A DNA stretch of 64,000 bases from Synechococcus sp. CB0101 (GTDB lineage Bacteria > Cyanobacteriota > Cyanobacteriia > PCC-6307 > Cyanobiaceae): the NCBI RefSeq assembly GCF_000179235.2, contig NZ_CP039373.1:2015860-2079859 (forward strand), in the 5' to 3' direction. Of this stretch, positions 1 to 64,000 are shown in pieces. Under the pieces are notes generated by a model. It saw only the letters and a program-made list of their open reading frames with translations. It ran no database searches and was not told the DNA's origin. How positions within the stretch are numbered: position 1 is the stretch's first letter; each line of letters starts with the position of its first letter. Both the position numbers and the translations under genes were made by a program.

Positions 1-861
1 GAGGCCCTGGCTCAGGAGGAACTGGCTGAGCTGGCGACGCGCATCAGCGCTTTGGAGGAACAGCTCACCCTGGCCTTGCTGCCCCGTGATCCCCGCGATG
101 AACGCAGCGTGATGCTGGAGATCCGCGCCGGGGCCGGCGGCGATGAGGCGGCGCTGTGGGCCGGTGATCTGGCGCGCATGTATGAGCGCTATGCCCAGAG
201 CGTGGGCTGGAAGGTGCAGCCGGTGAGTGCTTCGGAAGCTGAGCTCGGCGGCTACAAGGAATTGATCCTGGCGATCAAGGGCGATGGCGTATTCAGCCAG
301 CTGAAATTTGAGGCCGGCGTGCACCGGGTGCAGCGGGTGCCGGCTACCGAATCCCAGGGCCGCGTACACACCTCCACCGCCACGGTGGCGGTGATGCCGG
401 AGGCTGATCCCGTGGAGGTGCAGATCGACCCCGGCGACCTGGAGATCAGCACGGCCCGCTCCGGCGGTGCCGGCGGCCAGAACGTGAACAAGGTGGAAAC
501 CGCCGTGGATCTACTCCACAAACCCACGGGCATCCGCGTGTTCTGCACCCAGGAGCGCTCCCAGTTGCAGAACCGCGAGCGGGCATTGGAGATCCTGCGG
601 GCCAAGCTCTATGAGCGTGAGCTGGCGACTGCCAACGCCGAGGAGCGCTCGGCTCGCCTGGCGCAGGTGGGCACGGGCGATCGCAGCGAAAAGATCCGCA
701 CCTACAACTACAAAGACAACCGCACCACCGATCACCGCCTCGGCCGCAACTTCTCGTTGGAGCCAGTGCTGCAGGGTCAGTTGGCCGAGCTGATCGGCGC
801 GTGCGTGTCGGCCGATCAGCGCCGTCAGCTTGAGGAATTGGCGGAGCAGGCCGGCGGCTGA
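1..861 (+). CDS. prfA: Peptide chain release factor 1, 5'-truncated
   Basis: Class I release factor that recognises UAA/UAG stop codons and hydrolyses peptidyl-tRNA on the ribosome. The frame is open from base 1, so the start lies upstream of the window; 286 codons remain. The catalytic GGQ loop is visible as [16 protein letters not shown], followed by the basic RF-1 tail region ([18 protein letters not shown]). The upstream residues [15 protein letters not shown] are typical of the PCRF domain. The C-terminus looks intact, and the gene ends 7 bases before a convergent HNH gene. RF1 rather than RF2 is preferred from the overall sequence character; the codon-recognition tripeptide was not pinned down. 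Confidence 0.96.
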
Positions 862-868
862 GGCTGGC

Positions 869-1396
869 TCAGGCTGCGGCGTTCTGGCCGTTGTCGTCCC
901 AGCCCTGCACGTACTTGGCCCACTCGCTGTGTTGGCCACGGGCCATTTGCCGCTGGGCCTCGAACAACGGCCCACTCAGCGGCCGACGCGGGGGCTGCAG
1001 CAGCAGCATCCCTGCTTCGCGTGGGGTGCGATTGCCCTTGTGCACGTTGCAGCGCAGGCAGGCGGTGGTCACGTTGTCCCAGCTGTGGCTGCCGCCGCGG
1101 CTGCGGGGCATCACATGATCGATCGAGAGCCGTTCGCTCTCGCTGCCGCAGTACTGGCAGCGGTGGCCATCGCGTTGGAACAGATTGCGGCGGGTGAGCG
1201 GCAGGGCCCGGAACGGCACCCGCACAAATTGGCGCAGGCGGATCACCGTGGGGCGGTGCAAGCCTGGGCGCAACTGCAGATCGCTGGCGTGCTCCAGGCC
1301 TTCGGCCTTTCCCTTGAGCACCATCACCGTGGCGCGCCGCCAGCTCGTGATGTTGAGCGGCTCGTAAGAGGCGTTGAGAACCAGTACGTGGCCCAT
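869..1396 (-). CDS. HNH endonuclease family protein
   Basis: A 175-residue protein with a C-terminal HNH nuclease fold. Two zinc-binding CxxC pairs (CQYC and CLRC) flank the catalytic stretch IDHVMPRSRGG and the Asn of SWDN. The N-terminal half (VLNASYEPLNI) is typical of a conserved cyanobacterial and actinobacterial HNH family with no experimentally settled role. It starts at ATG 1396, divergent from alr, and is convergent with prfA. No intron, intein or phage context is seen, so a housekeeping or DNA-repair-like role is more likely than a homing function. That is inference. Confidence 0.85.
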   Translation of the reverse strand: MGHVLVLNASYEPLNITSWRRATVMVLKGKAEGLEHASDLQLRPGLHRPTVIRLRQFVRVPFRALPLTRRNLFQRDGHRCQYCGSESERLSIDHVMPRSRGGSHSWDNVTTACLRCNVHKGNRTPREAGMLLLQPPRRPLSGPLFEAQRQMARGQHSEWAKYVQGWDDNGQNAAA

Positions 1397-1495
1397 GGGA
1401 GTGGCCCCTGGCAGCCCTGGAATTGCCCGTCATGCTAAGGGCCCTGTTCGAAAGGTGATGCAGTCCCGCTTACGCTTTCGGCAACGCCCTGCCGG

Positions 1496-2686
1496 ATGAC
1501 AGACCCTTCCCCGGCCATCAGCCCTTCGGGTGACCCCTGGCCCCATCCACGCCAGCGGGCCTGGGTGGAGGTGTGCGAAGCGGCTGTGCAGGCCAATGCT
1601 CGCAGCCTGCGTCGTTCCCTGGCCCCCGGTTGCCAGCTGATGGCTGTGGTGAAGGCCGACGGCTACGGCCACGGTGCGGTGCCGGTGGCGCGGGCCGCCG
1701 CCGCTGGTGGCGCTAGCACTTTTGGGGTGGCCACCCTGCAGGAGGGGGTGGAACTGCGCCAGGCGGGGTTGCGTCAGCCGGTGCTGGTGCTGGGCAACCT
1801 CACCCAACCGGAGGAGTTGCGGGCCTGCCTGCACTGGCAGTTGATGCCCACCCTCAGCGGCATGCGCGAGGCGCTGCTCTGCCAGAACCTGGCGGCGGGC
1901 AGCGGCCGGCCCATGGCGGTGCAGCTCAAGCTGGATACGGGCATGGCTCGCCTCGGTGCGCCTTGGCAGGAAGGGCGCCGCATCGCGGAGGCCATCTCCG
2001 CTCTAGAGGCGGTGCAGCTCGCCGGGCTCTATTCCCACCTGGCGGATGCCGATGCCCCTGGCACGGTCCTCGATCCGCTCACCCGTCAGCAGCAGGAGCG
2101 CTTCGAGCAGGTGCTCACCGGTGTTCAGGAGGCCGGCCTGGCCTGTGGCAGCCGCCACCTGGCCAATTCCGCCGGCACCTTGCGTACCGCCCAACTTCAC
2201 TACGACATGGTGCGCGTGGGGCTGGCCCTCTACGGCCAGCGGCCGGCAGTGCACCTGGGGGGCAGCTTGGCGCTGCAGCCGGCCATGCAGGTGCGGGCGC
2301 GGGTGAGCCTGATTCGGGAGGTGCCGGCCGGCACGGGTGTGAGCTACGGCCATCGCTTCACCACCCAGCGCCCCAGCCGCTTGGCGGTGGTGAGCATCGG
2401 CTATGCCGATGGGGTACCAAGGCTGCTCTCCAACCGGCTGCAGGTGCTGCACCATGGCCGCCGCATCCCCCAGGTGGGGGCGATCACCATGGACCAGCTG
2501 GTGCTCGATGCCACGGAGGCACCGGAGCTGGAGCAGGGCAGCGTGGTGACGCTGCTGGGCAGCGATGGCGGCGAGCGCATCGATCCGCTGGCCTGGAGCG
2601 ATCCCTGCGGCACGATCCCCTGGGAGATCCTCTGCGGGTTCAAGCATCGGCTGCCGCGCCTGCCGATGGCTGGTCCCGACGCCTGA
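1496..2686 (+). CDS. alr: Alanine racemase
   Basis: PLP-dependent interconversion of L- and D-alanine, supplying D-Ala for peptidoglycan. The 396-residue length is normal for the family. The PLP-binding lysine lies in VVKADGYGHG (Lys53), and the second catalytic region is seen as GVSYGHRF, followed by SIGYADGVPR and the conserved GAITMDQ segment near the C-terminus. Both the N-terminal TIM-barrel and C-terminal beta domains are present. The ATG at 1496 is followed by a short Pro/Ser-rich tail before the barrel begins (WVEVCEAAVQAN). The gene is followed by tRNA-Ser 18 bases downstream. Confidence 0.97.
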   Translation: MTDPSPAISPSGDPWPHPRQRAWVEVCEAAVQANARSLRRSLAPGCQLMAVVKADGYGHGAVPVARAAAAGGASTFGVATLQEGVELRQAGLRQPVLVLGNLTQPEELRACLHWQLMPTLSGMREALLCQNLAAGSGRPMAVQLKLDTGMARLGAPWQEGRRIAEAISALEAVQLAGLYSHLADADAPGTVLDPLTRQQQERFEQVLTGVQEAGLACGSRHLANSAGTLRTAQLHYDMVRVGLALYGQRPAVHLGGSLALQPAMQVRARVSLIREVPAGTGVSYGHRFTTQRPSRLAVVSIGYADGVPRLLSNRLQVLHHGRRIPQVGAITMDQLVLDATEAPELEQGSVVTLLGSDGGERIDPLAWSDPCGTIPWEILCGFKHRLPRLPMAGPDA

Positions 2687-2704
2687 TAAGCTTGGCGAGC
2701 CGCT

Positions 2705-2793
2705 GGAGAGGTGGCTGAGTGGTTGAAAGCGGCTCCCTGCTAAGGAGTTACAGGAGGCAACTTCTGTCGAGGGTTCGAATCCCTCCCTCTCCG
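2705..2793 (+). tRNA. tRNA-Ser (anticodon GCT)
   Basis: A class II tRNA with a long variable arm. The 7-bp acceptor stem pairs GGAGAGG (2705-2711) with CCTCTCC (2786-2792), and G2793 is the discriminator base. The anticodon stem GCTCC/GGAGT encloses the loop CTGCTAA, with anticodon GCT at 2739-2741, which reads AGC/AGU serine codons. The T arm GAGGG-TTCGAAT-CCCTC is perfect. CCA is not encoded. The AT-richer exporter block begins about 0.3 kb downstream, so this tRNA is a plausible island insertion point. Confidence 0.96.
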
Positions 2794-3168
2794 TTTTAAA
2801 CGATCTTTTGATTGCCTTCGGTGATAAGGCATTCAACTGATTTTGATTTCCTAGATCGTCAACGGCTTGCGTTGAAAGCGATCGAAACTGTTGGGCAACG
2901 TCGATTGGTGGCGCCGAATGGTGTCGTGATGGTGGTGCCAAGGCGCTATCGCCTGGCTCAACATCCTCTCTTTCAACGGGCCGTGATCGCGGGGAGCCTC
3001 ATGCTCGGTTGAACATGTTTGCGATGGCTATAGATCTTCTTGCTGGAGAGATGCGAATCGATCACGTCATTGGCTGCAGGGTTGTAGTTCAACTCTGGAA
3101 AACAATTGAATCGTGATCCTTGTATCCTGCTAGGCTTGGGCTCATATTCATCCGGTTTTCGCTCGGCG
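2794..3168 (+). other. Intergenic region between tRNA-Ser and the exporter genes
   Basis: About 375 bases with no convincing gene. A 66-codon open frame at 2812-3012 begins with ATG but has no clear ribosome binding site, no recognisable domain and no double-glycine or NHLP-like leader, so it is not called. Base composition drops from here into the exporter. The region probably carries the promoter of the three-gene operon, but I could not identify a convincing -35/-10 pair by eye. Confidence 0.5.
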
Positions 3169-4551
3169 ATGCGACTCCGTGTCAAGCAGACGAGCAAGCA
3201 GGCTTTTCAGATCCTGAGGCCTCCCTTGTTCTGGGTTGCCAGTGGATTGGTGGCGGTGACGGCGGTGCTAACGGGCTGGGCGGTTTTAGCAAGAATTCCT
3301 GAGACCACAACTGGATTGGGCACGCTAACGCCAATTGATAGCGTGTTTTCGATTTCGGCGAACGGGAGTGGCACCGTCTTGTACCCCATCCGTTGGGTTA
3401 AGGATCAGTACCGGTACTCGCCACCAGCTTGGAGTAAGCAGGCATTTGATTATCTTGAAAATCCTCGGAGTGTGTCCGATGAAGATCTCTATCGCTTGAT
3501 TCAGTCGGTTCTTGAATCAATTACAGTCTACGATACAGAAAGATTCCCCGTTGATAGTGCCAATCGTGGCCTTAAACGTGATGGTGAGAATTATACGCTT
3601 GATTTTGCGGCGAATGATGTGATCGTGATCATTGAGAACTCGGCGGCACGCACCAAGCTTCAAGGAGCCCTTTTGGCACTGACGGAAAGCATTGAGCTTC
3701 TGCAGGCTGTGCAGAGCAGCCAGAAAGAATCTACTGAGTATGGGCAAGCAACTCTTGACGAGCAGGCTGATTTGCTCAAGCGCCTACAGAAGGTCTACGA
3801 GCAAGGTGCGATCAATCGGGAACAGTTCTTGCAGTCCAAGTCAAGCCTTTCGGCATCAAAGTCGAATCAGGCGAGCCAGATCAGTCAATTGAATAAGATT
3901 AAAACCGAAATATCTCAAAACAAAATAGAGTTAAAGAATGTCTTTTCTGACTATCTGCGTTCCTCGGTCGTCTTTGCGAATGATCCAGGTCGTGTGGATG
4001 CACTCATTGCACCGCAGTGGAGTGAAGTACAGCCTGGGGCGGAAGTGATGACCATCTCGTGGAGTCAAAAACTCAAGCCCAATACCATTCCCGTTTTTGT
4101 TGATCAGCGCTCAGCTTCTATGATTTCGCTTGGCAACCAAATTATTGCTACACCCTCTGGCTTCAGTGCAGCGGAGGTGGGCGGCATCAAAGGTCGTGTG
4201 TCCAGCATTGATGCTCAACCCTTATCGGTGGCGCAATTAACGAAGCGTTTGGGCTCTGAGGGTTTAGCGAGCACCGTGGCCTCTGGTGGTGCCTATCAGG
4301 TGTTTGTCCAGCTTCAACGTGTCGTTAACACGTCAAGTTCCAGGGAAGAGGTGGGATCCAATCGTGGTGGCTATGTCTGGAATAACCGTAGTAATCCTCC
4401 CGTGCCACCGCGAGAAGGAATGCTGATGCAAGTTCAATTTACTACGCGCTATCGAACTCCTCTGGAAATGCTGATCCCAGCGGTTAAGGAGTTCATGGGA
4501 TTGGAAGAGCCAGCGCGCTTCCGCAATCTTCAGGCAGGCGGTGGTCAATAA
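3169..4551 (+). CDS. HlyD-family adaptor of an NHLM-type peptide exporter
   Basis: Periplasmic adaptor (membrane fusion protein) expected to link an inner-membrane ABC exporter to an outer-membrane channel. It has a short cytoplasmic N-terminus, one membrane anchor (LFWVASGLVAVTAVLTGWAV), a beta region (GLGTLTPIDSVFSISANGSG), then a long helical hairpin rich in Gln, Leu and Lys (about residues 160-270), and a C-terminal beta region. The frame is open from TTG 3106; ATG 3169 places the anchor at the usual distance from the N-terminus and is preferred (460 aa). It overlaps the next gene's GTG start by 11 bases, indicating one operon. Compared with flanking genes it is AT-rich. The NHLM assignment rests mainly on its two ABC partners. 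Confidence 0.8.
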   Translation: MRLRVKQTSKQAFQILRPPLFWVASGLVAVTAVLTGWAVLARIPETTTGLGTLTPIDSVFSISANGSGTVLYPIRWVKDQYRYSPPAWSKQAFDYLENPRSVSDEDLYRLIQSVLESITVYDTERFPVDSANRGLKRDGENYTLDFAANDVIVIIENSAARTKLQGALLALTESIELLQAVQSSQKESTEYGQATLDEQADLLKRLQKVYEQGAINREQFLQSKSSLSASKSNQASQISQLNKIKTEISQNKIELKNVFSDYLRSSVVFANDPGRVDALIAPQWSEVQPGAEVMTISWSQKLKPNTIPVFVDQRSASMISLGNQIIATPSGFSAAEVGGIKGRVSSIDAQPLSVAQLTKRLGSEGLASTVASGGAYQVFVQLQRVVNTSSSREEVGSNRGGYVWNNRSNPPVPPREGMLMQVQFTTRYRTPLEMLIPAVKEFMGLEEPARFRNLQAGGGQ

Positions 4552-6826
4552 GATGCCACAAGGTGTGATGGCGCGTTTTTCTGCATGGAGAAGTGCAGTC
4601 TTAAGACGAAAGGTTCCTCTTGTTCTGCAGTATGAGGTGGCCGAATGCGGGGCCGCTTCGTTATCAATGGTTCTTAGATACTTTGGGCTCTTTCTGCCTC
4701 TATCTAAGCTGCGCTATGAATGCGGAGTGAGTCGAGATGGAAGCAATCTTCTCAATATCAAGAAGGCTGCTGAGACGCTTGGCATGAGCTGTAGTGGCAT
4801 TAAGTTGACTGCGGATGAAATGTTTTCCTATTCACCCAAGCAGCCTTGTATCTGCTGGTGGGACTATAATCACTTTGTTGTGCTCGAGTCAATTCACTCT
4901 CGCAAGGCATGCATTGTGGATCCTGCTCAAGGGCGATACAAACTGAGCCTATCTGATTTCAATCATCACTTCTCTGGCATTGCCTTGTTGCTAGAGCCAA
5001 CCGCTTCCTTTGTGAAAGCCGGTCGACCTGAACGTGAATTTCAGTCGTTTCTAAAGCATTTACTGAATTATAAGACTGTCCTGGCAATTATTATTGTTTT
5101 AGCAGTCTTTGGGGCCCCGCTTTCCCTATTCTCTGCTGGTCTGTCCGGAGCTTTTCTCTCGGAATTTATTCAGAATCAGCGCTTTGGCTATGGAATTCCA
5201 ATTGTATGGCTCACACTGCTGATCGCTTTTCTCAACATTGTCGACTCTCTTCTCAATTCCAATCTATATCGCCGGCTAAGAGTTGACTTTTCAAAAAAGC
5301 TTACGCTTGATATTGGGCAGAAGCTCTTTACAGTTAACTTTGACTTCTACACAACACGTTTTATCGGCGATATTGCGGGCCGTCTGAGTATTGGCAATCA
5401 GGTTTCTTCAGAGCTCTTTCACACATTTACTCCCAAGTTTGTTGATATTATGGGGTCTATCCTCGTGGCCCCTTTTATTCTCCTGATCTCGTGGCAGTTG
5501 TCTCTGCTGACGATTATCTATTTGTTGTTAACGACTTCCTTGTCGGCTCTAACAACGTTGAGCACCGTTGACGACCTTAGATCGATCGATCTTGAATCGG
5601 GTAAAGTGTCTGGAATCTATGTCCGGATGCTGAAGGATATTCGCCTCATTAAGGCCTGCAACCTAGACTTCCGCTATATCTCAGAAATTCTAGATCTCAA
5701 TGCGCCTTTGCTGGTCAAGACGCAGCAAATTGACCTGAAAATACGCAGCTTAGGGCTTGTAGGCGATTTTTTATCGGCTTTTTATGAATACAGCTCGATT
5801 GCTTTGGCGGCGCTACTCGTGATTCAGGGAGATATCAACCTAGCGGGTTTTACGGCTTTTCAAACACTGAGGGGATATCTCACCGCACCAATTGCCCAGC
5901 TTGCCTCCATGTTCGAAGATCTTCAACGTGCGAATGCTTCGCTGGGGCGCCTTGTTGATCTCTTTGGTGTGCAGGACGATACTCGAATCCAATCTTTAGA
6001 TCTTATTGCCCAACAAAGTCGATTCGCCCCCCGCGCTGTTCAGCAGAGGCCTTCCAATGGTGCCCTCTTGAGTGATCAACCACTCCATCTGCAAATTGTC
6101 AATCTCAGCTACGCATTCTCGCCTCTTCAGGCGCCAGTTGTTTCAGGGCTCAACCTCGATCTTCCGCCTGGTTCGATGACTACCATCGTTGGTCCTAGCG
6201 GCTCCGGTAAGTCAACACTCTTAAAGATTATTGCAGGTCTTTCTGGTGCTTATGAAGGATCACTTCTCTTCAATGGTTTGACGTGGGCTGATTATGAAGA
6301 TGCATCATTGCGGTCAGCGCTTGGTTACGTCTCGCAAGACAACATTCCAATTCGTGGCACTATTCTTGATAATATACGCCTTTTTGATTCGTCAATCTCT
6401 GAGGCCGAGGTTGAGCAAGCTGCTCATCTTGCTCGGTTTGCAGAGGTGGTTGCTCAGTTGCCAAGAGGCTTGCAAACCCGTCTCAAGGATGGTGGAATGG
6501 CCCTATCTGGAGGCCAGCTTCAGCGGCTTGCGATTACACGTTCGCTTTGCCGTTCACCAAAGCTTTTGATTCTCGATGAGGCCACTAGTGCCTTGGATAT
6601 TCCTACAGAGCGGGCGATTCTCGAGTCGGTTCGCTCGCTCGGTATTACTGTTCTTTGTGTTGCTCACCGGCTGGTCGCAGCTGAAATGAGTGATCAAGTT
6701 GTGGTGATGCGCGCTGGTTCAATCGTTGAGCGGGGCTCTCCTTCCGAACTCAATTCACAACAGTCCTCAATTTATTCCAATTTGCTCAGCTTCGAATCCA
6801 GTATCGACATCACCCCTAACGACTGA
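4541..6826 (+). CDS. Peptidase C39-containing ABC exporter (NHLM/LanT type)
   Basis: A 761-residue half-transporter that both cleaves and exports leader-bearing peptides. The N-terminal C39 cysteine protease has the oxyanion Gln30 and Cys36 in LQYEVAECGAASL, His111 in DYNHFVVL and Asp127 in VDPAQG. A six-helix membrane domain follows (about 180-470), then an ABC ATPase with Walker A GPSGSGKSTLL near residue 550, signature LSGGQLQR and Walker B LLILDEATSALD. All catalytic residues are intact, so processing after a double-glycine-type leader is predicted from the family. The start is GTG 4541 or ATG 4553, just past the upstream stop. It is closely followed by a second ABC transporter, the arrangement known for NHLM-type systems. 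No cognate precursor peptide is visible nearby. Confidence 0.9.
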   Translation: MVNKMPQGVMARFSAWRSAVLRRKVPLVLQYEVAECGAASLSMVLRYFGLFLPLSKLRYECGVSRDGSNLLNIKKAAETLGMSCSGIKLTADEMFSYSPKQPCICWWDYNHFVVLESIHSRKACIVDPAQGRYKLSLSDFNHHFSGIALLLEPTASFVKAGRPEREFQSFLKHLLNYKTVLAIIIVLAVFGAPLSLFSAGLSGAFLSEFIQNQRFGYGIPIVWLTLLIAFLNIVDSLLNSNLYRRLRVDFSKKLTLDIGQKLFTVNFDFYTTRFIGDIAGRLSIGNQVSSELFHTFTPKFVDIMGSILVAPFILLISWQLSLLTIIYLLLTTSLSALTTLSTVDDLRSIDLESGKVSGIYVRMLKDIRLIKACNLDFRYISEILDLNAPLLVKTQQIDLKIRSLGLVGDFLSAFYEYSSIALAALLVIQGDINLAGFTAFQTLRGYLTAPIAQLASMFEDLQRANASLGRLVDLFGVQDDTRIQSLDLIAQQSRFAPRAVQQRPSNGALLSDQPLHLQIVNLSYAFSPLQAPVVSGLNLDLPPGSMTTIVGPSGSGKSTLLKIIAGLSGAYEGSLLFNGLTWADYEDASLRSALGYVSQDNIPIRGTILDNIRLFDSSISEAEVEQAAHLARFAEVVAQLPRGLQTRLKDGGMALSGGQLQRLAITRSLCRSPKLLILDEATSALDIPTERAILESVRSLGITVLCVAHRLVAAEMSDQVVVMRAGSIVERGSPSELNSQQSSIYSNLLSFESSIDITPND

Positions 6827-6828
6827 CG

Positions 6829-9024
6829 ATGGCTTCTCAATCTTCCAGTCGCGAGCTACAAGAGCAGATTCTGGCTTCTGCTAACACTCTCGTTGAATTC
6901 GAACCCCAGGGGCGCCAGTTACCTAGTCGTCTCACAGACGAAGATTCAACGCATAAGCTGATCATCTTTCTGCGTCGTTATTTTGGCCTTTCTGAGGAGA
7001 GCGCTGTCAAAGATGCGGATACAGTCGAAGATGTTCTCGCTATCAATGGATTCTTCATTCGTCCTGTAACCCTGAAGAAAGATCGACCATCATGGCAATC
7101 TAACCCGATACTTGTTGATTCGCCTGATGGTAATAATCTCTCAGTTCTTGATACTAGATCACGGCAGATGGCCCTGATCAGTCTGGAAGATTTTGCTGAA
7201 GAGCGAATTCACGATCCTGTTGGGCTCGCTGATCGTGTAGGCGACTCTGGATATGAGGTTTATCCACTGCTCCCTGAAGGTGCTACCTCTGTTAGGGCTC
7301 TGATTGCGTTTATTCTGCCCGCCATCCAGGCTGATCTGATTCGTTCGTTGGCACTGGCGATTGTCCTGATCGCTTTTGCGCTTGTTTCTCCGTTGATCAC
7401 TGGACGTGTTGTCGGTGATGTGGTGCCAAGTGGAGATCTGGCTTGGGTAGCTGCTGTATTTGTGATCGGTATCATCCTTGCTGTTTATCAGTCTGCATTT
7501 TCTTATCTCAAGTCATTTTATACCGCTCGAATCTCTAATCAACTCACGCTTCGACTCGACCCCGCGCTGTTTCATCGCGTGTTGGCTTTGCCGGTGGGTT
7601 TTCTTGAGCAGTACACCACCGGAGATCTGAGTACCCGTCTGAATTCCATCTCAAGCATTGTTTCTACGATCTCTTCCCAGTCTCTCGCCACCCTGTTGAA
7701 CTCCTTATCTCTGCTGGGATATGGAGGGATGATGCTCTATCTGGATGCAGGCCTAAGCGTGCCACTGTTTATCTATGTCTTCTTAAGCTCAATCATCCAG
7801 GTTCTGTTGGTTCGCAGGCAGCTCAAGCTCTATCGGCAGTCAGTTCCTCAGGGTGCTGAGAATTATGATCTCACGATTGAAACCCTGTCGTCTATTGCCC
7901 AGATCAGGGTATCTGGTAACGAGCCTTTCTTTCTGCAAAGGTGGTACTCCAGTCTATTGGGTATCCTGCGTCTTAATATCCAGGCTGAGAAGTTATCCGA
8001 CTGGAACAGGGCTGCTTCCAGCGTCTTGCAAACGCTTGGCATCGCCATCTTGTATGTGGCTTTAATTCGCAAGCTTCTCGGTGCCAACTCTTTGGAGCAG
8101 GTGGCGTTGGGGGTGTCAACCTTCATCGTTTTTACCAATGCGTATTCTGGTTTTTCCAATGCGCTGTTGTCACTTGCTTCTCTTGTTAATACTGTAACTG
8201 GCACGCTTCTGGTCGAGATTGACCGCGTATTGCCCTTGCTCAGGCAGTCGGACGAGTCTACGGCCTACTTTGGCGACGAACGCAAGAGCCTTGACGGCGC
8301 TATTGAATTCAGGGATGTGGTTTTTTCTTATGCTGGCGCGGAGAGTAGTTCTCCCCTCTTCTCTGGGCTGAACTTTGATCTGAAGCCCGGAAAGTTTAAT
8401 GTGATCTTTGGCCCCAGTGGATCCGGTAAGTCCACCATCCTATCGCTGATCCTTGGGTTTGTGATTCCTCAGGATGGCTCAATTCTTATTGATGGGATTC
8501 CACTCAACAAGCTTGATATTCGCGCTTTCAGGTCGCAAATCGGAGCTGTTCTCCAGCAATCTGAGCTCACGCCGGGTTCGATTCTTGATGCTGTGACCGG
8601 TAGCCTCGAGACATCAGAGGACAATGTTTGGCAAGCGCTCAGTCTCGTCAATATTGCTGAAGAAGTGGCAGCGATGCCCATGAAGCTTCAGACGATTCTC
8701 TCCGAGGGCTCATCGGTGATCTCGGGTGGTCAGAGGCAGCGGCTCTGCATTGCTCGGGCTCTACTCAATCATCCGCGCATGCTGCTTGAGGATGAAGCAA
8801 CGAGTGCCCTCGATGCCTATTCGCAATCGGTGATCATTGAAAACTTGCGACAGCGATCGATTACCCGCATCGTAGTGGCTCATCGAATCGCTACCGTTCG
8901 AGACTGTGACCATATGGTGGTGATCAACCGAGGCAAGGTTGAGGCCTCCGGAACATTTCAAGAGTGCCTTGCCCAGTCATCTTTCTTGCAAGAGGCCGTG
9001 CGGGGTCTTTCTGGGGCGCCCTAG
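6829..9024 (+). CDS. Second NHLM-type ABC transporter, no peptidase domain
   Basis: A 731-residue half-transporter beginning 2 bases after the previous stop. The first 165 or so residues are soluble and carry no C39 motif. A membrane domain follows (about 165-470, first helix around SLALAIVLIAFALVSPLI), then an ABC ATPase with Walker A GPSGSGKSTILS near residue 528 and signature ISGGQRQR. Walker B reads MLLEDEATSALD: the aliphatic residue normally just before the catalytic Asp-Glu is a glutamate. In NHLM systems this subunit is thought to pair with the peptidase-bearing one as a heterodimer. It ends one base before a convergent response-regulator gene. Confidence 0.88.
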   Translation: MASQSSSRELQEQILASANTLVEFEPQGRQLPSRLTDEDSTHKLIIFLRRYFGLSEESAVKDADTVEDVLAINGFFIRPVTLKKDRPSWQSNPILVDSPDGNNLSVLDTRSRQMALISLEDFAEERIHDPVGLADRVGDSGYEVYPLLPEGATSVRALIAFILPAIQADLIRSLALAIVLIAFALVSPLITGRVVGDVVPSGDLAWVAAVFVIGIILAVYQSAFSYLKSFYTARISNQLTLRLDPALFHRVLALPVGFLEQYTTGDLSTRLNSISSIVSTISSQSLATLLNSLSLLGYGGMMLYLDAGLSVPLFIYVFLSSIIQVLLVRRQLKLYRQSVPQGAENYDLTIETLSSIAQIRVSGNEPFFLQRWYSSLLGILRLNIQAEKLSDWNRAASSVLQTLGIAILYVALIRKLLGANSLEQVALGVSTFIVFTNAYSGFSNALLSLASLVNTVTGTLLVEIDRVLPLLRQSDESTAYFGDERKSLDGAIEFRDVVFSYAGAESSSPLFSGLNFDLKPGKFNVIFGPSGSGKSTILSLILGFVIPQDGSILIDGIPLNKLDIRAFRSQIGAVLQQSELTPGSILDAVTGSLETSEDNVWQALSLVNIAEEVAAMPMKLQTILSEGSSVISGGQRQRLCIARALLNHPRMLLEDEATSALDAYSQSVIIENLRQRSITRIVVAHRIATVRDCDHMVVINRGKVEASGTFQECLAQSSFLQEAVRGLSGAP

Positions 9025-9025
9025 C

Positions 9026-9727
9026 CTAATCACTCTCCCGTAAAGTGAAACCAACGCCACGGACGGTCTGGATCATCTCGCCCAGTCCATGGGTTCTGAG
9101 TTTCACGCGTAGATATTTGATGTACGTGTCAACCACGGTGATATCGCCAAAATAGTCTTCACCCCACACTTCCGTGATCAGCTGCTCGCGGCTAATTACT
9201 TGCTTGGGTTGCTCCATCAGCGTGCTCAGCAGGTCAAACTCGCGAACTGTGAGATGGATGGCTTTCCCGTTTACGCTGCAGATGTGTTCCGGGCGGTTGA
9301 TGCTCAGGGCGCCATATTCAAGCAACGCTTTTTTGTTGCTGGTGTTTGAGTTGCGGCGTACCAGTGCGCGCACGCGCGCCAGCAACTCGCGGATGTTGAA
9401 TGGTTTGCAGAGATAGTCATCGGCGCCTGCGTCAAGCGCTTTTACCCTGTCCTCCACTTCGTCTTTGGCTGTGACCATCAAGATGGGGATGGTATTGCCT
9501 GTGTCTCGCAGCCGTTGACACACGTCATACCCACTCATCAGCGGCATGTCCCAATCGAGGATGGCGAGCTGAAATTCTTTTTGACGGAGTTGAAGCAGCG
9601 CTTGTTGTCCATCGTGTACCGACTCAACGTTGAACCCTTCTTCTTCGCACTCCATGCTGATCAGCTGAGCGATGTTCACATCGTCGTCGGCTACGAGGAT
9701 CGTAATGTTCGCCGGCGTTGTGGTCAT
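9026..9727 (-). CDS. OmpR-family response regulator
   Basis: A 233-residue two-component regulator. The receiver domain (1-120) has the acidic pair ADDD at 13-16, phosphoacceptor Asp58 in AILDWDMP, and Lys in LCKPFNIRELL. The winged-helix DNA-binding domain (about 130-230) has LTVREFDLLSTL and the recognition region DTYIKYLRVKL, then RGVGFTL. Its ATG overlaps the stop of the upstream kinase gene by 4 bases, so the two are translationally coupled and probably a cognate pair. Target genes are unknown. The convergent exporter ends 1 base away, so regulation of that operon cannot be inferred from orientation. Confidence 0.93.
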   Translation of the reverse strand: MTTTPANITILVADDDVNIAQLISMECEEEGFNVESVHDGQQALLQLRQKEFQLAILDWDMPLMSGYDVCQRLRDTGNTIPILMVTAKDEVEDRVKALDAGADDYLCKPFNIRELLARVRALVRRNSNTSNKKALLEYGALSINRPEHICSVNGKAIHLTVREFDLLSTLMEQPKQVISREQLITEVWGEDYFGDITVVDTYIKYLRVKLRTHGLGEMIQTVRGVGFTLRESD

Positions 9728-11178
9728 GGGGCGTTATTGGCTGGACTTATGATACCAATGGCAAGCCAAAACGTGCTTCCATGCCCAACGGTGGAGTGCA
9801 CGCCGACCGTGGCGCCCATACTGTCTGCAAGGCTCTTCACGATCGCGAGTCCAAGCCCTGAGCTTGATTTTTGCGTGAGTGTTCGGTGTTCGTCGATTCG
9901 GTAAAACCGCTCGAAGATTCTCGTTTGGTGTTCGGGTGCGATGCCTGGTCCCTGGTCGGCCACTTCCGCCACAATGGTGTTCTCACGCCGAAATCCTCTG
10001 ATCTCTACCTTGGTGTCTGCCGGTGAGTATTTCAGGGCATTTTCGGTGAGATTGCGGATGATTTGGGCGTAGCGGCCTGCGTCCCCGCTGGCCATGAGGG
10101 CCTGAATATCTTCGCTGATGTGTGCGCTCACCCTGTCGGGGTGCATGTCGCGGAGATGGTTCGCGGTTGTGCTCAATTCTGCGTGGGGGCTGAATGGCTC
10201 GTTTCTGAGTTTGAGAGTGTTGTGGTCGTATCGGCTGAGGTCGAGCAAGTCGCTCACAAGCTGGTTCAGCCGATCCACCTCCTGCTTCGCTGTTTCCAGT
10301 TTGCTGGCCTCTCGCTCTGTGAGGTTTGTGGATCTGATCAAGATCGATTCGATGTAGCCTCGGATCACGGTGAGTGGTGTTTTGAACTCGTGCGACACCG
10401 TTGAGGCAAAGAGCTGTTGCCGTTCGTACTCGGTGTTGAGTCTGTCGAGGCTGTCGTTGTATGAGGTGATCAGTTCGTGGATTTCTCGCGGGGCTCCGTC
10501 GGCATCCACGCGTGCGTCGGGTAATTGCTCGCTTGTGAGTTCACGGGTTTTCTGATTCAGACGCCTGAGCGGCTCCAGCAGTGCATAGAGCAGCAGGCCG
10601 CTGGCTAGCAGTGTGATGATCAGGGTGATTGCCCTCGATTGGAACTCAAACCACTGCAGCTCTCTAAGACTTTTAAGGAGCGGCCATCTCAACACCACCA
10701 CCAGCTGAACCTGTTTGTTCTGGCCATTGGCTTCGAGGGTGAGCTGCTGTGCCGCAGCGGCCAGACCCAGGCCGGTGTCTCGTCCGACGATGAACTGATC
10801 CTCGTCATTGAGGAGCGTCTTGCGGATCTCGGTGATCTCTGCATCGCTGAGCTCTGTGCGTGTTTTCGTTGGTGAGCTCACGTTGGCTCCGTTGATCAGC
10901 ACCGGGGTCACGTGGGAGGTGCTGAATGTGCTGTCGAGCAGGCTCGTGAGTGTTTGGTCGGGTTTTTCCCTCCAGGCTTTTTGCAGTGTTTTGGAGTAAT
11001 CCTCTAAGGCTTCTGTTCCCTCCTCCTTCAGCATCACGTGGTTGATCTGCTCCACGATCCGCCGCGAAATCTCGAATTCGAGGCCTGCGCTCACCACGAT
11101 CGCGGCCGATATCCACTGCGTGAGCGACCAATAGAGCGATGGATTGGCCTTGCCTTTGGTTGGCTTGGAGCGGCTCAT
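9724..11178 (-). CDS. Sensor histidine kinase (HAMP, HisKA, HATPase)
   Basis: A 484-residue membrane sensor kinase. The first membrane helix lies near residues 17-34 and the second near 182-201 (ITLIITLLASGLLLYALL), enclosing a periplasmic domain of about 145 residues. A HAMP-like linker follows, then the H-box ASTVSHEFKTPLTVIRG with phosphoacceptor His263, an N-box (IIRNLTENALKYS), and the ATP lid motifs DQGPGIAPEHQ and GLGLAIVKSL. The arrangement is complete and likely active. It overlaps both the serine hydrolase gene upstream and the regulator gene downstream by 4 bases. The sensory domain resembles no ligand-binding fold I can name. Confidence 0.93.
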   Translation of the reverse strand: MSRSKPTKGKANPSLYWSLTQWISAAIVVSAGLEFEISRRIVEQINHVMLKEEGTEALEDYSKTLQKAWREKPDQTLTSLLDSTFSTSHVTPVLINGANVSSPTKTRTELSDAEITEIRKTLLNDEDQFIVGRDTGLGLAAAAQQLTLEANGQNKQVQLVVVLRWPLLKSLRELQWFEFQSRAITLIITLLASGLLLYALLEPLRRLNQKTRELTSEQLPDARVDADGAPREIHELITSYNDSLDRLNTEYERQQLFASTVSHEFKTPLTVIRGYIESILIRSTNLTEREASKLETAKQEVDRLNQLVSDLLDLSRYDHNTLKLRNEPFSPHAELSTTANHLRDMHPDRVSAHISEDIQALMASGDAGRYAQIIRNLTENALKYSPADTKVEIRGFRRENTIVAEVADQGPGIAPEHQTRIFERFYRIDEHRTLTQKSSSGLGLAIVKSLADSMGATVGVHSTVGHGSTFWLAIGIISPANNAP

Positions 11179-12101
11179 GATGGGTTGATCAGACGGCGGC
11201 AGAGTTCTGGCAGCAGTTGGTGGTCGCGTGACCGATCAGCTCCCTCGCTGAACACCACCAGCAGCATCGGCGCTAGGCCTTCGGCCTCCATGTATGCCGC
11301 ATCGTGGCGGGCCTGGCTCATCCAGCCGGCCTTGCTCCACAGCCGGGCGCCTGCCGGTAGGCCTTCTCCGAGGAAGCCATCCACCTGGTTTTCAGGATCG
11401 GCAGCGCGCGTGCCTGGATCCAGGCTGCGGGCCAGCAGCTTGCGCATGCGCCCGCCGGCCAGGGGCGACACCAGCGCGCCAGCCATCACGCCATGGAGCA
11501 GCCGTGCGCAGAAGTCGCTGCTCAGGCGGTTGCGGTTCTCGAGGTTTGCGCCATAAAACTGCCGCTCACGGCCGTAGGGGCCATCCCCCCAGGTTTTCTG
11601 GCAGGCATTGCAGCCAGCCCATTCGCTCCAGCCCAGCTGCTCGCACCACTGATTCACCAATTGGCGCTGCAGGCTCCAGCGCTCGAAGGCCTCGGCTGGC
11701 AGCTCCGGACCGCTGGTGGTGCCGGTGAGTAGGTCGAGCACCAGGCCGGTGGCGTCATTGCTCGAGCCGCGGATCATGTCCGCCAGGGCACGGCGCAGCT
11801 CGGGCGTGTCGTCAATCAACTGGCGCTGCAGCCAGGTTTCGGCGGCCACCAGATAAAGCAGCTTCACCACGCTGGCGGGGTAGCGAGCCTGATCGCCGCG
11901 CCAGGCGGCACCGGCCGGCCGGTCGGCCCAGAAGTCGGCCAGATCGCTGCGGGGTGAGGCGCTGTCGATCAGGGAGCTGCCGTAGCGCACCCAGGTGATC
12001 GACACCTGCTCGCGCAGCCCCGGCCGGCCAACTGCCTCCAGGTCTTCGAGGCTGGCCTGCAGCTGTTGGGCCATCGCCCCATCTGGGCAGTAGAACGCCA
12101 T
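11175..12101 (-). CDS. Class A beta-lactamase-like serine hydrolase
   Basis: A 308-residue protein with the three signatures of the penicillin-binding protein/beta-lactamase superfamily: SxxK as YPASVVK (Ser77, Lys80), an SxN-like SSND at 113-116, and a KTG-like SKAGW near the C-terminus. It lacks an obvious signal peptide from either start (TTG 12119 or ATG 12101; ATG preferred), so location is uncertain. It is the first gene of an operon with a histidine kinase and regulator, joined by a 4-base overlap. Related cyanobacterial proteins are mostly annotated only as serine hydrolases; lactamase activity should not be assumed. A role in sensing or processing cell-wall fragments is a guess from context. 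Confidence 0.8.
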   Translation of the reverse strand: MAFYCPDGAMAQQLQASLEDLEAVGRPGLREQVSITWVRYGSSLIDSASPRSDLADFWADRPAGAAWRGDQARYPASVVKLLYLVAAETWLQRQLIDDTPELRRALADMIRGSSNDATGLVLDLLTGTTSGPELPAEAFERWSLQRQLVNQWCEQLGWSEWAGCNACQKTWGDGPYGRERQFYGANLENRNRLSSDFCARLLHGVMAGALVSPLAGGRMRKLLARSLDPGTRAADPENQVDGFLGEGLPAGARLWSKAGWMSQARHDAAYMEAEGLAPMLLVVFSEGADRSRDHQLLPELCRRLINPS

Positions 12102-12118
12102 CGCAGCCAAAGGGGGCA

Positions 12119-12871
12119 ATGGCGAGATTAGGGAGGTTGGCCGACGGCACCCCGGTGGCGCTGGAGCTGTTGCATGCCGGCAGCTGCTGGCGGCTGACGG
12201 CGCCGTTGGATCTCACCAGCCACCAGCAGGGGCCTGGCCTGGCCACCCAGGCGGCCGCCGGCCGGGCGCTGATGGTGCTGGAGCCGCTGCAGCCGGGGCG
12301 GCAGCGCTTGCGGGTTCGCCTGCTGGAAGACGGCTACCCCGGCTGGCTGGATCCCCAGCATCTCCTCGGTCACGCCCACGCTTGCCGGCCACCGCAGCCG
12401 CGGTTGCTGGATGCTGCACAGATCTATGCAGCGCTGCCGCAGGTGCTGGCCTTTGCGGAGCAGGCGCTTCAGCAAGCCAATCAGTATTTGTGGGGCGGCA
12501 CCCTTGGCCCCAACTTCGATTGCTCTGGCCTGATCCAGGCAGCCTTCGCCAGTGCCGGGATCTGGCTACCGCGCGATGCCTATCAACAGGAGCGCTTTTG
12601 CCAGCCGGTGGCTGTGGTGCCGGGCTGCTACAGCCTGCTGCGCCCCGGTGATCTGATCTTTTTCGGGCGGCCGCAGCGCTGCACCCATGTGGGGCTCTAT
12701 CTCGGCGCTGGCCGCTATCTGCATAGTTCCGGCCGAGAGCATGGCCGCAACGGCATCGGCATCGACGGCCTCGATCCCCAGCTGCTGGATCCGGTGAGCG
12801 TGCACTACCGCGGTGAACTGCGCGGCGCCGGCCGCGTGATCCGCTGCCACGACGGCACTCCTTTGCCCTGA
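12119..12871 (+). CDS. NlpC/P60-family (C40) cell-wall hydrolase
   Basis: A 250-residue predicted gamma-D-glutamyl-diamino acid endopeptidase of peptidoglycan. The catalytic Cys135 sits in NFDCSGLIQAAF, preceded by YLWGG, the usual entry to the domain. His190 lies in CTHVGLYLGAGRY and a third polar residue, His202, follows. The N-terminal 95 residues look like an SH3-type beta domain (WRLTAPLDL, PGWLDPQHLLG). No clear signal peptide is present. It is divergent from the serine hydrolase/two-component operon with only 17 bases between the starts used here, suggesting shared control of cell-wall genes. A DUF819 gene follows 5 bases later. Confidence 0.92.
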   Translation: MARLGRLADGTPVALELLHAGSCWRLTAPLDLTSHQQGPGLATQAAAGRALMVLEPLQPGRQRLRVRLLEDGYPGWLDPQHLLGHAHACRPPQPRLLDAAQIYAALPQVLAFAEQALQQANQYLWGGTLGPNFDCSGLIQAAFASAGIWLPRDAYQQERFCQPVAVVPGCYSLLRPGDLIFFGRPQRCTHVGLYLGAGRYLHSSGREHGRNGIGIDGLDPQLLDPVSVHYRGELRGAGRVIRCHDGTPLP

Positions 12872-12876
12872 TCGCG

Positions 12877-13965
12877 ATGCTGCTCTCGTTGTTGGTGATC
12901 CTGCTGATCACGGCCCTGGGCTGGTGGTTGGCGCAGCGCACCGCCGTGGGCCGGCAGCTGGGCACCACGATGCTGGTGTTGCTGCTGGGCTTGCTGGTGA
13001 GCAACCTCAGCGGCGTGAAGCCCCAAGCCGATGCAGCGGCCTGGGTGAATGGCCCGCTCACCTCGCTGGCGATTGCGCTGCTGCTGTTGGCGGTGGATCT
13101 GCGGCGCCTCTGGCCCGATGCCCGCCGGCTGCTCGCGCCATTCCTGTTGGCGGTGGTGTGCACGCTGCTGGCGGCGCTGCTGGGCGGCTGGCTGCTCCAG
13201 CCGCTGCTGGGGCCAGAGCGAAGCCTGTTGGCGGGGATGTTCACGGCCACCTTTACGGGGGGCAGCCTCAATTTCGTGTCGGTGGCGCGCACGCTGCAGC
13301 CGCCCGAGGCCCTGTTGGCGGTGGCCACCACCGCCGATTACGTGGTGTTTGCCGTGTGGTTTGGCCTGAGCTTGGCGCTGGCCCGTGGCCGGCGCACCAG
13401 CTCGGTTGCTGCGCCGGCGGCACCCGCCGCTGACCGCTCGCTGGAGCAGGCGGTCGGCTGGTGGCAGGGGCTCCTGTGGGGCCTGGCTGTGTTGCTGCTG
13501 GCCAGCGCTCTCACCGCCTTGCTGCAACGGCTCTGGCCAGGGTTGCCCGCCATCTTGGTGCTCACCACCCTCACGCTGCTGGCAGCGCAGCTGCCCGGCG
13601 CCGAGAGCCGGAGGGGGTGCTACGGCCTAGGCCTGCTGCTGATCCAGCCGTTCTTCACGGTGATGGGTCTGAGCTCCCCGGTGGGCGCCCTGCTGAGTGA
13701 GGGCCTGCCGGTGTTGCTCTATGCGGCCCTGATCGTGGCGTTACAAGCTGCGGCCTTGCTGGCCCTGCGCCGTTGGCGCGGTTGGGGCATGGCCGAAACG
13801 CTGGTGGCGTCGCAGGCCTCGATCGGTGGCCCGAGCACCGCCCTGGCCTTGGCCACAGCCATCGGGCGCGCGGAGCTGGCCTTGCCGGCGGTGGCCATCG
13901 GCCTGTTCGGCTACCTGCTCGGCACCTACTTGGGCCTGATGGCGGCCGCGTTGTTGGGGGGCTGA
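12877..13965 (+). CDS. DUF819-family integral membrane protein
   Basis: A 362-residue, very hydrophobic protein with about ten predicted membrane helices arranged as two halves. Motifs typical of DUF819 are seen: FTATFTGGSLNFVSVA and TTADYVVFAVWFGLSLALA in the first half, and ASQASIGGPSTALALATAIG in the second. The family is structurally related to sodium-coupled transporters but its substrate is unknown. It begins 5 bases after the NlpC/P60 gene and may be co-transcribed with it. The annotation stops at family level. Confidence 0.85.
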   Translation: MLLSLLVILLITALGWWLAQRTAVGRQLGTTMLVLLLGLLVSNLSGVKPQADAAAWVNGPLTSLAIALLLLAVDLRRLWPDARRLLAPFLLAVVCTLLAALLGGWLLQPLLGPERSLLAGMFTATFTGGSLNFVSVARTLQPPEALLAVATTADYVVFAVWFGLSLALARGRRTSSVAAPAAPAADRSLEQAVGWWQGLLWGLAVLLLASALTALLQRLWPGLPAILVLTTLTLLAAQLPGAESRRGCYGLGLLLIQPFFTVMGLSSPVGALLSEGLPVLLYAALIVALQAAALLALRRWRGWGMAETLVASQASIGGPSTALALATAIGRAELALPAVAIGLFGYLLGTYLGLMAAALLGG

Positions 13966-14028
13966 GGATGGGTCTTAACCGCGAGATCAGCCCTCTCGCG
14001 TAGGTTCCAGCCAGCCCATGGCCGCCGG

Positions 14029-15027
<999 letters not shown>

Positions 15028-15562
15028 GCCGCGCCAACAGAACTGCGGCCGCGGAAATGAGCCATCGCTTCAGCGGCCAGAGCGGCTACCTGTTGATCGC
15101 TGTCGCGCATGCCGCGGCGAATCAGGGGCAGGGCATCGCGGTGCTGCCAGGCACTGCACACAGCCAGGGCCTGGCGGCGTGGTTCGCCGCCCAGCTGAAA
15201 CTGGCGCTCCAGCTGGGCCAGTAGCTGCAGGCGGCCGCGGCGATCGGCCGCGCCCGGCAGGGCCATCGCAACTTCGCCCAGCGATCCGGGCTCACTACTC
15301 AGGCGCTCTTCGCCTTGGTGCGGCAGCACCAGCTCCATCTGGCTGCGGTTGAGGGCGGCCACCGCGGAGGCGTCCGTGGAGCGAAGGATCTTGGGCCGCG
15401 GACGTCCCAGCAGCCAGCACACGGCGATCACGGCGGCGATCGCGGCTCCGGAGAGGGCTTGGGTCATCGGTCTGAACTTTTATGTCGCCCCTTCCGCCGC
15501 CAGAGAGCAGGTTTGGAAGAGCTCCTTACAGTGCCGAACGGTAGCTGTATTGGCCCACGCTG

Positions 15563-15679
15563 ATGACCGGAGACTTCGTCGCCGCCTGGATGCCCTCGGT
15601 GTTCGTGCCCATTGTCGGGATCCTGGGTCCTGCGGTGGCCATGGCCCTGCTGTTCAACGTGATCGAAGCCCGCGACTGA
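15563..15679 (+). CDS. psaI: Photosystem I reaction centre subunit VIII (PsaI)
   Basis: A 38-residue thylakoid protein with one membrane helix. The sequence contains FVPIVGILGPAVAMALLF followed by a short acidic/basic tail (NVIEARD), matching PsaI in length and pattern. PsaI packs beside PsaL and helps stabilise the photosystem I trimer interface. It is 42 bases upstream of psaL, the usual cyanobacterial pairing, which strongly supports the call. ATG 15563 is the only sensible start. Confidence 0.93.
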   Translation: MTGDFVAAWMPSVFVPIVGILGPAVAMALLFNVIEARD

Positions 15680-15721
15680 GCTGTCGCCGCTTCATCGCCG
15701 CCAACCACCTTCCTTCCACCG

Positions 15722-16213
15722 ATGACCGTGACCCCCGTCGCCGACCCCTGCGTCGGCAATCTGGCCACTCCCGTCAACAGCAGCTACTTCAGCCGTGCCT
15801 TCCTGAACGCGCTGCCGGCCTACCGCCCTTCCCTCTCTCCCAACCGTCGTGGTTTGGAAGTGGGCATGGCCCATGGCTTCTTCCTCTACGGCCCCTTCGC
15901 CATCACCGGCCCGCTGCGCGCTACTGAGTACGCCAGCACCGCTGGTCTGCTGGCCGCTGTGGGTCTGGTGTCAATCCTCACGGTCTGCCTGTCGATCTAC
16001 GGCACCGCTGGCCGCGGCCCCAACGTGCAGCCCGCTGACGCCACCATCGACAACCCTCCCGCTGACCTGTTCACCAAGGCCGGCTGGGCTGAATTCGCCA
16101 GCGGCTTCTGGCTCGGCGGTTGCGGTGGCGCTGCCTTCGCCTGGTTCCTGGCCGGCACCAGCATCGTTGCCCCCCTGGTCAACATTGCCGGTGGTGTCTG
16201 GAGCGTGGGCTGA
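15722..16213 (+). CDS. psaL: Photosystem I reaction centre subunit XI (PsaL)
   Basis: A 163-residue thylakoid membrane protein forming the core of the photosystem I trimer contact. The conserved [16 protein letters not shown] segment (a chlorophyll-ligand region in the family) is followed by helices at [19 protein letters not shown] and [16 protein letters not shown], giving three membrane helices as expected. The N-terminal stretch [15 protein letters not shown] is typical. It is co-oriented with psaI and ends just before a strong hairpin terminator. Confidence 0.97.
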
Positions 16214-16236
16214 TCTGTCCGCCTCCCTCACTGCAC

Positions 16237-18423
16237 TCAAGCCCCGCTGCGGCGGGGCTTTTTTGTGGGTTTTTGAATGCCGTCTTGGCCACTGCCGATG
16301 CGGCCCAGCTCGGCCAAGAGAACGGGTAGATCCACCGTGAGCACGGCCAGCACCGGGTTGATCGGGAGCAGCAGATTCAACAGCACCACTGAGATGTGCG
16401 GCACGAGTACCAGGGCGAGGTTGCGGCGGTGGCGCTGGGCGGCGTCTAAGGCCAGCGTTTGACAGGCCACCAGGTTGCCGAGCGCTTCGGGCCGCACCAC
16501 CAAGTCAGCGTTTTCGCTGCTCAGGCCATGGTCTCGGCTGAGCAGTTCGATCGAGAGATCGGCCTGCGCCAGGGTGAGGCCATCGATGGCGCTGCAGCCG
16601 AGCATGGCGATGGGCTCGCCAGATGAGCGCCAGGCATCCAACAGGCGGCTTCGTTCCACATGATTGGTGGCGATCTGGATGGCGGCAGCGGGCCTGTGCA
16701 GCCGCCCAGCCAGCCGTTCCACCAGTTCGCTTTGGCTGTCGACCAGCAAATCCAACCGCCAGCCAGCACGTTGCAGCTCGCGTAGCCCCCGCACGAGCGC
16801 TCGCGAGAGTTGCAACTCGAAGCCCACGGCTCCCACCACCTGGCCTTGGCGCAAGAGGTAAACCAGGGTTTCCCCAGGGGGTGTGATCAGTTCCGCCGGG
16901 GTTGTCAATCCGAGTTGCTGCAGCATGGCCACTCCTCCCAGCTGATGCATCACGCCGTTGATGCGGCCCTGTTGGCCTTCGCTGCCCAGCGGTTGGATAC
17001 CCTCCACGACCGCTGGCAACAGATCTTCGGCTTCCAGGGCACTGCGCAGGGCATGGAGGCCATGGGGTTTCTGTTGGCAGCGAAATCCAGCCACGATCTG
17101 AATCAGCTCCTCACCGCTGATCAGAAAAGGCAAGGGATACAGACCGCCGAGGCGCCAGCTACTGGTGCTGCGCACTGTGGCCTCACTCACTATGAGCTGG
17201 CGGCAACGGGCGAGAGCATCGATGGCTTCTGGTCTTCGCAGCAGCACGCCCTGCCAGAGCAGATCCCGCTGGGCGTTGCCGTAGGTCAGGGAGGCTGTCA
17301 GCTGCCAGTCGCTGGCGGGATCGAACTGCATCAGGGCCCCAGCGCTGCCATGGGGCCCGATCGCCAGAAGGCCTGCGCCGGCCAGAAGCAGGTAGGGAAC
17401 CGAGCGCTGGTGCCATTGCTCCGCCCGCTGGAGCAGAGAGGGGCCCCCATGGGATGCGCCCTGCTGTTGGGCTGCGTTGAGGAGTCGTTGCAGGGTCCGC
17501 AGTTCCGGATCGAGCTGCGGACTGCGCACCAAGCGCACCTCCAGCGTGCCCTCGATCACGCTGGCGCCAAAGGGAAGTTGTTGAAAGGCCCGGGCGCTGA
17601 GCAGGCGCGGATCCCCATCGCGCCATCGGGTGCTCACCAGGGCCTGCCCAGCCACCACCAGGGCGTGGGCCGGTAGAGGATCGCCTGCTGTCAGCCGCAG
17701 GCGATCGCCAGCGTCAAGCAGGGCGAAGGGTTGGGGCTGCCAGCTCCCGTCGCCTTGCAGCACCTGAAAGCTCAGGTCGGTGAGCCGTTGCTGCAGCTGC
17801 TGATCAAAGGCATCGGCATAGCCGGGTGATGGTGTCCACGCTTTGAACACCTGGTTGGCGGTTTCCAGCGTCCACTCCAGTAGCACCGCAGCGGGGTTGC
17901 CTTGGGCCAACAGGCTTGAAAACCAAAACAGATCCAACCATCCAGTCGCCAACTGCCGCTGGGCGAGCTGTTGGAGGCAGCGGGCCGCTAGAGGCAGGTA
18001 GCAGAGGCTGACAAACAGCAGCAGGCCCGGCCAGGCCGGTAACTCCAGCAGCGCCACACTGGCCAACACACCGGAGGTGCCACCGAGCCGCCATAGGGCG
18101 GAGCTCGAGGCCCGTGGTGTGAGCTGCAGTGATGTTTGGTGTTCGTGCTGCAAGGCCAGATGCAGCAGGGCCTGTAGTTGTTTGCGGCGCAGCGGCCGGC
18201 GGCCGTTGTGCTCAATCACCAGGCATCCGGCCAGGGTGTTGATTCGGATCGCCTGGACCCAGGCCAAATGCAGGCTGGCGTTCAGCAACCGCTGCTGCAG
18301 CGCAGGGTTGTTCAGCAGCGCGTGGCCGGAGATCCGCAGCCGGCGAGGCAGCACTTGCCGGATCCTCCAGGGTTCGCCCTCCGGCACGAGATGGAGGAGG
18401 TCGCCGGCCTGCAACTCACGCAT
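16237..18423 (-). CDS. P-type ATPase homologue lacking catalytic motifs (pseudoenzyme)
   Basis: A 728-residue protein with the overall plan of a heavy-metal-type P-type ATPase: N-terminal ferredoxin-like region (about 20-95), membrane pair (118-146 and about 158-185), actuator-like domain (225-300), membrane pair (340-362), large cytoplasmic region (390-640) and terminal helices (670-705). Every catalytic motif is altered. At the DKTGT position it reads IVSEATVRS, so the phosphorylated Asp is Ser413. The actuator TGE region reads RDGD (268-271), the hinge GDGxND reads GCSAID (609-614), and the CPC position reads FDPASDW (367-373). The frame is uninterrupted over 2.2 kb, which argues for selection. 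ATP-driven transport is not expected; a structural or regulatory role is inference. Confidence 0.78.
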   Translation of the reverse strand: MRELQAGDLLHLVPEGEPWRIRQVLPRRLRISGHALLNNPALQQRLLNASLHLAWVQAIRINTLAGCLVIEHNGRRPLRRKQLQALLHLALQHEHQTSLQLTPRASSSALWRLGGTSGVLASVALLELPAWPGLLLFVSLCYLPLAARCLQQLAQRQLATGWLDLFWFSSLLAQGNPAAVLLEWTLETANQVFKAWTPSPGYADAFDQQLQQRLTDLSFQVLQGDGSWQPQPFALLDAGDRLRLTAGDPLPAHALVVAGQALVSTRWRDGDPRLLSARAFQQLPFGASVIEGTLEVRLVRSPQLDPELRTLQRLLNAAQQQGASHGGPSLLQRAEQWHQRSVPYLLLAGAGLLAIGPHGSAGALMQFDPASDWQLTASLTYGNAQRDLLWQGVLLRRPEAIDALARCRQLIVSEATVRSTSSWRLGGLYPLPFLISGEELIQIVAGFRCQQKPHGLHALRSALEAEDLLPAVVEGIQPLGSEGQQGRINGVMHQLGGVAMLQQLGLTTPAELITPPGETLVYLLRQGQVVGAVGFELQLSRALVRGLRELQRAGWRLDLLVDSQSELVERLAGRLHRPAAAIQIATNHVERSRLLDAWRSSGEPIAMLGCSAIDGLTLAQADLSIELLSRDHGLSSENADLVVRPEALGNLVACQTLALDAAQRHRRNLALVLVPHISVVLLNLLLPINPVLAVLTVDLPVLLAELGRIGSGQDGIQKPTKKPRRSGA
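16240..16264 (+). terminator. Rho-independent terminator of psaI-psaL
   Basis: A perfect 8-bp stem AGCCCCGC (16240-16247) with GCGGGGCT (16252-16259) around the loop TGCG, followed by a run of T to 16264. It lies 27 bases after the psaL stop. The same bases encode the last residues of the convergent P-type-ATPase-like gene. Confidence 0.93.
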
Positions 18424-18746
18424 GGGGTCAGCCTGATCAGGAGTCCGGGAGGCTTGGCGTGTTGTGGCGCACCCGCAGCCGCTGGCTCGCGCACCGCGTC
18501 GATCTCGTTAAAGTTTCGGAGTTCCGTCAGCAGTGGTGTGGTTGTTCAGCGGCGCTTGCGTTGCTTGGAAGCCGAATGCATCGCCGGTTGACATCAATCC
18601 CCCAAGGAGGAGGTGCCCGTGAGTTCCAGTTGTTCCATGCAGGGTCTGCTGATCGCGGAGAACGCCGGCTGATTACGGCGCCTGATTCCTAGATCATTCG
18701 GTTCCGCGCCAGAGCGGACCCGGCGAGAGCCCCCGAAGAGCCAGCC
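18424..18746 (+). other. Intergenic region with a probable small plus-strand transcript
   Basis: About 320 bases between two genes that both lie on the minus strand and read away to either side of it only in part. It holds a very strong Shine-Dalgarno site, a 17-codon open frame (listed separately) and the beginning of a plus-strand-type terminator. No long gene is convincing here. A plus-strand frame at 18459-18692 of 77 codons overlaps the region in another frame but has no recognisable features. Confidence 0.45.
18619..18672 (+). CDS. Candidate 17-residue small ORF or leader peptide
   Basis: GTG at 18619 is preceded at 5 bases by AAGGAGGAGG (18604-18613), about the strongest ribosome binding site in the window. 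The frame encodes a Ser/Cys-rich start (MSSSCSMQGLL) and ends at TGA 18670-18672. A hairpin terminator follows at 18729. No similarity is recognised. It could be a short regulatory peptide, a leader, or part of a small RNA whose purine-rich stretch only resembles a ribosome binding site. Confidence 0.35.
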   Translation: MSSSCSMQGLLIAENAG

Positions 18747-18775
18747 TCAGCTGCGCCCTTCGGGGGCATCGTTTT
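18729..18775 (+). terminator. Hairpin terminator for a small plus-strand transcript
   Basis: GCCCCCGAAG (18729-18738) pairs perfectly over 10 bp with CTTCGGGGGC (18758-18767) around a 19-base loop, followed by ATCGTTTT. It overlaps the 3' end of the minus-strand DUF2079 gene. T-rich sequence follows only on the plus-strand side, so it most likely ends a plus-strand RNA starting in 18424-18620. Confidence 0.6.
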
Positions 18776-20186
18776 GGCAGAGCTCCAGGCCGTTGCTCCA
18801 GCGGCGGCAGCTCCAGCCGGCAGCGCGGGCCTCGCGCAAGAGCTCCTGTTGGCGCGCCCGTGAGGAGCCCCAGCCGGGATCTTTAGGATTGAGCAGCAGC
18901 GCATCGAGCTGCTCGAGACGCGTGGTGTCGCGGCGGGTGCGGGGAAAACTCACCTGTTGGCGTTGGCTTAGCTGGGGCACCAGGTAGCTGGTGGTGCTCA
19001 GCCGCGCTTCGGCAGGCACTGCTGCGATGGCTTCGCGGATGGCCGGCAGCTGATTCACCCGTTCGAGATAGGGGCCGGTGAAGAACCAGGGTTTTGCCAG
19101 GGCTGCCCAACACACCACACTCCAGCCGAAGCGCCTCCAGGGCACGGGTTGCCGCGGCTGTAGAGCCAGGCCATCCATCGCCGCTACCACCACCATCACG
19201 GCGATCGGCAGGCTGTAGTGATGCACCAGGGTGCGCTGCGGTGCTTCTTCTGAGAGCACGTTCACCAGCACCAGTGGGAAAGCCCCGGCCAACACCGGCA
19301 GCGATACGCGCCGCCAGAAGGGTGCCACCGCCACGCTGATCAGCAGCAGATACACCAGGCCGCCGCTCCAATCCACGTGCTGAAGCAGCAGATCGGGCCG
19401 GGTGAGCATGTTGAGCAACACCTGATCGAGGCTGTCGCCCAGATAAGAGAACAGCGCCCCGGCCGCCTTGGGCCCGGCATCGCTTCCCTTGAGCAACGGA
19501 TACAGCCAGCGGTTGAGCAGCGCGAGCCAGCCCAGGGCTAAGCCGATGGCGGCCCCGGCCCAGACCCAACGCCGCCGCAACGCCTGTTCAAGGCCCAGAC
19601 CCGCCACCACCAGCACCAGGCCATCGCGGCAGCCGAGCAGCAGCAGCAACAGGCCAAACCAGAGCCAGGGGCGTTGGGCGCGGCTGGCCCAGTAACACCC
19701 GGCCAGGGCCGGCATCACCCACACCTCGGGGTGGAAATCAAACAGGTTGGCGTTGAACACAACCGGCTGCAGCCACCACAGGCCGCAGCCCAGCCAGCAG
19801 AGCTTGGGGCTGAGCCCCGCCTGGCGGCCCACCCACCAGAGCGGCAGGGCCGTGAAGCTCAAGGCCGCGGCCTGGCTGGCCAGCAGCCACTGCACGCTGC
19901 CCAGAAGCCGGTAGGGCACTGCGGCCCAGTAGAGGGCCCAGGCGCCATGGTCCGCCAGGATGTGAACCTCCTCCATCGAGGAGATCGGCGGCAGGCCGCG
20001 GCTCACCAGCCAAATCCACTGGTCGAACAGGCCGAGGTCGTAGGCGTTGCTCTGCAGCAGGGCGTGGCGTGCGGCGGCGCAGCCCCAGAGCACAAGAAAG
20101 ATCGCCACGCAGCCCAAGCTGAGGTTGCGAGGGGGCAGGCTTCGGCTCTCCGGCATGGGCAGGTGCTCAGGCGCCGAGCTTCCCAT
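18747..20186 (-). CDS. DUF2079-family membrane protein
   Basis: A 479-residue multi-helix membrane protein. The conserved DUF2079 start is seen as NAYDLGLFDQWIWL after the first helix, then DHGAWALYWAAVPYRL and FNANLFDFHPEVW. About ten helices follow, with a soluble C-terminal segment (PAEARLSTTSYLVPQLSQR). The family resembles GT-C-type polyprenyl-linked glycosyltransferases, but activity is not established. Start ATG 20186; an internal ATG at 20156 is equally possible. It is divergent from the GtrA-ChbG gene and resembles a second DUF2079 gene at 23.2-24.8 kb. It belongs to the local surface-glycosylation block. Confidence 0.82.
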   Translation of the reverse strand: MGSSAPEHLPMPESRSLPPRNLSLGCVAIFLVLWGCAAARHALLQSNAYDLGLFDQWIWLVSRGLPPISSMEEVHILADHGAWALYWAAVPYRLLGSVQWLLASQAAALSFTALPLWWVGRQAGLSPKLCWLGCGLWWLQPVVFNANLFDFHPEVWVMPALAGCYWASRAQRPWLWFGLLLLLLGCRDGLVLVVAGLGLEQALRRRWVWAGAAIGLALGWLALLNRWLYPLLKGSDAGPKAAGALFSYLGDSLDQVLLNMLTRPDLLLQHVDWSGGLVYLLLISVAVAPFWRRVSLPVLAGAFPLVLVNVLSEEAPQRTLVHHYSLPIAVMVVVAAMDGLALQPRQPVPWRRFGWSVVCWAALAKPWFFTGPYLERVNQLPAIREAIAAVPAEARLSTTSYLVPQLSQRQQVSFPRTRRDTTRLEQLDALLLNPKDPGWGSSRARQQELLREARAAGWSCRRWSNGLELCQNDAPEGRS

Positions 20187-20220
20187 AGGCTGCCGGCCCT
20201 GGCCATGGGCAGCGGTGGGC

Positions 20221-21480
20221 GTGAGGGCAAAGCTGGCGGAGCTGATGCGCTATGGCGGTGTGGGCGTGCTCGCGGCCGCGATCCATGCGGCGGTGTTGCT
20301 GCTGGGCGAGTGGCTGCAAGGCCCGCTGCCGCTGGTGAACCTGTTGGGGTTTCTGCTGGCTTCGCTGTGGGGATATCTGGCCCACGCGCTGTTCACCTTT
20401 CGCGAGCACACCGGCGGGGCGCCCTTCCCGCGGCGTTGGCTGCTGATCCAAACCAGCCTCAATGTGCTGGTGAGCTTGCTGCTGCCGGGCTGGCTCGGGA
20501 TCTGGGCCCGCCGCATGGCGGGCACGCTGGTGATGGTGTTCACCCCCACGGCGATTAATTACGTGCTCTGGTCGCTCGCGGCGCGCCATAGCCGCAGCCG
20601 CCGGCAACGGGCCCTCGCTCCGGAGCCTGTGCGCTTCCATGCCGACGATCTCGGCCTGCACCCGGCTGTGAACACCACCATCCTCCGGCTGCATGGTGCT
20701 GGAGCCCTGGATTCCGCCAGCGTGCTGGTGACGGCCCCGGCGGCTGAAGCGGCCGCTCAGGCCTGTGCCTCACGGCCGGGGCTGGAGCTAGTGCTGCATC
20801 TGTGCCTGAGCGAAGGACTCCCGGCCGCTGATCCGGCACAGATCCCCGATCTCCTCGATCAGCAAGGACGCTTGGCGATGGGCTTCGGGCGCTTGCTCCT
20901 GGCCGGATGCTGGCCGCCGCGGTCGCCGCAGCGGCGGCGGCTGGAGCGTCAGCTGGCCCTGGAGATACGGGCGCAGTTGCAGCGGTTCCAAGTGTTGTTC
21001 CCGGGCCGGCCGCTGCAGCTGGATGGGCATCAGCATGTGCACCTGCTGCCGGTGGTGTGGCAGCAGCTCTGGCGGCTCCCGGAGGCGCTCCAGCCGGTGT
21101 GGGTGCGCAGCCTGCGCGAGCCCTGGCCATGGCGCGGCATTCCGCTGCTGCGCTGGCGGCAGGCGTTGCGGGAGTTGGGCCCGATCAAGTGGGCGCTTTT
21201 GCGCATCCTCAACGTTGGTCGGGCCGCGGAGCTGGCGCGCCGAGGTGTTGCCACCAACCGCGGCTTCTGCGGGGTGTTGTTCACGGGCCAGATCGATGGA
21301 TCGGTGATCCGGGCCGCCCAACGGCTGTTGCAGCCAACGGGCGGCCTGGTGCTCGCCCATCCGGCTGAGGGCTGGGCCGCCGGGCCAGACGCGCTGCAGG
21401 CCTATCCCCTCTCGCGCCGCTTTTATGCCTCGCCCTGGCGATCGCTGGAAGCCGAGGCGCTGATGCGCCGCACCAGGTAA
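20221..21480 (+). CDS. GtrA membrane domain fused to ChbG/YdjC-type deacetylase
   Basis: A 419-residue two-domain protein. Residues 1-120 form a GtrA-like unit with four short membrane helices (MRYGGVGVLAAAIHAAVLLL, LLGFLLASLWGYLAHALFTF and two more). GtrA proteins act with GtrB enzymes in moving polyprenyl-phosphate sugars across the membrane. Residues 135-410 form a ChbG/YdjC carbohydrate deacetylase with metal-binding ADD at 141-143 in RFHADDLGLHPAVN and DGHQHVH at 268-274. The frame is open from 20047, but GTG 20221 starts right before the GtrA helices and clears the divergent gene. The 3' end overlaps the convergent GT2 gene by 58 bases. The fusion suggests deacetylation of a lipid-linked N-acetyl sugar coupled to translocation (inference). 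Confidence 0.85.
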   Translation: MRAKLAELMRYGGVGVLAAAIHAAVLLLGEWLQGPLPLVNLLGFLLASLWGYLAHALFTFREHTGGAPFPRRWLLIQTSLNVLVSLLLPGWLGIWARRMAGTLVMVFTPTAINYVLWSLAARHSRSRRQRALAPEPVRFHADDLGLHPAVNTTILRLHGAGALDSASVLVTAPAAEAAAQACASRPGLELVLHLCLSEGLPAADPAQIPDLLDQQGRLAMGFGRLLLAGCWPPRSPQRRRLERQLALEIRAQLQRFQVLFPGRPLQLDGHQHVHLLPVVWQQLWRLPEALQPVWVRSLREPWPWRGIPLLRWRQALRELGPIKWALLRILNVGRAAELARRGVATNRGFCGVLFTGQIDGSVIRAAQRLLQPTGGLVLAHPAEGWAAGPDALQAYPLSRRFYASPWRSLEAEALMRRTR

Positions 21481-22418
21481 GGAGGCCGGCGCTTGCTCTC
21501 TTCAAAGATGCGGCCGATGTATTCCCCCAGGATGCCGATGCCGATCAGCTGCACACCTCCCAGGAACAGCACTGCCACGATCAGGGAGGCATAGCCCGGC
21601 ACATCAATGCCGTGCAGCAGGGTGCTGATCACCAAGACCAGTGCGTACACCAGGCTGATCAGCGAGATCACGGTGCCCACAGCGATCCAGATGCGCAGCG
21701 GCAGCACGGAGAAGCTGAAGATGCCGTCGAGGGCGTAGCTGAATAGGCGGCGCACGTTCCAGGTGCTCGCGCCGCTGCTGCGGGGCGGCCGGTCGTAGCT
21801 GATATCCACGCTCTCAAAGCCCGTCCAGGGGAACAGTGCCTTGGAGAAGCGGGTGCCCTCGCGCATGTCGGTGAGGGCGCGCACCACCGGTTGGCTGAGC
21901 AGGCGGAAATCCCCGGCCCCATCCACCAGCTGCACCGAATCGGTGAGGCGGTTGAACAGGGAATAAAAGCCGGAGGCGCTGATGATCTTCAGGCGTGATT
22001 CCTGGTCTTCGGGGCTGCGGATGGCGGTGACCATCTCCGCCCCGTTCTGCCAGTGGCGCACCATCTCCGGGATCAGCTCCGGTGGATGCTGCAGATCGGC
22101 ATCGATCAACACCACCGCATCGCAGCGGCCGCGGGCCTGGTCGAGCCCGGCCAGCATCGCCGCTTCCTTGCCGAAATTGCGGGTGAGTTCAATCAGGCTC
22201 ACCGGCATCGCCTGGGGCTGTTGGCGCCGGGCTTCGATGTCGCGGCGCACCACGGCGGCGGTGCCATCCCTGGAGCCGTCGTCGATCAGCAGCAGCTGCT
22301 CCACCAGGCCCAGGGCCTCGATGGCTCCAATAAAGGCTTCAATACCGGCCGCTTCGTTGAAGCAAGCGGCCACCACCCATAGGCTCAGCGGTGTGGCAGC
22401 GCTCGCAGACGGCGTCAT
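21423..22418 (-). CDS. GtrB-like family 2 glycosyltransferase
   Basis: A 331-residue polyprenyl-phosphate glycosyltransferase. The GT-A domain shows VVAACFNEAAGIEAFI, IDDGSRDGT, NFGKEAAMLAGLD and the DXD-like LIDADLQHPPELI. Two membrane helices close the protein (LRIWIAVGTVISLISLVYALV and YASLIVAVLFLGGVQLIGIG), then GEYIGRIFEESKRRP, typical of the GtrB/bactoprenol glucosyltransferase group. ATG 22418 is preferred; the frame extends upstream to 22493. It lies convergent with the GtrA-ChbG fusion, so a GtrB-like donor-forming enzyme and a GtrA-type domain are side by side. Confidence 0.9.
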   Translation of the reverse strand: MTPSASAATPLSLWVVAACFNEAAGIEAFIGAIEALGLVEQLLLIDDGSRDGTAAVVRRDIEARRQQPQAMPVSLIELTRNFGKEAAMLAGLDQARGRCDAVVLIDADLQHPPELIPEMVRHWQNGAEMVTAIRSPEDQESRLKIISASGFYSLFNRLTDSVQLVDGAGDFRLLSQPVVRALTDMREGTRFSKALFPWTGFESVDISYDRPPRSSGASTWNVRRLFSYALDGIFSFSVLPLRIWIAVGTVISLISLVYALVLVISTLLHGIDVPGYASLIVAVLFLGGVQLIGIGILGEYIGRIFEESKRRPPYLVRRISASASSDRQGEA

Positions 22419-22537
22419 CCGGCAGGCCCGATCGGCCGGGCGTGAGAGGCCGTAGTAGCAAAGCATCCGCCTTGTTGGCGGAGGATTAAGCACTTAACGC
22501 AGCCTTAAGGTCTGCGGAGAGTCTTGAAGGTTGTCGC

Positions 22538-23248
22538 ATGGCCCCTGAGCTTCAGCCGCGCACGATTCAGACCCCTTGGGGAAGCCTCGCCCCGGTGGTG
22601 GATCTGGCCCCATTGGTGTACGTGGTGGTGCTCTATGGGCTGGTGTATTTCCTGCCCTTCGGTGTGTTCGAGTACTGGACCACCAACGAAGATGGCCCAT
22701 CTGAGTGGTTGCAGTTCGCGGCCTACGCAGGTGCCTGTGTCTGCAGCCTGCGGGTGTTGTGGCAGCGTCGCCGGCGTTGGCGATCACTGCAGTGGCTGGC
22801 ATGGCTGCTGCTCGCGCTCTTTTTGTTCTATGTGGCGGCTGAGGAGATCAGCTGGGGCGAGCGGGTGCACGGCTGGGGGGTGGAAGCGCTGCGGCAGATC
22901 AATGCGCAGAAAGAAACCAACATCCACAATCTGCCTGCCGTGCAGAACTATCTGCATGTGTCGTTCATCGCAGCCGGCTTGTTCTTTGGTTTTGCGGGCT
23001 GGCGCTGGATGCCGCGCATCGATGCCTGGCCGGCGCGCCGCTACAGCCTCTATTTCCTGATCGTGGCGCTGTTTTACACCTATTTCGATCTGAGCTGGAT
23101 CACCCATGCGGAACGCATCCGCAACGACCAGGAAGGGCTTGAGTTGTTGATGGCTGTGGGGCTTTTCCTGCACGCGCGCCAATGGGCGTTCAACCCTCCT
23201 TCGCTTGCCGCAGCAGCTGATCGAGAGCCTGCTGGTTCGCCGGATTGA
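22538..23248 (+). CDS. Conserved membrane protein of unknown function
   Basis: A 236-residue protein with about five membrane helices, the first at LAPLVYVVVLYGLVYFLPFG. A striking polar segment follows the third helix: AAEEISWGERVHGW, then NAQKETNIHNLPAVQNY. Acidic-aromatic EEISWG plus NxHN patterns occur in uncharacterised membrane proteins found beside surface-polysaccharide genes. The function is not recognised. The 3' end overlaps the convergent DUF2079 gene by 59 bases. Confidence 0.65.
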   Translation: MAPELQPRTIQTPWGSLAPVVDLAPLVYVVVLYGLVYFLPFGVFEYWTTNEDGPSEWLQFAAYAGACVCSLRVLWQRRRRWRSLQWLAWLLLALFLFYVAAEEISWGERVHGWGVEALRQINAQKETNIHNLPAVQNYLHVSFIAAGLFFGFAGWRWMPRIDAWPARRYSLYFLIVALFYTYFDLSWITHAERIRNDQEGLELLMAVGLFLHARQWAFNPPSLAAAADREPAGSPD

Positions 23249-24797
23249 TCGGGCCGTTGCGCTCCAGAATCACCACGCCATCGCTGAGCTGCTGCACGGC
23301 ATAGCCCTGGGCCTGGCTCGAGCGCAGCTGCCTGAGGCTGCGTTTGAGTGCTTTCTGCTCCTGCGGGAAAGCGGCGGCATAACGCTGTTGGTAATCGAGA
23401 TCCACGGCGATCCAGTCCACGGCGTGGGCCTGGCCCTGCCGGTCTTGATAGCTGGTGTGATCGGGGTAGCGCATCAGCACCTGGCGGGCGGCCAGATGGG
23501 GGATCAGTGGAGTGTTGGCGGACACGCTGGCGGCAGCGGGAATTCTGGCCAGCGCCGCATGGGCGCTCTGGGCGTGTTGCCATTGCTGCCAGGGGCTGCG
23601 ATACACCCAGGGTTGAACGCTGTCTGGAATCAGCCACGAGAGGCTGCGGTTTGGATTGCTGCCGAGGGTGAATAGCAGCGAGAGCAGGATGCAGCCCGCC
23701 CACAGGCGCCGCAGCCGCCGCGAGGCAAAGAGCGGTTGATGGCGCTCCCACCAGAGGGTGGCTCCGGCGAACAAACCAGGCACCACTAAATAGGTGTAGC
23801 GGATGTTGATCGAAAGGGGGTTGTTGGAGCCCTGGGCCAGCAGCAGCCCCAGGAGCGGCAGCCCCATCAGCAGCCAGCTATCGAGGGCGATCCAGGGGAT
23901 GAAGAGCAGGGGTAGCCCCTGGCCCGCCAGATAGAGCAGTGTGTCTCGCGGTGGGCTCACCAACTCCTGTAGCAGCGTGAGCGGCTGGCGCAGAACCAGG
24001 GCTGCTGTTTGCAGGCTGCTGGCCTGGTCCTGGCCCTGGAGGTATTGGCCGAAGTTCTCCACCATGAAGCGGCGGGCGTTGTCCTGGCTGAACAGCGGCA
24101 TCAGCACGTTGGTGACCAGCACAACCCAGCCGCCACCCCAAGCAACCAAGGCCAGGGCCAGAGGCCAGCGGGAGCGCTGCCGCACCAGGAGCCAAATGCC
24201 GATGCCCACCAGCACCACGCCGGTGTCTTCGCGGATCAGCGGGAGCAGCAGTGCGGCGGGGAGGGTGAGCCAGAGCCGCCGCTCCAAAAGCCCCAGCAGC
24301 AGCACAAACACGCACAGTGGCAGCTGGCTCAGATCGGTGAAATTGCCCAGGGCCGGACCGATGACCGCATTGGCTCCGTAGAAGGCCAGGGTGAGGATGG
24401 CGGCCAGATCGGGCGTGAGGCGCCGCAGGGCGAGGCGGTGCAGCACTAACCCTGCCGCGGCAATCAGCGCCACCTGAAGCATCGGCAGGGCCCATTTGCC
24501 CAGCAGCGCCACCAGCGGAATCCACAGCGCCAGCGTGGGGGTGAAGTGCTGGCCGAGGCGGTGGTAGCCGATGGCCGGCAGCTCGCCGCCATGCACCACG
24601 TTGGTGGAGAGTTGAGAGGAGAGGGTGCTTTCGAAGGGATGGCCGCTCAGGCCGTTCCAGAGCACCTGAAACAAGATGCCCTGATCCATCGTGGCGGCGA
24701 GGCTGTGCAGCCGCCAGGCCTGCAGCATCCAGCCCACCAGGGTGAAGAGGCCGGCGGCGAGCCACACCCGCTGCTCAGGGCGAAGGCGTTGGCTCAC
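23190..24797 (-). CDS. DUF2079-family membrane protein
   Basis: A 535-residue multi-helix membrane protein related to the one at 18.7-20.2 kb. Near the N-terminus it has MDQGILFQVLWNGL in place of the YDLGLFDQ motif, then GYHRLGQHFTPTLALWIPL. About eleven helices follow, with a soluble tail (SVSANTPLIPHLAARQVL). The frame is open to 25373, but GTG 24797 overlaps the stop of the upstream gene in a GTGA junction and fits the first helix, so it is chosen. It is co-transcribed with the ArnT-like gene. A GT-C-like sugar-transfer role is plausible but unproven. Confidence 0.82.
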   Translation of the reverse strand: MSQRLRPEQRVWLAAGLFTLVGWMLQAWRLHSLAATMDQGILFQVLWNGLSGHPFESTLSSQLSTNVVHGGELPAIGYHRLGQHFTPTLALWIPLVALLGKWALPMLQVALIAAAGLVLHRLALRRLTPDLAAILTLAFYGANAVIGPALGNFTDLSQLPLCVFVLLLGLLERRLWLTLPAALLLPLIREDTGVVLVGIGIWLLVRQRSRWPLALALVAWGGGWVVLVTNVLMPLFSQDNARRFMVENFGQYLQGQDQASSLQTAALVLRQPLTLLQELVSPPRDTLLYLAGQGLPLLFIPWIALDSWLLMGLPLLGLLLAQGSNNPLSINIRYTYLVVPGLFAGATLWWERHQPLFASRRLRRLWAGCILLSLLFTLGSNPNRSLSWLIPDSVQPWVYRSPWQQWQHAQSAHAALARIPAAASVSANTPLIPHLAARQVLMRYPDHTSYQDRQGQAHAVDWIAVDLDYQQRYAAAFPQEQKALKRSLRQLRSSQAQGYAVQQLSDGVVILERNGPINPANQQALDQLLRQAKEG

Positions 24798-26848
24798 GGC
24801 TGCTTCAACCCAGAGGTCACGGTGTTGATGGCGCGGGGCAGGCTGCTGCGCAAAGCCAGCGGGCCGCGTGGATCGAAGCAGAGGCCGCGGCTGAGATCGC
24901 GCAGCGCAGCCAACACGGTGGTGGCCTGAGGATTGCTGGCCTTTGCAGTGGTCGCTGTGTCGGCGACGCGCGCGGCCCCGCAACTGTTCCAACCGGCCAG
25001 CAGCACCACGCTGCGGTAAGCACTGGGCCAGTGGCCGGGGCCCTCGAGTTGCTCGAGCCGGCTGAACCATTGATCCGCCTGCTGGGGGCGGTTCTGCAGC
25101 ACAGCTACCAGGGCCAGGCTCCAGAGGGCATCGCGATCGGATGGGTTGCACCGCAGTTGGGCATGGGCCCACTGCTGCACCTCCTGCTGATAGCTGAAGC
25201 GCGGATCCAGCAGGTGCCAGGGGCCAATGGCGGCAAACACGGTTTTCAGGCCTGCGGGGCCCTGTTCCAGACCCCGGGCTAGCTGGATGAAGCGCTGCTG
25301 GAAGCTCTCGGGTGTGGGGGCTCCTGGTTTGCGGCGCCAGAGCTCCAGCTGGCGGCCCTTGTTCCAGTCCCATCGCTGCACCGGCTCGTATCGGCCATCG
25401 CGGCGCACTGCACGGCTGAGAGCCTTGGCGGAGGCGCGGGTGGTGCCCTGATCACCGCTGGCGATCAGCCACCACTGGCCCTGCTCGAGGGCGATGTCTT
25501 GTTCACCGGGGTTGCGCCCCAGGCGGCGCACCAGGATGTTGCCCCCCTGTTGCCGCCCCAACAGGGTGAGCGTGTGCTCGTTGAGATCCGGGCTGCTGGC
25601 GGTGATCAGCAGGGTGGTGGGGGCTGTGCCCACCTGTTGGCGCAGGTGCTCCAGGGCCTGCACCACGCTGGAGGGCGGCTGGCGCTCCAGCTGCCGCAGG
25701 CTGGCTTCGGCGTTCACGCCAGCGGCGCCCAGCAGCCCAAGTGCCAGCGCACCTTCAGCCCAGCGGCCGTGGCCCCGTTGGGCGATCCAGGTGCCCAGGG
25801 CCCACCAGCCCCTGGCCAGCAGCAGGGCGAGCAGGGGCAGCACCGGGGCGATGTAGCGCTCATCCTTATTCGGGCTGAGGCTGGTGCAGAGCCAGCCGCT
25901 GATGGCCACCCCCAGCAGCCAAGTCCATCCCGCCGGCCATGGCTGCCGCCAGCATCCTCGCTGCTGCCAGCCCAGAATGGCCATCCCGGCGGAGCCTGTG
26001 GCCAGGGTGATGGCCCCAAGTTGGGCTCCCCAAAGCCTGGGGTACCAGATCAGGCTGCGGGGATCGAGGCTGCCGGGATCCCCTTCGGCGGCGCCGGAGC
26101 TGATCACCGCCCGCTCGGTGCCGCCGAGGGTGGTGATCCAGTTGTGCTGCAGCCACGGGGCAAGCAACAGCAGCACCAGCGCCAGGCTGGCCCAGGCCTG
26201 CCAGCGGCGCCGGGGGGCGCGCTGGGCCTGGCCGAAGCCCCAGAGGGCGGGGAGGGCCAGTACCAACAGTGCGCTCTGTTTGATCAGCAGGGCGGCGGCC
26301 ACCGCGCCGGCGGCGGCGATGGCCTGACCCCAGCGACCGCCAGCCTCAGCCCGCTGCCAGCGCCACAGCAGCCAGAGGGCGAGGCTGCAGCTAGCGGTGA
26401 GGGGCATGTCGAGGGTGAAATCCACCCGCAGGCCGGCCAGGGCTGGGGCGAGGGCCACCAGGGCGGCAGCCAGAAGCCCGAAGCCCGGGCTGAGCAGTTG
26501 GCGCCCCCACAGGCCGATCACCAGCAGGAGCAGGCCATGCCAGAGGCTCAGGGCCCAGCTGGCGCCATCCACCGATTCGCCGGCGACCGCCATCACGCTG
26601 CCGCTCACCAGGGAGGCCAGCGGCGGAATCTTGGGCGAAAGATCCAGCAGCCCATGCCAGCCCGGCCAGCCGCCACCCGGCAAAAGCCCCAGGGCTCGGC
26701 CGTGGTCGATCGCGCTGTTGAGGTAGTCGGCCTGATCCCAGGCGGGTAGCCGTTGATCCGCAAACAGCCAGCTGCGATCCGCGGCGGTAGCCAGCAGCCA
26801 GATCGCCAGCAAGGCCAGCCACCACAGCCAGGTCGATCGCTTCAACAC
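24794..26848 (-). CDS. ArnT/PMT-like (GT39-type) membrane glycosyltransferase
   Basis: A 684-residue integral membrane protein. Helix 1 is followed by the first extracytoplasmic loop with the acidic site RLPAWDQADYLNSAI, characteristic of polyprenyl-phosphate-sugar-using GT-C enzymes. About eleven helices span residues 10-400, then a soluble C-terminal domain of about 250 residues with TPR-like helices (DRDALWSLALVAVLQNRPQQ). It would transfer a sugar from a lipid carrier to a surface acceptor; donor and acceptor are unknown. It overlaps the following DUF2079 gene by 4 bases. Start ATG 26848. Confidence 0.8.
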   Translation of the reverse strand: MLKRSTWLWWLALLAIWLLATAADRSWLFADQRLPAWDQADYLNSAIDHGRALGLLPGGGWPGWHGLLDLSPKIPPLASLVSGSVMAVAGESVDGASWALSLWHGLLLLVIGLWGRQLLSPGFGLLAAALVALAPALAGLRVDFTLDMPLTASCSLALWLLWRWQRAEAGGRWGQAIAAAGAVAAALLIKQSALLVLALPALWGFGQAQRAPRRRWQAWASLALVLLLLAPWLQHNWITTLGGTERAVISSGAAEGDPGSLDPRSLIWYPRLWGAQLGAITLATGSAGMAILGWQQRGCWRQPWPAGWTWLLGVAISGWLCTSLSPNKDERYIAPVLPLLALLLARGWWALGTWIAQRGHGRWAEGALALGLLGAAGVNAEASLRQLERQPPSSVVQALEHLRQQVGTAPTTLLITASSPDLNEHTLTLLGRQQGGNILVRRLGRNPGEQDIALEQGQWWLIASGDQGTTRASAKALSRAVRRDGRYEPVQRWDWNKGRQLELWRRKPGAPTPESFQQRFIQLARGLEQGPAGLKTVFAAIGPWHLLDPRFSYQQEVQQWAHAQLRCNPSDRDALWSLALVAVLQNRPQQADQWFSRLEQLEGPGHWPSAYRSVVLLAGWNSCGAARVADTATTAKASNPQATTVLAALRDLSRGLCFDPRGPLALRSSLPRAINTVTSGLKQP

Positions 26849-27017
26849 AGGCAGGCGTGGCGGGGAGCATTAAGGAGAAGTCTGCGCGAGTTCGCGTCAG
26901 GGGCTTGCTTGGTATCCGTTGCTACATGCCATTGGGTTTTGTGGCACAGCTTGCCTGGGATGCCTGTGGCATGGCTTGCAGTATGGCCACACGGCGCGTT
27001 GCGCCCAAATTCCTCTT

Positions 27018-27475
27018 TTGGTGTGAGGACCATGAAACTGTTCCAGAAGCTTCTTCTGGCGCCTGCTGCCCTGGGCCTGATGGCTCCTGTGGCTGCATCC
27101 GCCGCTGATCTCAACATTGCTGGCGTCAGCCAGTACGGCTCTGAGGAGCAGGTGACTTCGATCACCCAGTTCTCCGACGTGCAGCCCACCGACTGGGCTT
27201 ATCAGGCTCTGAGCAACCTGATCGAGCGCTACGGCTGTGTGGCTGGCTACCCCAACGGCACCTACCGCGGCAGCCGTGCGATGACCCGCTTTGAAGCGGC
27301 CGCCCTGTTGAACGCTTGCCTCGACCGGATCACCGAAGTGACCGACGAGCTGAAGCGCCTGATGAAAGAGTTCGAGAAGGAACTCGCCGTGCTCAAGGGC
27401 CGCGTGGATGGCCTGGAGGCCAAGGTTGCTGAGCTGGAAGCCACCCAGTTCTCCACCACCACCAAGCTGAAGGGT
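27018..27475 (+). repeat. 458-bp perfect direct repeat, copy 1
   Basis: Bases 27018-27475 are identical, as read base by base, to 28860-29317. The repeat begins 14 bases before the porin start codon and ends after the coiled-coil region (TKLKG). It covers ribosome binding site, signal peptide, SLH domain and coiled coil; both flanks diverge at once. Confidence 0.97.
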
Positions 27476-28630
27476 ATTGCCACCTTCGTTCTGGGTGCTA
27501 ACGCTTACGGCGGCAGCAACAGCGCCATTGTTGATGAAGCAAAAGCTCTTACCGGCGCTACTGCCTTCGCGTACGACGTTCGCCTGAACTTCGACACCAG
27601 CTTCACTGGTAAGGATCTGCTGCGCACCACCCTTCGTGCCGGCAACTTCGGTGCCTCCCCTTGGAGCGGTGGTCCTGTCGGTGCGAACGGTGCTGATACC
27701 CGTCTGAACGCTCTGGAAGTTGCTTTCCAGGAAGGTGAAGTGCCTGGCGGTAACACCGTTGGCATCAACCGCCTCTTCTACCAGTTCCCCGTTGGTGACA
27801 AAGTCACCGTGACCTTCGGTGGTCGTGTTCGTCAGGACGACATGCTGGCCATGTGGCCCAGCGTGTACCCCGCTGACACCGTCCTTGACGTCTTCACCTA
27901 CGCCGGCGCTCCTGGCACCTACAGCCTGAACCTGGGTGCTGGTGCTGGTGTGTGGTATCAGGACAACGGTTGGAGCTTCAGCATCAACTACGTGTCCGCT
28001 AACGCTCAGGACGGCAACCCCAACGAAGGCGGTATCGGCACCGACGGTGCTGCTCAAACCTTCACCGCCCAGATTGGCTACGCCGGTAACAACTGGGGTG
28101 CTGCTGTTGCTTACAACTATGGCAACGGCGTGGGGCCTGCCATCGGTACTCCCGCTGCCGTGGGCCAAGGTCTCTTCGGGGGTTTCAGCAGCAACAACTC
28201 TGTTGGGGTGAGCGCCTACTGGCAGCCCTCTGAGAGCGGCTTCGTGCCTTCCATCAGCGCTGGCTGGGGCATCACCGGTTACTCCGGTGATGACGATGCC
28301 TTCGCTTTCGACGGCGCCACCTCCAACAGCTGGTACGTCGGCCTCCAGTGGGATGACGCCTTCATCAAGGGCAATGCCCTCGGTATGGCCGTGGGTCAGC
28401 CCACCTTCATCACCAACACTGGTCGTGACGGTGTCAACGCTCAAGACGGCAACTGGGCTTGGGAATGGTGGTACAAGTTCCAGGTCACCGACAACATCAG
28501 CGTGACCCCCGCCCTCTACTACCTGTCCAACCCCCTGGGTCAGCTCGGCTGGTACGAGAACGGCATGAAGAACAGCAGCGCCCCGCTCACCAACTTCGGT
28601 GGCATCATCAAGACCACCTTCAAGTTCTGA
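27032..28630 (+). CDS. Iron-uptake-type cyanobacterial porin with SLH domain (copy 1)
   Basis: A 532-residue outer-membrane protein. A signal peptide (residues 1-22, cleavage after APVAASA) leads into an S-layer homology domain (FSDVQPTDWAYQALSNLIER, GYPNGTYRGSRAMTRFEAA), which binds the cell wall. A coiled coil follows (about 90-140), then an OprB-type beta barrel ending in the aromatic TTFKF typical of outer-membrane proteins. These porins admit small solutes and inorganic ions. The frame opens at 26753 but ATG 27032 has a GAGG-containing ribosome binding site and the signal peptide. The first 147 or so residues are identical to the next gene; the barrels differ strongly. Confidence 0.93.
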   Translation: MKLFQKLLLAPAALGLMAPVAASAADLNIAGVSQYGSEEQVTSITQFSDVQPTDWAYQALSNLIERYGCVAGYPNGTYRGSRAMTRFEAAALLNACLDRITEVTDELKRLMKEFEKELAVLKGRVDGLEAKVAELEATQFSTTTKLKGIATFVLGANAYGGSNSAIVDEAKALTGATAFAYDVRLNFDTSFTGKDLLRTTLRAGNFGASPWSGGPVGANGADTRLNALEVAFQEGEVPGGNTVGINRLFYQFPVGDKVTVTFGGRVRQDDMLAMWPSVYPADTVLDVFTYAGAPGTYSLNLGAGAGVWYQDNGWSFSINYVSANAQDGNPNEGGIGTDGAAQTFTAQIGYAGNNWGAAVAYNYGNGVGPAIGTPAAVGQGLFGGFSSNNSVGVSAYWQPSESGFVPSISAGWGITGYSGDDDAFAFDGATSNSWYVGLQWDDAFIKGNALGMAVGQPTFITNTGRDGVNAQDGNWAWEWWYKFQVTDNISVTPALYYLSNPLGQLGWYENGMKNSSAPLTNFGGIIKTTFKF

Positions 28631-28706
28631 TCAGTTGATCTGAACACGAACTCGTTCCTCATACGTTTCGAGCTCGTTCCTCACACAGTCCTCATTCCTC
28701 GCGATC

Positions 28707-28733
28707 AGCCCTGGCTTCGGCCAGGGCTTTTTT
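28707..28733 (+). terminator. Rho-independent terminator after porin 1
   Basis: A perfect 9-bp stem AGCCCTGGC (28707-28715) with GCCAGGGCT (28720-28728) around a TTCG tetraloop, followed by six T. It separates the transcription of the two porins. Confidence 0.95.
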
Positions 28734-28859
28734 GTTGTTGATCGACCACTGAGGGCTGTATCGCAGCGCACATCTGATGGTGTTCTGCTCCGGTTTTTGC
28801 GTGCCATCGCGCCGGTAAGGTCTGCGCATTCCTGTGCTTTGGTTCGGGAATTCCCTCAA

Positions 28860-29317
28860 TTGGTGTGAGGACCATGAAACTGTTCCAGAAGCTTCTTCTG
28901 GCGCCTGCTGCCCTGGGCCTGATGGCTCCTGTGGCTGCATCCGCCGCTGATCTCAACATTGCTGGCGTCAGCCAGTACGGCTCTGAGGAGCAGGTGACTT
29001 CGATCACCCAGTTCTCCGACGTGCAGCCCACCGACTGGGCTTATCAGGCTCTGAGCAACCTGATCGAGCGCTACGGCTGTGTGGCTGGCTACCCCAACGG
29101 CACCTACCGCGGCAGCCGTGCGATGACCCGCTTTGAAGCGGCCGCCCTGTTGAACGCTTGCCTCGACCGGATCACCGAAGTGACCGACGAGCTGAAGCGC
29201 CTGATGAAAGAGTTCGAGAAGGAACTCGCCGTGCTCAAGGGCCGCGTGGATGGCCTGGAGGCCAAGGTTGCTGAGCTGGAAGCCACCCAGTTCTCCACCA
29301 CCACCAAGCTGAAGGGT
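28860..29317 (+). repeat. 458-bp perfect direct repeat, copy 2
   Basis: Identical to 27018-27475 at an offset of 1842 bases. It includes the last 14 bases before the start codon and the first 444 coding bases of the second porin. Zero synonymous differences over 444 coding bases next to strongly diverged barrels indicates recent gene conversion or duplication with domain swapping. Confidence 0.97.
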
Positions 29318-30478
29318 GAAGCCACCTTTGATCTGGGTGCCTATACCTATGGCGGTTCTGCCAAGAACGGCAACACCGGCCCCGGTCTCGATGGTGAAAA
29401 CCTGCTGAGCGCCATGGTGTTCAACTATGACGTTCGTCTGAGCTTCGACACCAGCTTCACCGGTAAGGACCTGCTGCGCACCCGCCTGCGCTCCGGTAAC
29501 TACGGCGAGTCCGCCTTTGATGGCGCTCAGTACCGCTCCACCAAGCTCGATAAGAGCTTTGAGTCTGGTGCTGGCCCCCAAGTTGTTGATGTTGATCGTC
29601 TTTACTACACCTTCCCGGTTGGTAACGAGCTGAAGGCCACCCTTGGCGCCTTGGTTCGTAACACCGAGATGCTGGCGATCACGCCTTCGGCCTACAAGTC
29701 GTACATCACAGACTTCCTCTACGGCACCTACGGCACCTCCGGTACCTACAACAAGGAAACCGGCTCTGGTGTGGGTCTGGTCTGGAAGCAGAAGGTGAAG
29801 AAGGGCAATCCCTATCTCGCCGCGGCTGTGAACTATGTGGCCAAGAACGCCTACAACGGTGCTCCTGAGGCCGGCGGCGTGATGACCGACAACTCGGCTG
29901 GTTCCTTCCTGGCTCAGATCGGTGGTGCTGGTAAGGGCTGGGCTCTCACCGGTGCTTACCGCTACGGCCAGTGCGGCACCAACATCCGCTCCGGTACGCA
30001 GTACACCTACGACAACTCCAAGGCCAAGTGTTCCGCGATCCAGGAAGCTGGTGGCGGCAGCGCTGCCACCAATAGCTTCGCGATCAACGGCTATTGGCAG
30101 CCCTCTGAGAGCGGCTGGGTGCCTTCCATCAGCGCCGGCTGGGGTATCACCACCTTCACTGGTGGTTACGACGTGGTCATCAATACCAAGAACGCTCAGT
30201 CCTGGATGGTGGGTCTGCAGTGGGATGACGTCTTCATCGACGGCAACTCCGCTGGTATGGGTGTGGGCCAGTCGCCCTTCACCACCTCCACCTTTGACGG
30301 CAGCACCCCCTACGACGGCAACTACGCCTGGGAGTGGTGGTACAAGTTCCAGGTGTCCGACAACATCAGCGTGACGCCTGCTCTGATCTACCTGAGCCGT
30401 CCCGCTGGTCAGAACACCCCTCAAGGCGAAACCTTCAACGCCTTTGGCGGCCTGATTCAAGTGGGCTTCAAGTTCTGA
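28874..30478 (+). CDS. Iron-uptake-type cyanobacterial porin with SLH domain (copy 2)
   Basis: A 534-residue paralogue of the preceding porin. Signal peptide, SLH domain and coiled coil are identical to copy 1. The barrel differs: it contains TFDLGAYTYGGS, a Cys pair absent from copy 1 (YGQCGTNIRSG and KAKCSAIQEAG), and ends in GLIQVGFKF. Short blocks late in the barrel are again close to copy 1 (GYWQPSESGWVPSISAGWG). Different barrels on the same anchor suggest different substrate preference. It has its own intergenic region and terminator. Confidence 0.93.
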   Translation: MKLFQKLLLAPAALGLMAPVAASAADLNIAGVSQYGSEEQVTSITQFSDVQPTDWAYQALSNLIERYGCVAGYPNGTYRGSRAMTRFEAAALLNACLDRITEVTDELKRLMKEFEKELAVLKGRVDGLEAKVAELEATQFSTTTKLKGEATFDLGAYTYGGSAKNGNTGPGLDGENLLSAMVFNYDVRLSFDTSFTGKDLLRTRLRSGNYGESAFDGAQYRSTKLDKSFESGAGPQVVDVDRLYYTFPVGNELKATLGALVRNTEMLAITPSAYKSYITDFLYGTYGTSGTYNKETGSGVGLVWKQKVKKGNPYLAAAVNYVAKNAYNGAPEAGGVMTDNSAGSFLAQIGGAGKGWALTGAYRYGQCGTNIRSGTQYTYDNSKAKCSAIQEAGGGSAATNSFAINGYWQPSESGWVPSISAGWGITTFTGGYDVVINTKNAQSWMVGLQWDDVFIDGNSAGMGVGQSPFTTSTFDGSTPYDGNYAWEWWYKFQVSDNISVTPALIYLSRPAGQNTPQGETFNAFGGLIQVGFKF

Positions 30479-30529
30479 TCGTCTGATCAGCACACTCCTC
30501 ACGCGCTCCTCGCGCTCACTCACACACCA

Positions 30530-30567
30530 AAAGCCTCGGCCTCCCGCATCAGCGGGGGCTTTTTTTG
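30530..30567 (+). terminator. Rho-independent terminator after porin 2
   Basis: AAAGCC pairs with GGCTTT outside a 7-bp inner stem CTCCCGC (30541-30547)/GCGGGGG (30552-30558) with an ATCA loop, followed by a run of eight T. It lies about 60 bases after the porin stop. Confidence 0.88.
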
Positions 30568-30609
30568 TGGCTGTCGATGGCCTGACGGCCTAGAGCGCGA
30601 GGATGGCGG

Positions 30610-31314
30610 TTGCCTTTGCGTGCCCTTGCCCAGGCCTTCCTCCACTCGCGACCCTACCAGGTGCTTGGCGTGGCCGCCACCGCCACGGCGGCGGAGATCA
30701 AGGCCGCTTATCGCGCCCTGGTGAAGCAGCATCACCCCGATGCTGGCGGCGATGAGCACCGGATCCTCGAGCTCAATGCCGCCTGGGAGGTGCTCGGTGA
30801 TGCCGAGCGCCGCGCCGATCACGACCGCACCCACGCCCCCGTTGCGGCGGGTTCAGCCCGCTCCGCGGCTGCTGGCCGTGCCGCTCGCCGCGCCACCGCC
30901 CAGGCCGCCCGCGGCGACGCCGAGCTTCTGGCCTGGCTTCAGCAGGTGTATGCCCCGATCGATCGCCTGCTGGCTCAGGTGATCAACCCTTTCGCGGCGC
31001 AGCTGCGCGCCCTTTCCGCTGATCCCTACGACGATCAGCTGATGGAGGCCTTCTGCACCTTCCTGGAGCAGAGCCAGGCCCGCATGCAAAAAGTGGAAAC
31101 CCTCTACCGCTCGATGGCTGCACCCGCCTCAGCGCAGGGCTTCAGCCTCAGCGTGTACCACTGCCTCTCTCAGGTGCAGGACGCGCTCACCGAGCTCGAG
31201 CGCTACACCATGGGCTATGTGGACAGCTACCTCCGCGACGGGCGCGAGATGCTGCGGGAAGCGAAACAGCGCCGCAGCCGCCTGCAGGAGGAGCGGCGCC
31301 GGCTTGAGATCTGA
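30610..31314 (+). CDS. J-domain (DnaJ-type) protein
   Basis: A 234-residue co-chaperone-like protein. The J domain (about residues 14-70) has YQVLGVAATATAAEIKAAYR and the invariant HPD in KQHHPDAGGDE, needed to stimulate DnaK ATPase. There is no Gly/Phe region or zinc finger, so this is a class III J protein. The Ala-rich linker leads to a C-terminal helical domain (about 95-230) with heavy Arg/Glu content near the end (LREAKQRRSRLQEERRR). Start is TTG 30610; no in-frame ATG lies before the domain. The specific client is unknown. It is convergent with ndhO. Confidence 0.88.
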   Translation: MPLRALAQAFLHSRPYQVLGVAATATAAEIKAAYRALVKQHHPDAGGDEHRILELNAAWEVLGDAERRADHDRTHAPVAAGSARSAAAGRAARRATAQAARGDAELLAWLQQVYAPIDRLLAQVINPFAAQLRALSADPYDDQLMEAFCTFLEQSQARMQKVETLYRSMAAPASAQGFSLSVYHCLSQVQDALTELERYTMGYVDSYLRDGREMLREAKQRRSRLQEERRRLEI

Positions 31315-31317
31315 CGT

Positions 31318-31563
31318 TTAAAACTCCACCAGCTGATCAGCCCGCAGCCATACATCGGGCACGGGGCGGCGGAAGCGCAGCTGGGCGTAGTCGCCTTTGA
31401 GTGCGAGCACTTCGGCGGGCCCCTCAAAGATGTAGTCGGGGGCCACGGTGTCGCTGGCCTGGGCTTCGAGGCTGTTGGCGTAGGTGCTGCGATTCACCTT
31501 CACCAGGCTGCCTTTCTTGATCGCGCTCTTGGCGGCGGGTTGGGCGGCGGGCGTTTCAGCCAT
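31318..31563 (-). CDS. ndhO: NAD(P)H-quinone oxidoreductase subunit O
   Basis: An 81-residue peripheral subunit of the thylakoid NDH-1 complex, which carries out cyclic electron flow and respiration. Matching landmarks are KKGSLVKVNRSTYANSLEA, ASDTVAPDYIFEGPAEVL, LKGDYAQLRF and the C-terminal VWLRADQL, all in the family order. The N-terminal 16 residues are an Ala/Pro-rich extension. A CRR7-like NDH-1-related gene lies at 45.4 kb. Start ATG 31563. Confidence 0.93.
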   Translation of the reverse strand: MAETPAAQPAAKSAIKKGSLVKVNRSTYANSLEAQASDTVAPDYIFEGPAEVLALKGDYAQLRFRRPVPDVWLRADQLVEF

Positions 31564-31617
31564 GGCGCTGGGGCTCTCGTGCAGGCAGGCTAGAGCCCGC
31601 TCCCCGCACCTGGTTTC

Positions 31618-32847
31618 GTGCCCCCCAGCCTGGCTCTGCTGCTGGTGCTCTTCGGTGGCCTGCTGCTGCTGGCGTTATTCCTCGACGACATCGCCTCCCA
31701 GATCCGCCTGCCGGGAATCCTGTTGGTGTTGGTGCTCGGTCTGTTGATCGACAACAACATCGATGCCGGGCCCGGCCAGCCGTCGGCACTGCTCAACCTC
31801 GCCCAAGCCGACCAACTGGCGCAGGTGGCGCTGGTGTTGGTGCTCTTTTTTGGTGGTTTGGCGGCCAATTGGCAGCAGATGCGCCAGGTGCTGGTGCCCT
31901 CGCTGCGGCTCGCCACCCTCGGCTCGCTGCTCACCGCCGGCGCCCTGGCCCTGCTGGTGTGCGGCGTGCAGTCGCTGCCGATCCGGCACCACGATCTAGG
32001 GGTGCCGGGTGCTTTGTTCATCGGCGCGATGTTCTGCAGCACCGACGCCTCTGCGGTGCTGAGCCTGCTCAAGCCCCTGCGGAAGCGCCTTCCGCAGCGT
32101 CTGCTGGATCTGCTCGAGTGCGAATCCGGCTTCAACGACCCGATCGCCGTGGTGCTGGCGGGCCTGGCCATCGCTCTGCCCCACAGCCGCGATACCGCCA
32201 TCGCGCCGCTGCTGGTGGAGGTGGTGCGGCAATTCCTGCTGGGTGCCTTTCTGGGTTTTCTGGGTGGCAAGGCGACCGAGCTGCTGCTGGGCCGCCGCAA
32301 GTTTCCCCTCAACCTCAGCCAGGTCACCGTGATGGCCCTGGCGGCCCTGATGCTCGTGGCCGGCGGCAGCAGCCTGCTGGGGGCGAGCCCGCTGCTGGCG
32401 GCCTACGTGATGGGGCTGGTGCTCGGCAACAGCGAGGAGGTGGATCAGGAGCAACTCGAGTCCAGCCAGGCTGGTTTCGCCAAGCTGGCGGAGTTGATGT
32501 TGTTCCTCTGTCTGGGCCTGGTGGTGCACCCCACGGATGTGGTGGATCTGTTGCCCACGGCGCTATTGCTGCTTGTTGTGTTGCTGGTGGTGCGCTGGCT
32601 GGTGGTCACGTTGCTGCTGTTGCGCTCCGGTTTCAGTCGTGCCGATTGCAGCTTCACAGCTCTCGCGGGCTTGCGAGGGGCGGTGCCGGTGGCCATTGCG
32701 CTGCAGGCGGCCGCTTCGGATGCGCGCTGGGGTGATGCGATGCCGGCCTTCGCCCTGGCCGTGGTGTTGTTGGGTCTGGTGCTGCAAGGGGCGCTGCTTT
32801 CACCAGTGGCGCGGCGCCTCGGCCTGGTGGGCAGCGCCCATCCCTAG
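31618..32847 (+). CDS. CPA-family cation:proton antiporter
   Basis: A 409-residue membrane antiporter with about twelve helices, expected to exchange Na+ or K+ for protons. Diagnostic CPA1/NhaP2-like motifs are present: FCSTDASAVLSLLK and the ion-site ESGFNDPIAVVLAGLA with its Asp; later ALAGLRGAVPVAIALQA matches the conserved glycine-rich helix. It has no C-terminal RCK/TrkA domain. GTG 31618 is the start that includes the complete first helix. The gene is divergent from ndhO. Confidence 0.92.
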   Translation: MPPSLALLLVLFGGLLLLALFLDDIASQIRLPGILLVLVLGLLIDNNIDAGPGQPSALLNLAQADQLAQVALVLVLFFGGLAANWQQMRQVLVPSLRLATLGSLLTAGALALLVCGVQSLPIRHHDLGVPGALFIGAMFCSTDASAVLSLLKPLRKRLPQRLLDLLECESGFNDPIAVVLAGLAIALPHSRDTAIAPLLVEVVRQFLLGAFLGFLGGKATELLLGRRKFPLNLSQVTVMALAALMLVAGGSSLLGASPLLAAYVMGLVLGNSEEVDQEQLESSQAGFAKLAELMLFLCLGLVVHPTDVVDLLPTALLLLVVLLVVRWLVVTLLLLRSGFSRADCSFTALAGLRGAVPVAIALQAAASDARWGDAMPAFALAVVLLGLVLQGALLSPVARRLGLVGSAHP

Positions 32848-32875
32848 CGTTGGCCGGTGAGCTGATGCTGAGCGC

Positions 32876-33805
32876 GTGCGGATTCTGTTGGTGGGTTGCA
32901 GCGGCTTTGTGGGCCGTGCCCTGGTGCCCCAGTTGTTGGAGGCGGGCCACAGCCTCACCCTGGTGAGTCGCGCCGCAGCGCCCTTGCCAGCTGTGCAGCA
33001 CCCTCAGCTGCAGCGCTTGCAGGCCGATCCCTCCAACCCCGCCAGCTGGCAGCGCCCCGAGCTGCAGCAGGCTCTGGCGAACGCCGAAGCGGTGGTGAAC
33101 CTGGCCGGTGAGCCGATCGCTGAGAAACGCTGGACCCCCCAGCACCTGCAGCTGCTCCACAACAGCCGGATCGACACCACCCGCGCCCTGGTGGCTGCCA
33201 TCGCGGCGCTTCCGGAGCAGCAGCGCCCAGGCGTGCTGGTGAATGGCTCGGCCATCGGTTACTACGGCACCAGCACCAGCCAGGAGTTTTCTGAAACCAG
33301 CCCCGCCGGCTCCGATGTGCTGGGCCGGCTCTGTGTGGCCTGGGAGCAGGAAGCTCGTGCCGCGGAGCCCCTGTGCCGTGTGGTGATCCTGCGCATCGGC
33401 ATCGTGCTGGGCGGCGATGGCGGCGCGCTGGGCAAGATGCTGCCGGTGTTCCGTATGGGTTTCGGCGGACCGATCGGCGATGGTCAGCAGTGGATGAGCT
33501 GGATCTCCCGCCCGGATCTTTGCCAGCTGATCAGCACTGCCCTGGTGGATGGCACCTACAGCGGTGTGTACAACGCCGTCGCACCACAGCCTTGCAGCAT
33601 GGCGAGCTTCGCGGCGGCCTTGGGGCGCTGCTTGGGGCGCCCCAGCCTGTTGCCGGTGCCTGGCCCCCTGCTGCAGCTGCTGCTGGGCGATGGCGCCAAG
33701 GTGGTGCTGGAAGGTCAGAAGGTGCTCCCCAGGCGACTGCAGGAGCAGGGCTTCCCCTTCGCCTACAGCGACCTCAGCGCTGCACTCGCCGCTGCCACCA
33801 GTTGA
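32876..33805 (+). CDS. TIGR01777-type (YfcH/SulA-like) NAD(P)-dependent epimerase protein
   Basis: A 309-residue extended short-chain dehydrogenase-like protein. The Rossmann motif is LLVGCSGFVGRALV at the N-terminus. NLAGEPIAEKRW and GYYGTSTSQEFSE are characteristic of the TIGR01777 subfamily, whose substrate is unknown. The C-terminal DUF1731-like segment includes GRPSLLPVPGPLLQLLLG and GQKVLPRRLQEQGF. GTG 32876 precedes the Rossmann fold directly. The 3' end overlaps the convergent small membrane protein by 32 bases. Confidence 0.88.
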   Translation: MRILLVGCSGFVGRALVPQLLEAGHSLTLVSRAAAPLPAVQHPQLQRLQADPSNPASWQRPELQQALANAEAVVNLAGEPIAEKRWTPQHLQLLHNSRIDTTRALVAAIAALPEQQRPGVLVNGSAIGYYGTSTSQEFSETSPAGSDVLGRLCVAWEQEARAAEPLCRVVILRIGIVLGGDGGALGKMLPVFRMGFGGPIGDGQQWMSWISRPDLCQLISTALVDGTYSGVYNAVAPQPCSMASFAAALGRCLGRPSLLPVPGPLLQLLLGDGAKVVLEGQKVLPRRLQEQGFPFAYSDLSAALAAATS

Positions 33806-34055
33806 GGGCCCAGCCCAGCACACCGCTCAAGATGGCTGCGCCCATCAGCAGGCCGATCGCCGGGGTGAACAGCGGCTCCCATAGCCGCTGAAACCAATCC
33901 AGGGGTGTTTCGATGCCGCGGCTGTGGCAGAGCACGGCCACGCCAAACCAAATCGCGCCGGCGATCACCACAAACACATCCACCACCAGCAGGGTGTCGA
34001 TCCAGCCCTTGAGGCGCTGGCCGAGGGGGATGCTGCTGGCGGTGGGTTCAGCCAT
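33774..34055 (-). CDS. Small two-helix membrane protein of unknown function
   Basis: A 93-residue protein with two membrane helices (LLVVDVFVVIAGAIWFGVAVL and PAIGLLMGAAILSGVLGWAL) joined by a polar loop with two aromatic residues (LDWFQRLWEP), and a basic C-terminus. I do not recognise a named family. It overlaps the upstream lipid-A-disaccharide-synthase-like gene by 8 bases, so it is the last gene of that operon. Confidence 0.72.
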   Translation of the reverse strand: MAEPTASSIPLGQRLKGWIDTLLVVDVFVVIAGAIWFGVAVLCHSRGIETPLDWFQRLWEPLFTPAIGLLMGAAILSGVLGWALNWWQRRVQR

Positions 34056-35265
34056 CCAGGCGGGTGTTTAGATCAGCGGCCATCCTGGCGGCCCCACCAC
34101 CGCTGCCGATGCGTTCACGGCCGAGTTGTTGCAGCCCGCTGCGCCAGGCGGAATCGTGGAGCAGTCGCTCCAGCAGCTGCTCCAGCAGATCGGCCGTGCC
34201 ATCCAGCTGGGCATCGCTGCCCGGTTCGCCGCCGGCGCAGAACAGGCCTGGCCCCAGTAGCCGGCGCTGGGCCTCGGCGAAATTCGCCGTGAATTGGGGG
34301 CCTTCGCCCACCAGCTGCAGCACCGGTTTGCCCAACCCCACGCATTGCTCGGCGGCCGTGCCGGTCATCGAGAGCAGCAGGTCGCATTGCTGAACCACTG
34401 CCGCAAAGCGTCCCCACTCCAGCTGCAACAGCAGCGGGCCCCGCTGCAGGCAGCAGCGCTCATCGCCTTCCAGTTGCAGCTTCCAGCCCAGCCGGCTTGC
34501 CAGCGGCGCCACCTCCTGCGGCGTGAGCTTGCCCACCAGGGCGGCATGCAGCCCCAGGCGCTCGGCCGGCCGGAGGGCTTCCGGCAACCGCTCCAGCACC
34601 CGCAGCATGAGCTCAAGGTTGTGCAGGGCTTCCGGTAGGCGGCTGCCGGGCAGCAGCCCGAGTCGCTGCTGGGGTGCACCCTGCAGCGGTTCGCTGGGGG
34701 TAAGGGCCCCATCGAAAAAGGGATTGCCCAGAAAGTGCACGGGCCGATGCAGCTGGCCGGTGAGATCAGCGGCGGTGAGCGCATCGCGGCTGTAGATGGC
34801 CTGGGTGCGGCGTTGGCGCAGCAGGCGGGCGCAGGGCCAGGGCAGCCGCAGCTTGCCTTCGTAGTGGCTGGAGTAGGCCACCAGGTAGGTGGCGCTCGGT
34901 CGGCCGCTCAGCCAGGCCGCCACGAGCGGGATCACATCCCCCACCACCACGATCAGCTGGTAGCGGCGGGAAATGCGCAGCAACAGCAGCAGCCGGCTCA
35001 GCAGATAGAGGATCTGCCCCTGCACCACTTCCGTGATGCGGCCCAGCAGGCTCGTGTAGCCCAGCCCCCCGGTGCTGTATTCGCGGGTGCGCCCGCGCAC
35101 AGGGATGGCGGCCTGGCTGTAGGCGCGGCCATGACCCACCAGCGGCAGGGCTTCCACGGCTAGACCCCGCTGCTGCAGAGCCTGGCCGATCAGGGCGCCG
35201 CTGAGGTCTTCGCCGTGGCCATTGCTCAGCAGCAGGATCGGCCGGCGATCGCGGCTGGGGCTCAA
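34048..35265 (-). CDS. Lipid-A-disaccharide synthase-related protein
   Basis: About 405 residues of a GT-B glycosyltransferase related to LpxB. The N-terminal fold starts with ILLLSNGHGEDLSGALIGQAL and VVGDVIPLVAAWLSG; the C-terminal half has GLLPGSRLPEALHN and LSMTGTAAEQCVGLGKPVLQL, the LpxB-like sugar-nucleotide site. This subfamily (TIGR03492) is found in cyanobacteria and plants, and its product is uncertain. Two TTG starts are available: 35304, which would overlap the upstream TPR gene by 43 bases, and 35265, which overlaps its stop as TTGA. The latter is preferred. It is the middle gene of a three-gene operon. Confidence 0.87.
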   Translation of the reverse strand: MSPSRDRRPILLLSNGHGEDLSGALIGQALQQRGLAVEALPLVGHGRAYSQAAIPVRGRTREYSTGGLGYTSLLGRITEVVQGQILYLLSRLLLLLRISRRYQLIVVVGDVIPLVAAWLSGRPSATYLVAYSSHYEGKLRLPWPCARLLRQRRTQAIYSRDALTAADLTGQLHRPVHFLGNPFFDGALTPSEPLQGAPQQRLGLLPGSRLPEALHNLELMLRVLERLPEALRPAERLGLHAALVGKLTPQEVAPLASRLGWKLQLEGDERCCLQRGPLLLQLEWGRFAAVVQQCDLLLSMTGTAAEQCVGLGKPVLQLVGEGPQFTANFAEAQRRLLGPGLFCAGGEPGSDAQLDGTADLLEQLLERLLHDSAWRSGLQQLGRERIGSGGGAARMAADLNTRLDG

Positions 35266-35690
35266 CCCTTCAGCCAAGCCTGCACCTTCTGGAGTGCATC
35301 CCAATCGGGGCGGCGGGCCAAGCCATCGGCGATCGAGCCATCCAGCTCTTCGGCCAGTTCAGGGGCCATCACGCGCACCCGCTGCACCCATTCGATGTGC
35401 TCGCGCACGCCCTTGGCGTTGGTTTCCAGCATCGCCAGGCTGAGGTTGATGCGGGCCTGGGGGTCCTGGGGGTTGAGCTTCACGGCGTTGCGGGCCGAGC
35501 GCAGGGCCGCCTGTGGCTGATTGTCGAGCAGCTGCAGCCAGGCCAGGCAAGTCCAGCCTGCCGAGAGCCGCGGCTCCTGCTGGGTAATGGTGAGGAAGCT
35601 GTCGATCACCTCCGGCAGCGGAGCACCCTCCTGGTAGCTCTGCAGGGCCTGCTCAAACAGTGAGGGGGCTTCGGCAACGGCGTCGGTCAT
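35262..35690 (-). CDS. TPR-repeat protein
   Basis: A 142-residue all-helical protein with at least two TPR-like units (LSAGWTCLAWLQLLDNQPQAA and RSARNAVKLNPQDPQARINL). Conserved small/large residue positions fit a TPR fold. It ends with WDALQKVQAWLKG. No catalytic motif is seen, so a scaffold or adaptor role is likely. It starts the operon leading to the LpxB-like and small membrane genes, with a 4-base overlap. Confidence 0.78.
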   Translation of the reverse strand: MTDAVAEAPSLFEQALQSYQEGAPLPEVIDSFLTITQQEPRLSAGWTCLAWLQLLDNQPQAALRSARNAVKLNPQDPQARINLSLAMLETNAKGVREHIEWVQRVRVMAPELAEELDGSIADGLARRPDWDALQKVQAWLKG

Positions 35691-35717
35691 GGATTGGCAG
35701 CAGGCCTGGTCGTGCCC

Positions 35718-36143
35718 TCAGATTCGCACCCGGGCGGCCAGAGCCTCGGCCAATTCGCTCAGATCCCGCAAGGCGATTGGGAGGGCCGCATGCACCCGGC
35801 TCGGATCGATCGCTTCGTAGTCGTGCACCAGCCGGTTGCGTAGCCCGGCGGCGGGGATAAGCCGTTGAGCCAGATCCATTGCGATCAATCCGTGCTGGCC
35901 AGCGAGTTGGAACGTGTCGGCGTAGGTCTGCGGTTTGCTGTTGGACTCCTGCACCAGGATGTGTTCGAGCAGATCGCTCGCTGCTTCCACGCTGAGGTGC
36001 AGCAGTCGCTCCACCAGCAACTGCTGACGGCGATCCTGCAAATAAGCCGCCAGCGGGGTGCTGCGTTCTTCATGCAGGAGCGTGAGGAGTTCCTGGAGAT
36101 GACTGAGCTTGCGCTGCACCACCGCCTGCTCGAGGGGACTCAT
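35718..36143 (-). CDS. hepT: HepT-like toxin of a HepT/MntA pair
   Basis: A 141-residue helical protein of the DUF86/HepT family (HEPN fold). The active RX4HXY motif is intact as RNRLVHDY (Arg102, His107, Tyr109). In characterised pairs the toxin is an RNase that is silenced when MntA adenylylates this Tyr. Its ATG 36143 overlaps the mntA stop as ATGA, the standard arrangement with antitoxin first. The frame is open to 36203 but the short start is clearly coupled. Function here is inferred from motifs. Confidence 0.9.
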   Translation of the reverse strand: MSPLEQAVVQRKLSHLQELLTLLHEERSTPLAAYLQDRRQQLLVERLLHLSVEAASDLLEHILVQESNSKPQTYADTFQLAGQHGLIAMDLAQRLIPAAGLRNRLVHDYEAIDPSRVHAALPIALRDLSELAEALAARVRI

Positions 36144-36556
36144 GCCTTCAGAAGCTCCCGCTCGTGTGTGAGCTTCTGCTCCCGCCGGCACCAGTCCGCC
36201 CATTGGCGAATTGCCCGGGAGCAGTAGTTGAGGTAATGCCCAGGGTGGCGTTCAAACAGCAGTCGCCCGTCCTCCGCCACCACCCGCTGCAGCAGGTAGC
36301 TGCTGTGCTCCAGATCCACAAGATCGATGCTGTCGCTGGAGCAGCCCAGTAGCGGCGCGATCAAGGTATCGAGCTCAAACAATCTCAGCGGTTGATCCGG
36401 ATCGTGCTGGAAGCAAATGCCGATGTCCCAGTCGCTAGAGGGTGCATGCGTTCCTTTGGCCCGCGAGCCGAACAGCACGATCAGATCCACGTCTTCCGGG
36501 ACGGCATCGGCCTTGATCTGCGCTGGCTCGGCTGCAACCTGGCTCTGGGGCGCCAT
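36140..36556 (-). CDS. mntA: MntA-like nucleotidyltransferase antitoxin
   Basis: A 138-residue minimal nucleotidyltransferase. The GSX10DXD active site is exact: LFGSRAKGTHAPSSDWD (Gly30, Ser31, Asp42, Asp44). The later part (LEHSSYLLQRVVAEDGRLLF) matches the family. It probably transfers AMP units to the partner HepT toxin. ATG 36556 or GTG 36559 lies directly after the stop of the upstream Fe-S assembly gene, so the toxin-antitoxin pair may be read through from that gene. Confidence 0.9.
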   Translation of the reverse strand: MAPQSQVAAEPAQIKADAVPEDVDLIVLFGSRAKGTHAPSSDWDIGICFQHDPDQPLRLFELDTLIAPLLGCSSDSIDLVDLEHSSYLLQRVVAEDGRLLFERHPGHYLNYCSRAIRQWADWCRREQKLTHERELLKA

Positions 36557-36559
36557 CAC

Positions 36560-36979
36560 TCACACTGCAAACGAGCTGCCGCAGCCGCAGGTCTGGGTGG
36601 CGTTGGGGTTGGTGAAGTTGAAGCCGCCGCCGATCAGGGCGCTGGAGAAATCCAGCTGCATCCCATAGATGTAGAGGAGGCTCTTGGGGTCGCTCACCAC
36701 GGTGAAGCTGGGGGCGCCGGCGGGTTCATACACGTAGCGCTCGTCGTCGGCCTGGATCTCAGCGGCATCGATGAAATCCATCGTGTAGCTCATGCCGCTG
36801 CAGCCGCCGGAGCGCACGCCCACCCGCAGCACCTTGCCCTCGCCCTGGGCGGGCAGCAGCGTGGCCAGCTGCTTCATGGCGCTTTCAGTGATCTGGATGC
36901 CCTTGCCGTCGCGGCCGGTGTGGGTGGCCTGGGCGACAGGGGCGTCGGTTGTGGCGGCTGTGGCGGTATCGCTGGTCAT
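36560..36979 (-). CDS. IscA/SufA-type iron-sulfur assembly protein
   Basis: A 139-residue A-type carrier for Fe-S cluster assembly. After a polar 25-residue N-terminal extension, the HesB domain starts at [15 protein letters not shown]. The three ligand cysteines are present: [11 protein letters not shown] and [22 protein letters not shown] and [13 protein letters not shown] match the family. ATG 36979 is preferred over the longer open frame to 37096 because that extension overlaps the divergent zds start. It is followed without a gap by mntA-hepT. Confidence 0.93.
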
Positions 36980-37082
36980 CGGAAGGCTCTGGCCTGATCC
37001 ACCCATCGTATGGAGCACAACCCACACCTGCCGCTGTGAAGGCCGTCTCCATAGAGTCGTGCCCATTCGTTGGAGCAGCAGG

Positions 37083-38576
37083 GTGCGCGTCGCCATCGTG
37101 GGTTCGGGTCTGGCCGGGTTGGCGGCGGCGGTGGATCTGGTGGATGCCGGCCATCAGGTGGATCTCTATGAGGCCAGGCCGTTCATGGGCGGCAAGGTGG
37201 GCAGTTGGGTGGATGAAGGCGGCAACCACATCGAGATGGGGTTGCACGTGTTCTTCTTCAACTACGCCAACCTCTTCGCCCTGCTGCGCAAGGTGGGCGC
37301 GATCGACAACCTGCTGCCCAAAGATCACACCCACCTGTTTGTGAACACCGGCGGCGATCTGCGCGAGCTGGATTTCCGCTTCGCCCTCGGTGCCCCCTTC
37401 AACGGCCTCAAAGCGTTCTTCACCACCCCCCAGCTCGACTGGCTCGACAAGCTGCGCAATGCCCTGGCCCTGGGCACCAGCCCGATCGTGCGTGGTCTGG
37501 TGGATTACGAGGGGGCGATGAAGGTGATCCGCGATCTCGATCGCGTCAGCTTCCAGCAGTGGTTCCTCGGCCATGGCGGCAGCGAGCAGAGCATCAAGCG
37601 GATGTGGAATCCGATCGCTTACGCCCTGGGCTTTATCGATTGCGAGGCGATCTCGGCCCGCTGCATGCTCACCATCTTCATGATGTTTGCAGCCAAAACC
37701 GAGGCTTCCAAGCTCAACCTGCTCAAGGGTTCGCCGCACCGCTGGCTCACCGGCCCGATCTTCGACTACATCCAGCAGCGCGGCGGCCAGCTGCACCTGC
37801 GCCACCGCGTCACCGAGGTGATGTTTGAAGAGGGTGCCGCCGGCACCGATGGCCAGCCCAGCACCCAGGTGAGCGGCCTCAAGCTCGGCACCCCCGATGG
37901 CGACATCGAGGTGAAGGCCGATGCCTACCTCGCCGCCTGCGATGTGCCCGGCATCCAGCGGATGATCCCGGAAACCTGGCGCCGCTGGCCCCTGTTCGAC
38001 AACCTCTACAAACTCGAAGCGGTGCCCGTGGCCACGGTGCAGCTCCGCTACGACGGCTGGGTCACCGAACTCGGCGACGGCGCCATCGAAGAAGCCGCCC
38101 GCCGCGATGTGGAGCGCCCCGCCGGCCTCGACAACCTGCTGTACACCGCTGACGCCGATTTCAGCTGCTTCGCCGATCTGGCTCTGGCCAGCCCGGTGGA
38201 TTACCGCAAAGAGGGCGTGGGCTCCCTGCTGCAGTGCGTGCTCACCCCCGGCGATCCCTGGATCCCTAAGAAAACCGAGGAGATCGTGGCCGCCACTGAT
38301 GAGCAGGTGCGCCGCCTCTTCCCCTCAGTCCGCAACCTCAAGTTGGTGTGGAGCAACGTGGTGAAGCTGGCCCAGTCGCTGTATCGCGAGGCGCCGGGTA
38401 TGGAGCCCTATCGCCCCGATCAGGCCACCCCGGTGGGCAACTTCTTCCTGGCCGGTAGCTACACCAAACAGGACTACATCGATTCGATGGAAGGCGCCAC
38501 CATGAGCGGACGACTTGCGGCCGCCGCCATCCTGGGCAGGAAGGCCGAGCTGGCCACCAATGCGGCCGTCGCCTGA
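37083..38576 (+). CDS. zds: Zeta-carotene desaturase
   Basis: FAD-dependent desaturase converting zeta-carotene to pro-lycopene/lycopene in carotenoid biosynthesis. About 497 residues. The dinucleotide fold is [17 protein letters not shown], with [17 protein letters not shown], and [17 protein letters not shown] is characteristic of plant-type Zds. The C-terminus has the second FAD contact [17 protein letters not shown], then [11 protein letters not shown]. The frame continues upstream to 36792, but GTG 37083 starts directly before the Rossmann fold. Downstream are an SRPBCC protein and a lipoprotein. Confidence 0.96.
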
Positions 38577-38609
38577 GCGCTGGCCTGATCACACCCTCGC
38601 TTGATTCCC

Positions 38610-39065
38610 ATGGGCCGTTGGCTTGAACACAGCGTCACCACGGAGGTTCAGGCCTCAGCCCAGCGGGTGTGGGAGGTGTGGAGTGATCTCGAGGCGATGC
38701 CCCGCTGGATGAACTGGATCGAATCGGTGGTGACCGAACCCGGCGACCCCGACCTCACCGATTGGACCCTCGCCGCCCAGGGCTTTCGCTTCCACTGGAA
38801 GGCCCGCATCACCCAGCGGGTGGAGGCACAGCAGCTGCATTGGGAATCTGTCGGTGGGTTGCCCACCAAAGGCGCTGTTCGCTTCTATCCCCAAGGGCCT
38901 GAGCTCACGGCTGTGAAGCTCACCGTGAGCTACGAGCTGCCGGGGGTGTTGGCACCCTTGATGGAACCCTCCATCCTGGGGGGGATCGTGACCAAGGAGC
39001 TCCAGGCCAATCTGGATCGCTTCCGCGATCTCGTGCAAAGCGGGTATGGCCAGCAGCAGGGATAA
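38610..39065 (+). CDS. SRPBCC (cyclase/dehydrase-like) protein
   Basis: A 151-residue START-like hydrophobic-ligand-binding fold. The family pattern starts at VTTEVQASAQRVWEVWSDLEAM, continues with WMNWIESV and ends in a long C-terminal helix (GGIVTKELQANLDRFRDL). Following zds in the same orientation, it may bind a carotenoid or quinone-like molecule or assist assembly; that is inference. ATG 38610 is used; another ATG lies 9 bases upstream. It overlaps the next gene by 20 bases. Confidence 0.85.
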   Translation: MGRWLEHSVTTEVQASAQRVWEVWSDLEAMPRWMNWIESVVTEPGDPDLTDWTLAAQGFRFHWKARITQRVEAQQLHWESVGGLPTKGAVRFYPQGPELTAVKLTVSYELPGVLAPLMEPSILGGIVTKELQANLDRFRDLVQSGYGQQQG

Positions 39066-39594
39066 CCCATCGGATCGCCGCCGCCCTAACGCGTGCGGTT
39101 GTGGGCCCAGGCGGGGTTGGCTCGTTGCGTTAGCGCTGCTGCCCGCCTTGGGTGCTTGTGGCTCAAATTCCACGCCCGACTCCATCAGCCTGCCGCCGCC
39201 GCCCCCGAAGCCCGCTGCCGCAACCCCTACTGCTGCTGCACCGCAACCGGCCGCTGGGTTCACCCCGCTGCCTACACCGCAGCAGGTGGTGGAAGCACTC
39301 CCCACCGGCCGCGTCGATCCCTTTGCGCCGCTTCCCCAGGCGAACGCGGGAGCTGGTGGGGCACCAGCGGGAGATGTGCTGTTCACCGGAGTGATCCGCA
39401 GCGCCGGCCAGGCTCAGGCGCTGGTGCAGTTGGGCGGTCAGAGCGGTGCTGTGTGTGTGGGGCGCCGCGGCGTTTGCCCAGGGTCCGGCCTGCCGGCCCT
39501 GCTACCGGCGGACTGGTCGGTCACCAGCATCGATGTGGCGAGTGGCCGGCTGGTGCTCAACCAGGCGGGTCAGCGCCGGGTGTTCAACCTCTAA
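39046..39594 (+). CDS. Probable lipoprotein with PilP-like domain
   Basis: A 182-residue secreted protein. A basic N-terminus and hydrophobic segment (WLVALALLPALGACGSN) end in a plausible lipobox, Leu-Gly-Ala-Cys. A Pro/Ala-rich linker follows (PPPPPKPAAATP), then GRVDPFAPL and a small beta domain (VLFTGVIRSAGQAQALVQL), a pattern that recalls PilP-type pilus lipoproteins. A link to type IV pili is a guess: no pilM, pilN or pilO lies nearby. The 3' end overlaps hemD by 11 bases. Confidence 0.6.
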   Translation: MASSRDNPSDRRRPNACGCGPRRGWLVALALLPALGACGSNSTPDSISLPPPPPKPAAATPTAAAPQPAAGFTPLPTPQQVVEALPTGRVDPFAPLPQANAGAGGAPAGDVLFTGVIRSAGQAQALVQLGGQSGAVCVGRRGVCPGSGLPALLPADWSVTSIDVASGRLVLNQAGQRRVFNL

Positions 39595-40396
39595 CCGCTC
39601 GCCCCTGCAGCGCTTGAGCGCAGGCCGCCACGAGGCCATCGAGATCGTGGGGGTCGGCTTCGGCATCCACCCGGCCCATCCGTTCGCGGCAGGTGTGGCT
39701 GGTTTGTGGTCCGATCGACACCAGTGCCACGCTGTCGAGCTGCTGCGCCCAGCTCGCGCCGAACTGCTGCTCCAGCAGTTGCGCTGTGTGCTGCACGGTT
39801 TTGCCGCTGCTGAAGGTGATCGCATCCACGGCGCCAGCGGCCAGTGCAGCGGCGGTGGCTTCCGGCAGCGAGTCGGGGCAGCGCGATTCATAGGCGGCCA
39901 CTTCCACCACACGGGCTCCTGCTTCCCCGAAGGCTTCCGCCAGCACGGTGCGCCCGCCGCTCTGCACCCGCGGCAGCAGCAGCCGTAGCCCCCAGCCCGA
40001 CACCGGGAAGTGATCGATCAGGCTGTCGGCCACGAATTGGGGCGGCACGAAATCCGCCGGTGCCCCCAGCGCCTCCAGCCGGGCAGCTGTCTTGCGCCCC
40101 ACCGCCGCGATCTTGAGGCTCCGGGGGCGGCGCGCCAGGCTGCCGCCCAGCCGCTCCAACCGCGCCTCCACCGCATCCACGCCGTTGCTGCTCGACACCA
40201 CCAGCCAGTGGAATTCATCCAATTCCGCCAGGGCATCGTCGAGCGGGCCCCATTCATCCGGGGGGCCGATCACCAGGGCTGGGAGATCCAGCACCGTGGC
40301 GCCAGCCTGCTCGAACAGCCGCCGCGCTTCACCCAGCTGCTGCTCTGCCCGGGTGACGGCGATGGTGCGGCCCTGCAGAGGGGTGGGGTTTGGCAC
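39584..40396 (-). CDS. hemD: Uroporphyrinogen-III synthase
   Basis: A 270-residue enzyme that cyclises and inverts ring D of hydroxymethylbilane, feeding haem, chlorophyll and corrinoids. The sequence is diverse in this family, but the pattern fits: IAVTRAEQQLGEARRLFEQ at the start, VVSSSNGVDAV, AVGRKTAARLEALG, LLLPRVQSGGRTVLAEA, then YESRCPDSLP and ITFSSGKTVQHTAQLL. It lies 5 bases after a GT2-TPR gene at the end of the rbfA-nagZ operon. Confidence 0.93.
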   Translation of the reverse strand: MPNPTPLQGRTIAVTRAEQQLGEARRLFEQAGATVLDLPALVIGPPDEWGPLDDALAELDEFHWLVVSSSNGVDAVEARLERLGGSLARRPRSLKIAAVGRKTAARLEALGAPADFVPPQFVADSLIDHFPVSGWGLRLLLPRVQSGGRTVLAEAFGEAGARVVEVAAYESRCPDSLPEATAAALAAGAVDAITFSSGKTVQHTAQLLEQQFGASWAQQLDSVALVSIGPQTSHTCRERMGRVDAEADPHDLDGLVAACAQALQGRAVRG

Positions 40397-40401
40397 CGGG
40401 A

Positions 40402-41595
40402 TCAGCCCTCCAGCTTCACCATGGCGCCGGCCTGCTGGCGCAGCTGGGCGGCCTCGCTGCTGCGGCCCTGCTGGCCCAGCAGTTCGATCGCCTGGCGGAA
40501 GCTGCTGCGGGCACCATCGATATCGCCGCCGAGCAGCAGGGCCACTGCCAGGTTCTGATGGGTTTCCGGGTGCTCGGGCTGCAGGCGCCGCGCTTCCCGG
40601 TAGGCCTCCAGTGCCCCGGCAATGTCGCCCTGGCGGCGGCGGATCAGGCCGAGGTTGTACCAGCCCAGGCCAATCTCGGGGGCGGCAGCGGTGGCGCGCT
40701 GACAGAGCGCTTCGGCGTCTTGCGGCTGCCCGTGCTGCAGCAGCAGGGCCGCCAGGTTGAGCCGTGCCGCCAGGGTTAACCGCGGCGCGAGAGGCAGCTC
40801 CAGCGCCTCCCGATAGAGGGAGGCCGCGGCGTTGGGATCCCGGCCCGCTTCCGCCAAGGCCAGATGCAGCAGGAGTTCGTAGCGCTCGGGGTGCGCCTCA
40901 GCCGGGCACTGCGCCAAACCCTGACGCAGCAGCGCCACGCCGCGCTCGAGGTTGCCGTCGGCCACCTCCAGGCTGCCGAGCTTGGCGCAGGCGTAGGGAT
41001 CCCCAGGCCGCTCCAGCAGCTCGGCCTCCATCGCCTGCCGCAGCCGCTCAGGCTTGTTGCCCTGGGCCAGCAGCTCCGGCCGGTAGCCGTCATGGAGCAG
41101 GGCCGGTTCGGGGCAGTCGGCGATGCGCCAGTGGCTTTCCTGCTGCAGCAGCTCGGCCACGCTGTCGTCCACCATCGAGTGATAGGCGCGGCTCCAGCGG
41201 ATCGCGGGATGGCGGCGGAAGAGGCGGCTCACATTCGAGTAAGGCGACTGCACCGCCCCGCGCTCGTGGCGCAGCAGATTGATCACCAGCACATCTGGCT
41301 GGGCCATCAGGGCCCGCAGCGGCGCCATCGCCTCCGGCCGCAGGCGCTCATCGGCATCGAGCACCAGCACCCAGTCGCCGTTCACCCACTGCAGGGCCTG
41401 GTTGCGGGCCGGGGCAAAGTCGCCCGGCCATTCGATCTGCTCTACGCGCGCGCCCATCGCCTGTGCCAGGGCCGGTGTGTTGTCGGTGGAGCCGGTGTCC
41501 ACCACCACCATCTCGTCGACGAAGCCCTGCACCGAACGCAGGCAGTCTTCGATCTGTGCCGCTTCATCGCGCACGATCATCGAGAGGCTGAGCAT
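40402..41595 (-). CDS. Family 2 glycosyltransferase with C-terminal TPR repeats
   Basis: A 397-residue two-domain protein. Residues 1-170 form a GT-A domain with LSMIVRDEAAQIEDCL, VVDTGSTDNT and the DXD motif VLDADERLRPE. Residues 180-390 carry about five TPR units, for example IGLGWYNLGLIRRRQGDIAGA followed by YREARRLQPEHPETHQNLAVAL. No membrane helix is seen. This architecture is widespread in bacteria and may glycosylate proteins recognised by the repeats. It starts 54 bases after the end of the frameshifted nagZ and precedes hemD. Confidence 0.9.
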   Translation of the reverse strand: MLSLSMIVRDEAAQIEDCLRSVQGFVDEMVVVDTGSTDNTPALAQAMGARVEQIEWPGDFAPARNQALQWVNGDWVLVLDADERLRPEAMAPLRALMAQPDVLVINLLRHERGAVQSPYSNVSRLFRRHPAIRWSRAYHSMVDDSVAELLQQESHWRIADCPEPALLHDGYRPELLAQGNKPERLRQAMEAELLERPGDPYACAKLGSLEVADGNLERGVALLRQGLAQCPAEAHPERYELLLHLALAEAGRDPNAAASLYREALELPLAPRLTLAARLNLAALLLQHGQPQDAEALCQRATAAAPEIGLGWYNLGLIRRRQGDIAGALEAYREARRLQPEHPETHQNLAVALLLGGDIDGARSSFRQAIELLGQQGRSSEAAQLRQQAGAMVKLEG

Positions 41596-41648
41596 GGCGG
41601 CGGTGCAAGCGGCCTGAGGCTAGTGGCAGGTCGCGGCGGCGTAACGGC

Positions 41649-43263
41649 TCAGTCGGTGAAGCCGCCTTCCAGGGCCGCGGCGCTGAGGCCCAGGCGCTCC
41701 AAGACGGCCGCCTGGGCCTGGGGCATCTGGCCCGGGCTGTAGGCCGCCGGCAGCTCCGGCGGCAGCAGCGCCCGCAGCTGCTCCCAGAGATAGGGGCTGC
41801 CGTACACTGCCAGGCCGGCCAAGCGGCCGGCCGCCAGCAGCTGCCGCACCACCTGGGGCCAGGGTTCATCGCCGCCGGCGCTGCCGCGGAAGGGGTTGCC
41901 GCGCACCAGCAGCTGCAGCAGCACCGGGCCATCCCCCCAGCCGCTCGAGGGCCAGGGGGGCTTCGGGGTTGCCGCTCCAGGGGCTGGGGCTGCGGCCATC
42001 AAGCACCACGGCCCGATAGCCCTGGGCGGCGGGCCGCAGCAGCGCCGGGGCCATCGCTGGCAGCTGGGGCGCATTGAGTTGGGTATCAAGCCGGATCAGG
42101 TTCATCCCGGGCGCAGCAGGCGCCAGCGAACCGCCCTGGTGCTCCAGGCTCAGCGCCAGCAGCTCCTGGCTGAGCTGGCGCTCCTCCGGGTTCACCAGCT
42201 CGCTGAGCTCCTGAACCACCGTCTCCAGGCGAGCCGCGGCGCTAGGCCCGCAGCGGGCCAGGGCCGCCTGGCGGCGCTCCAGGCTGTCTTGAACGCGGGC
42301 CGGGCTGATGCGTCCGCTGGCCACCGCCGCCTCCAGGCCATCCAGGGCGGCGTTGGCATCGGCGGGCATCAGGATCAGATCAGCGCCGGCTTCAAACGCC
42401 AGCACCGCCGCTTCCGCGGCTCCGTATTGCTGGGTGATCGCCTCCATCGCCAGGGCGTCGGTCACCACCAGCCCCTTGAAGCCGAGATCGCGCCGCAGCA
42501 GCGTGGTGAGCACGGCGGCCGAGAGGGTGGCGGGATGGGTGGAGTCGAAGGCGGGCAGCTGCAGATGGGCGGTCATCACCGAGGCCACATCGGCCGCGAT
42601 GGCGGCGCGGAAGGGGGGCAGTTCCACCGCCTCCAGCCGCTGGCGGCTGTGGGGAATCAGGGGCAGCTCCAGGTGGGAGTCGGTGCTGGTGTCGCCATGG
42701 CCGGGGAAGTGCTTGGCGCAGGCCAGCACCCCTTGGCCCTGGCAGCCGCGCACAAAGGCCGCCGCCAGGGCGCCGGCGCTCTCGGGGGTTTCCGCCCAGG
42801 CCCGCACGTTGATCACCGGGTTGGCGGGGTTGTTGTTCACATCACACACGGGCCCCAGCACCCAGTTGAGCCCCACCAGCCGCGCCTGCCGGCCGCAGCA
42901 GCGCCCGTAGCGCTCCGCCAGGGCCACAGCCCGTTCAGGATCCCGACCGTGTAGTCGCCCCAGGGCCAGGGGTGGCACCAGCCAACTGGCGCCTTCAAAG
43001 CGCTGGCCCACGCCCTCTTCCACATCGGCGCAGAGCAGCAGGGGCTGATCGGCCCAGAGCTGCAGTTGGGCGCAACGCAGGCGCAGGTCTTCAGCGCTGC
43101 CCCCCAGAAGGATCACACCGCCAACACCGGCTTCCAACAGCCGTTGGAGCTCAGCGTTGGTGAGCTCCCAGCGGGGGTAGCGGCGCTGGCTGTCGCGGCT
43201 GAAGCCGCTGCCGCGCACCACCAGCAGGCGCGCTAGCTCACGGCGCAGATCAGAGCTCGTCAT
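41649..43263 (-). CDS. nagZ: GH3 beta-N-acetylhexosaminidase (NagZ-like), frameshifted
   Basis: Glycoside hydrolase family 3 enzyme expected to release GlcNAc from peptidoglycan fragments. The catalytic dyad motif [14 protein letters not shown] (184-197) and nucleophile Asp269 in [12 protein letters not shown] are intact. The frame is broken near the 3' end. As read, it continues from a G6 run (41933-41938 on the plus strand) into Ala/Arg-rich sequence ending at 41866. Removing one G joins LERL to [16 protein letters not shown] and [14 protein letters not shown], a natural C-terminal domain ending at 41649. The catalytic domain is complete either way. Start ATG 43263 overlaps rbfA by 14 bases. 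Sequencing error, real mutation or slippage cannot be separated here. Confidence 0.85.
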
Positions 43264-43660
43264 CGTCGAGCTGGCCGGTGCCCTCCGGGATCTCGCCGCG
43301 CTCCTGGCGGTTCTGTTCAAGCTGGTTGAGCAGCCCGAGCACGGAGGTGCCCTTCTCGATGCCGCGATCAAGGTGGAAGATCACCTCCGGTGTGCGGCGC
43401 ATGTTGAGGCGGCGCCCCAGCTCGCCTTTCACGTAGCTCGCCGCGGAGCGCAGCCCGGCGAGGGCCTGCTGCTGCACCTCGGGGTTGCCGTACACGCTCA
43501 CATAGATCTTGCAGTGCTGCAGATCGCCGGCCACTTCCACGTTGGTGACGCTCACCATCCCCAGGCTGACGCGATCGTCCTTGATCCCGTTCACCAGCAG
43601 CTCGCTCACCTCACGGCGGATGAGGGCCGCTACCCGTTCAACGCGCCTGCCCTGCGCCAT
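43250..43660 (-). CDS. rbfA: Ribosome-binding factor A
   Basis: A 136-residue 30S maturation factor binding the 16S rRNA 5' helix region, important in cold growth. The KH-like fold shows [47 protein letters not shown] and [18 protein letters not shown]. The acidic tail ([10 protein letters not shown]) is typical. It lies between DUF751 and nagZ, an order common in picocyanobacteria. Confidence 0.96.
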
Positions 43661-43662
43661 GC

Positions 43663-43869
43663 CTAGGCGATTACATCTGTGCTCACCATGGCACGCAGGA
43701 TCAGCCCCAGGCTCACCAGGCCGCTCACCAGGGCGCCCACCAGCGCCACGGCTGTGACCGGATTGCTGCGGCGCTTGGCCAGGGGCTCGAGCACCGAGTT
43801 GGCCACCCCCAGCCCGAATGCGATCAGATAGCGCGGATAACGCGTGACGTTGAGAAAGAAATCCCGCAT
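43663..43869 (-). CDS. DUF751/Ycf33-family small membrane protein
   Basis: A 68-residue protein with the family start [20 protein letters not shown] and a second hydrophobic helix ([22 protein letters not shown]). Ycf33 is a conserved cyanobacterial and plastid protein of unsettled role. It stops 2 bases before rbfA and is divergent from the GST gene. Confidence 0.82.
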
Positions 43870-43924
43870 CGGGGCTCGGACGCTGGCCGTTGAGTGCTGG
43901 CTACTCTGCCGTGAAAAGGTTCCG

Positions 43925-44635
43925 ATGCTGGAGCTCCATCAGTTCCGCCACTCCGCCTTCTGCGAGAAGGTGCGCCTGGTGTTGGCGGCGAAGGGCCTCC
44001 CCTACAACGTGGTGGAGGTCACCCCTGGGGTGGGGCAGGTGGAGCTCTACCGCCTTTCAGGGCAGCGGCAGGTGCCGGTGCTGGTGGATGGCCCTGAGGT
44101 GATCGCCGATTCCACCGCCATCGCTCAGTATCTGGAGCGCCACACCCCGGCACCGGCTCTGTTGCCGGCCGATCCCGCCCTGCGGGCCCAGGTGCTGATT
44201 CTTGAGGATTGGGCCGATACAGCCCTGGCCGCCGGCGCACGGTTGGCGTTGGTGCAAGCGGCCGCTGCGGATCCGGTGCTGCGCGGCGGGCTACTGCCGG
44301 ATGCCACCCCGGCGCCGCTGCGCAGCCTGGTGGGAGCCCTGCCCGCCGGTGTGTTGAGTGGCATCGGCCAGGTGATCGATCACGGCGGCCTGGAGCAGTT
44401 GCGCGCCAACCTCGAGCAGCTTTGCGCCGTGGTGCAACAGCAGCCCTACCTGGTGGGTGATGAGCTCAGCTTGGCGGATCTGGCGGTGGTGGCCCAGCTG
44501 TCGCTGTTGAGCTTCCCGGTCAGTGCCGGTGCTCCCCTGGCCGGCCGGGGCGTGCCGGGCCTGGCCGACGATCCCCTGCTCGCACCCCTGTGGCAGTGGC
44601 GCGATGCCATCGGCACTCAGGTGGGCCGCTCCTGA
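43925..44635 (+). CDS. Glutathione S-transferase family protein
   Basis: A 236-residue protein with an N-terminal thioredoxin-like domain (HQFRHSAFCEKVRLVLAAKG, GQRQVPVLVDGPEVIADSTAI) and a C-terminal helical domain (YLVGDELSLADLAVVAQLSLL with the conserved Asp N-cap). The Cys in AFCEKVR suggests an omega- or glutaredoxin-like mechanism. The substrate is unknown. ATG 43925 begins right at the domain. It overlaps the convergent gene by 19 bases. Confidence 0.92.
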   Translation: MLELHQFRHSAFCEKVRLVLAAKGLPYNVVEVTPGVGQVELYRLSGQRQVPVLVDGPEVIADSTAIAQYLERHTPAPALLPADPALRAQVLILEDWADTALAAGARLALVQAAAADPVLRGGLLPDATPAPLRSLVGALPAGVLSGIGQVIDHGGLEQLRANLEQLCAVVQQQPYLVGDELSLADLAVVAQLSLLSFPVSAGAPLAGRGVPGLADDPLLAPLWQWRDAIGTQVGRS

Positions 44636-45303
44636 TCCAGGCGTTCCAACACCAGCTCGCCCCGCCAGCTGCGCCTGGCCTCGGCCGCCAGCCCCTGCGC
44701 TGGTGAGCCATAGCTGGCCTGCCACTGCTCGGCTTCGATGCGATTCGGGCTGACCAGCGCGTAGCGGCTGAGGGTTTCCACGCGGCTTACCCGTGGATCG
44801 CCAGGGCCATGCATCACCTGCAGGGCTAGTTCATCCGCCAGAAAGCACTGTGTGCTGCTGAGGCCCGTGCGCCGCCCCACCACGGTGGATTCCAGCTGTT
44901 GATCGCCGGCGAGCAGGGCCAGTTGGCGGTTGGGGTTGTGCGGATCGTTGCGCACCTGCAGCAACTGCTCCCCCAGCAGCGCCTGGCCGATGGCCGCGGC
45001 GTTGAAGGCCCGATCCCCCACCACTTGGCCTTGGGGATTGGCGCTGAAGCGCACCTCGTAGTGCAGATCGGGTTCGGTGCCGCTGGGGTCGTGGTTGGTG
45101 GCCTGCCAGCGGCCGGCAAACCAGGCTGGATAGATCAGATCCCCTTGGCCCGGCCGCGGCAATGGCGCCGGCAGGCTCCAGCTCGGCCAGGCGGCCAAGC
45201 GCTGCTCCAGCGGCTCCGCATCGGCGGCCGCCAGTGCTGGTGACGCCGGCATCACCAGCACGAGCACGGCGACGAGCAGGCTGCGCAGCAGGGCGATCCC
45301 CAT
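44617..45303 (-). CDS. Secreted or lumenal protein, DUF6816-like
   Basis: A 228-residue protein with a clear signal peptide (LLRSLLVAVLVLVMPASPALA). The mature part has YPAWFAGRWQATNHDP, a lipocalin-like entry also seen in a cyanobacterial/plastid lumenal family, then repeated beta-rich segments (HYEVRFSANPQGQVVGD, RRTGLSSTQCF). It likely folds as a beta barrel in the thylakoid lumen or periplasm. The ATG 45303 start is preferred over the longer frame to 45357. The family name is from memory of the motif pattern and should be treated as tentative. Confidence 0.65.
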   Translation of the reverse strand: MGIALLRSLLVAVLVLVMPASPALAAADAEPLEQRLAAWPSWSLPAPLPRPGQGDLIYPAWFAGRWQATNHDPSGTEPDLHYEVRFSANPQGQVVGDRAFNAAAIGQALLGEQLLQVRNDPHNPNRQLALLAGDQQLESTVVGRRTGLSSTQCFLADELALQVMHGPGDPRVSRVETLSRYALVSPNRIEAEQWQASYGSPAQGLAAEARRSWRGELVLERLDQERPT

Positions 45304-45355
45304 GGTGGTGCAGGCGTGGCAGGCTGCGCTGATCCTGGCGCCAAGCATCAGCTCC

Positions 45356-45619
45356 ATGTCTGATCCGCTGATCCGGGAACTGGATCACTACGTGGTACTG
45401 GAGCCTGGCCAGCCCCAGCAGTTGCTCAGCGCCGCCGACACGCTGGTTTGGCTGGCCCAGCAGCTCGCGAGCCTGGAGCCGATGCCCGCGGACCTGCGCG
45501 ATCTGCCCGATGCCGAAGCCAGGGCCCAGCGGCTGCTGGAAACCGCCTGTGAACTGGAGCTTGAGCCGGGCGTGGTGGTGCAGTGGTTTGCGATCCGGCT
45601 GGAGCCGCCCGGCGGTTAG
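45356..45619 (+). CDS. CRR7-like NDH-1 assembly protein
   Basis: An 87-residue small soluble protein. The pattern LDHYVVLEPGQPQQLLSAADTLVWL, then AQRLLETACELELEPG and VVQWFAIRLEPP, agrees with the chlororespiratory reduction 7 family, needed for NDH complex accumulation in plants and conserved in cyanobacteria. ATG 45356 starts divergent from the DUF6816-like gene. Its stop overlaps the convergent aroK stop by 4 bases. Confidence 0.82.
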   Translation: MSDPLIRELDHYVVLEPGQPQQLLSAADTLVWLAQQLASLEPMPADLRDLPDAEARAQRLLETACELELEPGVVVQWFAIRLEPPGG

Positions 45620-46239
45620 TTGATCGAGCTGCCCACCTCGCCGGCTTCATTGATCACCTGCAGGCGGTGCTGCGGTGCGGCCGTGCGCTCCTTCAGCACG
45701 CTGGGCAGGGCTTCAAGGATCTGCACAGCCACCTGATCCGCCGCGCGTCCGTCTTGAACGATGTGGAGATCGGCCTGGGCGTAGAGGGGCCGGCGCTCCG
45801 CCAGCAGGGCCGCCAGGCGTGCGGCCGGATCGTCGGCTTGGAGCAAGGGGCGCGGGGTCGGATCGCTGCTGAGCCGCTCCAGCAGCAGCTCCTCCGGTGC
45901 ATCCAGCCAGATCACCACACCCTGATGCAGCTGGCCCCAGTTGTCCGGGCGCGTCACCACGCCGCCGCCGGTGGCTACGACCAGTGAGTGCCAACTAGCG
46001 ATCTGATTGAGCACCGCTGCTTCGAGCTGGCGAAAGCCCGCCTCCCCCTCGCTGGCAAACACCTCCGGGATGCTGCGCCCGGCCACCTGCTCGATGCTGC
46101 TGTCGGCATCGAGAAAGCGATAGCCCAGGAGCTCCGCCAGGTGCCTGCCGGCGGTGCTCTTGCCGCTGCCCATCATTCCCACCAGATAGAGGTTGAGGCC
46201 CTCGAGGCGCTGGCGCAGCTCAGCGTGCGGGTTGGCCAT
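45616..46239 (-). CDS. aroK: Shikimate kinase
   Basis: A 207-residue ATP-dependent kinase of the chorismate pathway. Walker A is LVGMMGSGKSTAGRHLAELL. Shikimate-binding features are FLDADSSIEQ and VATGGGVV, and the lid segment follows (SSDPTPRPLLQADD). The C-terminal 25 residues after PSVLKERT are an extension beyond the core domain. Start ATG 46239. Confidence 0.96.
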   Translation of the reverse strand: MANPHAELRQRLEGLNLYLVGMMGSGKSTAGRHLAELLGYRFLDADSSIEQVAGRSIPEVFASEGEAGFRQLEAAVLNQIASWHSLVVATGGGVVTRPDNWGQLHQGVVIWLDAPEELLLERLSSDPTPRPLLQADDPAARLAALLAERRPLYAQADLHIVQDGRAADQVAVQILEALPSVLKERTAAPQHRLQVINEAGEVGSSIN

Positions 46240-46298
46240 GGGTGCTCAGGCAGCGCTGCGGTTCACATTCCTAGGATGCGACTCAGCTCCTTGCAGAT

Positions 46299-47273
46299 AT
46301 GACTCCGCCCCCCGTGGCGGCGCCTCCGGCGAGCCCGGTGCCCGCCGTTCCTGCAACAGCTAGGCCTGATCTCCACCCCCATGGCGCCGGTCGCCCGTGT
46401 GTGATCACGCGCCGCGCCTGTTTCAGTGCCAGCCACCGCTATTGGCTGCCCGAGCTCAGCGCCGCTGACAACGAGGCTCGCTTTGGTGCCTGCAGCCTGG
46501 CTCCCGGCCATGGCCACAACTACGAGTTGATCGTGGCGATGGGTGGCCCGCTCGATGCGGACGGCATGGTGCTCAACCTCTCGGATGTGAAGCACGCCAT
46601 CCGCGAGCAGGTGACGGCCCAGCTCGACTTCCGCTTCCTCAACGAGGCCTGGCCGGAATTCGACCTGCAGCAGCCCAGCGGGATGCTGCCAACCACCGAA
46701 GCCCTCACTCTGGCGATCTGGCGTCGCCTTCAGCCCCACCTGCCCCTGATGGGGCTGCGCCTTTACGAAACCGACAAGCTCTGGGCCGATGTGCTCGGCG
46801 ATTCCATGGAAGCGTTCCTCACCATCAAGACCCATTTCGCGGCGGCCCATCGCCTGGCGCGGCCCGAGCTGAGCCCCGAAGAGAACGACGCCATTTACGG
46901 CAAGTGCGCCCGGCCCCATGGTCATGGTCACAACTACATGCTGGAGGTGACCGTTCGCGGCTCCATCGATCCACGCACCGGCATGGTCTGCGACCTCGCC
47001 GCCCTGCAGCGCCTGGTCGATGAGCTGGTGGTGGAGCCCTTCGACCACACCTTCCTCAACAAGGACGTGGCCCACTTCGCCAGCACCGTGCCGACGGCGG
47101 AGAACATCGCCCTGCACATCGCCGATCTGCTCAGCGCTCCGATCGCCGGGCTCGGCGCCAGCCTCCACAAGGTGCGCCTGCAGGAAAGCCCCAACAACGC
47201 CGCTGAGGTGTTCGCCGAGGTGCCGGCCCTCGGCATGCAACCCCAGGCCCTTGAGGCCCTTGCCTCGGCCTGA
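46299..47273 (+). CDS. Tandem 6-pyruvoyl-/6-carboxy-tetrahydropterin synthase-like protein
   Basis: A 324-residue protein with two PTPS/QueD domains in tandem. Domain 1 (about 36-175) has the zinc His in FSASHRYWLP and a Cys-then-GHGHN site in GACSLAPGHGHNYEL. Domain 2 (about 175-305) has FAAAHRLARP and GKCARPHGHGHNYMLEV. Both copies keep the Cys and the HGH motif, so both may be active on dihydroneopterin triphosphate. The product (BH4-type pterin versus queuosine precursor) cannot be decided from sequence. The N-terminal 30 residues are Pro/Ala-rich. It overlaps the following reductase-like gene by about 14 bases. Confidence 0.88.
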   Translation: MTPPPVAAPPASPVPAVPATARPDLHPHGAGRPCVITRRACFSASHRYWLPELSAADNEARFGACSLAPGHGHNYELIVAMGGPLDADGMVLNLSDVKHAIREQVTAQLDFRFLNEAWPEFDLQQPSGMLPTTEALTLAIWRRLQPHLPLMGLRLYETDKLWADVLGDSMEAFLTIKTHFAAAHRLARPELSPEENDAIYGKCARPHGHGHNYMLEVTVRGSIDPRTGMVCDLAALQRLVDELVVEPFDHTFLNKDVAHFASTVPTAENIALHIADLLSAPIAGLGASLHKVRLQESPNNAAEVFAEVPALGMQPQALEALASA

Positions 47274-47901
47274 ACTGCGTCTGGTCCTGGCGGTCAGCCT
47301 GGATGGCCGCCTCGCACCTCCCGCCGGCGGTGCCGCCCAGATCGGCGGCCGCGGCGATCGAGCTGTATTGGAGGAAGCTCTGGCCTGGGCTGATGCCTGT
47401 CTGATCGGTGGCCGCACCCTGCGCCTGCATGGCTGCACCTGTTTGATTCACTCCCCGCCGCTGCTGGAGCAGCGCCGCCAGCAGCGGCGTTCAGAGCAGC
47501 CTGCGGCGGTCGTGGTCAGTCGCGACGGCTGCTTTGATCCGCAGCTGCGTTTCTTTGCCCAGCCGCTGGAGCGCTGGCTGCTGACGCCGGCATCCATGGC
47601 CGCCCCCGCTGGCTTTCACGCTGCCGTGCAGCTGTCGAGCTGGCCTGAAGCCCTCGCGGCCCTGGCGGATCAGGGGCTGGAGCGCCTTGTGCTCCTGGGC
47701 GGCGCTGATCTGGCGGGCACCCTGCTCCAGGAGCAATTGGTGGATGAGCTGCAGCTCACCCTGTGCCCGCTGCTGCTGGGCGGTCCCCACAGCTGGTTGC
47801 CGGCGGGGGTGTCTCTCGCGCCGGAGCGCTGGCAGCTGCAGGAGCAGCGCCTGCTGGAGGGTGAGGAACTGCTGCTGCGCTATCGACGCCTTAGGGATTG
47901 A
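47260..47901 (+). CDS. RibD C-terminal-type pyrimidine/pterin reductase
   Basis: About 213 residues of a dihydrofolate-reductase-like fold. LRLVLAVSLDGRLAP and LIGGRTLRLHG in the N-terminal half and LVLLGGADLAGTLLQEQLVDELQLTL in the C-terminal half match RibD_C. There is no deaminase domain. Location just after a PTPS-type gene suggests a pterin-related reductase, but a riboflavin role is also possible. The frame is open further upstream; TTG 47260 or 47251 fits the overlap with the previous gene. The convergent neighbour overlaps by 11 bases. Confidence 0.82.
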   Translation: MPRPELRLVLAVSLDGRLAPPAGGAAQIGGRGDRAVLEEALAWADACLIGGRTLRLHGCTCLIHSPPLLEQRRQQRRSEQPAAVVVSRDGCFDPQLRFFAQPLERWLLTPASMAAPAGFHAAVQLSSWPEALAALADQGLERLVLLGGADLAGTLLQEQLVDELQLTLCPLLLGGPHSWLPAGVSLAPERWQLQEQRLLEGEELLLRYRRLRD

Positions 47902-48388
47902 GCGCTGGGGCTGCGGCGTCTTTGAAGCGGCGGGCGAGGTCGCGGATCGGCACCTCCATGAAGCTGTCGGCCGGGAGGCCCAGCAGGCGCCCCGCGCAGC
48001 GCTTCACCACCACCTCGCTGTCGTCACCGAAGCGCCCCGCCAGCAGCTCGGTCATCACCCCGAAGCTGCGGCCACTGCGTTCGGTTTCCTCAATCAGGCA
48101 GCGGCTGGTGGGGCCGGCCAGAGCGCGGCAGGGGGGCGCCATGCGTTCCTCAAGGCTGCGATTGCCTCCGCTGGCCCACTGCTGGCAGGCCGAGGTGATC
48201 CGCGCTTCCAGCTGGGGCCGCATCAGGTTGAGCAGTGGCCCCAGCAGTCCGGCCTGCGCGGCCGGTGCCGGCATGGTGATCAGGCCGAGGCCTGTGAACG
48301 CCGCCGCCAGCCGTGCCGTGCCTAGCTTGGCCAGCCAACTGCGCCGTGCCGCCCAGCGTTGATGGCAGAGCTCACCGCCCGCTGGCAT
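47891..48388 (-). CDS. Exported protein of unknown function
   Basis: About 165 residues. A basic start (RWAARRSWLAKLG) and hydrophobic stretch (LAAAFTGLGLITMPAPAAQA) form a signal peptide. The mature part is helical and contains four Cys (ITSACQQWA, APPCRALA, SRCLIEE, KRCAGRLLG), suggesting disulfide bonds. A much longer open frame to 49147 exists only because the opposite strand encodes a real gene. ATG 48388 is the likely start although it overlaps the divergent gene by 27 bases. The family is not recognised. Confidence 0.65.
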   Translation of the reverse strand: MPAGGELCHQRWAARRSWLAKLGTARLAAAFTGLGLITMPAPAAQAGLLGPLLNLMRPQLEARITSACQQWASGGNRSLEERMAPPCRALAGPTSRCLIEETERSGRSFGVMTELLAGRFGDDSEVVVKRCAGRLLGLPADSFMEVPIRDLARRFKDAAAPALNP

Positions 48389-49546
48389 CGCTCCCTGGCG
48401 GAGATCCCCGAGGCGCAATGGCATGCCTTGGTTTCGGCGGAAGCCCTCCCCTTTTACTCCTGGTCGTGGCTGGTGGGGCTGGAGCGCAGTGGAAGTGTGG
48501 TGCCGCGTCAGGGCTGGCAGCCGTGCCACCTGGGGGTTTGGGAGGGTGAGCGTCTGTTGGCGGTGGCCCCGCTCTATCTCAAGGGCCACAGCTACGGCGA
48601 ATTTGTCTTTGATCAGTCGTTTGCCCAGCTGGCCGCGCAGTTGGGCCAGCGCTACTACCCCAAGCTGCTGGGCATGAGCCCGGTGAGCCCGGTCGTGGGT
48701 TACCGCTTCTTCACCGCCCCCGGCGAAGACGCAGCGGCCCTCACCCCGCTGATGCTGGATCTCATCGATGCGTTCTGCCGCGAGCACCAGATCTTCAGCT
48801 GCAATTTCCTCTATGTGGATCCGGCCTGGCAGCCCCTGGCCGAATCTGCTGGTTGCGCCACTTGGCTCAATCAGCAGAGCCTCTGGAGCAACCACGGCTA
48901 CACCGATTTCAACGCCTACCTGAGCAGCTTCAACGCCAACCAGCGGCGCAACATCAAGCGGGAACGCAAGGCGGTGCAGGCTGCAGGTCTGGAGGTGACC
49001 CCGGTGGTGGGGGAGGCGATCACCCCTGCACTGCTCAGCCGCATGCATGGCTTCTATGAGCAGCACTGCGCCCGCTGGGGCCCCTGGGGCAGCAAGTACC
49101 TCACGGAAGCTTTCTTCGATCACGCCGCCGCCGAGCTGCGCCAACACCTAGTGCTCTTCAGTGCCCACCGCGGCGATCCGGAACAACCGGTGGCGATGTC
49201 GCTGTGTGTGCACAGCCAGCAGCAGCTCTGGGGCCGCTACTGGGGCAGCGATGAGGAGATCGACAACCTCCATTTCGAGGTTTGCTACTACGCCCCGATC
49301 GAGTGGGCGATCAGCCGCGGCATCCAACAGTTCGACCCCGGCGCCGGCGGCAGCCACAAGCGTCGCCGCGGCTTTCTGGCGCGCCCCCACGCTTCCCTGC
49401 ATCGCTGGTATCACCCGCGCTTTGAGGCGATCGTGCGCCGCTGGCTGCCGGAGGCCAACGCCGAGCAACTCGAGGAGATTGAGGCGATCAATGCTGAGCT
49501 CCCCTTCAAGGCCAGGGCCACGGATCTGCTCGGCACGGCTGCGTAG
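48362..49546 (+). CDS. DUF482 FemAB-like acyltransferase-fold protein
   Basis: A 394-residue protein of the GNAT-fold/FemAB-like DUF482 family, often annotated as peptidoglycan-biosynthesis-like. Typical segments are PFYSWSWLVGLERSGSV, LYLKGHSYGEFVFDQSF and FNANQRRNIKRERKAV, then AISRGIQQFDPGAGGSHKRRRGF. Active residues are not established for the family. ATG 48362 is preferred over TTG 48359. It is followed 9 bases later by a DUF4346-like gene. Confidence 0.87.
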   Translation: MAELTARWHRSLAEIPEAQWHALVSAEALPFYSWSWLVGLERSGSVVPRQGWQPCHLGVWEGERLLAVAPLYLKGHSYGEFVFDQSFAQLAAQLGQRYYPKLLGMSPVSPVVGYRFFTAPGEDAAALTPLMLDLIDAFCREHQIFSCNFLYVDPAWQPLAESAGCATWLNQQSLWSNHGYTDFNAYLSSFNANQRRNIKRERKAVQAAGLEVTPVVGEAITPALLSRMHGFYEQHCARWGPWGSKYLTEAFFDHAAAELRQHLVLFSAHRGDPEQPVAMSLCVHSQQQLWGRYWGSDEEIDNLHFEVCYYAPIEWAISRGIQQFDPGAGGSHKRRRGFLARPHASLHRWYHPRFEAIVRRWLPEANAEQLEEIEAINAELPFKARATDLLGTAA

Positions 49547-49555
49547 CATCCGCCC

Positions 49556-49942
49556 ATGACGAGCTTTTCAGTGGAGCAGCGCCGCAGCCTCGATGAGCGG
49601 CTCTCGCAGCGCTTCATCGCCCTCGATCCGGCCGGCTATTTCCTGATCAAGCTCGACCTGGATGCTGGTGAGCTGATTGCTGAGCACTACGGCAACGGCA
49701 TCGATGAGCGAGGCCTCGCCACCGACCCGGACACCGGTGAGGTGATCAGCTGCCGCGGCGCAGGCCCACGCGAACCCCTGAGGGTGTATCGCGGACGCTC
49801 CGCCAAGGAGCTGGGCATGGCCCTCACCGAAGGCGAAGGCCCCTTCCCGATCAGCTGCCTGGATCACGCCCTCTATTTGGGCCGGGAACTTCAGAAAGCC
49901 GAGCGTTGCCTGGAGGAGGGCAGCCCCTACATCCAGGACTAG
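49556..49942 (+). CDS. DUF4346-like small protein
   Basis: A 128-residue soluble protein. The compact pattern LDPAGYFLIKLDLDAGELIAEHY, then RGRSAKELGMAL and HALYLGRELQKAERCL, resembles a family found in cyanobacteria (DUF4346), whose function is unknown. No membrane segment or catalytic signature. It is co-oriented with the DUF482 gene and stops 6 bases before the convergent radical-SAM gene. Confidence 0.7.
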   Translation: MTSFSVEQRRSLDERLSQRFIALDPAGYFLIKLDLDAGELIAEHYGNGIDERGLATDPDTGEVISCRGAGPREPLRVYRGRSAKELGMALTEGEGPFPISCLDHALYLGRELQKAERCLEEGSPYIQD

Positions 49943-49948
49943 ACCCCC

Positions 49949-51562
49949 TCAGACCGGTTGCAGTTCGCGGGTGGGCGCGGCCGGAGTGGAGGGTGGTTCG
50001 GGCGGGAGGCAGGCCAGCTGCTCCTGGATTTCCCGGGTCACCACGGCCCGGTACTCCTGGAAGTGCTCGTTGTGGGCGAGGGTGACCACGTATTGCTCGA
50101 AGCTGGCCGGGTTGCGGCGGGCCACCCGCGCCAGCGAGCGCCAGAAGCGGAAGCGCGTGTTGCGCTTGAAGCCTTGCCGCCAGAGCACCGTGGCCAAAGC
50201 CTTCACATCGGTCATCGGTGGAAGCGCTGGTTTGTCGGACTTTTCGGGTTTGAAGAAGGCCTTCCAGCGGGGGGCACCCACCTTGTTGGCGTAGTAGTGC
50301 GTGACGCGGTCGATGTAGGCGTTCGGTTCGTAGAGCCGGCAGAAGGCATCCACGTATTCGTTGGCGATATCGCGGATCGGCCGGGTCGGCACGAAGTTGA
50401 GCAGGTTGGTCTGATTCACCCCCTTGGCGTCAGCCTTTTCCTGGATCAGCCGGCCTTCTTTCTCCAGGCGGTGCCAGAGGCCTGTGTTGGGTAGAGCCTG
50501 CAGCATGCCCATCATCGCGGCGGGAATACCCGTGCGGCTCACGAAGCGCACGATCCGGTCGCCGGCACCAGTCTTCTCGCCATCGAAGCCGATGATGAAG
50601 CCCGCCATCACCCGGATGCCATAGCTGGTAATCCGATCCACGGATTCTTCCAGCGAGCTGCGGGTGTTCTGGTGTTTGCCCGCCACGGAGAGGCTGGCTT
50701 CATCGGGGGTTTCGATGCCGAGAAACACCGCTTCAAAGCGGGCCTCGGCCATCATCCGCATCATCTCATCGTCGGAGGCGAGATCCACGGAGGCTTCGGT
50801 GGTGAAGCTGAAGGGATAGCCCCGTTCGATTTGCCATTCCTTGATCGCCGGCAGCAGCAACTTGGCGTTGCGTTTGTTGCCGATGAAGTTGTCGTCCACC
50901 AGGAAGATGGCCCTGCGCCAGCCCAGGTCGTAGAGGCACTGCAGCTCGGCCACCAACTGTTCAGGAGTTTTGGTGCGCGGCTTGCGGCCGTAGAGCACGA
51001 TGATGTCGCAGAACTCGCACTGGAACGGGCAGCCCCGCGAGAACTGCACGCTCATCGAGTCGTAGGCGTCGAGCTCGAGCAGATCGAAGCGCGGGATCGG
51101 CGTGCCGGTTACATCCGGTTTGTCGCCATTGGCGGAAAAGCGCCCGCCAGATTCGCCCCGTTCAATCGCTTCGATGAACATCGGCAGGGTGATTTCACCC
51201 TCATCGAGCACCTTGAAATCGGCGAGCTCCAGCTCAGGAGCATCCGGGGTGGAGCTGGCGAAGGGGCCGCCCACGGCCACCGGCAAGCCCCGCTGCTTGG
51301 CCCGAGCGATTTGCACGGCCATGTCGGTCTTCTGCACGATCATTCCGGAGATCACCACGAGCTCAGCCCAGTCCCACTCGGCCTCGGTGACTTCGCGCAC
51401 ATTGCGATCCACCAGCTTCATCTCCCAGTGCTGCGGGAGCAACGCCGCCACAGTCACCATCCCCAGGGGCGGGAGGAGCACTTTGCGGTTCACCAGCTCA
51501 AGGATCTTCTCGTAGCTCCAGAAGGTCTTGGGGAACTCCGGGTAGATCAGCAGTGTGCGCAT
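49949..51562 (-). CDS. B12-binding-domain radical SAM protein (DUF4070 type)
   Basis: A 537-residue protein with an N-terminal cobalamin-binding Rossmann domain (about 1-140, LLPPLGMVTVAALLPQ, VVISGMIVQKTDM, VGGPFASS) and a radical SAM core with the [4Fe-4S] motif CPFQCEFCD in VQFSRGCPFQCEFCD. The C-terminal region (about 390-520) matches the DUF4070 pattern. Such proteins catalyse radical methylation or related reactions on unknown cyanobacterial substrates. ATG 51562 is well placed. Confidence 0.9.
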   Translation of the reverse strand: MRTLLIYPEFPKTFWSYEKILELVNRKVLLPPLGMVTVAALLPQHWEMKLVDRNVREVTEAEWDWAELVVISGMIVQKTDMAVQIARAKQRGLPVAVGGPFASSTPDAPELELADFKVLDEGEITLPMFIEAIERGESGGRFSANGDKPDVTGTPIPRFDLLELDAYDSMSVQFSRGCPFQCEFCDIIVLYGRKPRTKTPEQLVAELQCLYDLGWRRAIFLVDDNFIGNKRNAKLLLPAIKEWQIERGYPFSFTTEASVDLASDDEMMRMMAEARFEAVFLGIETPDEASLSVAGKHQNTRSSLEESVDRITSYGIRVMAGFIIGFDGEKTGAGDRIVRFVSRTGIPAAMMGMLQALPNTGLWHRLEKEGRLIQEKADAKGVNQTNLLNFVPTRPIRDIANEYVDAFCRLYEPNAYIDRVTHYYANKVGAPRWKAFFKPEKSDKPALPPMTDVKALATVLWRQGFKRNTRFRFWRSLARVARRNPASFEQYVVTLAHNEHFQEYRAVVTREIQEQLACLPPEPPSTPAAPTRELQPV

Positions 51563-51707
51563 GCCGCGGTCGAGCGATCCGTTGGATCAGAGCAACGGCT
51601 TGCCCGAACGGGCTTCACCGATGGTGGTTACTCACAACCCTAGGTGGGGTGCCGGGAGGCAGCGGGGTTCTGCTGTAATGGCTGTGACTTTCCCAACACA
51701 TCCAGCG

Positions 51708-51800
51708 ATGGGTCCTGTGATTTATCTCGCCCTCGTGGGCGGCGGTCTCGTGGCTGCAGCGGCGATTTCCTTCGTGCTGCGCGGCGTCAAGCTGATCTGA
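51708..51800 (+). CDS. petL: Cytochrome b6f subunit VI (PetL)-like
   Basis: A 30-residue single-helix membrane peptide, MGPVIYLALVGGG at the start and LRGVKLI at the end. The length, one hydrophobic helix and the C-terminal Arg-Gly-Val-Lys-Leu-Ile resemble PetL, which stabilises the cytochrome b6f dimer. A possible longer form starts at ATG 51678. It stands alone between a radical-SAM gene and an MFS gene. Very short peptides are easily misassigned, so the symbol is probable, not certain. Confidence 0.7.
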   Translation: MGPVIYLALVGGGLVAAAAISFVLRGVKLI

Positions 51801-51820
51801 GCGGCGCTGGTTTTGCTGTG

Positions 51821-53056
51821 TCAGGCCAGGCGCATGCGCCCCTGACGCAGCAGTTCCGCAGCACCCAGTGCTGCACCCATGCTTCCCAGGAGCGCAAAGC
51901 AGCTCCACAGCCCTCCAGGAAGCCAAACGGTGAGGCCAGCAGCGATCAGCCCGCTGATGCCGCCGCCTCCCAAAAACGCAATCTGGCCCAGGCCGGCCAT
52001 GCGGCCGCGGATCACCTGGGGAGCGTGCACTTGAATGATCAAGTTGGTTCCCGCCAGCAGCGAAGCGGTACCGGCTCCGATCAGGAAGGCCATCGCTAGA
52101 CCCCATTGCTGCGGAGCCGGTAACGCCAGGCCCAGCTGACCGAGGGCTGTGATCACGGTGCTGCCGCCAAGCAGGAGGCCAGGGCGCCGGCTCAGCGCTT
52201 GGGCATTGCGCTGCAGCACCACCCCGGCGCTGATGCTGCCGCAAGCGATCAAGCTGGTAAACAGCCCCAAGGCCAGCGGGCTGGGGCCCAGCAGCTTGAG
52301 GGCCATCAACGGCGCCAGGCCGGGATGGAAGAAGCCCACCACACAGGCCAGGCCGCAGAACAGCAGCACATGGCGCAGGGCGGGGCCGCAGTCGCGCCAG
52401 GCGGTGACCAGACTCGCGCCACTGCCGCGGTGACTGCGCCGTTCCCGTTCGCGGTAAGGAGCCATCAGCCAGAGCAGGGTGGTGATCGGCAGGAGATAGG
52501 TGGCGGCATCCAGGCTCAACGCGAGCGTGGGCCCGGTGGCCGCCAGCAGAAGGCCACCGATCGGCGGCCCCACCAACTTGCCCACGTTGAAGATCACCGA
52601 GAAGCTGGCCAGATAGGGCCCCAGCTGCTCCGGCTCATCCACCAGCAGGGCCACGTATTTATTGCGGGCGGTGAGCTCGTAGGTGCTGGCCACCCCGACC
52701 CCCAGCGTGCTGAGCAGCAGCAGCGCATCTTGTTGGCCGCCGCTGCTGATGGGGATGGCGATGGCGCCGAGCACCGCGGCAGCTAACAGCGCCCACTGGG
52801 CGCGGATCAGCACCCGCTCGCTGCCGAGCCGATCGGTCAGCACCCCAGCCGGCCCGCTTACTAGCAGCGTGGGCAAGGTGAGCAGGGCGAAATTCGCAGC
52901 CAGCAGGAAGGGATTGCCAGCTCCCTCCATCAGCAGCCAGCCCTTAGCGGTAAGCCCTGCGAAGGAGCCCGCTGTGCTCAGGCCGGAAGCCAGCAGAAAG
53001 GTGGTGCGCTGATGGCGGGTGAGCCGGCGGCGTAGCCGTCCGAGTGCTTCGATCAA
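51821..53056 (-). CDS. MFS transporter
   Basis: A 411-residue membrane carrier with twelve predicted helices. The loop 2-3 motif is seen as [19 protein letters not shown], and the helix 5 region is [20 protein letters not shown], typical of the MFS_3/EntS-like group. The central cytoplasmic loop is basic ([11 protein letters not shown]). Substrate is unknown; exporters of siderophores or drugs are the closest types. Its start overlaps the rimO stop by 4 bases, so both are likely in one transcript. Confidence 0.9.
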
Positions 53057-54441
53057 GAGTCCGCCTGACGGGCCGCGAGCGCGTCGCTCACCATCGCCCG
53101 GGCTCCCACCACTTCACCGATCAGGTCGTAGGTGTCGGCGGCGGTGATGCGCACCGGCACCATCGTGCCCGGGGCGGCGCAAAGGCCGCCTTCGCCGGGC
53201 ATCACCCGCACTTCCCCATCCACTTCAGGTGCGAAGCGGGCGCAACGGCCGATCATCTCGCCGGTGCCTGGGTTTTCCTGCTCGATCAGCACATCCACGA
53301 TCCGGCCCACCCAGGCGGCGTTGCGCTCAGCGGCGATCGGCTGTTGGAGGGCCATCAGCCTGTCTTTGCGCTCGGCGGCCACCTCGGCCGGCACCTGATC
53401 CGGCAGTTCGGCGGCGGGAGTGCCCTCTTCGGGGGAGAAGGTGAACACACCCACGTGGTCAAAGCGCTGCTCCGCCACGAAATCGAGCAGATGCTGGAAG
53501 TGTTCTTCGGTTTCGCCCGGATAGCCCACGATGAAGGTGGTGCGCAGCACCGCATCGGGCAGCTGCTCGCGGATGCGGCGCAGCACCCCTCCGGTTACAT
53601 CCGCCTGCCAGGGGCGATTCATCGCGCGCAGCACCTCGGGATGGCTGTGCTGCAGCGGCAGATCCAGGTAAGGCAGCACATTGGGCACCTCGCGGTAAGC
53701 CTCGAGCACCGCTTCGGTTAAGCCGGTGGGATAGGCGTAGTGCACGCGGATCCAGGGGATCTCCACCTCGCCCAGGGCCCGAAGCAGTTCGGCCAGTTGT
53801 GGCTTTCCAGCCAGGTCGAGGCCGTAGTTGGTGGTGATCTGGCTGATCAGCACCAGCTCCTTCACCCCCTGGGCTGCCAGCTGTTGGGCTTCGGCCACGA
53901 TGCTCTCAATCGTGCGGGAGCGCTGGTCGCCGCGCAGGTGGGGAATGATGCAGAAGGCGCAGCGGTAGTCGCAGCCCTCGGCCACCTTGAGGTAGGCCAC
54001 CGCCTCGCTGGTGGTGCGGTAGCGGGGCAGGTGCTCATCAGCCACGAAGGTGGGGTTGGCGCTCACCTGCTTCACCCGTTCGCCGGCTTCCACGCGCTCC
54101 AGCACGCTCACGATGTGCTGGTAATCGCCGGTGCCCACGATCGCCTTGGCTTCCGGAAGGCTTTCGAGTAGTTCGTCCTGGAAGTGTTGGGCCAGGCAGC
54201 CCGCAATGATCAGCTCCTTGCCCTGCTCCGCCAGTTCCACCAAGGTGCGCACCGATTCCTCGCGGGCGTCCTGGATGAAGCTGCAGGTGTTCACCACCAC
54301 CACGTTGGCGTCGCTTTCATCGGCGCTCACGCCATAGCCCGCCTGGGCCAACAGTCCGAGCATGTGCTCGGTATCCACCCGGTTTTTCTCGCAGCCCAGA
54401 TGGGCAAACGCCACGGTGGGTTTGGTGCTGGTTTGGCTCAT
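53053..54441 (-). CDS. rimO: Ribosomal protein S12 methylthiotransferase
   Basis: A 462-residue radical SAM enzyme that modifies Asp of S12. The UPF0004 domain has its three cluster Cys ([20 protein letters not shown]). The radical SAM motif is [20 protein letters not shown], and the C-terminal TRAM domain follows ([18 protein letters not shown]). [10 protein letters not shown] and IPHLRG distinguish RimO from MiaB. ATG 54441 is preferred over 54474. Confidence 0.96.
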
Positions 54442-54550
54442 CGGATGGGAGATCAGCGGCCGCTCGCTGGCCAATCACCAACCCTACCGAGCTGCAACAC
54501 CTCAAACCGAGCGTGCCTGCCACAATCAGCCCAGCAAAGAGATCTCCTGA

Positions 54551-55492
54551 GTGACCTCCTCCCGCCTCAGTGAGCGCCTAGCCGGTCAGCGGCGTCGCGG
54601 CGACTCCGGCAGCAAGTGGATCCGGGTGGCGATGGCCGTGTTGGCCACGATCGGTGCCATCGATACGGGTTCGATCACCCTCAAGAAGTGGGGTGTGCTG
54701 GCGTCGCTGAGCTGCAACAGCCAGGGATTCTTTGGCTGCAACGGTTGCGAGAAGGTGCTCTCCAGCGACTGGGGCAGCCTGCTGGGTCAGCCCCTCTCGC
54801 TGTTTGGCTTTCTGGCCTATGCCGCCATGCTGCTGATGGCGGTGGTGCCGCTGGTGCTGCAGGGCGAGGCCCGCCAGAACTTGGCGCAGCCCAGCTGGTG
54901 GGGTATGGCCCTGCTGGGCACCGGCATGACCGTGTTTAGTGCCGTTCTGATTGGTGTGATGGCTTTTGCCATCCGAGATTGCTGCCCCTTCTGCATTCTC
55001 TCGGCGCTCCTGAGCACGGCCCTGCTGGTGCTGAGCCTGTTGGGTGGCGATTGGGAGGACCGCGGCCAGCTGATCTTCCGCGGGCTGATTACCGCCCTGG
55101 TGGTGGGAGTGATCGGACTGGGCTGGGCGGCCTCGGTGGGCCAGCCGGCGGTGGAGACCGGCAAGGGTGTGCCGCCGCCGGTGCGCGCCGAGAGCACCGC
55201 CGCCACCATCGCTCTGGCGGAGCAGCTCACGGCCAAGGGGGCCAAGATGTACACGGCCTACTGGTGCCCCCACTGCCACGATCAGAAGGAACTGTTCGGC
55301 CGGGAAGCCACCGAAAAGCTCACCGTGATTGAGTGCGCCCCCGATGGCCGCAATAGCCAGAAGGAGCTCTGCGACGCCAAGAAGATCGAGGGTTATCCCA
55401 CCTGGGAAATCAACGGATCCCTCGATTCCGGCGTGAAACCGTTGCTGAAGTTGGCTGAGCTGATCGGCTACAAGGGCCCGGCGCTCAACTGA
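54551..55492 (+). CDS. VKOR-thioredoxin-like fusion protein
   Basis: A 313-residue membrane protein for oxidative disulfide formation. The VKOR domain has about five helices with the loop cysteines GCNGCEKV and the redox motif CCPFCILS. The C-terminal periplasmic/lumenal thioredoxin-like domain has WCPHCHDQ, followed by TWEINGSL. Cyanobacterial VKOR-Trx fusions pass electrons from substrate proteins to quinone. GTG 54551 is the start. The 3' end overlaps nadB by 8 bases. Confidence 0.95.
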   Translation: MTSSRLSERLAGQRRRGDSGSKWIRVAMAVLATIGAIDTGSITLKKWGVLASLSCNSQGFFGCNGCEKVLSSDWGSLLGQPLSLFGFLAYAAMLLMAVVPLVLQGEARQNLAQPSWWGMALLGTGMTVFSAVLIGVMAFAIRDCCPFCILSALLSTALLVLSLLGGDWEDRGQLIFRGLITALVVGVIGLGWAASVGQPAVETGKGVPPPVRAESTAATIALAEQLTAKGAKMYTAYWCPHCHDQKELFGREATEKLTVIECAPDGRNSQKELCDAKKIEGYPTWEINGSLDSGVKPLLKLAELIGYKGPALN

Positions 55493-57131
55493 GTGGGGCC
55501 ACGGCCTCGGTGTGAATCGGCTGGTGGCGCTGCTGCAGCGTGTGGCGCCGCCAAAAGGGCTGAGCTGCCGGGGCATCGACGCGGAAATGACCACCCCGGC
55601 TCTCTTGCCGAAACAGGGCCGCCTCCAAGAGCAGTTGCGTCACCACCAGCCGTTGCTGCAGGTCGTGGGCGCGGCTGATCCAGGCGCTGGCTGTGGTGCC
55701 CAGATCGCAGTATTGGACTTGCGGCAAAGCCGCTGCGGCCCGCAGCCAAGGGTCGCTTTCGATCGGCTCACGCAGACCTGCGATCTGATGCAGGCCCTCT
55801 CGCAAGGCATGGCCCTGGCGTTCCACGCCCGCTACCTGCCAGCAGAGGCGGCGCACCTCGCCGAGGGTGCGCTCCAGTTGCCGGAAGTGTTCGCCGGTCG
55901 GCACCGGTAAGCCGCTGAGGGTGTGCAGCGTGGCTTGCAGGGGTGCTGCCACCGGCGGACACTCCAGTTGTCGCAGCTGACGGGCAAACACCAGACACTC
56001 CATCAAGGAATTGCTGGCCAGGCGATTGGCACCATGCACGCCTGTGCTGGCGGCTTCGCCCACGGCGTAGAGCCCGGCCACGGTGGTGGCGGCGGTGGCG
56101 TTGGTGCGAACCCCGCCCATCCAGTAGTGGGCAGCCGGAGCCACGGGAATGGGGCTGCTGGTGGGTTCCAGCCCCAATTCCCGGCAGCGCCCGAGGATCG
56201 TGGGGAATTGCTGCTCCAGTCGGGCCTGACCCACCGGGCGTAGATCCAGCCACACATGCTCGAGTTGTTGCTCGCGCATGCACTGCACCAGGGCGCGGCT
56301 CACCGCATCCCTCGGGGCCAGGTCGCCCTGGGGGAGATGGCTCACCGGACTGCCTCCATGGCCATCCACCAGCCGTGCCCCCTCTCCCCGCACCGCTTCG
56401 GAGATCAGGAAGTGCGGTGCCCCCGGCAGCATCAGCGCCGTTGGGTGGAACTGCACAAATTCCAGATCGCGGATCGCCGCTCCGGCCTGCCAGGCCATGG
56501 CAATGCCGTCTCCGCTGGCCTGGGATGGGTTAGTGGTGTTGGCGTAGAGGTGGCCACCGCCACCGGTGGCCAGCACCACGGCTCCGGCTCGCAACCAGCG
56601 CAGCCTGCCCGCATGCAGCATCTGCAGGCCGCAGCAGCGGTTTGCCTCGATCCAGAGCTGCAGGGCCAGGGCCCCCTGCAGGCGCACCAGTCCAGGGCGC
56701 TGCAGCACCCGTCGTTCCAGGGCGTCTACCAGGGCCCCGCCGGTGCGGTCCTGGGCATGCAGCACGCGCCGGTGGCTGTGGGCCGCCTCCAATGTGGTGC
56801 TCAGGTTGCCGTGATGGCGATCGAAGTCCATCCCCAGTTCCAGCAACCGCTCCACGCAGGCAGGGGCCTCTCTTACCAGCAGTTCCACCGCCGGTGGATC
56901 ACACAGACCGCCCCCGGCTTTGAGGGTGTCATCGCGATGACTCGCGAAGCTGTCGTCGGCATTGGTGACCGCCGCAATACCCCCCTGGGCCCAGCGGCTG
57001 GAGGAGCGGGGGGCATGGTCTTTGCTGAGCAGCAGCACCCGCAGCTCCGCCGGAAGCTCCAGGGCCGCCATCAACCCAGCGGCGCCGCCGCCCACCACGA
57101 TCACATCCCAGTTGGAGGGCAGCTGAACCAC
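55485..57131 (-). CDS. nadB: L-aspartate oxidase
   Basis: A 548-residue FAD enzyme that converts L-aspartate to iminoaspartate, the first step of NAD synthesis. The FAD fold is VIVVGGGAAGLMAAL, and SRWAQGGIAAV, HRRVLHAQDRTG, LVDGHGGSP and HYWMGGVRTNATA are typical NadB segments. The C-terminal helical domain is complete (ESDPWLRAAAALPQ). ATG 57131 is the start. It lies downstream of psbU but separated by a terminator. Confidence 0.96.
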   Translation of the reverse strand: MVQLPSNWDVIVVGGGAAGLMAALELPAELRVLLLSKDHAPRSSSRWAQGGIAAVTNADDSFASHRDDTLKAGGGLCDPPAVELLVREAPACVERLLELGMDFDRHHGNLSTTLEAAHSHRRVLHAQDRTGGALVDALERRVLQRPGLVRLQGALALQLWIEANRCCGLQMLHAGRLRWLRAGAVVLATGGGGHLYANTTNPSQASGDGIAMAWQAGAAIRDLEFVQFHPTALMLPGAPHFLISEAVRGEGARLVDGHGGSPVSHLPQGDLAPRDAVSRALVQCMREQQLEHVWLDLRPVGQARLEQQFPTILGRCRELGLEPTSSPIPVAPAAHYWMGGVRTNATAATTVAGLYAVGEAASTGVHGANRLASNSLMECLVFARQLRQLECPPVAAPLQATLHTLSGLPVPTGEHFRQLERTLGEVRRLCWQVAGVERQGHALREGLHQIAGLREPIESDPWLRAAAALPQVQYCDLGTTASAWISRAHDLQQRLVVTQLLLEAALFRQESRGGHFRVDAPAAQPFWRRHTLQQRHQPIHTEAVAPLS

Positions 57132-57154
57132 GGAGCCCGAGGCGTGAAGGGCAA

Positions 57155-57184
57155 CAAAAAAGCCGCCGGGAGGGCCCGACGGCT
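57155..57184 (-). terminator. Rho-independent terminator of psbU
   Basis: On the minus strand an AGCCG arm pairs with CGGCT, followed after one mismatch by a 4-bp inner stem and a CCCT loop (57161-57184), then a run of T from 57160 to 57155. It lies about 48 bases after psbU, reading left. Confidence 0.87.
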
Positions 57185-57231
57185 GGAACCGATGAGGGAA
57201 TTTACAGCGCAGGGATCAACCTGGCCGGCGA

Positions 57232-57609
57232 TCAGCGGTACTGGCCGTCGTTGATGCGATCGAATCCTTCGTTCAGGGCGATCGAAGCCGGGGTCACGGT
57301 GAAGTTGTCCTTGTACTTCTCCACCAGTTCCTTCTGGCGGTCGGTCAGATCCAGGTTGAACAGATCATCAACACTGGTGTACGGGCCTCCCAGCACGATT
57401 TTGCCGGCGAGGGTGGGGTACATCCCAGGGAAGGCCTGGAAGCGGCGGACCGAGCAGTTGTTCAGGTCCACCTTGTCGCCGCGCTCGGCGATCTTCTCGT
57501 CGGCAACGTTGCTGAGATCGGCGGCCTGGGCTGCGGGTGCCATCACCAGGCCGAAGAGCAGGCTGGCCAGCAGCACGCCACTCATGAGCCACGAAACCAG
57601 CCGTTTCAT
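57232..57609 (-). CDS. psbU: Photosystem II extrinsic protein PsbU
   Basis: A 125-residue lumenal protein that stabilises the oxygen-evolving complex and chloride/calcium retention. A signal peptide (SWLMSGVLLASLLFGLVMAPAAQA) is followed by the mature start ADLSNVADEKI. The helix-hairpin-helix-like core reads KVDLNNCSVRRFQAFPGMYPTL, then VDDLFNLDLTDRQKELVEKY, as expected of PsbU. The open frame extends far upstream, but ATG 57609 starts at the signal peptide. Confidence 0.96.
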   Translation of the reverse strand: MKRLVSWLMSGVLLASLLFGLVMAPAAQAADLSNVADEKIAERGDKVDLNNCSVRRFQAFPGMYPTLAGKIVLGGPYTSVDDLFNLDLTDRQKELVEKYKDNFTVTPASIALNEGFDRINDGQYR

Positions 57610-57716
57610 CGAAGTCTCCGTCTGAACGGGAATCACAGGGGCTGCCAAGCAGCGTTGCAAAGCTACAGGTGAGACGCCTGCCCTTTGAAGCGCGGCGAGC
57701 AGGCTTTTGCAGTTCT

Positions 57717-58415
57717 TCAGATCAGGCCGCTGAGCTGTGGTGCCCAGAGGGCGGCGGCCAGAAACAGTCCATCCACGGCCAGGGTGGTGGCGATGGCGGA
57801 GGCGGCCAGTCGCCAGGCGGGATCTGGATGCTGCCAAAAGCGTCGGCATAGGCCAAGCAGCAGGGTTCCGGCCAGCAGCGTGACGGCCAGCGGCATGGGC
57901 TGCATCACCTCCAGGGCGGCAGCCTGCAGTTGGAGCGGAGCCTGATGGGTGGGGGCAAGAAGCACTTCGGTCCAGTGACGCATCACCCCAGTGATGGCCA
58001 TGACTCCATCGGTGCAAGCGGTGCCCAGCAGAGAGGCCAGATAGAAGCTGGCGGCCAGGCGCCAGCGCGTGTTCAGCCCTCCGAGGGCCAAGGGCAAGGC
58101 AAAGGCTTCGATCGGTAGGTGCCAGAGCGGATGCAGGCGGCACCAGCCCCAGAAGAGGCAGCCCCCCAGCCAGCTGCCGCTGAATCCCACCAAGAGGGTG
58201 CCGGCTCGGCTCAGGTTGGGATTGGCGTGGTCCGCCAGCACCAGGCCAGCCAGCAGAAGGGGAGCGGTGAACAGGGCGGCGCTGAAAGGGGCCAAACGCA
58301 CCCACGGAGCCTGCAGGAACACCGGCAGGGCCACCAGCAGAGCTCCTGCCAGGCTGATTCCGAGCCCAACGCCACCCGTGGCGCGGCTGGATGCCACACG
58401 GGTGCTGGGGGGCAT
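57717..58415 (-). CDS. DUF3120-family membrane protein
   Basis: A 232-residue protein with about six membrane helices. The family landmarks are LWHLPIEAFALPLALGGL and SFYLASLLGTACTDGVMAITG. DUF3120 is nearly restricted to cyanobacteria and has no assigned role. The frame extends to 58817; ATG 58415 or the GTG 12 codons upstream is likely. It precedes psbU by about 110 bases and is divergent from uppP. Confidence 0.82.
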   Translation of the reverse strand: MPPSTRVASSRATGGVGLGISLAGALLVALPVFLQAPWVRLAPFSAALFTAPLLLAGLVLADHANPNLSRAGTLLVGFSGSWLGGCLFWGWCRLHPLWHLPIEAFALPLALGGLNTRWRLAASFYLASLLGTACTDGVMAITGVMRHWTEVLLAPTHQAPLQLQAAALEVMQPMPLAVTLLAGTLLLGLCRRFWQHPDPAWRLAASAIATTLAVDGLFLAAALWAPQLSGLI

Positions 58416-58559
58416 CGCGGCCACCGTGAGGTTGGGCGGTACCCCGATCACCACTGTGTGAAGAAAGTTGTGCAACCTTAGGGGACGCCTCTGGTGTTCC
58501 CGCTGCTGGTCAGAGCTGGCTTGGCGCCATAGGGTCGCCTTATTACTGCTTCTCCTGCG

Positions 58560-59426
58560 GTGTTCGCTGCCATCCCCCCGACCGATCAGCTCGGGGTGCT
58601 TCAAGCCTGCTGGCGCTTTTTCGTCTTGGGCGTGGTGCAGGGGCTCACGGAATTCCTGCCGATCAGCAGCACCGCCCACTTGAAGGTGGTGCCCGTGCTG
58701 TTGGGCTGGGGAGATCCAGGCGTGGCGGTGACCGCCGTGATCCAGCTCGGCAGCATCCTGGCGGTGGTGGGCTTCTTTCGCGACGACCTGCGCCAGGTGT
58801 TGATGGGCGTTGGTCAAGGCTTGCGCCAGCGCCGCTGGGACGATCCCCAGGCCAGGCTCGGCTTGGCGATCGCCCTCGGCACGATCCCGATCCTCGTGGC
58901 GGGCCTGGCGATCAAGCTCTGGGTGCCCAATTTTGACCAGTCGCCCCTGCGCAGCCTTACCTCGATTGCGCTGGTGTCGATCGTGATGGCCCTGCTGCTG
59001 GCCCTGGCAGAGCGCATCGGTTGCCGCCGCCGCTTGCTGGAGCAGGTGGCCGTTCGCGATGGCGTGTGGGTGGGCCTGGCTCAGGCCCTGGCGTTGATTC
59101 CGGGTGTGTCCCGCTCCGGTAGCACCCTCACCGCGGCGCTGTTGGATGGCTGGAAGCGCCCCGATGCCGCCCGCTTTTCGTTTTTGTTGGGCATTCCAGC
59201 GATCACCCTGGCTGGCCTGGTGGAGCTCAAAGATGCTTTCAGCCAGCCCATTGCTGGCGGCGTGCTGCCCCTGATGGTGGGCATCGCCACCTCAGCGGTG
59301 GTGTCGTGGCTGGCGATTGCCTGGTTGCTGCGCTTCCTGCAGCACCACAGCACCTGGTGGTTTGTGGGTTACCGGCTCTTCTTCGGCGTTGGCCTGCTGC
59401 TCTGGGTTGGTCGCCTGGCGGGCTGA
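58560..59426 (+). CDS. uppP: Undecaprenyl-diphosphatase
   Basis: A 288-residue membrane enzyme that recycles undecaprenyl pyrophosphate for cell-wall and glycan carriers. The two catalytic motifs are present: GVVQGLTEFLPISSTAHL and IPGVSRSGSTLTAALL, with the conserved Glu, Ser and Arg. About eight helices. GTG 58560 is the start. It supports the lipid-linked glycosylation genes of the 14-27 kb region. Confidence 0.96.
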   Translation: MFAAIPPTDQLGVLQACWRFFVLGVVQGLTEFLPISSTAHLKVVPVLLGWGDPGVAVTAVIQLGSILAVVGFFRDDLRQVLMGVGQGLRQRRWDDPQARLGLAIALGTIPILVAGLAIKLWVPNFDQSPLRSLTSIALVSIVMALLLALAERIGCRRRLLEQVAVRDGVWVGLAQALALIPGVSRSGSTLTAALLDGWKRPDAARFSFLLGIPAITLAGLVELKDAFSQPIAGGVLPLMVGIATSAVVSWLAIAWLLRFLQHHSTWWFVGYRLFFGVGLLLWVGRLAG

Positions 59427-59467
59427 GCGCCCACACTGGGTGCAGCAAGCACAAACGGGCAGCGCCT

Positions 59468-60847
59468 GTGTGGAAGGAACCCTCGGCCGGTGTTCCCCTG
59501 GTGGATGCCGAACAGATGCGGCTGCCCCAGCCGGCGTTGGTGGATGCGGTAGAGCCGGAATCCATCGGGGATGAGCTGGGCATTCAGCCCGGTGATCGGT
59601 TGCTGAGCGTGAACGGCGTACGCCCGCGCGATTTGATTGATCTGCAGTTTCTGGTCTGTGCTGAGGACCTCACCCTGGAGGTGCAGGACCCCGACGGCAC
59701 GGTGCACGTGGTGGAGCTGGAGAAGGATGCCGACGAGGGATTGGGGTTGGCCTTCAGCGAGGCCCTCTTCGATGGCCTCAGGCAGTGCAACAACCATTGC
59801 CCGTTCTGCTTCATCGATCAGCAGCCCCCCGGCCACCGCCGCAGCCTCTATCTCAAAGACGACGACTACCGCCTGAGCTTTCTCTACGGCTCCTATCTCA
59901 CCCTCACCAACCTCACCGCCAGCGATTGGCAGCGCATTGAAGAGCAACGTCTCTCGCCGTTGTTTGTCTCGGTGCATGCCACCGAGCCTGAGCTGCGCTC
60001 GCGCCTGCTGGTGAATCCCAGGGCTGCTCTGCTGATGGAGCAATTGGCTTGGTTCCAGGAACGGGAGTTGCAGATCCACGCCCAGGTGGTGGTGTGCCCC
60101 GGGCTCAACGATGGCGCAGCCCTGGAGCGCACCCTCACCGATCTAGCGAGCTTCGCCGCTGGTGAGTGGCCAGCGGTGCTGTCTGCGGCGGTGGTGCCCG
60201 TGGGCCTCACCCGCTACCGGCCCGAAGGTGATGGGCTGGTGCCGGTGGATCGCGCCTGCGCGCAGCGGGTGATCGCCCAGGTGGAGCCCATGCAGCAGCG
60301 CTTTCAAGCGGAGCTGGGTAGCCGCTTCGCCTGGCTCTCCGATGAGTGGTATCTGATGGCGGGTTATCCCCTGCCGCCGCGCGACAACTACGAAGACCTG
60401 CCCCAGGAGGGCAACGGGGTGGGCAGTATTCGTGCCTTCCTCGAGGCCATGGATGAGGCCACGGCCTCCTTGCCAGCCGCGTTGCCTCAGCCCAGGCGGG
60501 TGAGCTGGGTGGTGGGGCTGCTGGTGGCCGAAGCGCTCCAGCCAGCCGTGGATCGGCTCAATGCGGTCCAGGGGCTGGAGCTGCTGCTCCATGGTTTGCC
60601 GAGCCCCTACTGGGGGCAAGACCAGGTGGTCACCGGCCTGCTCACGGGTTCCGATCTCCTGGAGGGGCTTGCGGGCCGCGATCTCGGTCAGGAACTGCTG
60701 CTTCCTGCTGTGATGCTGCGGCAAGGGGAGCCGGTGTTTCTCGACGACCAACGCCTCGAGGCCGTTGCAGCCCAGTTGCCAGTGCCGGTGCAACTGGTGG
60801 GAGGGGCAGCTGAGATCGTGGCCCGTTGCCTGGGCATCGCCACCTGA
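59468..60847 (+). CDS. DUF512/PDZ-like cyanobacterial Fe-S protein
   Basis: About 459 residues of the family called putative FeS-containing cyanobacterial oxidoreductase (TIGR03279). An N-terminal PDZ-like domain reads VEPESIGDELGIQPGDRLLSVNG. A radical-SAM-like segment with Cys is CNNHCPFCFIDQQPPGHRRSLYLKDDDYRLSFLYG in part: key Cys are CNNHCPFC. The DUF512 C-terminal domain follows (FAWLSDEWYLMAGYPLP). Start GTG 59468 or ATG 59515. The reaction is unknown. Confidence 0.88.
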   Translation: MWKEPSAGVPLVDAEQMRLPQPALVDAVEPESIGDELGIQPGDRLLSVNGVRPRDLIDLQFLVCAEDLTLEVQDPDGTVHVVELEKDADEGLGLAFSEALFDGLRQCNNHCPFCFIDQQPPGHRRSLYLKDDDYRLSFLYGSYLTLTNLTASDWQRIEEQRLSPLFVSVHATEPELRSRLLVNPRAALLMEQLAWFQERELQIHAQVVVCPGLNDGAALERTLTDLASFAAGEWPAVLSAAVVPVGLTRYRPEGDGLVPVDRACAQRVIAQVEPMQQRFQAELGSRFAWLSDEWYLMAGYPLPPRDNYEDLPQEGNGVGSIRAFLEAMDEATASLPAALPQPRRVSWVVGLLVAEALQPAVDRLNAVQGLELLLHGLPSPYWGQDQVVTGLLTGSDLLEGLAGRDLGQELLLPAVMLRQGEPVFLDDQRLEAVAAQLPVPVQLVGGAAEIVARCLGIAT

Positions 60848-60894
60848 ACTGACTAAGCTCGCCGGGACGACTTTTATCTGGGCAGAGTTTTTCG

Positions 60895-62580
60895 GTGACG
60901 CGACCCTTCAAGACCTGGCTTGCTGCAGCTGGCTCCGGTCTGCTGGCACTCTCCGGCACCGGCTTTGCTCAAGAGCAGCCCACGGCCAGTGTTCAGGAGC
61001 CGCTTCCCCTAGCACCGCAGGTGAAGGGCACCAGGCCGAAATCCGATGCCAGCGTGCTGGCTCCTGCCGCCACCAAGCTCGATCCGAGCCTGCAGAACCT
61101 CGCGGCTCCCGCCACGCTGGCTCTGCCCAACAAGCCAGAGCAGGTGCGCATTGCTGAATTGCGCCCGCTCTCGCTGAAGGATGTTGAGAATCTTGCTGAG
61201 GTTAATAACCCAAATCTGAAGGCTATTGCAAGTCAGGTGGATCAGGCTCAGAGCGAGTTGCGTACGCAGATTTCTGCTTGGTATCCAAGCTTAAAGCTGA
61301 ACGCTAATAATCTTCCTGTTTATACCGGTGGAAATTACAGGATCACGCGGCCTTCAGTCGATCCTTCTTCGGGTGGGTTCGTTCGCAGCCCTGCTGAATA
61401 TGGCTACACGAGTCGCTGGAATATGGACGCTAACTTGCAGGCTTCGTGGAGTCTGATCGATCCTAAGCGCGTTCCCGATATTGCTGCCGCCCGAGACAAG
61501 TTTGAGCAAGCGAAGAATCAATATCTGATTGCGCTCCGAGACCTGCGTCTCCAAGCTGCTCAGTCCTATTTTCAGCTTCAGTTCGCTGACGAGAACGTAA
61601 GAATTGGTCAAGATGCCGTTCGAGCTTCACTCGTAAGCCTCCGAGATGCGCGTGCCCGTTTTCAGGCAGGTGTGGCAACAAAACTTGAGGTGCTTGAAGC
61701 GGAAACTCAGCTGGCGCGCGATCAGCAAACCCTTACCGATGCTCTTGCCAGCCAATCAATCGCCCGTCGCGATCTTGCCCGACTACTTGACCTTCCTCAG
61801 AACGTAAGTCCAACTGCCACACAGCCACTTCGTCCACTTGGTGTTTGGACGCCGTCGCTCCAGGAAAGCGTGATCGCCGCATACGCCTTCCGTGAAGAGC
61901 TTGATAACGCCCTCTTAGAGGTCTCAGTTGCTAACAGTCAGGCCAATAGTTCTATCGCTGATGTCCAGCCCTTCCTCACCATCTTTAATAACCTCAGGGG
62001 TTCCCGTTACGATGGTGTTGACCGTATATTTGTTGATCAGCCTGGCACGAGCGGCTGGGATCTTGAAAACACAATTGGTTTGCAGGCCAGTGTAACACTT
62101 TTCGATGGTGGCGCTGCGCGCGCTCAATACCGCAAGGCTAAGCAAAGAGCCCAAGAAAACAGCTTCCGCTTCGCAAGTACTCGCGACCAGCTCCGTTTCG
62201 ACGTTGAGGAGAGTTTTTACCAGCTCCGCCAGTCCAATCGCAACATCCAAACAACATCGCGCGAAGTGATCTCAGCTCGCGAGTCGCTTCGGTTGGCGCG
62301 CTTGCGCTTTCAAGCTGGTGTAAGCACGCAGCGTGAAGTAGTGGATAACCAGCGAGATCTCACCCGAGCAGAGATTAATTACTCAAGGTCTTTGGCCTCC
62401 TATAATAATAGCCTGGCCGAGCTCCGTCGCCGCACTGGTCTCGATCAAGTGGCCGTGTGTCAACCCGCCAGCCTTGGCTCCCAGAAGCCTGTGCTTGACG
62501 ACATGGAGAACATTCCAGTGCCTCCCGAGCCTCTGCAGCCCGCTTGCCAGATTCCTGTGCCGGCTCTGCCGAGCTCCTAA
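60895..62580 (+). CDS. TolC-family outer-membrane channel protein
   Basis: A 561-residue outer-membrane efflux protein. GTG 60895 leads to a signal peptide (WLAAAGSGLLALSGTGFA) and a Pro/Ala-rich linker of about 70 residues. Two OEP repeats then form the channel: LAEVNNPNLKAIASQVDQAQ in the first and the parallel AYAFREELDNALLEVSVANSQ in the second, each followed by RFQAGVATKLEVLEAETQL or RFQAGVSTQREVVDNQRDL. The body (about 61.2-62.5 kb) is AT-richer than the first 280 bases. It is a candidate partner for the exporter at 3-9 kb. Confidence 0.92.
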   Translation: MTRPFKTWLAAAGSGLLALSGTGFAQEQPTASVQEPLPLAPQVKGTRPKSDASVLAPAATKLDPSLQNLAAPATLALPNKPEQVRIAELRPLSLKDVENLAEVNNPNLKAIASQVDQAQSELRTQISAWYPSLKLNANNLPVYTGGNYRITRPSVDPSSGGFVRSPAEYGYTSRWNMDANLQASWSLIDPKRVPDIAAARDKFEQAKNQYLIALRDLRLQAAQSYFQLQFADENVRIGQDAVRASLVSLRDARARFQAGVATKLEVLEAETQLARDQQTLTDALASQSIARRDLARLLDLPQNVSPTATQPLRPLGVWTPSLQESVIAAYAFREELDNALLEVSVANSQANSSIADVQPFLTIFNNLRGSRYDGVDRIFVDQPGTSGWDLENTIGLQASVTLFDGGAARAQYRKAKQRAQENSFRFASTRDQLRFDVEESFYQLRQSNRNIQTTSREVISARESLRLARLRFQAGVSTQREVVDNQRDLTRAEINYSRSLASYNNSLAELRRRTGLDQVAVCQPASLGSQKPVLDDMENIPVPPEPLQPACQIPVPALPSS

Positions 62581-62651
62581 CGCTGCCGCTCAAACCGTCC
62601 TAACGTCAGCAGTCAGCTGAACCCTGACAGCTGTCTCTTCCTCTTCCCCGA

Positions 62652-64000
62652 TTGCTGCGGCTCGGCCTGTTTCAAGGCTGTGTCGGCTGCCTGGCCGTGA
62701 TTTTTGTGGGGTTGCTCAACCGGGTGATGCTCACGGAGCTAGGCTTTCCCGGCCTTTTAGTAGGCGGGGCCCTGGCGTTTGAGCAGTTGGTGGCACCGTC
62801 GCGCATCCTGTTTGGCCAGGTGTCCGATGCCCATCCACTCATCGGCAGGCACCGCACGCCCTACATCTGGATAGGAGCGGCGCTGTTTTGCACCCTGGCG
62901 GTGCTGCTGATCCCGCTGATCTTTCGGTTGCACACGGCCCTTGAAGCCGGAGCAGCCTGGGGCATTGGCCTTGGCGTTGCGGCGCTCTGCGGGCTCACCG
63001 CCTGCTACGGCCTGGCCGTGTCGCTGGCCACCACGCCCTATCTCGCCCTGGTGATCGACAGCACCACCGAGGAGGAACGGCCTCGCGCGGTGGGGTTGAT
63101 CTGGTGTCTGCTCACCGTGGGCATCGTGGTGGGCGCGATCGCCAGCTCGATCTGCCTGAAAGGCCTCGATGGCGTTACCGATCCATCTCTGTTGGAGTCG
63201 GCCCTGTTCAGCTTCATGACCCGGGTGAGTCTGGTGGTGTTTGGCCTCACGCTCGTGGCCACTTGGGGTATCGAAGTGCCGGGGCGCCGTCAGCAGCTCA
63301 GTCGCGCCGAAGATCGCGACGATGCCATCACCCTTGGTCTGGCCTGGCGCTTGATCACCTCCAGCCGCCAGGTGCTGGTGTTTTTCTGCTTCCTGCTGGC
63401 CTTCACCCTGGCGGTGTTTCTGCAGGACCCGATCCTGGAGAGCTACGGAGCTGAGGTGTTTGGCTTGCCGATTGCAGCTACGGCGTCCCTCAGTGCTGTG
63501 TGGGGGATCGGCACGCTCGTGGGTTTGCTGCTGGCGGGTCTCTGGCTGGTGCCCCGTCTCGGGAAGTTTGCCTGTGCTCGCCTGGGGTGTCAGCTGATTT
63601 TGGCTTCGTTGCTGCTGCTCACACTGGTGGGTTTCAGCGCAGAGCCCCAGCTACTCAAGCTGGTGCTTTTTCTGTTTGGTCTAGCCACAGGCATTGGTAC
63701 CAATGCCACGCTGGTGTTGATGCTTGATCTCACCCTGCCGGAAGTGGCTGGCACCTTTGTGGGGGTGTGGGGTTTGGCGCAGGCCTATTCCCGCGCGGCC
63801 GGAAAGGTGCTCGGGGGCGGGCTGCTGGATCTCGCCCGCTCGTTCAGTCCTGCTGATCAGGCGTTTCCCGCCTATGCCGCTGTGTTTGTTGTTGAGGCGG
63901 CGATCGCTGTTTTTGCGCTGGTGCTGTTGAGCCGCGTGAATCTGCGTCAGTTCCGCGACGACACCGTCCGCAGCCTTGATCGCGTTCTTGCCATGGAGCT
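62652..64000 (+). CDS. PucC-family MFS protein, 3'-truncated
   Basis: At least 449 residues, open to the window end. It resembles the PucC/bacteriochlorophyll-delivery MFS group: RLGLFQGCVGCLAVIF with LNRVMLTELGFPGLLVGGALA, FGQVSDAHPLIGRHRTPYIWIG, and YLALVIDSTTEEERPRAVG. About twelve helices. Cyanobacterial members are linked to chlorophyll handling or light-harvesting protein assembly, but the exact role is unsettled. TTG 62652 is the best start; a stop lies upstream in frame. Confidence 0.87.
   Translation, partial: MLRLGLFQGCVGCLAVIFVGLLNRVMLTELGFPGLLVGGALAFEQLVAPSRILFGQVSDAHPLIGRHRTPYIWIGAALFCTLAVLLIPLIFRLHTALEAGAAWGIGLGVAALCGLTACYGLAVSLATTPYLALVIDSTTEEERPRAVGLIWCLLTVGIVVGAIASSICLKGLDGVTDPSLLESALFSFMTRVSLVVFGLTLVATWGIEVPGRRQQLSRAEDRDDAITLGLAWRLITSSRQVLVFFCFLLAFTLAVFLQDPILESYGAEVFGLPIAATASLSAVWGIGTLVGLLLAGLWLVPRLGKFACARLGCQLILASLLLLTLVGFSAEPQLLKLVLFLFGLATGIGTNATLVLMLDLTLPEVAGTFVGVWGLAQAYSRAAGKVLGGGLLDLARSFSPADQAFPAYAAVFVVEAAIAVFALVLLSRVNLRQFRDDTVRSLDRVLAME

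Follow-up and report, generated by a model that had tools for sequence, protein, structure and literature searches.

We show herein that a homologue of the P1B-type ATPases, encoded in the window (the whole stretch of 64,000 nucleotides of Synechococcus sp. CB0101 DNA that was analysed), lacks the phosphorylated aspartate of these pumps and is maintained by purifying selection. This protein and its orthologues (family A) co-occur in the sampled genomes with one intact P1B-ATPase (pump I), and share a gene run with it in two genomes. Because A occurs with I, and in those two genomes in one run of genes, we lean towards the view, at a probability of roughly 0.6, that A, itself catalytically dead, serves pump I as a partner subunit or as a regulator; both the contact and the regulatory effect are inferred. 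Such a partnership, if true, would alter the picture of how P-type pumps can be assembled and controlled.

Among kinases and other enzymes, pseudoenzymes are known that regulate their active relatives. To our knowledge, no P-type ATPase with a conserved dead twin has been described. No pseudo-P-type ATPase was found in the open-access literature searched, from which most subscription papers are missing, and the question is not settled by that search. The relevant sections of a review of P-type ATPases (PMC10654040) likewise contain no inactive, pseudo- or degenerate member, which says little.

Results

Gene and domain layout

The gene and its features are listed in Table 1. An earlier note, made from the sequence alone, had described an uninterrupted P-type ATPase-like frame of 728 codons, and this description held. 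The protein belongs to the P-type ATPase superfamily by descent, with homology that extends along most of its length and is beyond chance. It matches the NCBIfam model TIGR01525 at 2.8e-15 (56.2 bits, below the curated cut-off of 346.25), against which pump I of the same genome scores 474.6 bits. The best match of solved structure is the copper ATPase LpCopA (3rfu), at 5.1e-09 when the protein is compared alone and 5.2e-25 when the family profile is used, and a profile-profile comparison (hhalign) of family A with the intact family spans 669 columns with an E value of 2.3e-41.

Table 1. Positions in the window of the pseudo-P1B-ATPase gene, its domains and motifs, and the adjoining gene
Feature	Position	Strand	Remarks
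psaL, convergent (tail to tail) neighbour	15722..16213	plus	G346 homologue is photosystem I subunit XI
Pseudo-P1B-ATPase gene (family A)	16237..18423	minus	ATG start; 728 aa / 728 codons; no internal stop
N-terminal HMA_2-like domain, residues 1-100	18124..18423	minus	Conserved Arg28, Arg30, Arg60, Asn62; no CxxC
A-domain-like (E1-E2_ATPase) region, residues 218-321	17461..17772	minus	Pfam PF00122 2.3e-06, just below cut-off
RDGD for TGE loop, residues 268-271	17611..17622	minus	TGE to DGD at 269-271; D269 and G270 in 13/13 A rows
QFDPASDW at M4 ion-site position, residues 366-373	17305..17328	minus	DPA aligned to CPC of LpCopA
IVSEATVRS for VFDKTGTLT, residues 411-419	17167..17193	minus	Ser413 at the phosphorylated Asp position
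KP near HP (N-domain nucleotide) site, residues 452-453	17065..17070	minus	Alignment ambiguous by one residue
GCSAID for GDGxND, residues 609-614	16582..16599	minus	D614 kept
C-terminal hydrophobic pair (M5/M6-like), residues 668-710	16294..16422	minus	Alignment to intact family; two hydropathy peaks

A match to PF00122 (E1-E2_ATPase) at E<=0.01 is present in all 13 members of family A. The N-terminal domain is less certain: the window protein matches the Pfam HMA_2 domain (PF19991) at 0.0037 (17.7 bits, below the 30-bit gathering score), and 8/13 members match it at E<=0.01. Arg28, Arg30 and Asn62 of this domain are conserved in 50/50 proteins across A, B (a second dead family, described below) and I, and Arg60 in 49/50. 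CxxC is absent from the first 110 residues of the window protein and occurs in only 1 of the 13 A rows (G232), within an N-terminal extension. A model of the domain was of low confidence (pLDDT 52.6); a Foldseek search with this weak model returned 613 matches at E<=10, with HMA-domain proteins on top (best E 0.089) and none at E<=0.001, and lends only weak support to an HMA fold. The full-length AlphaFold2 model, made from 4 sequences, was too poor for a whole-protein fold comparison (pLDDT 33, pTM 0.24). Whether the protein is a metal-binding or a regulatory scaffold, both of which had been proposed earlier, is not decided by an HMA-like domain that lacks CxxC and carries conserved Arg residues.

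Catalytic motifs

Motifs were mapped by alignment to LpCopA and to 17 intact relatives, and were counted in 13 rows of A, 20 of B and 17 of I. The B rows include two of the four divergent genes that B has in genus g5, in addition to 18 others, and the I rows represent 17 of the 24 I genomes. The phosphorylated Asp is present in 17/17 I rows. At the same position A has Ser (8) or Thr (5) and never Asp, and B has Ser (16) or Thr (4), so that Ser or Thr stands at the phosphorylation site in 33/33 dead proteins aligned. The TGE position reads DGD (9) or DGR (4) across the A rows. Within GDGxND the last Asp (D614) is kept in 13/13 A rows and the first in 0/13. D622 is also kept in 13/13, while the TGD Asp and the His of the HP column are gone from every A row. 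The M4 pattern is QFDPxxDW in 13/13, with no Cys, and both P369 (CPx site) and P453 (near the HP site) are invariant in the family. Taken as criteria of a functional P1B-ATPase, the Asp of DKTGT, TGE, GDGxND and CPx are all unmet in family A.

These results bear on what the earlier note had said of the motifs. Its replacement of the phosphorylated Asp by Ser413, and of the TGE loop and GDGxND, held in the alignment. Its wider claim that every catalytic motif had been lost held only in part, with D614 and D622 kept and Pro retained at the CPx site and near HP. The replacement of HP by KPHG held for the region only, since the alignment shifts by one between methods: Pro453 pairs with His in the alignment to intact relatives, and with Pro in that to LpCopA.

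Family B is less uniform than A, with the first Asp of GDG present in 6/20 rows and the Glu of TGE in 1/20. Its M4 pattern is [Q/R]FxPxxxW in 18/18 rows of the B alignment; the two divergent B proteins keep FxP and not the Trp. The intact pump I is also without CPC and has FDLGTG at M4 instead.

It is established that a protein without the Asp, without TGE and without most residues of the nucleotide site cannot run the known P-type cycle. The loss of motifs in A is shown at the sequence level; from established P-type chemistry we infer that formation of an aspartyl-phosphate by A is impossible, and that use of ATP is probably impossible as well.

Conservation and selection

Family A comprises 13 rows: besides the window protein there are 12 orthologues, which are 29-90% identical to it and come from four genera. 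Twelve of the rows represent the 12 A genomes of the census described below; L007 comes from outside the census, and the L008 row is identical to G541. All 13 members have an open frame and none has DKTGT. The NG86 dN/dS ratio was 0.05-0.24 in eight pairs, dS being saturated in a ninth, and ranged by domain from 0.11 to 0.28 (0.14 in the P/N region) in one pair, the window genome against L007. By comparison, the ratio was 0.10-0.13 for pump I and 0.14-0.20 for family B (three pairs each), and 0-0.03 for psaL (two pairs). With open frames and ratios of 0.05-0.24, the gene is therefore kept by selection and not decaying, and this purifying selection is looser than that on psaL. The earlier note had proposed a conserved pseudo-ATPase in place of a decaying gene, with a comparison of orthologues as the check; the proposal held.

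Distribution

A census was taken in one draw of 261 Cyanobiaceae genomes, in which only 3 or 4 candidates per genome were scored for A, B and I, so that misses are possible. Pump I was found in 24 genomes, B in 22 and A in 12 (four genera). There was no case of A without I, of B without I, or of I without either A or B; neither A nor B was found in the 237 sampled genomes that lack I. Two I genomes (G105 and G080) have A only, the other 22 have B, and the 12/24 without A all have B. At the sequence level, DKTGT is absent from the A and B proteins of all 12 A and all 22 B genomes. Fisher's test gave p values of 1.7e-14 for A with I and 5.3e-30 for B with I, uncorrected for phylogeny. Within the genus of the window genome (18 genomes), A occurs in 4 of the 6 I genomes and in 0 of the 12 others (p 0.005). 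Since the A genomes are confined to four genera, the co-occurrence rests on few independent events. A and I also diverge in parallel (r 0.89 over 11 genomes, shared phylogeny not removed). The co-occurrence with one intact pump, which lay beyond the reach of the earlier note, is the most telling fact about family A.

Across the phylum, the A profile found a match at E<=1e-25 in 36/292 genomes. No member of the dead family was seen outside Cyanobiaceae among the 28 phylum-wide matches inspected, all of which (28/28) keep DKTGT.

The second dead family, B

Near 100 kb of the single contig of the own genome, a dead protein of family B adjoins pump I, in which DKTGT, TGE and GDGIND are all present. 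The A profile matches that of B at 1.8e-62 over 691 columns, compared with the 669 columns given above for I. When 69 proteins were placed in a tree, the 13 of A and the 20 of B each formed one group, and the two together (SH-aLRT 100) lay opposite all 36 DKTGT-bearing proteins. The tree was built by a quick method with a midpoint root, and the program issued a long-branch warning; the B alignment excludes a truncated duplicate (L005), a fragment (L077:3-1247) and the B genes of G118, G137, G541 and G542. The simplest inference from this tree is a single loss of catalysis in the common ancestor of A and B.

More dead B-type ATPases lie outside the I cluster, at L050:7569-12231, L047:7032-9452 and L057:6968-9250, two of them in tandem in G150. 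Each has on the same stretch, about 5 kb away, a gene read as LysR-like, a label with no family search behind it. Separately, a P1B-ATPase of G342 and G476 (L079:1429-3630 and L081:1423-3597) has DKTGT, with SGE for TGE and GEGIND for GDGIND. Both genomes also carry a calcyanin-like protein (see below), and their ATPase is a possible half-way case.

Gene neighbourhoods

In 17 of the 24 I genomes a DUF5132-like gene, I, a gene for a small HMA-like transmembrane protein and B follow one another on one strand. The same order, with A in the place of B, is found in G105 and G080, while in the other five the I stretches were cut or outside the DNA compared. A lies inside the I cluster in G181 and G193 as well, beside a DUF5132-like gene and a carbonic anhydrase gene. 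In G047/G127, by contrast, it is on a different contig from I, and in the own genus it is found at a distance from the I cluster.

In the own genome, genes close to I and B code for two DUF1345 proteins, an ArsA_HSP20 protein (1.5e-11), a DUF454-like protein (2.9e-06, below cut-off) and a protein read as helix-turn-helix without a Pfam match; also there are a carbonic anhydrase (Pro_CA 1.6e-31), another DUF5132-like protein and a glycine-zipper protein, all three counted to the I/B cluster. The DUF5132 label is weak for both own-genome proteins (21.5 and 14.7 bits, below the Pfam cut-off of 25); a relative beside an I-like pump in G422 scores 69.7 bits, above it. The term HMA-like, as applied to the small transmembrane proteins, is a reading of their sequence and has no Pfam match behind it. 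At L039:9296-9652, as before I in other clusters, the small DUF5132-like protein is encoded directly ahead of the intact pump, and its tail reads as Ala/Glu-rich. No mention of DUF5132 was found in the open-access literature searched.

The window gene converges with psaL, an adjacency that the earlier note had thought perhaps due to chance. It does look incidental: within the own-genus clade psaL adjoins A at all 5 distinct loci, while at the 8 other A loci none was seen, several of these being represented by no more than 0-2 kb of flanking DNA on at least one side. A functional link between A and psaL was considered and rejected as genus-level synteny, the adjacency being seen only in that clade. 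Elsewhere in the window (20047-21480, plus strand), a frame reads, from its translation only, as a GtrA-like membrane domain fused to a YdjC/ChbG-like deacetylase domain.

The calcyanin-like protein

Calcyanin consists of an N-terminal domain and three glycine-zipper repeats, and the CoBaHMA domain described with it bears conserved basic residues on an HMA fold. A neighbour whose layout may be similar is encoded in the own I/B cluster (L039:11613-12554, 313 aa), with three glycine-zipper repeats seen by eye in the alignment. At its N-terminus it can be aligned to the HMA_2 domain of a protein from G346, although no Pfam family matches the neighbour itself. Its profile gave a match at E<=0.001 in 17/244 genomes, the own genome included, and six of these, in three other genera, reach 1e-8 or better. 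The G346 and G426 proteins match the profile over nearly their full length, and that of G346 has the HMA_2 domain at 2.3e-10. Glycine-rich sequence inflates similarity of this kind. Over 155 residues there is no difference between the PsaL of G346 and the one in PDB 6lu1, which we take to be from Thermosynechococcus, and T. elongatus is named among carbonate formers in a review (PMC12836880).

In the census, a calcyanin-like protein was found in 15/261 genomes, namely 14 of the 24 I genomes and one draft genome without I (G533). It occurs in 10/12 A genomes versus 5/249 others. It was not found in two of the A genomes (G212 and G232, both of which also have B and I), and in all it was not seen in 10/24 I genomes. 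The association with A is strong but not strict in the sampled genomes, and a link to carbonate is thus not obligatory. Directly after the calcyanin-like gene of G354 and G473 (L139:360-1535 and L140:336-1535) is a gene whose product reads as a Ca2+/H+ antiporter, by reading only.

Discussion

What is shown here is that A co-occurs with I in the sampled genomes, shares a gene run with it in two, and is under purifying selection; what A does is inferred. In the partner reading, A would keep the overall P1B sequence layout without the catalytic cycle, and would dock to pump I through its HMA_2-like basic domain and its membrane segments, for which no interaction data exist. It may also dock to the DUF5132-like and HMA-like small membrane proteins that the cluster encodes. 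So docked, A would shape the assembly, stability or substrate hand-over of the pump, and the DUF5132-like protein encoded before I may, by analogy, work like the PacL scaffolds, although it is not a member of the PacL family. Against this reading, the A gene is separated from the I cluster in the own genus and in G047/G127, 12/24 I genomes manage without A (all of them with B), and interaction, expression and activity are all without data.

The ion carried by pump I can only be inferred. A Ca2+-like ion is suggested because the M4 residue is Asp, and not Cys, in both A and I, and because calcyanin-like and carbonic anhydrase genes are neighbours; we regard a hard divalent cation such as Ca2+ as possible but clearly less likely than not. 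Calcyanin (ccyA) is associated with intracellular carbonates (PMC11773610, PMC12836880), and Cyanobacteriota have reportedly yielded no functional counterpart to the Achromatium calcium ATPase (PMC11773610). A role of I in providing Ca2+ for intracellular carbonate is inferred less firmly than the partner role of A. A bolder reading, which is merely possible, is that of a hetero-oligomeric P-type pump, in which a working I is obligately accompanied by one or two dead twins (A, B), organized by DUF5132-like proteins, and feeds cations to calcyanin-guided intracellular carbonate. If true, this would be the first P-type ATPase with pseudo-ATPase subunits, and the first dedicated pump for an intracellular carbonate biomineral in cyanobacteria.

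Among the alternatives, the one that survives best is that A is an independent membrane scaffold or sensor (of anionic lipid or a cation), which serves the same physiology as I without contact and senses through its basic HMA-like domain and the QFDPxxDW site. This remains possible, and is favored by the fact that in the own genus and in G047/G127 A has moved out of the I cluster, by the conserved Arg28, Arg30 and Arg60, and by the presence of the M4 motif in 13/13 members. However, the location of A after I in one gene run in two genomes, and its occurrence in 0/237 sampled genomes without I, fit the partner reading better.

A second alternative is that A retains some transport of its own, for example by letting ions pass passively at the Asp site of M4, or through an unusual Ser/Thr chemistry. 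In its favor, Ser or Thr is found at the phosphorylation site of all dead proteins, and D614 and D622 are kept throughout A. We consider it unlikely: TGE, the GDG Asp, the TGD Asp and the HP-column His are gone in 13/13 A rows, and because of this the P-type cycle cannot run by known chemistry, while the Ser/Thr may merely cap the strand. Finally, a decaying pseudogene, or a recent duplicate that has yet to acquire stop codons, would account for the loss of catalytic motifs in the window copy, but is all but excluded, and was rejected, on the open, DKTGT-less orthologues of four genera (down to 29% identity), the low dN/dS, and the single group that A forms in the tree.

Comparison with known systems

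The partner reading, like the carbonate link, can be set against several described systems. The P1B-type heavy-metal ATPases (TIGR01525; LpCopA, 3rfu) have the same HMA-like domain, A domain, M4, P/N domain and C-terminal helices in the same order as A, and differ from it in possessing the catalytic motifs and CPx. With the HMA_2 (PF19991) proteins A shares conserved basic residues, which would fit the CoBaHMA domain as well if the weakly modelled HMA fold is right, and HMA_2 also occurs in the calcyanin-like protein of G346, whereas the window protein scores below the Pfam cut-off. In the PacL/CtpC platforms of mycobacteria, a P1B pump is encoded with a small membrane protein that has a transmembrane segment and an acidic/Ala-rich tail (PMC9374683). 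The likeness lies in the DUF5132-like protein that stands before I, a layout judged by reading; DUF5132 is not DUF1490, and no dead ATPase appears in the relevant sections of that paper (PMC9374683). The A, B and I ATPases are not themselves calcyanins; the likeness to the calcyanin system comes from the cluster protein, which has three glycine-zipper repeats and aligns with the HMA_2-bearing glycine-zipper protein of G346. This association provides a testable candidate cation pump for carbonate biomineralization in cyanobacteria.
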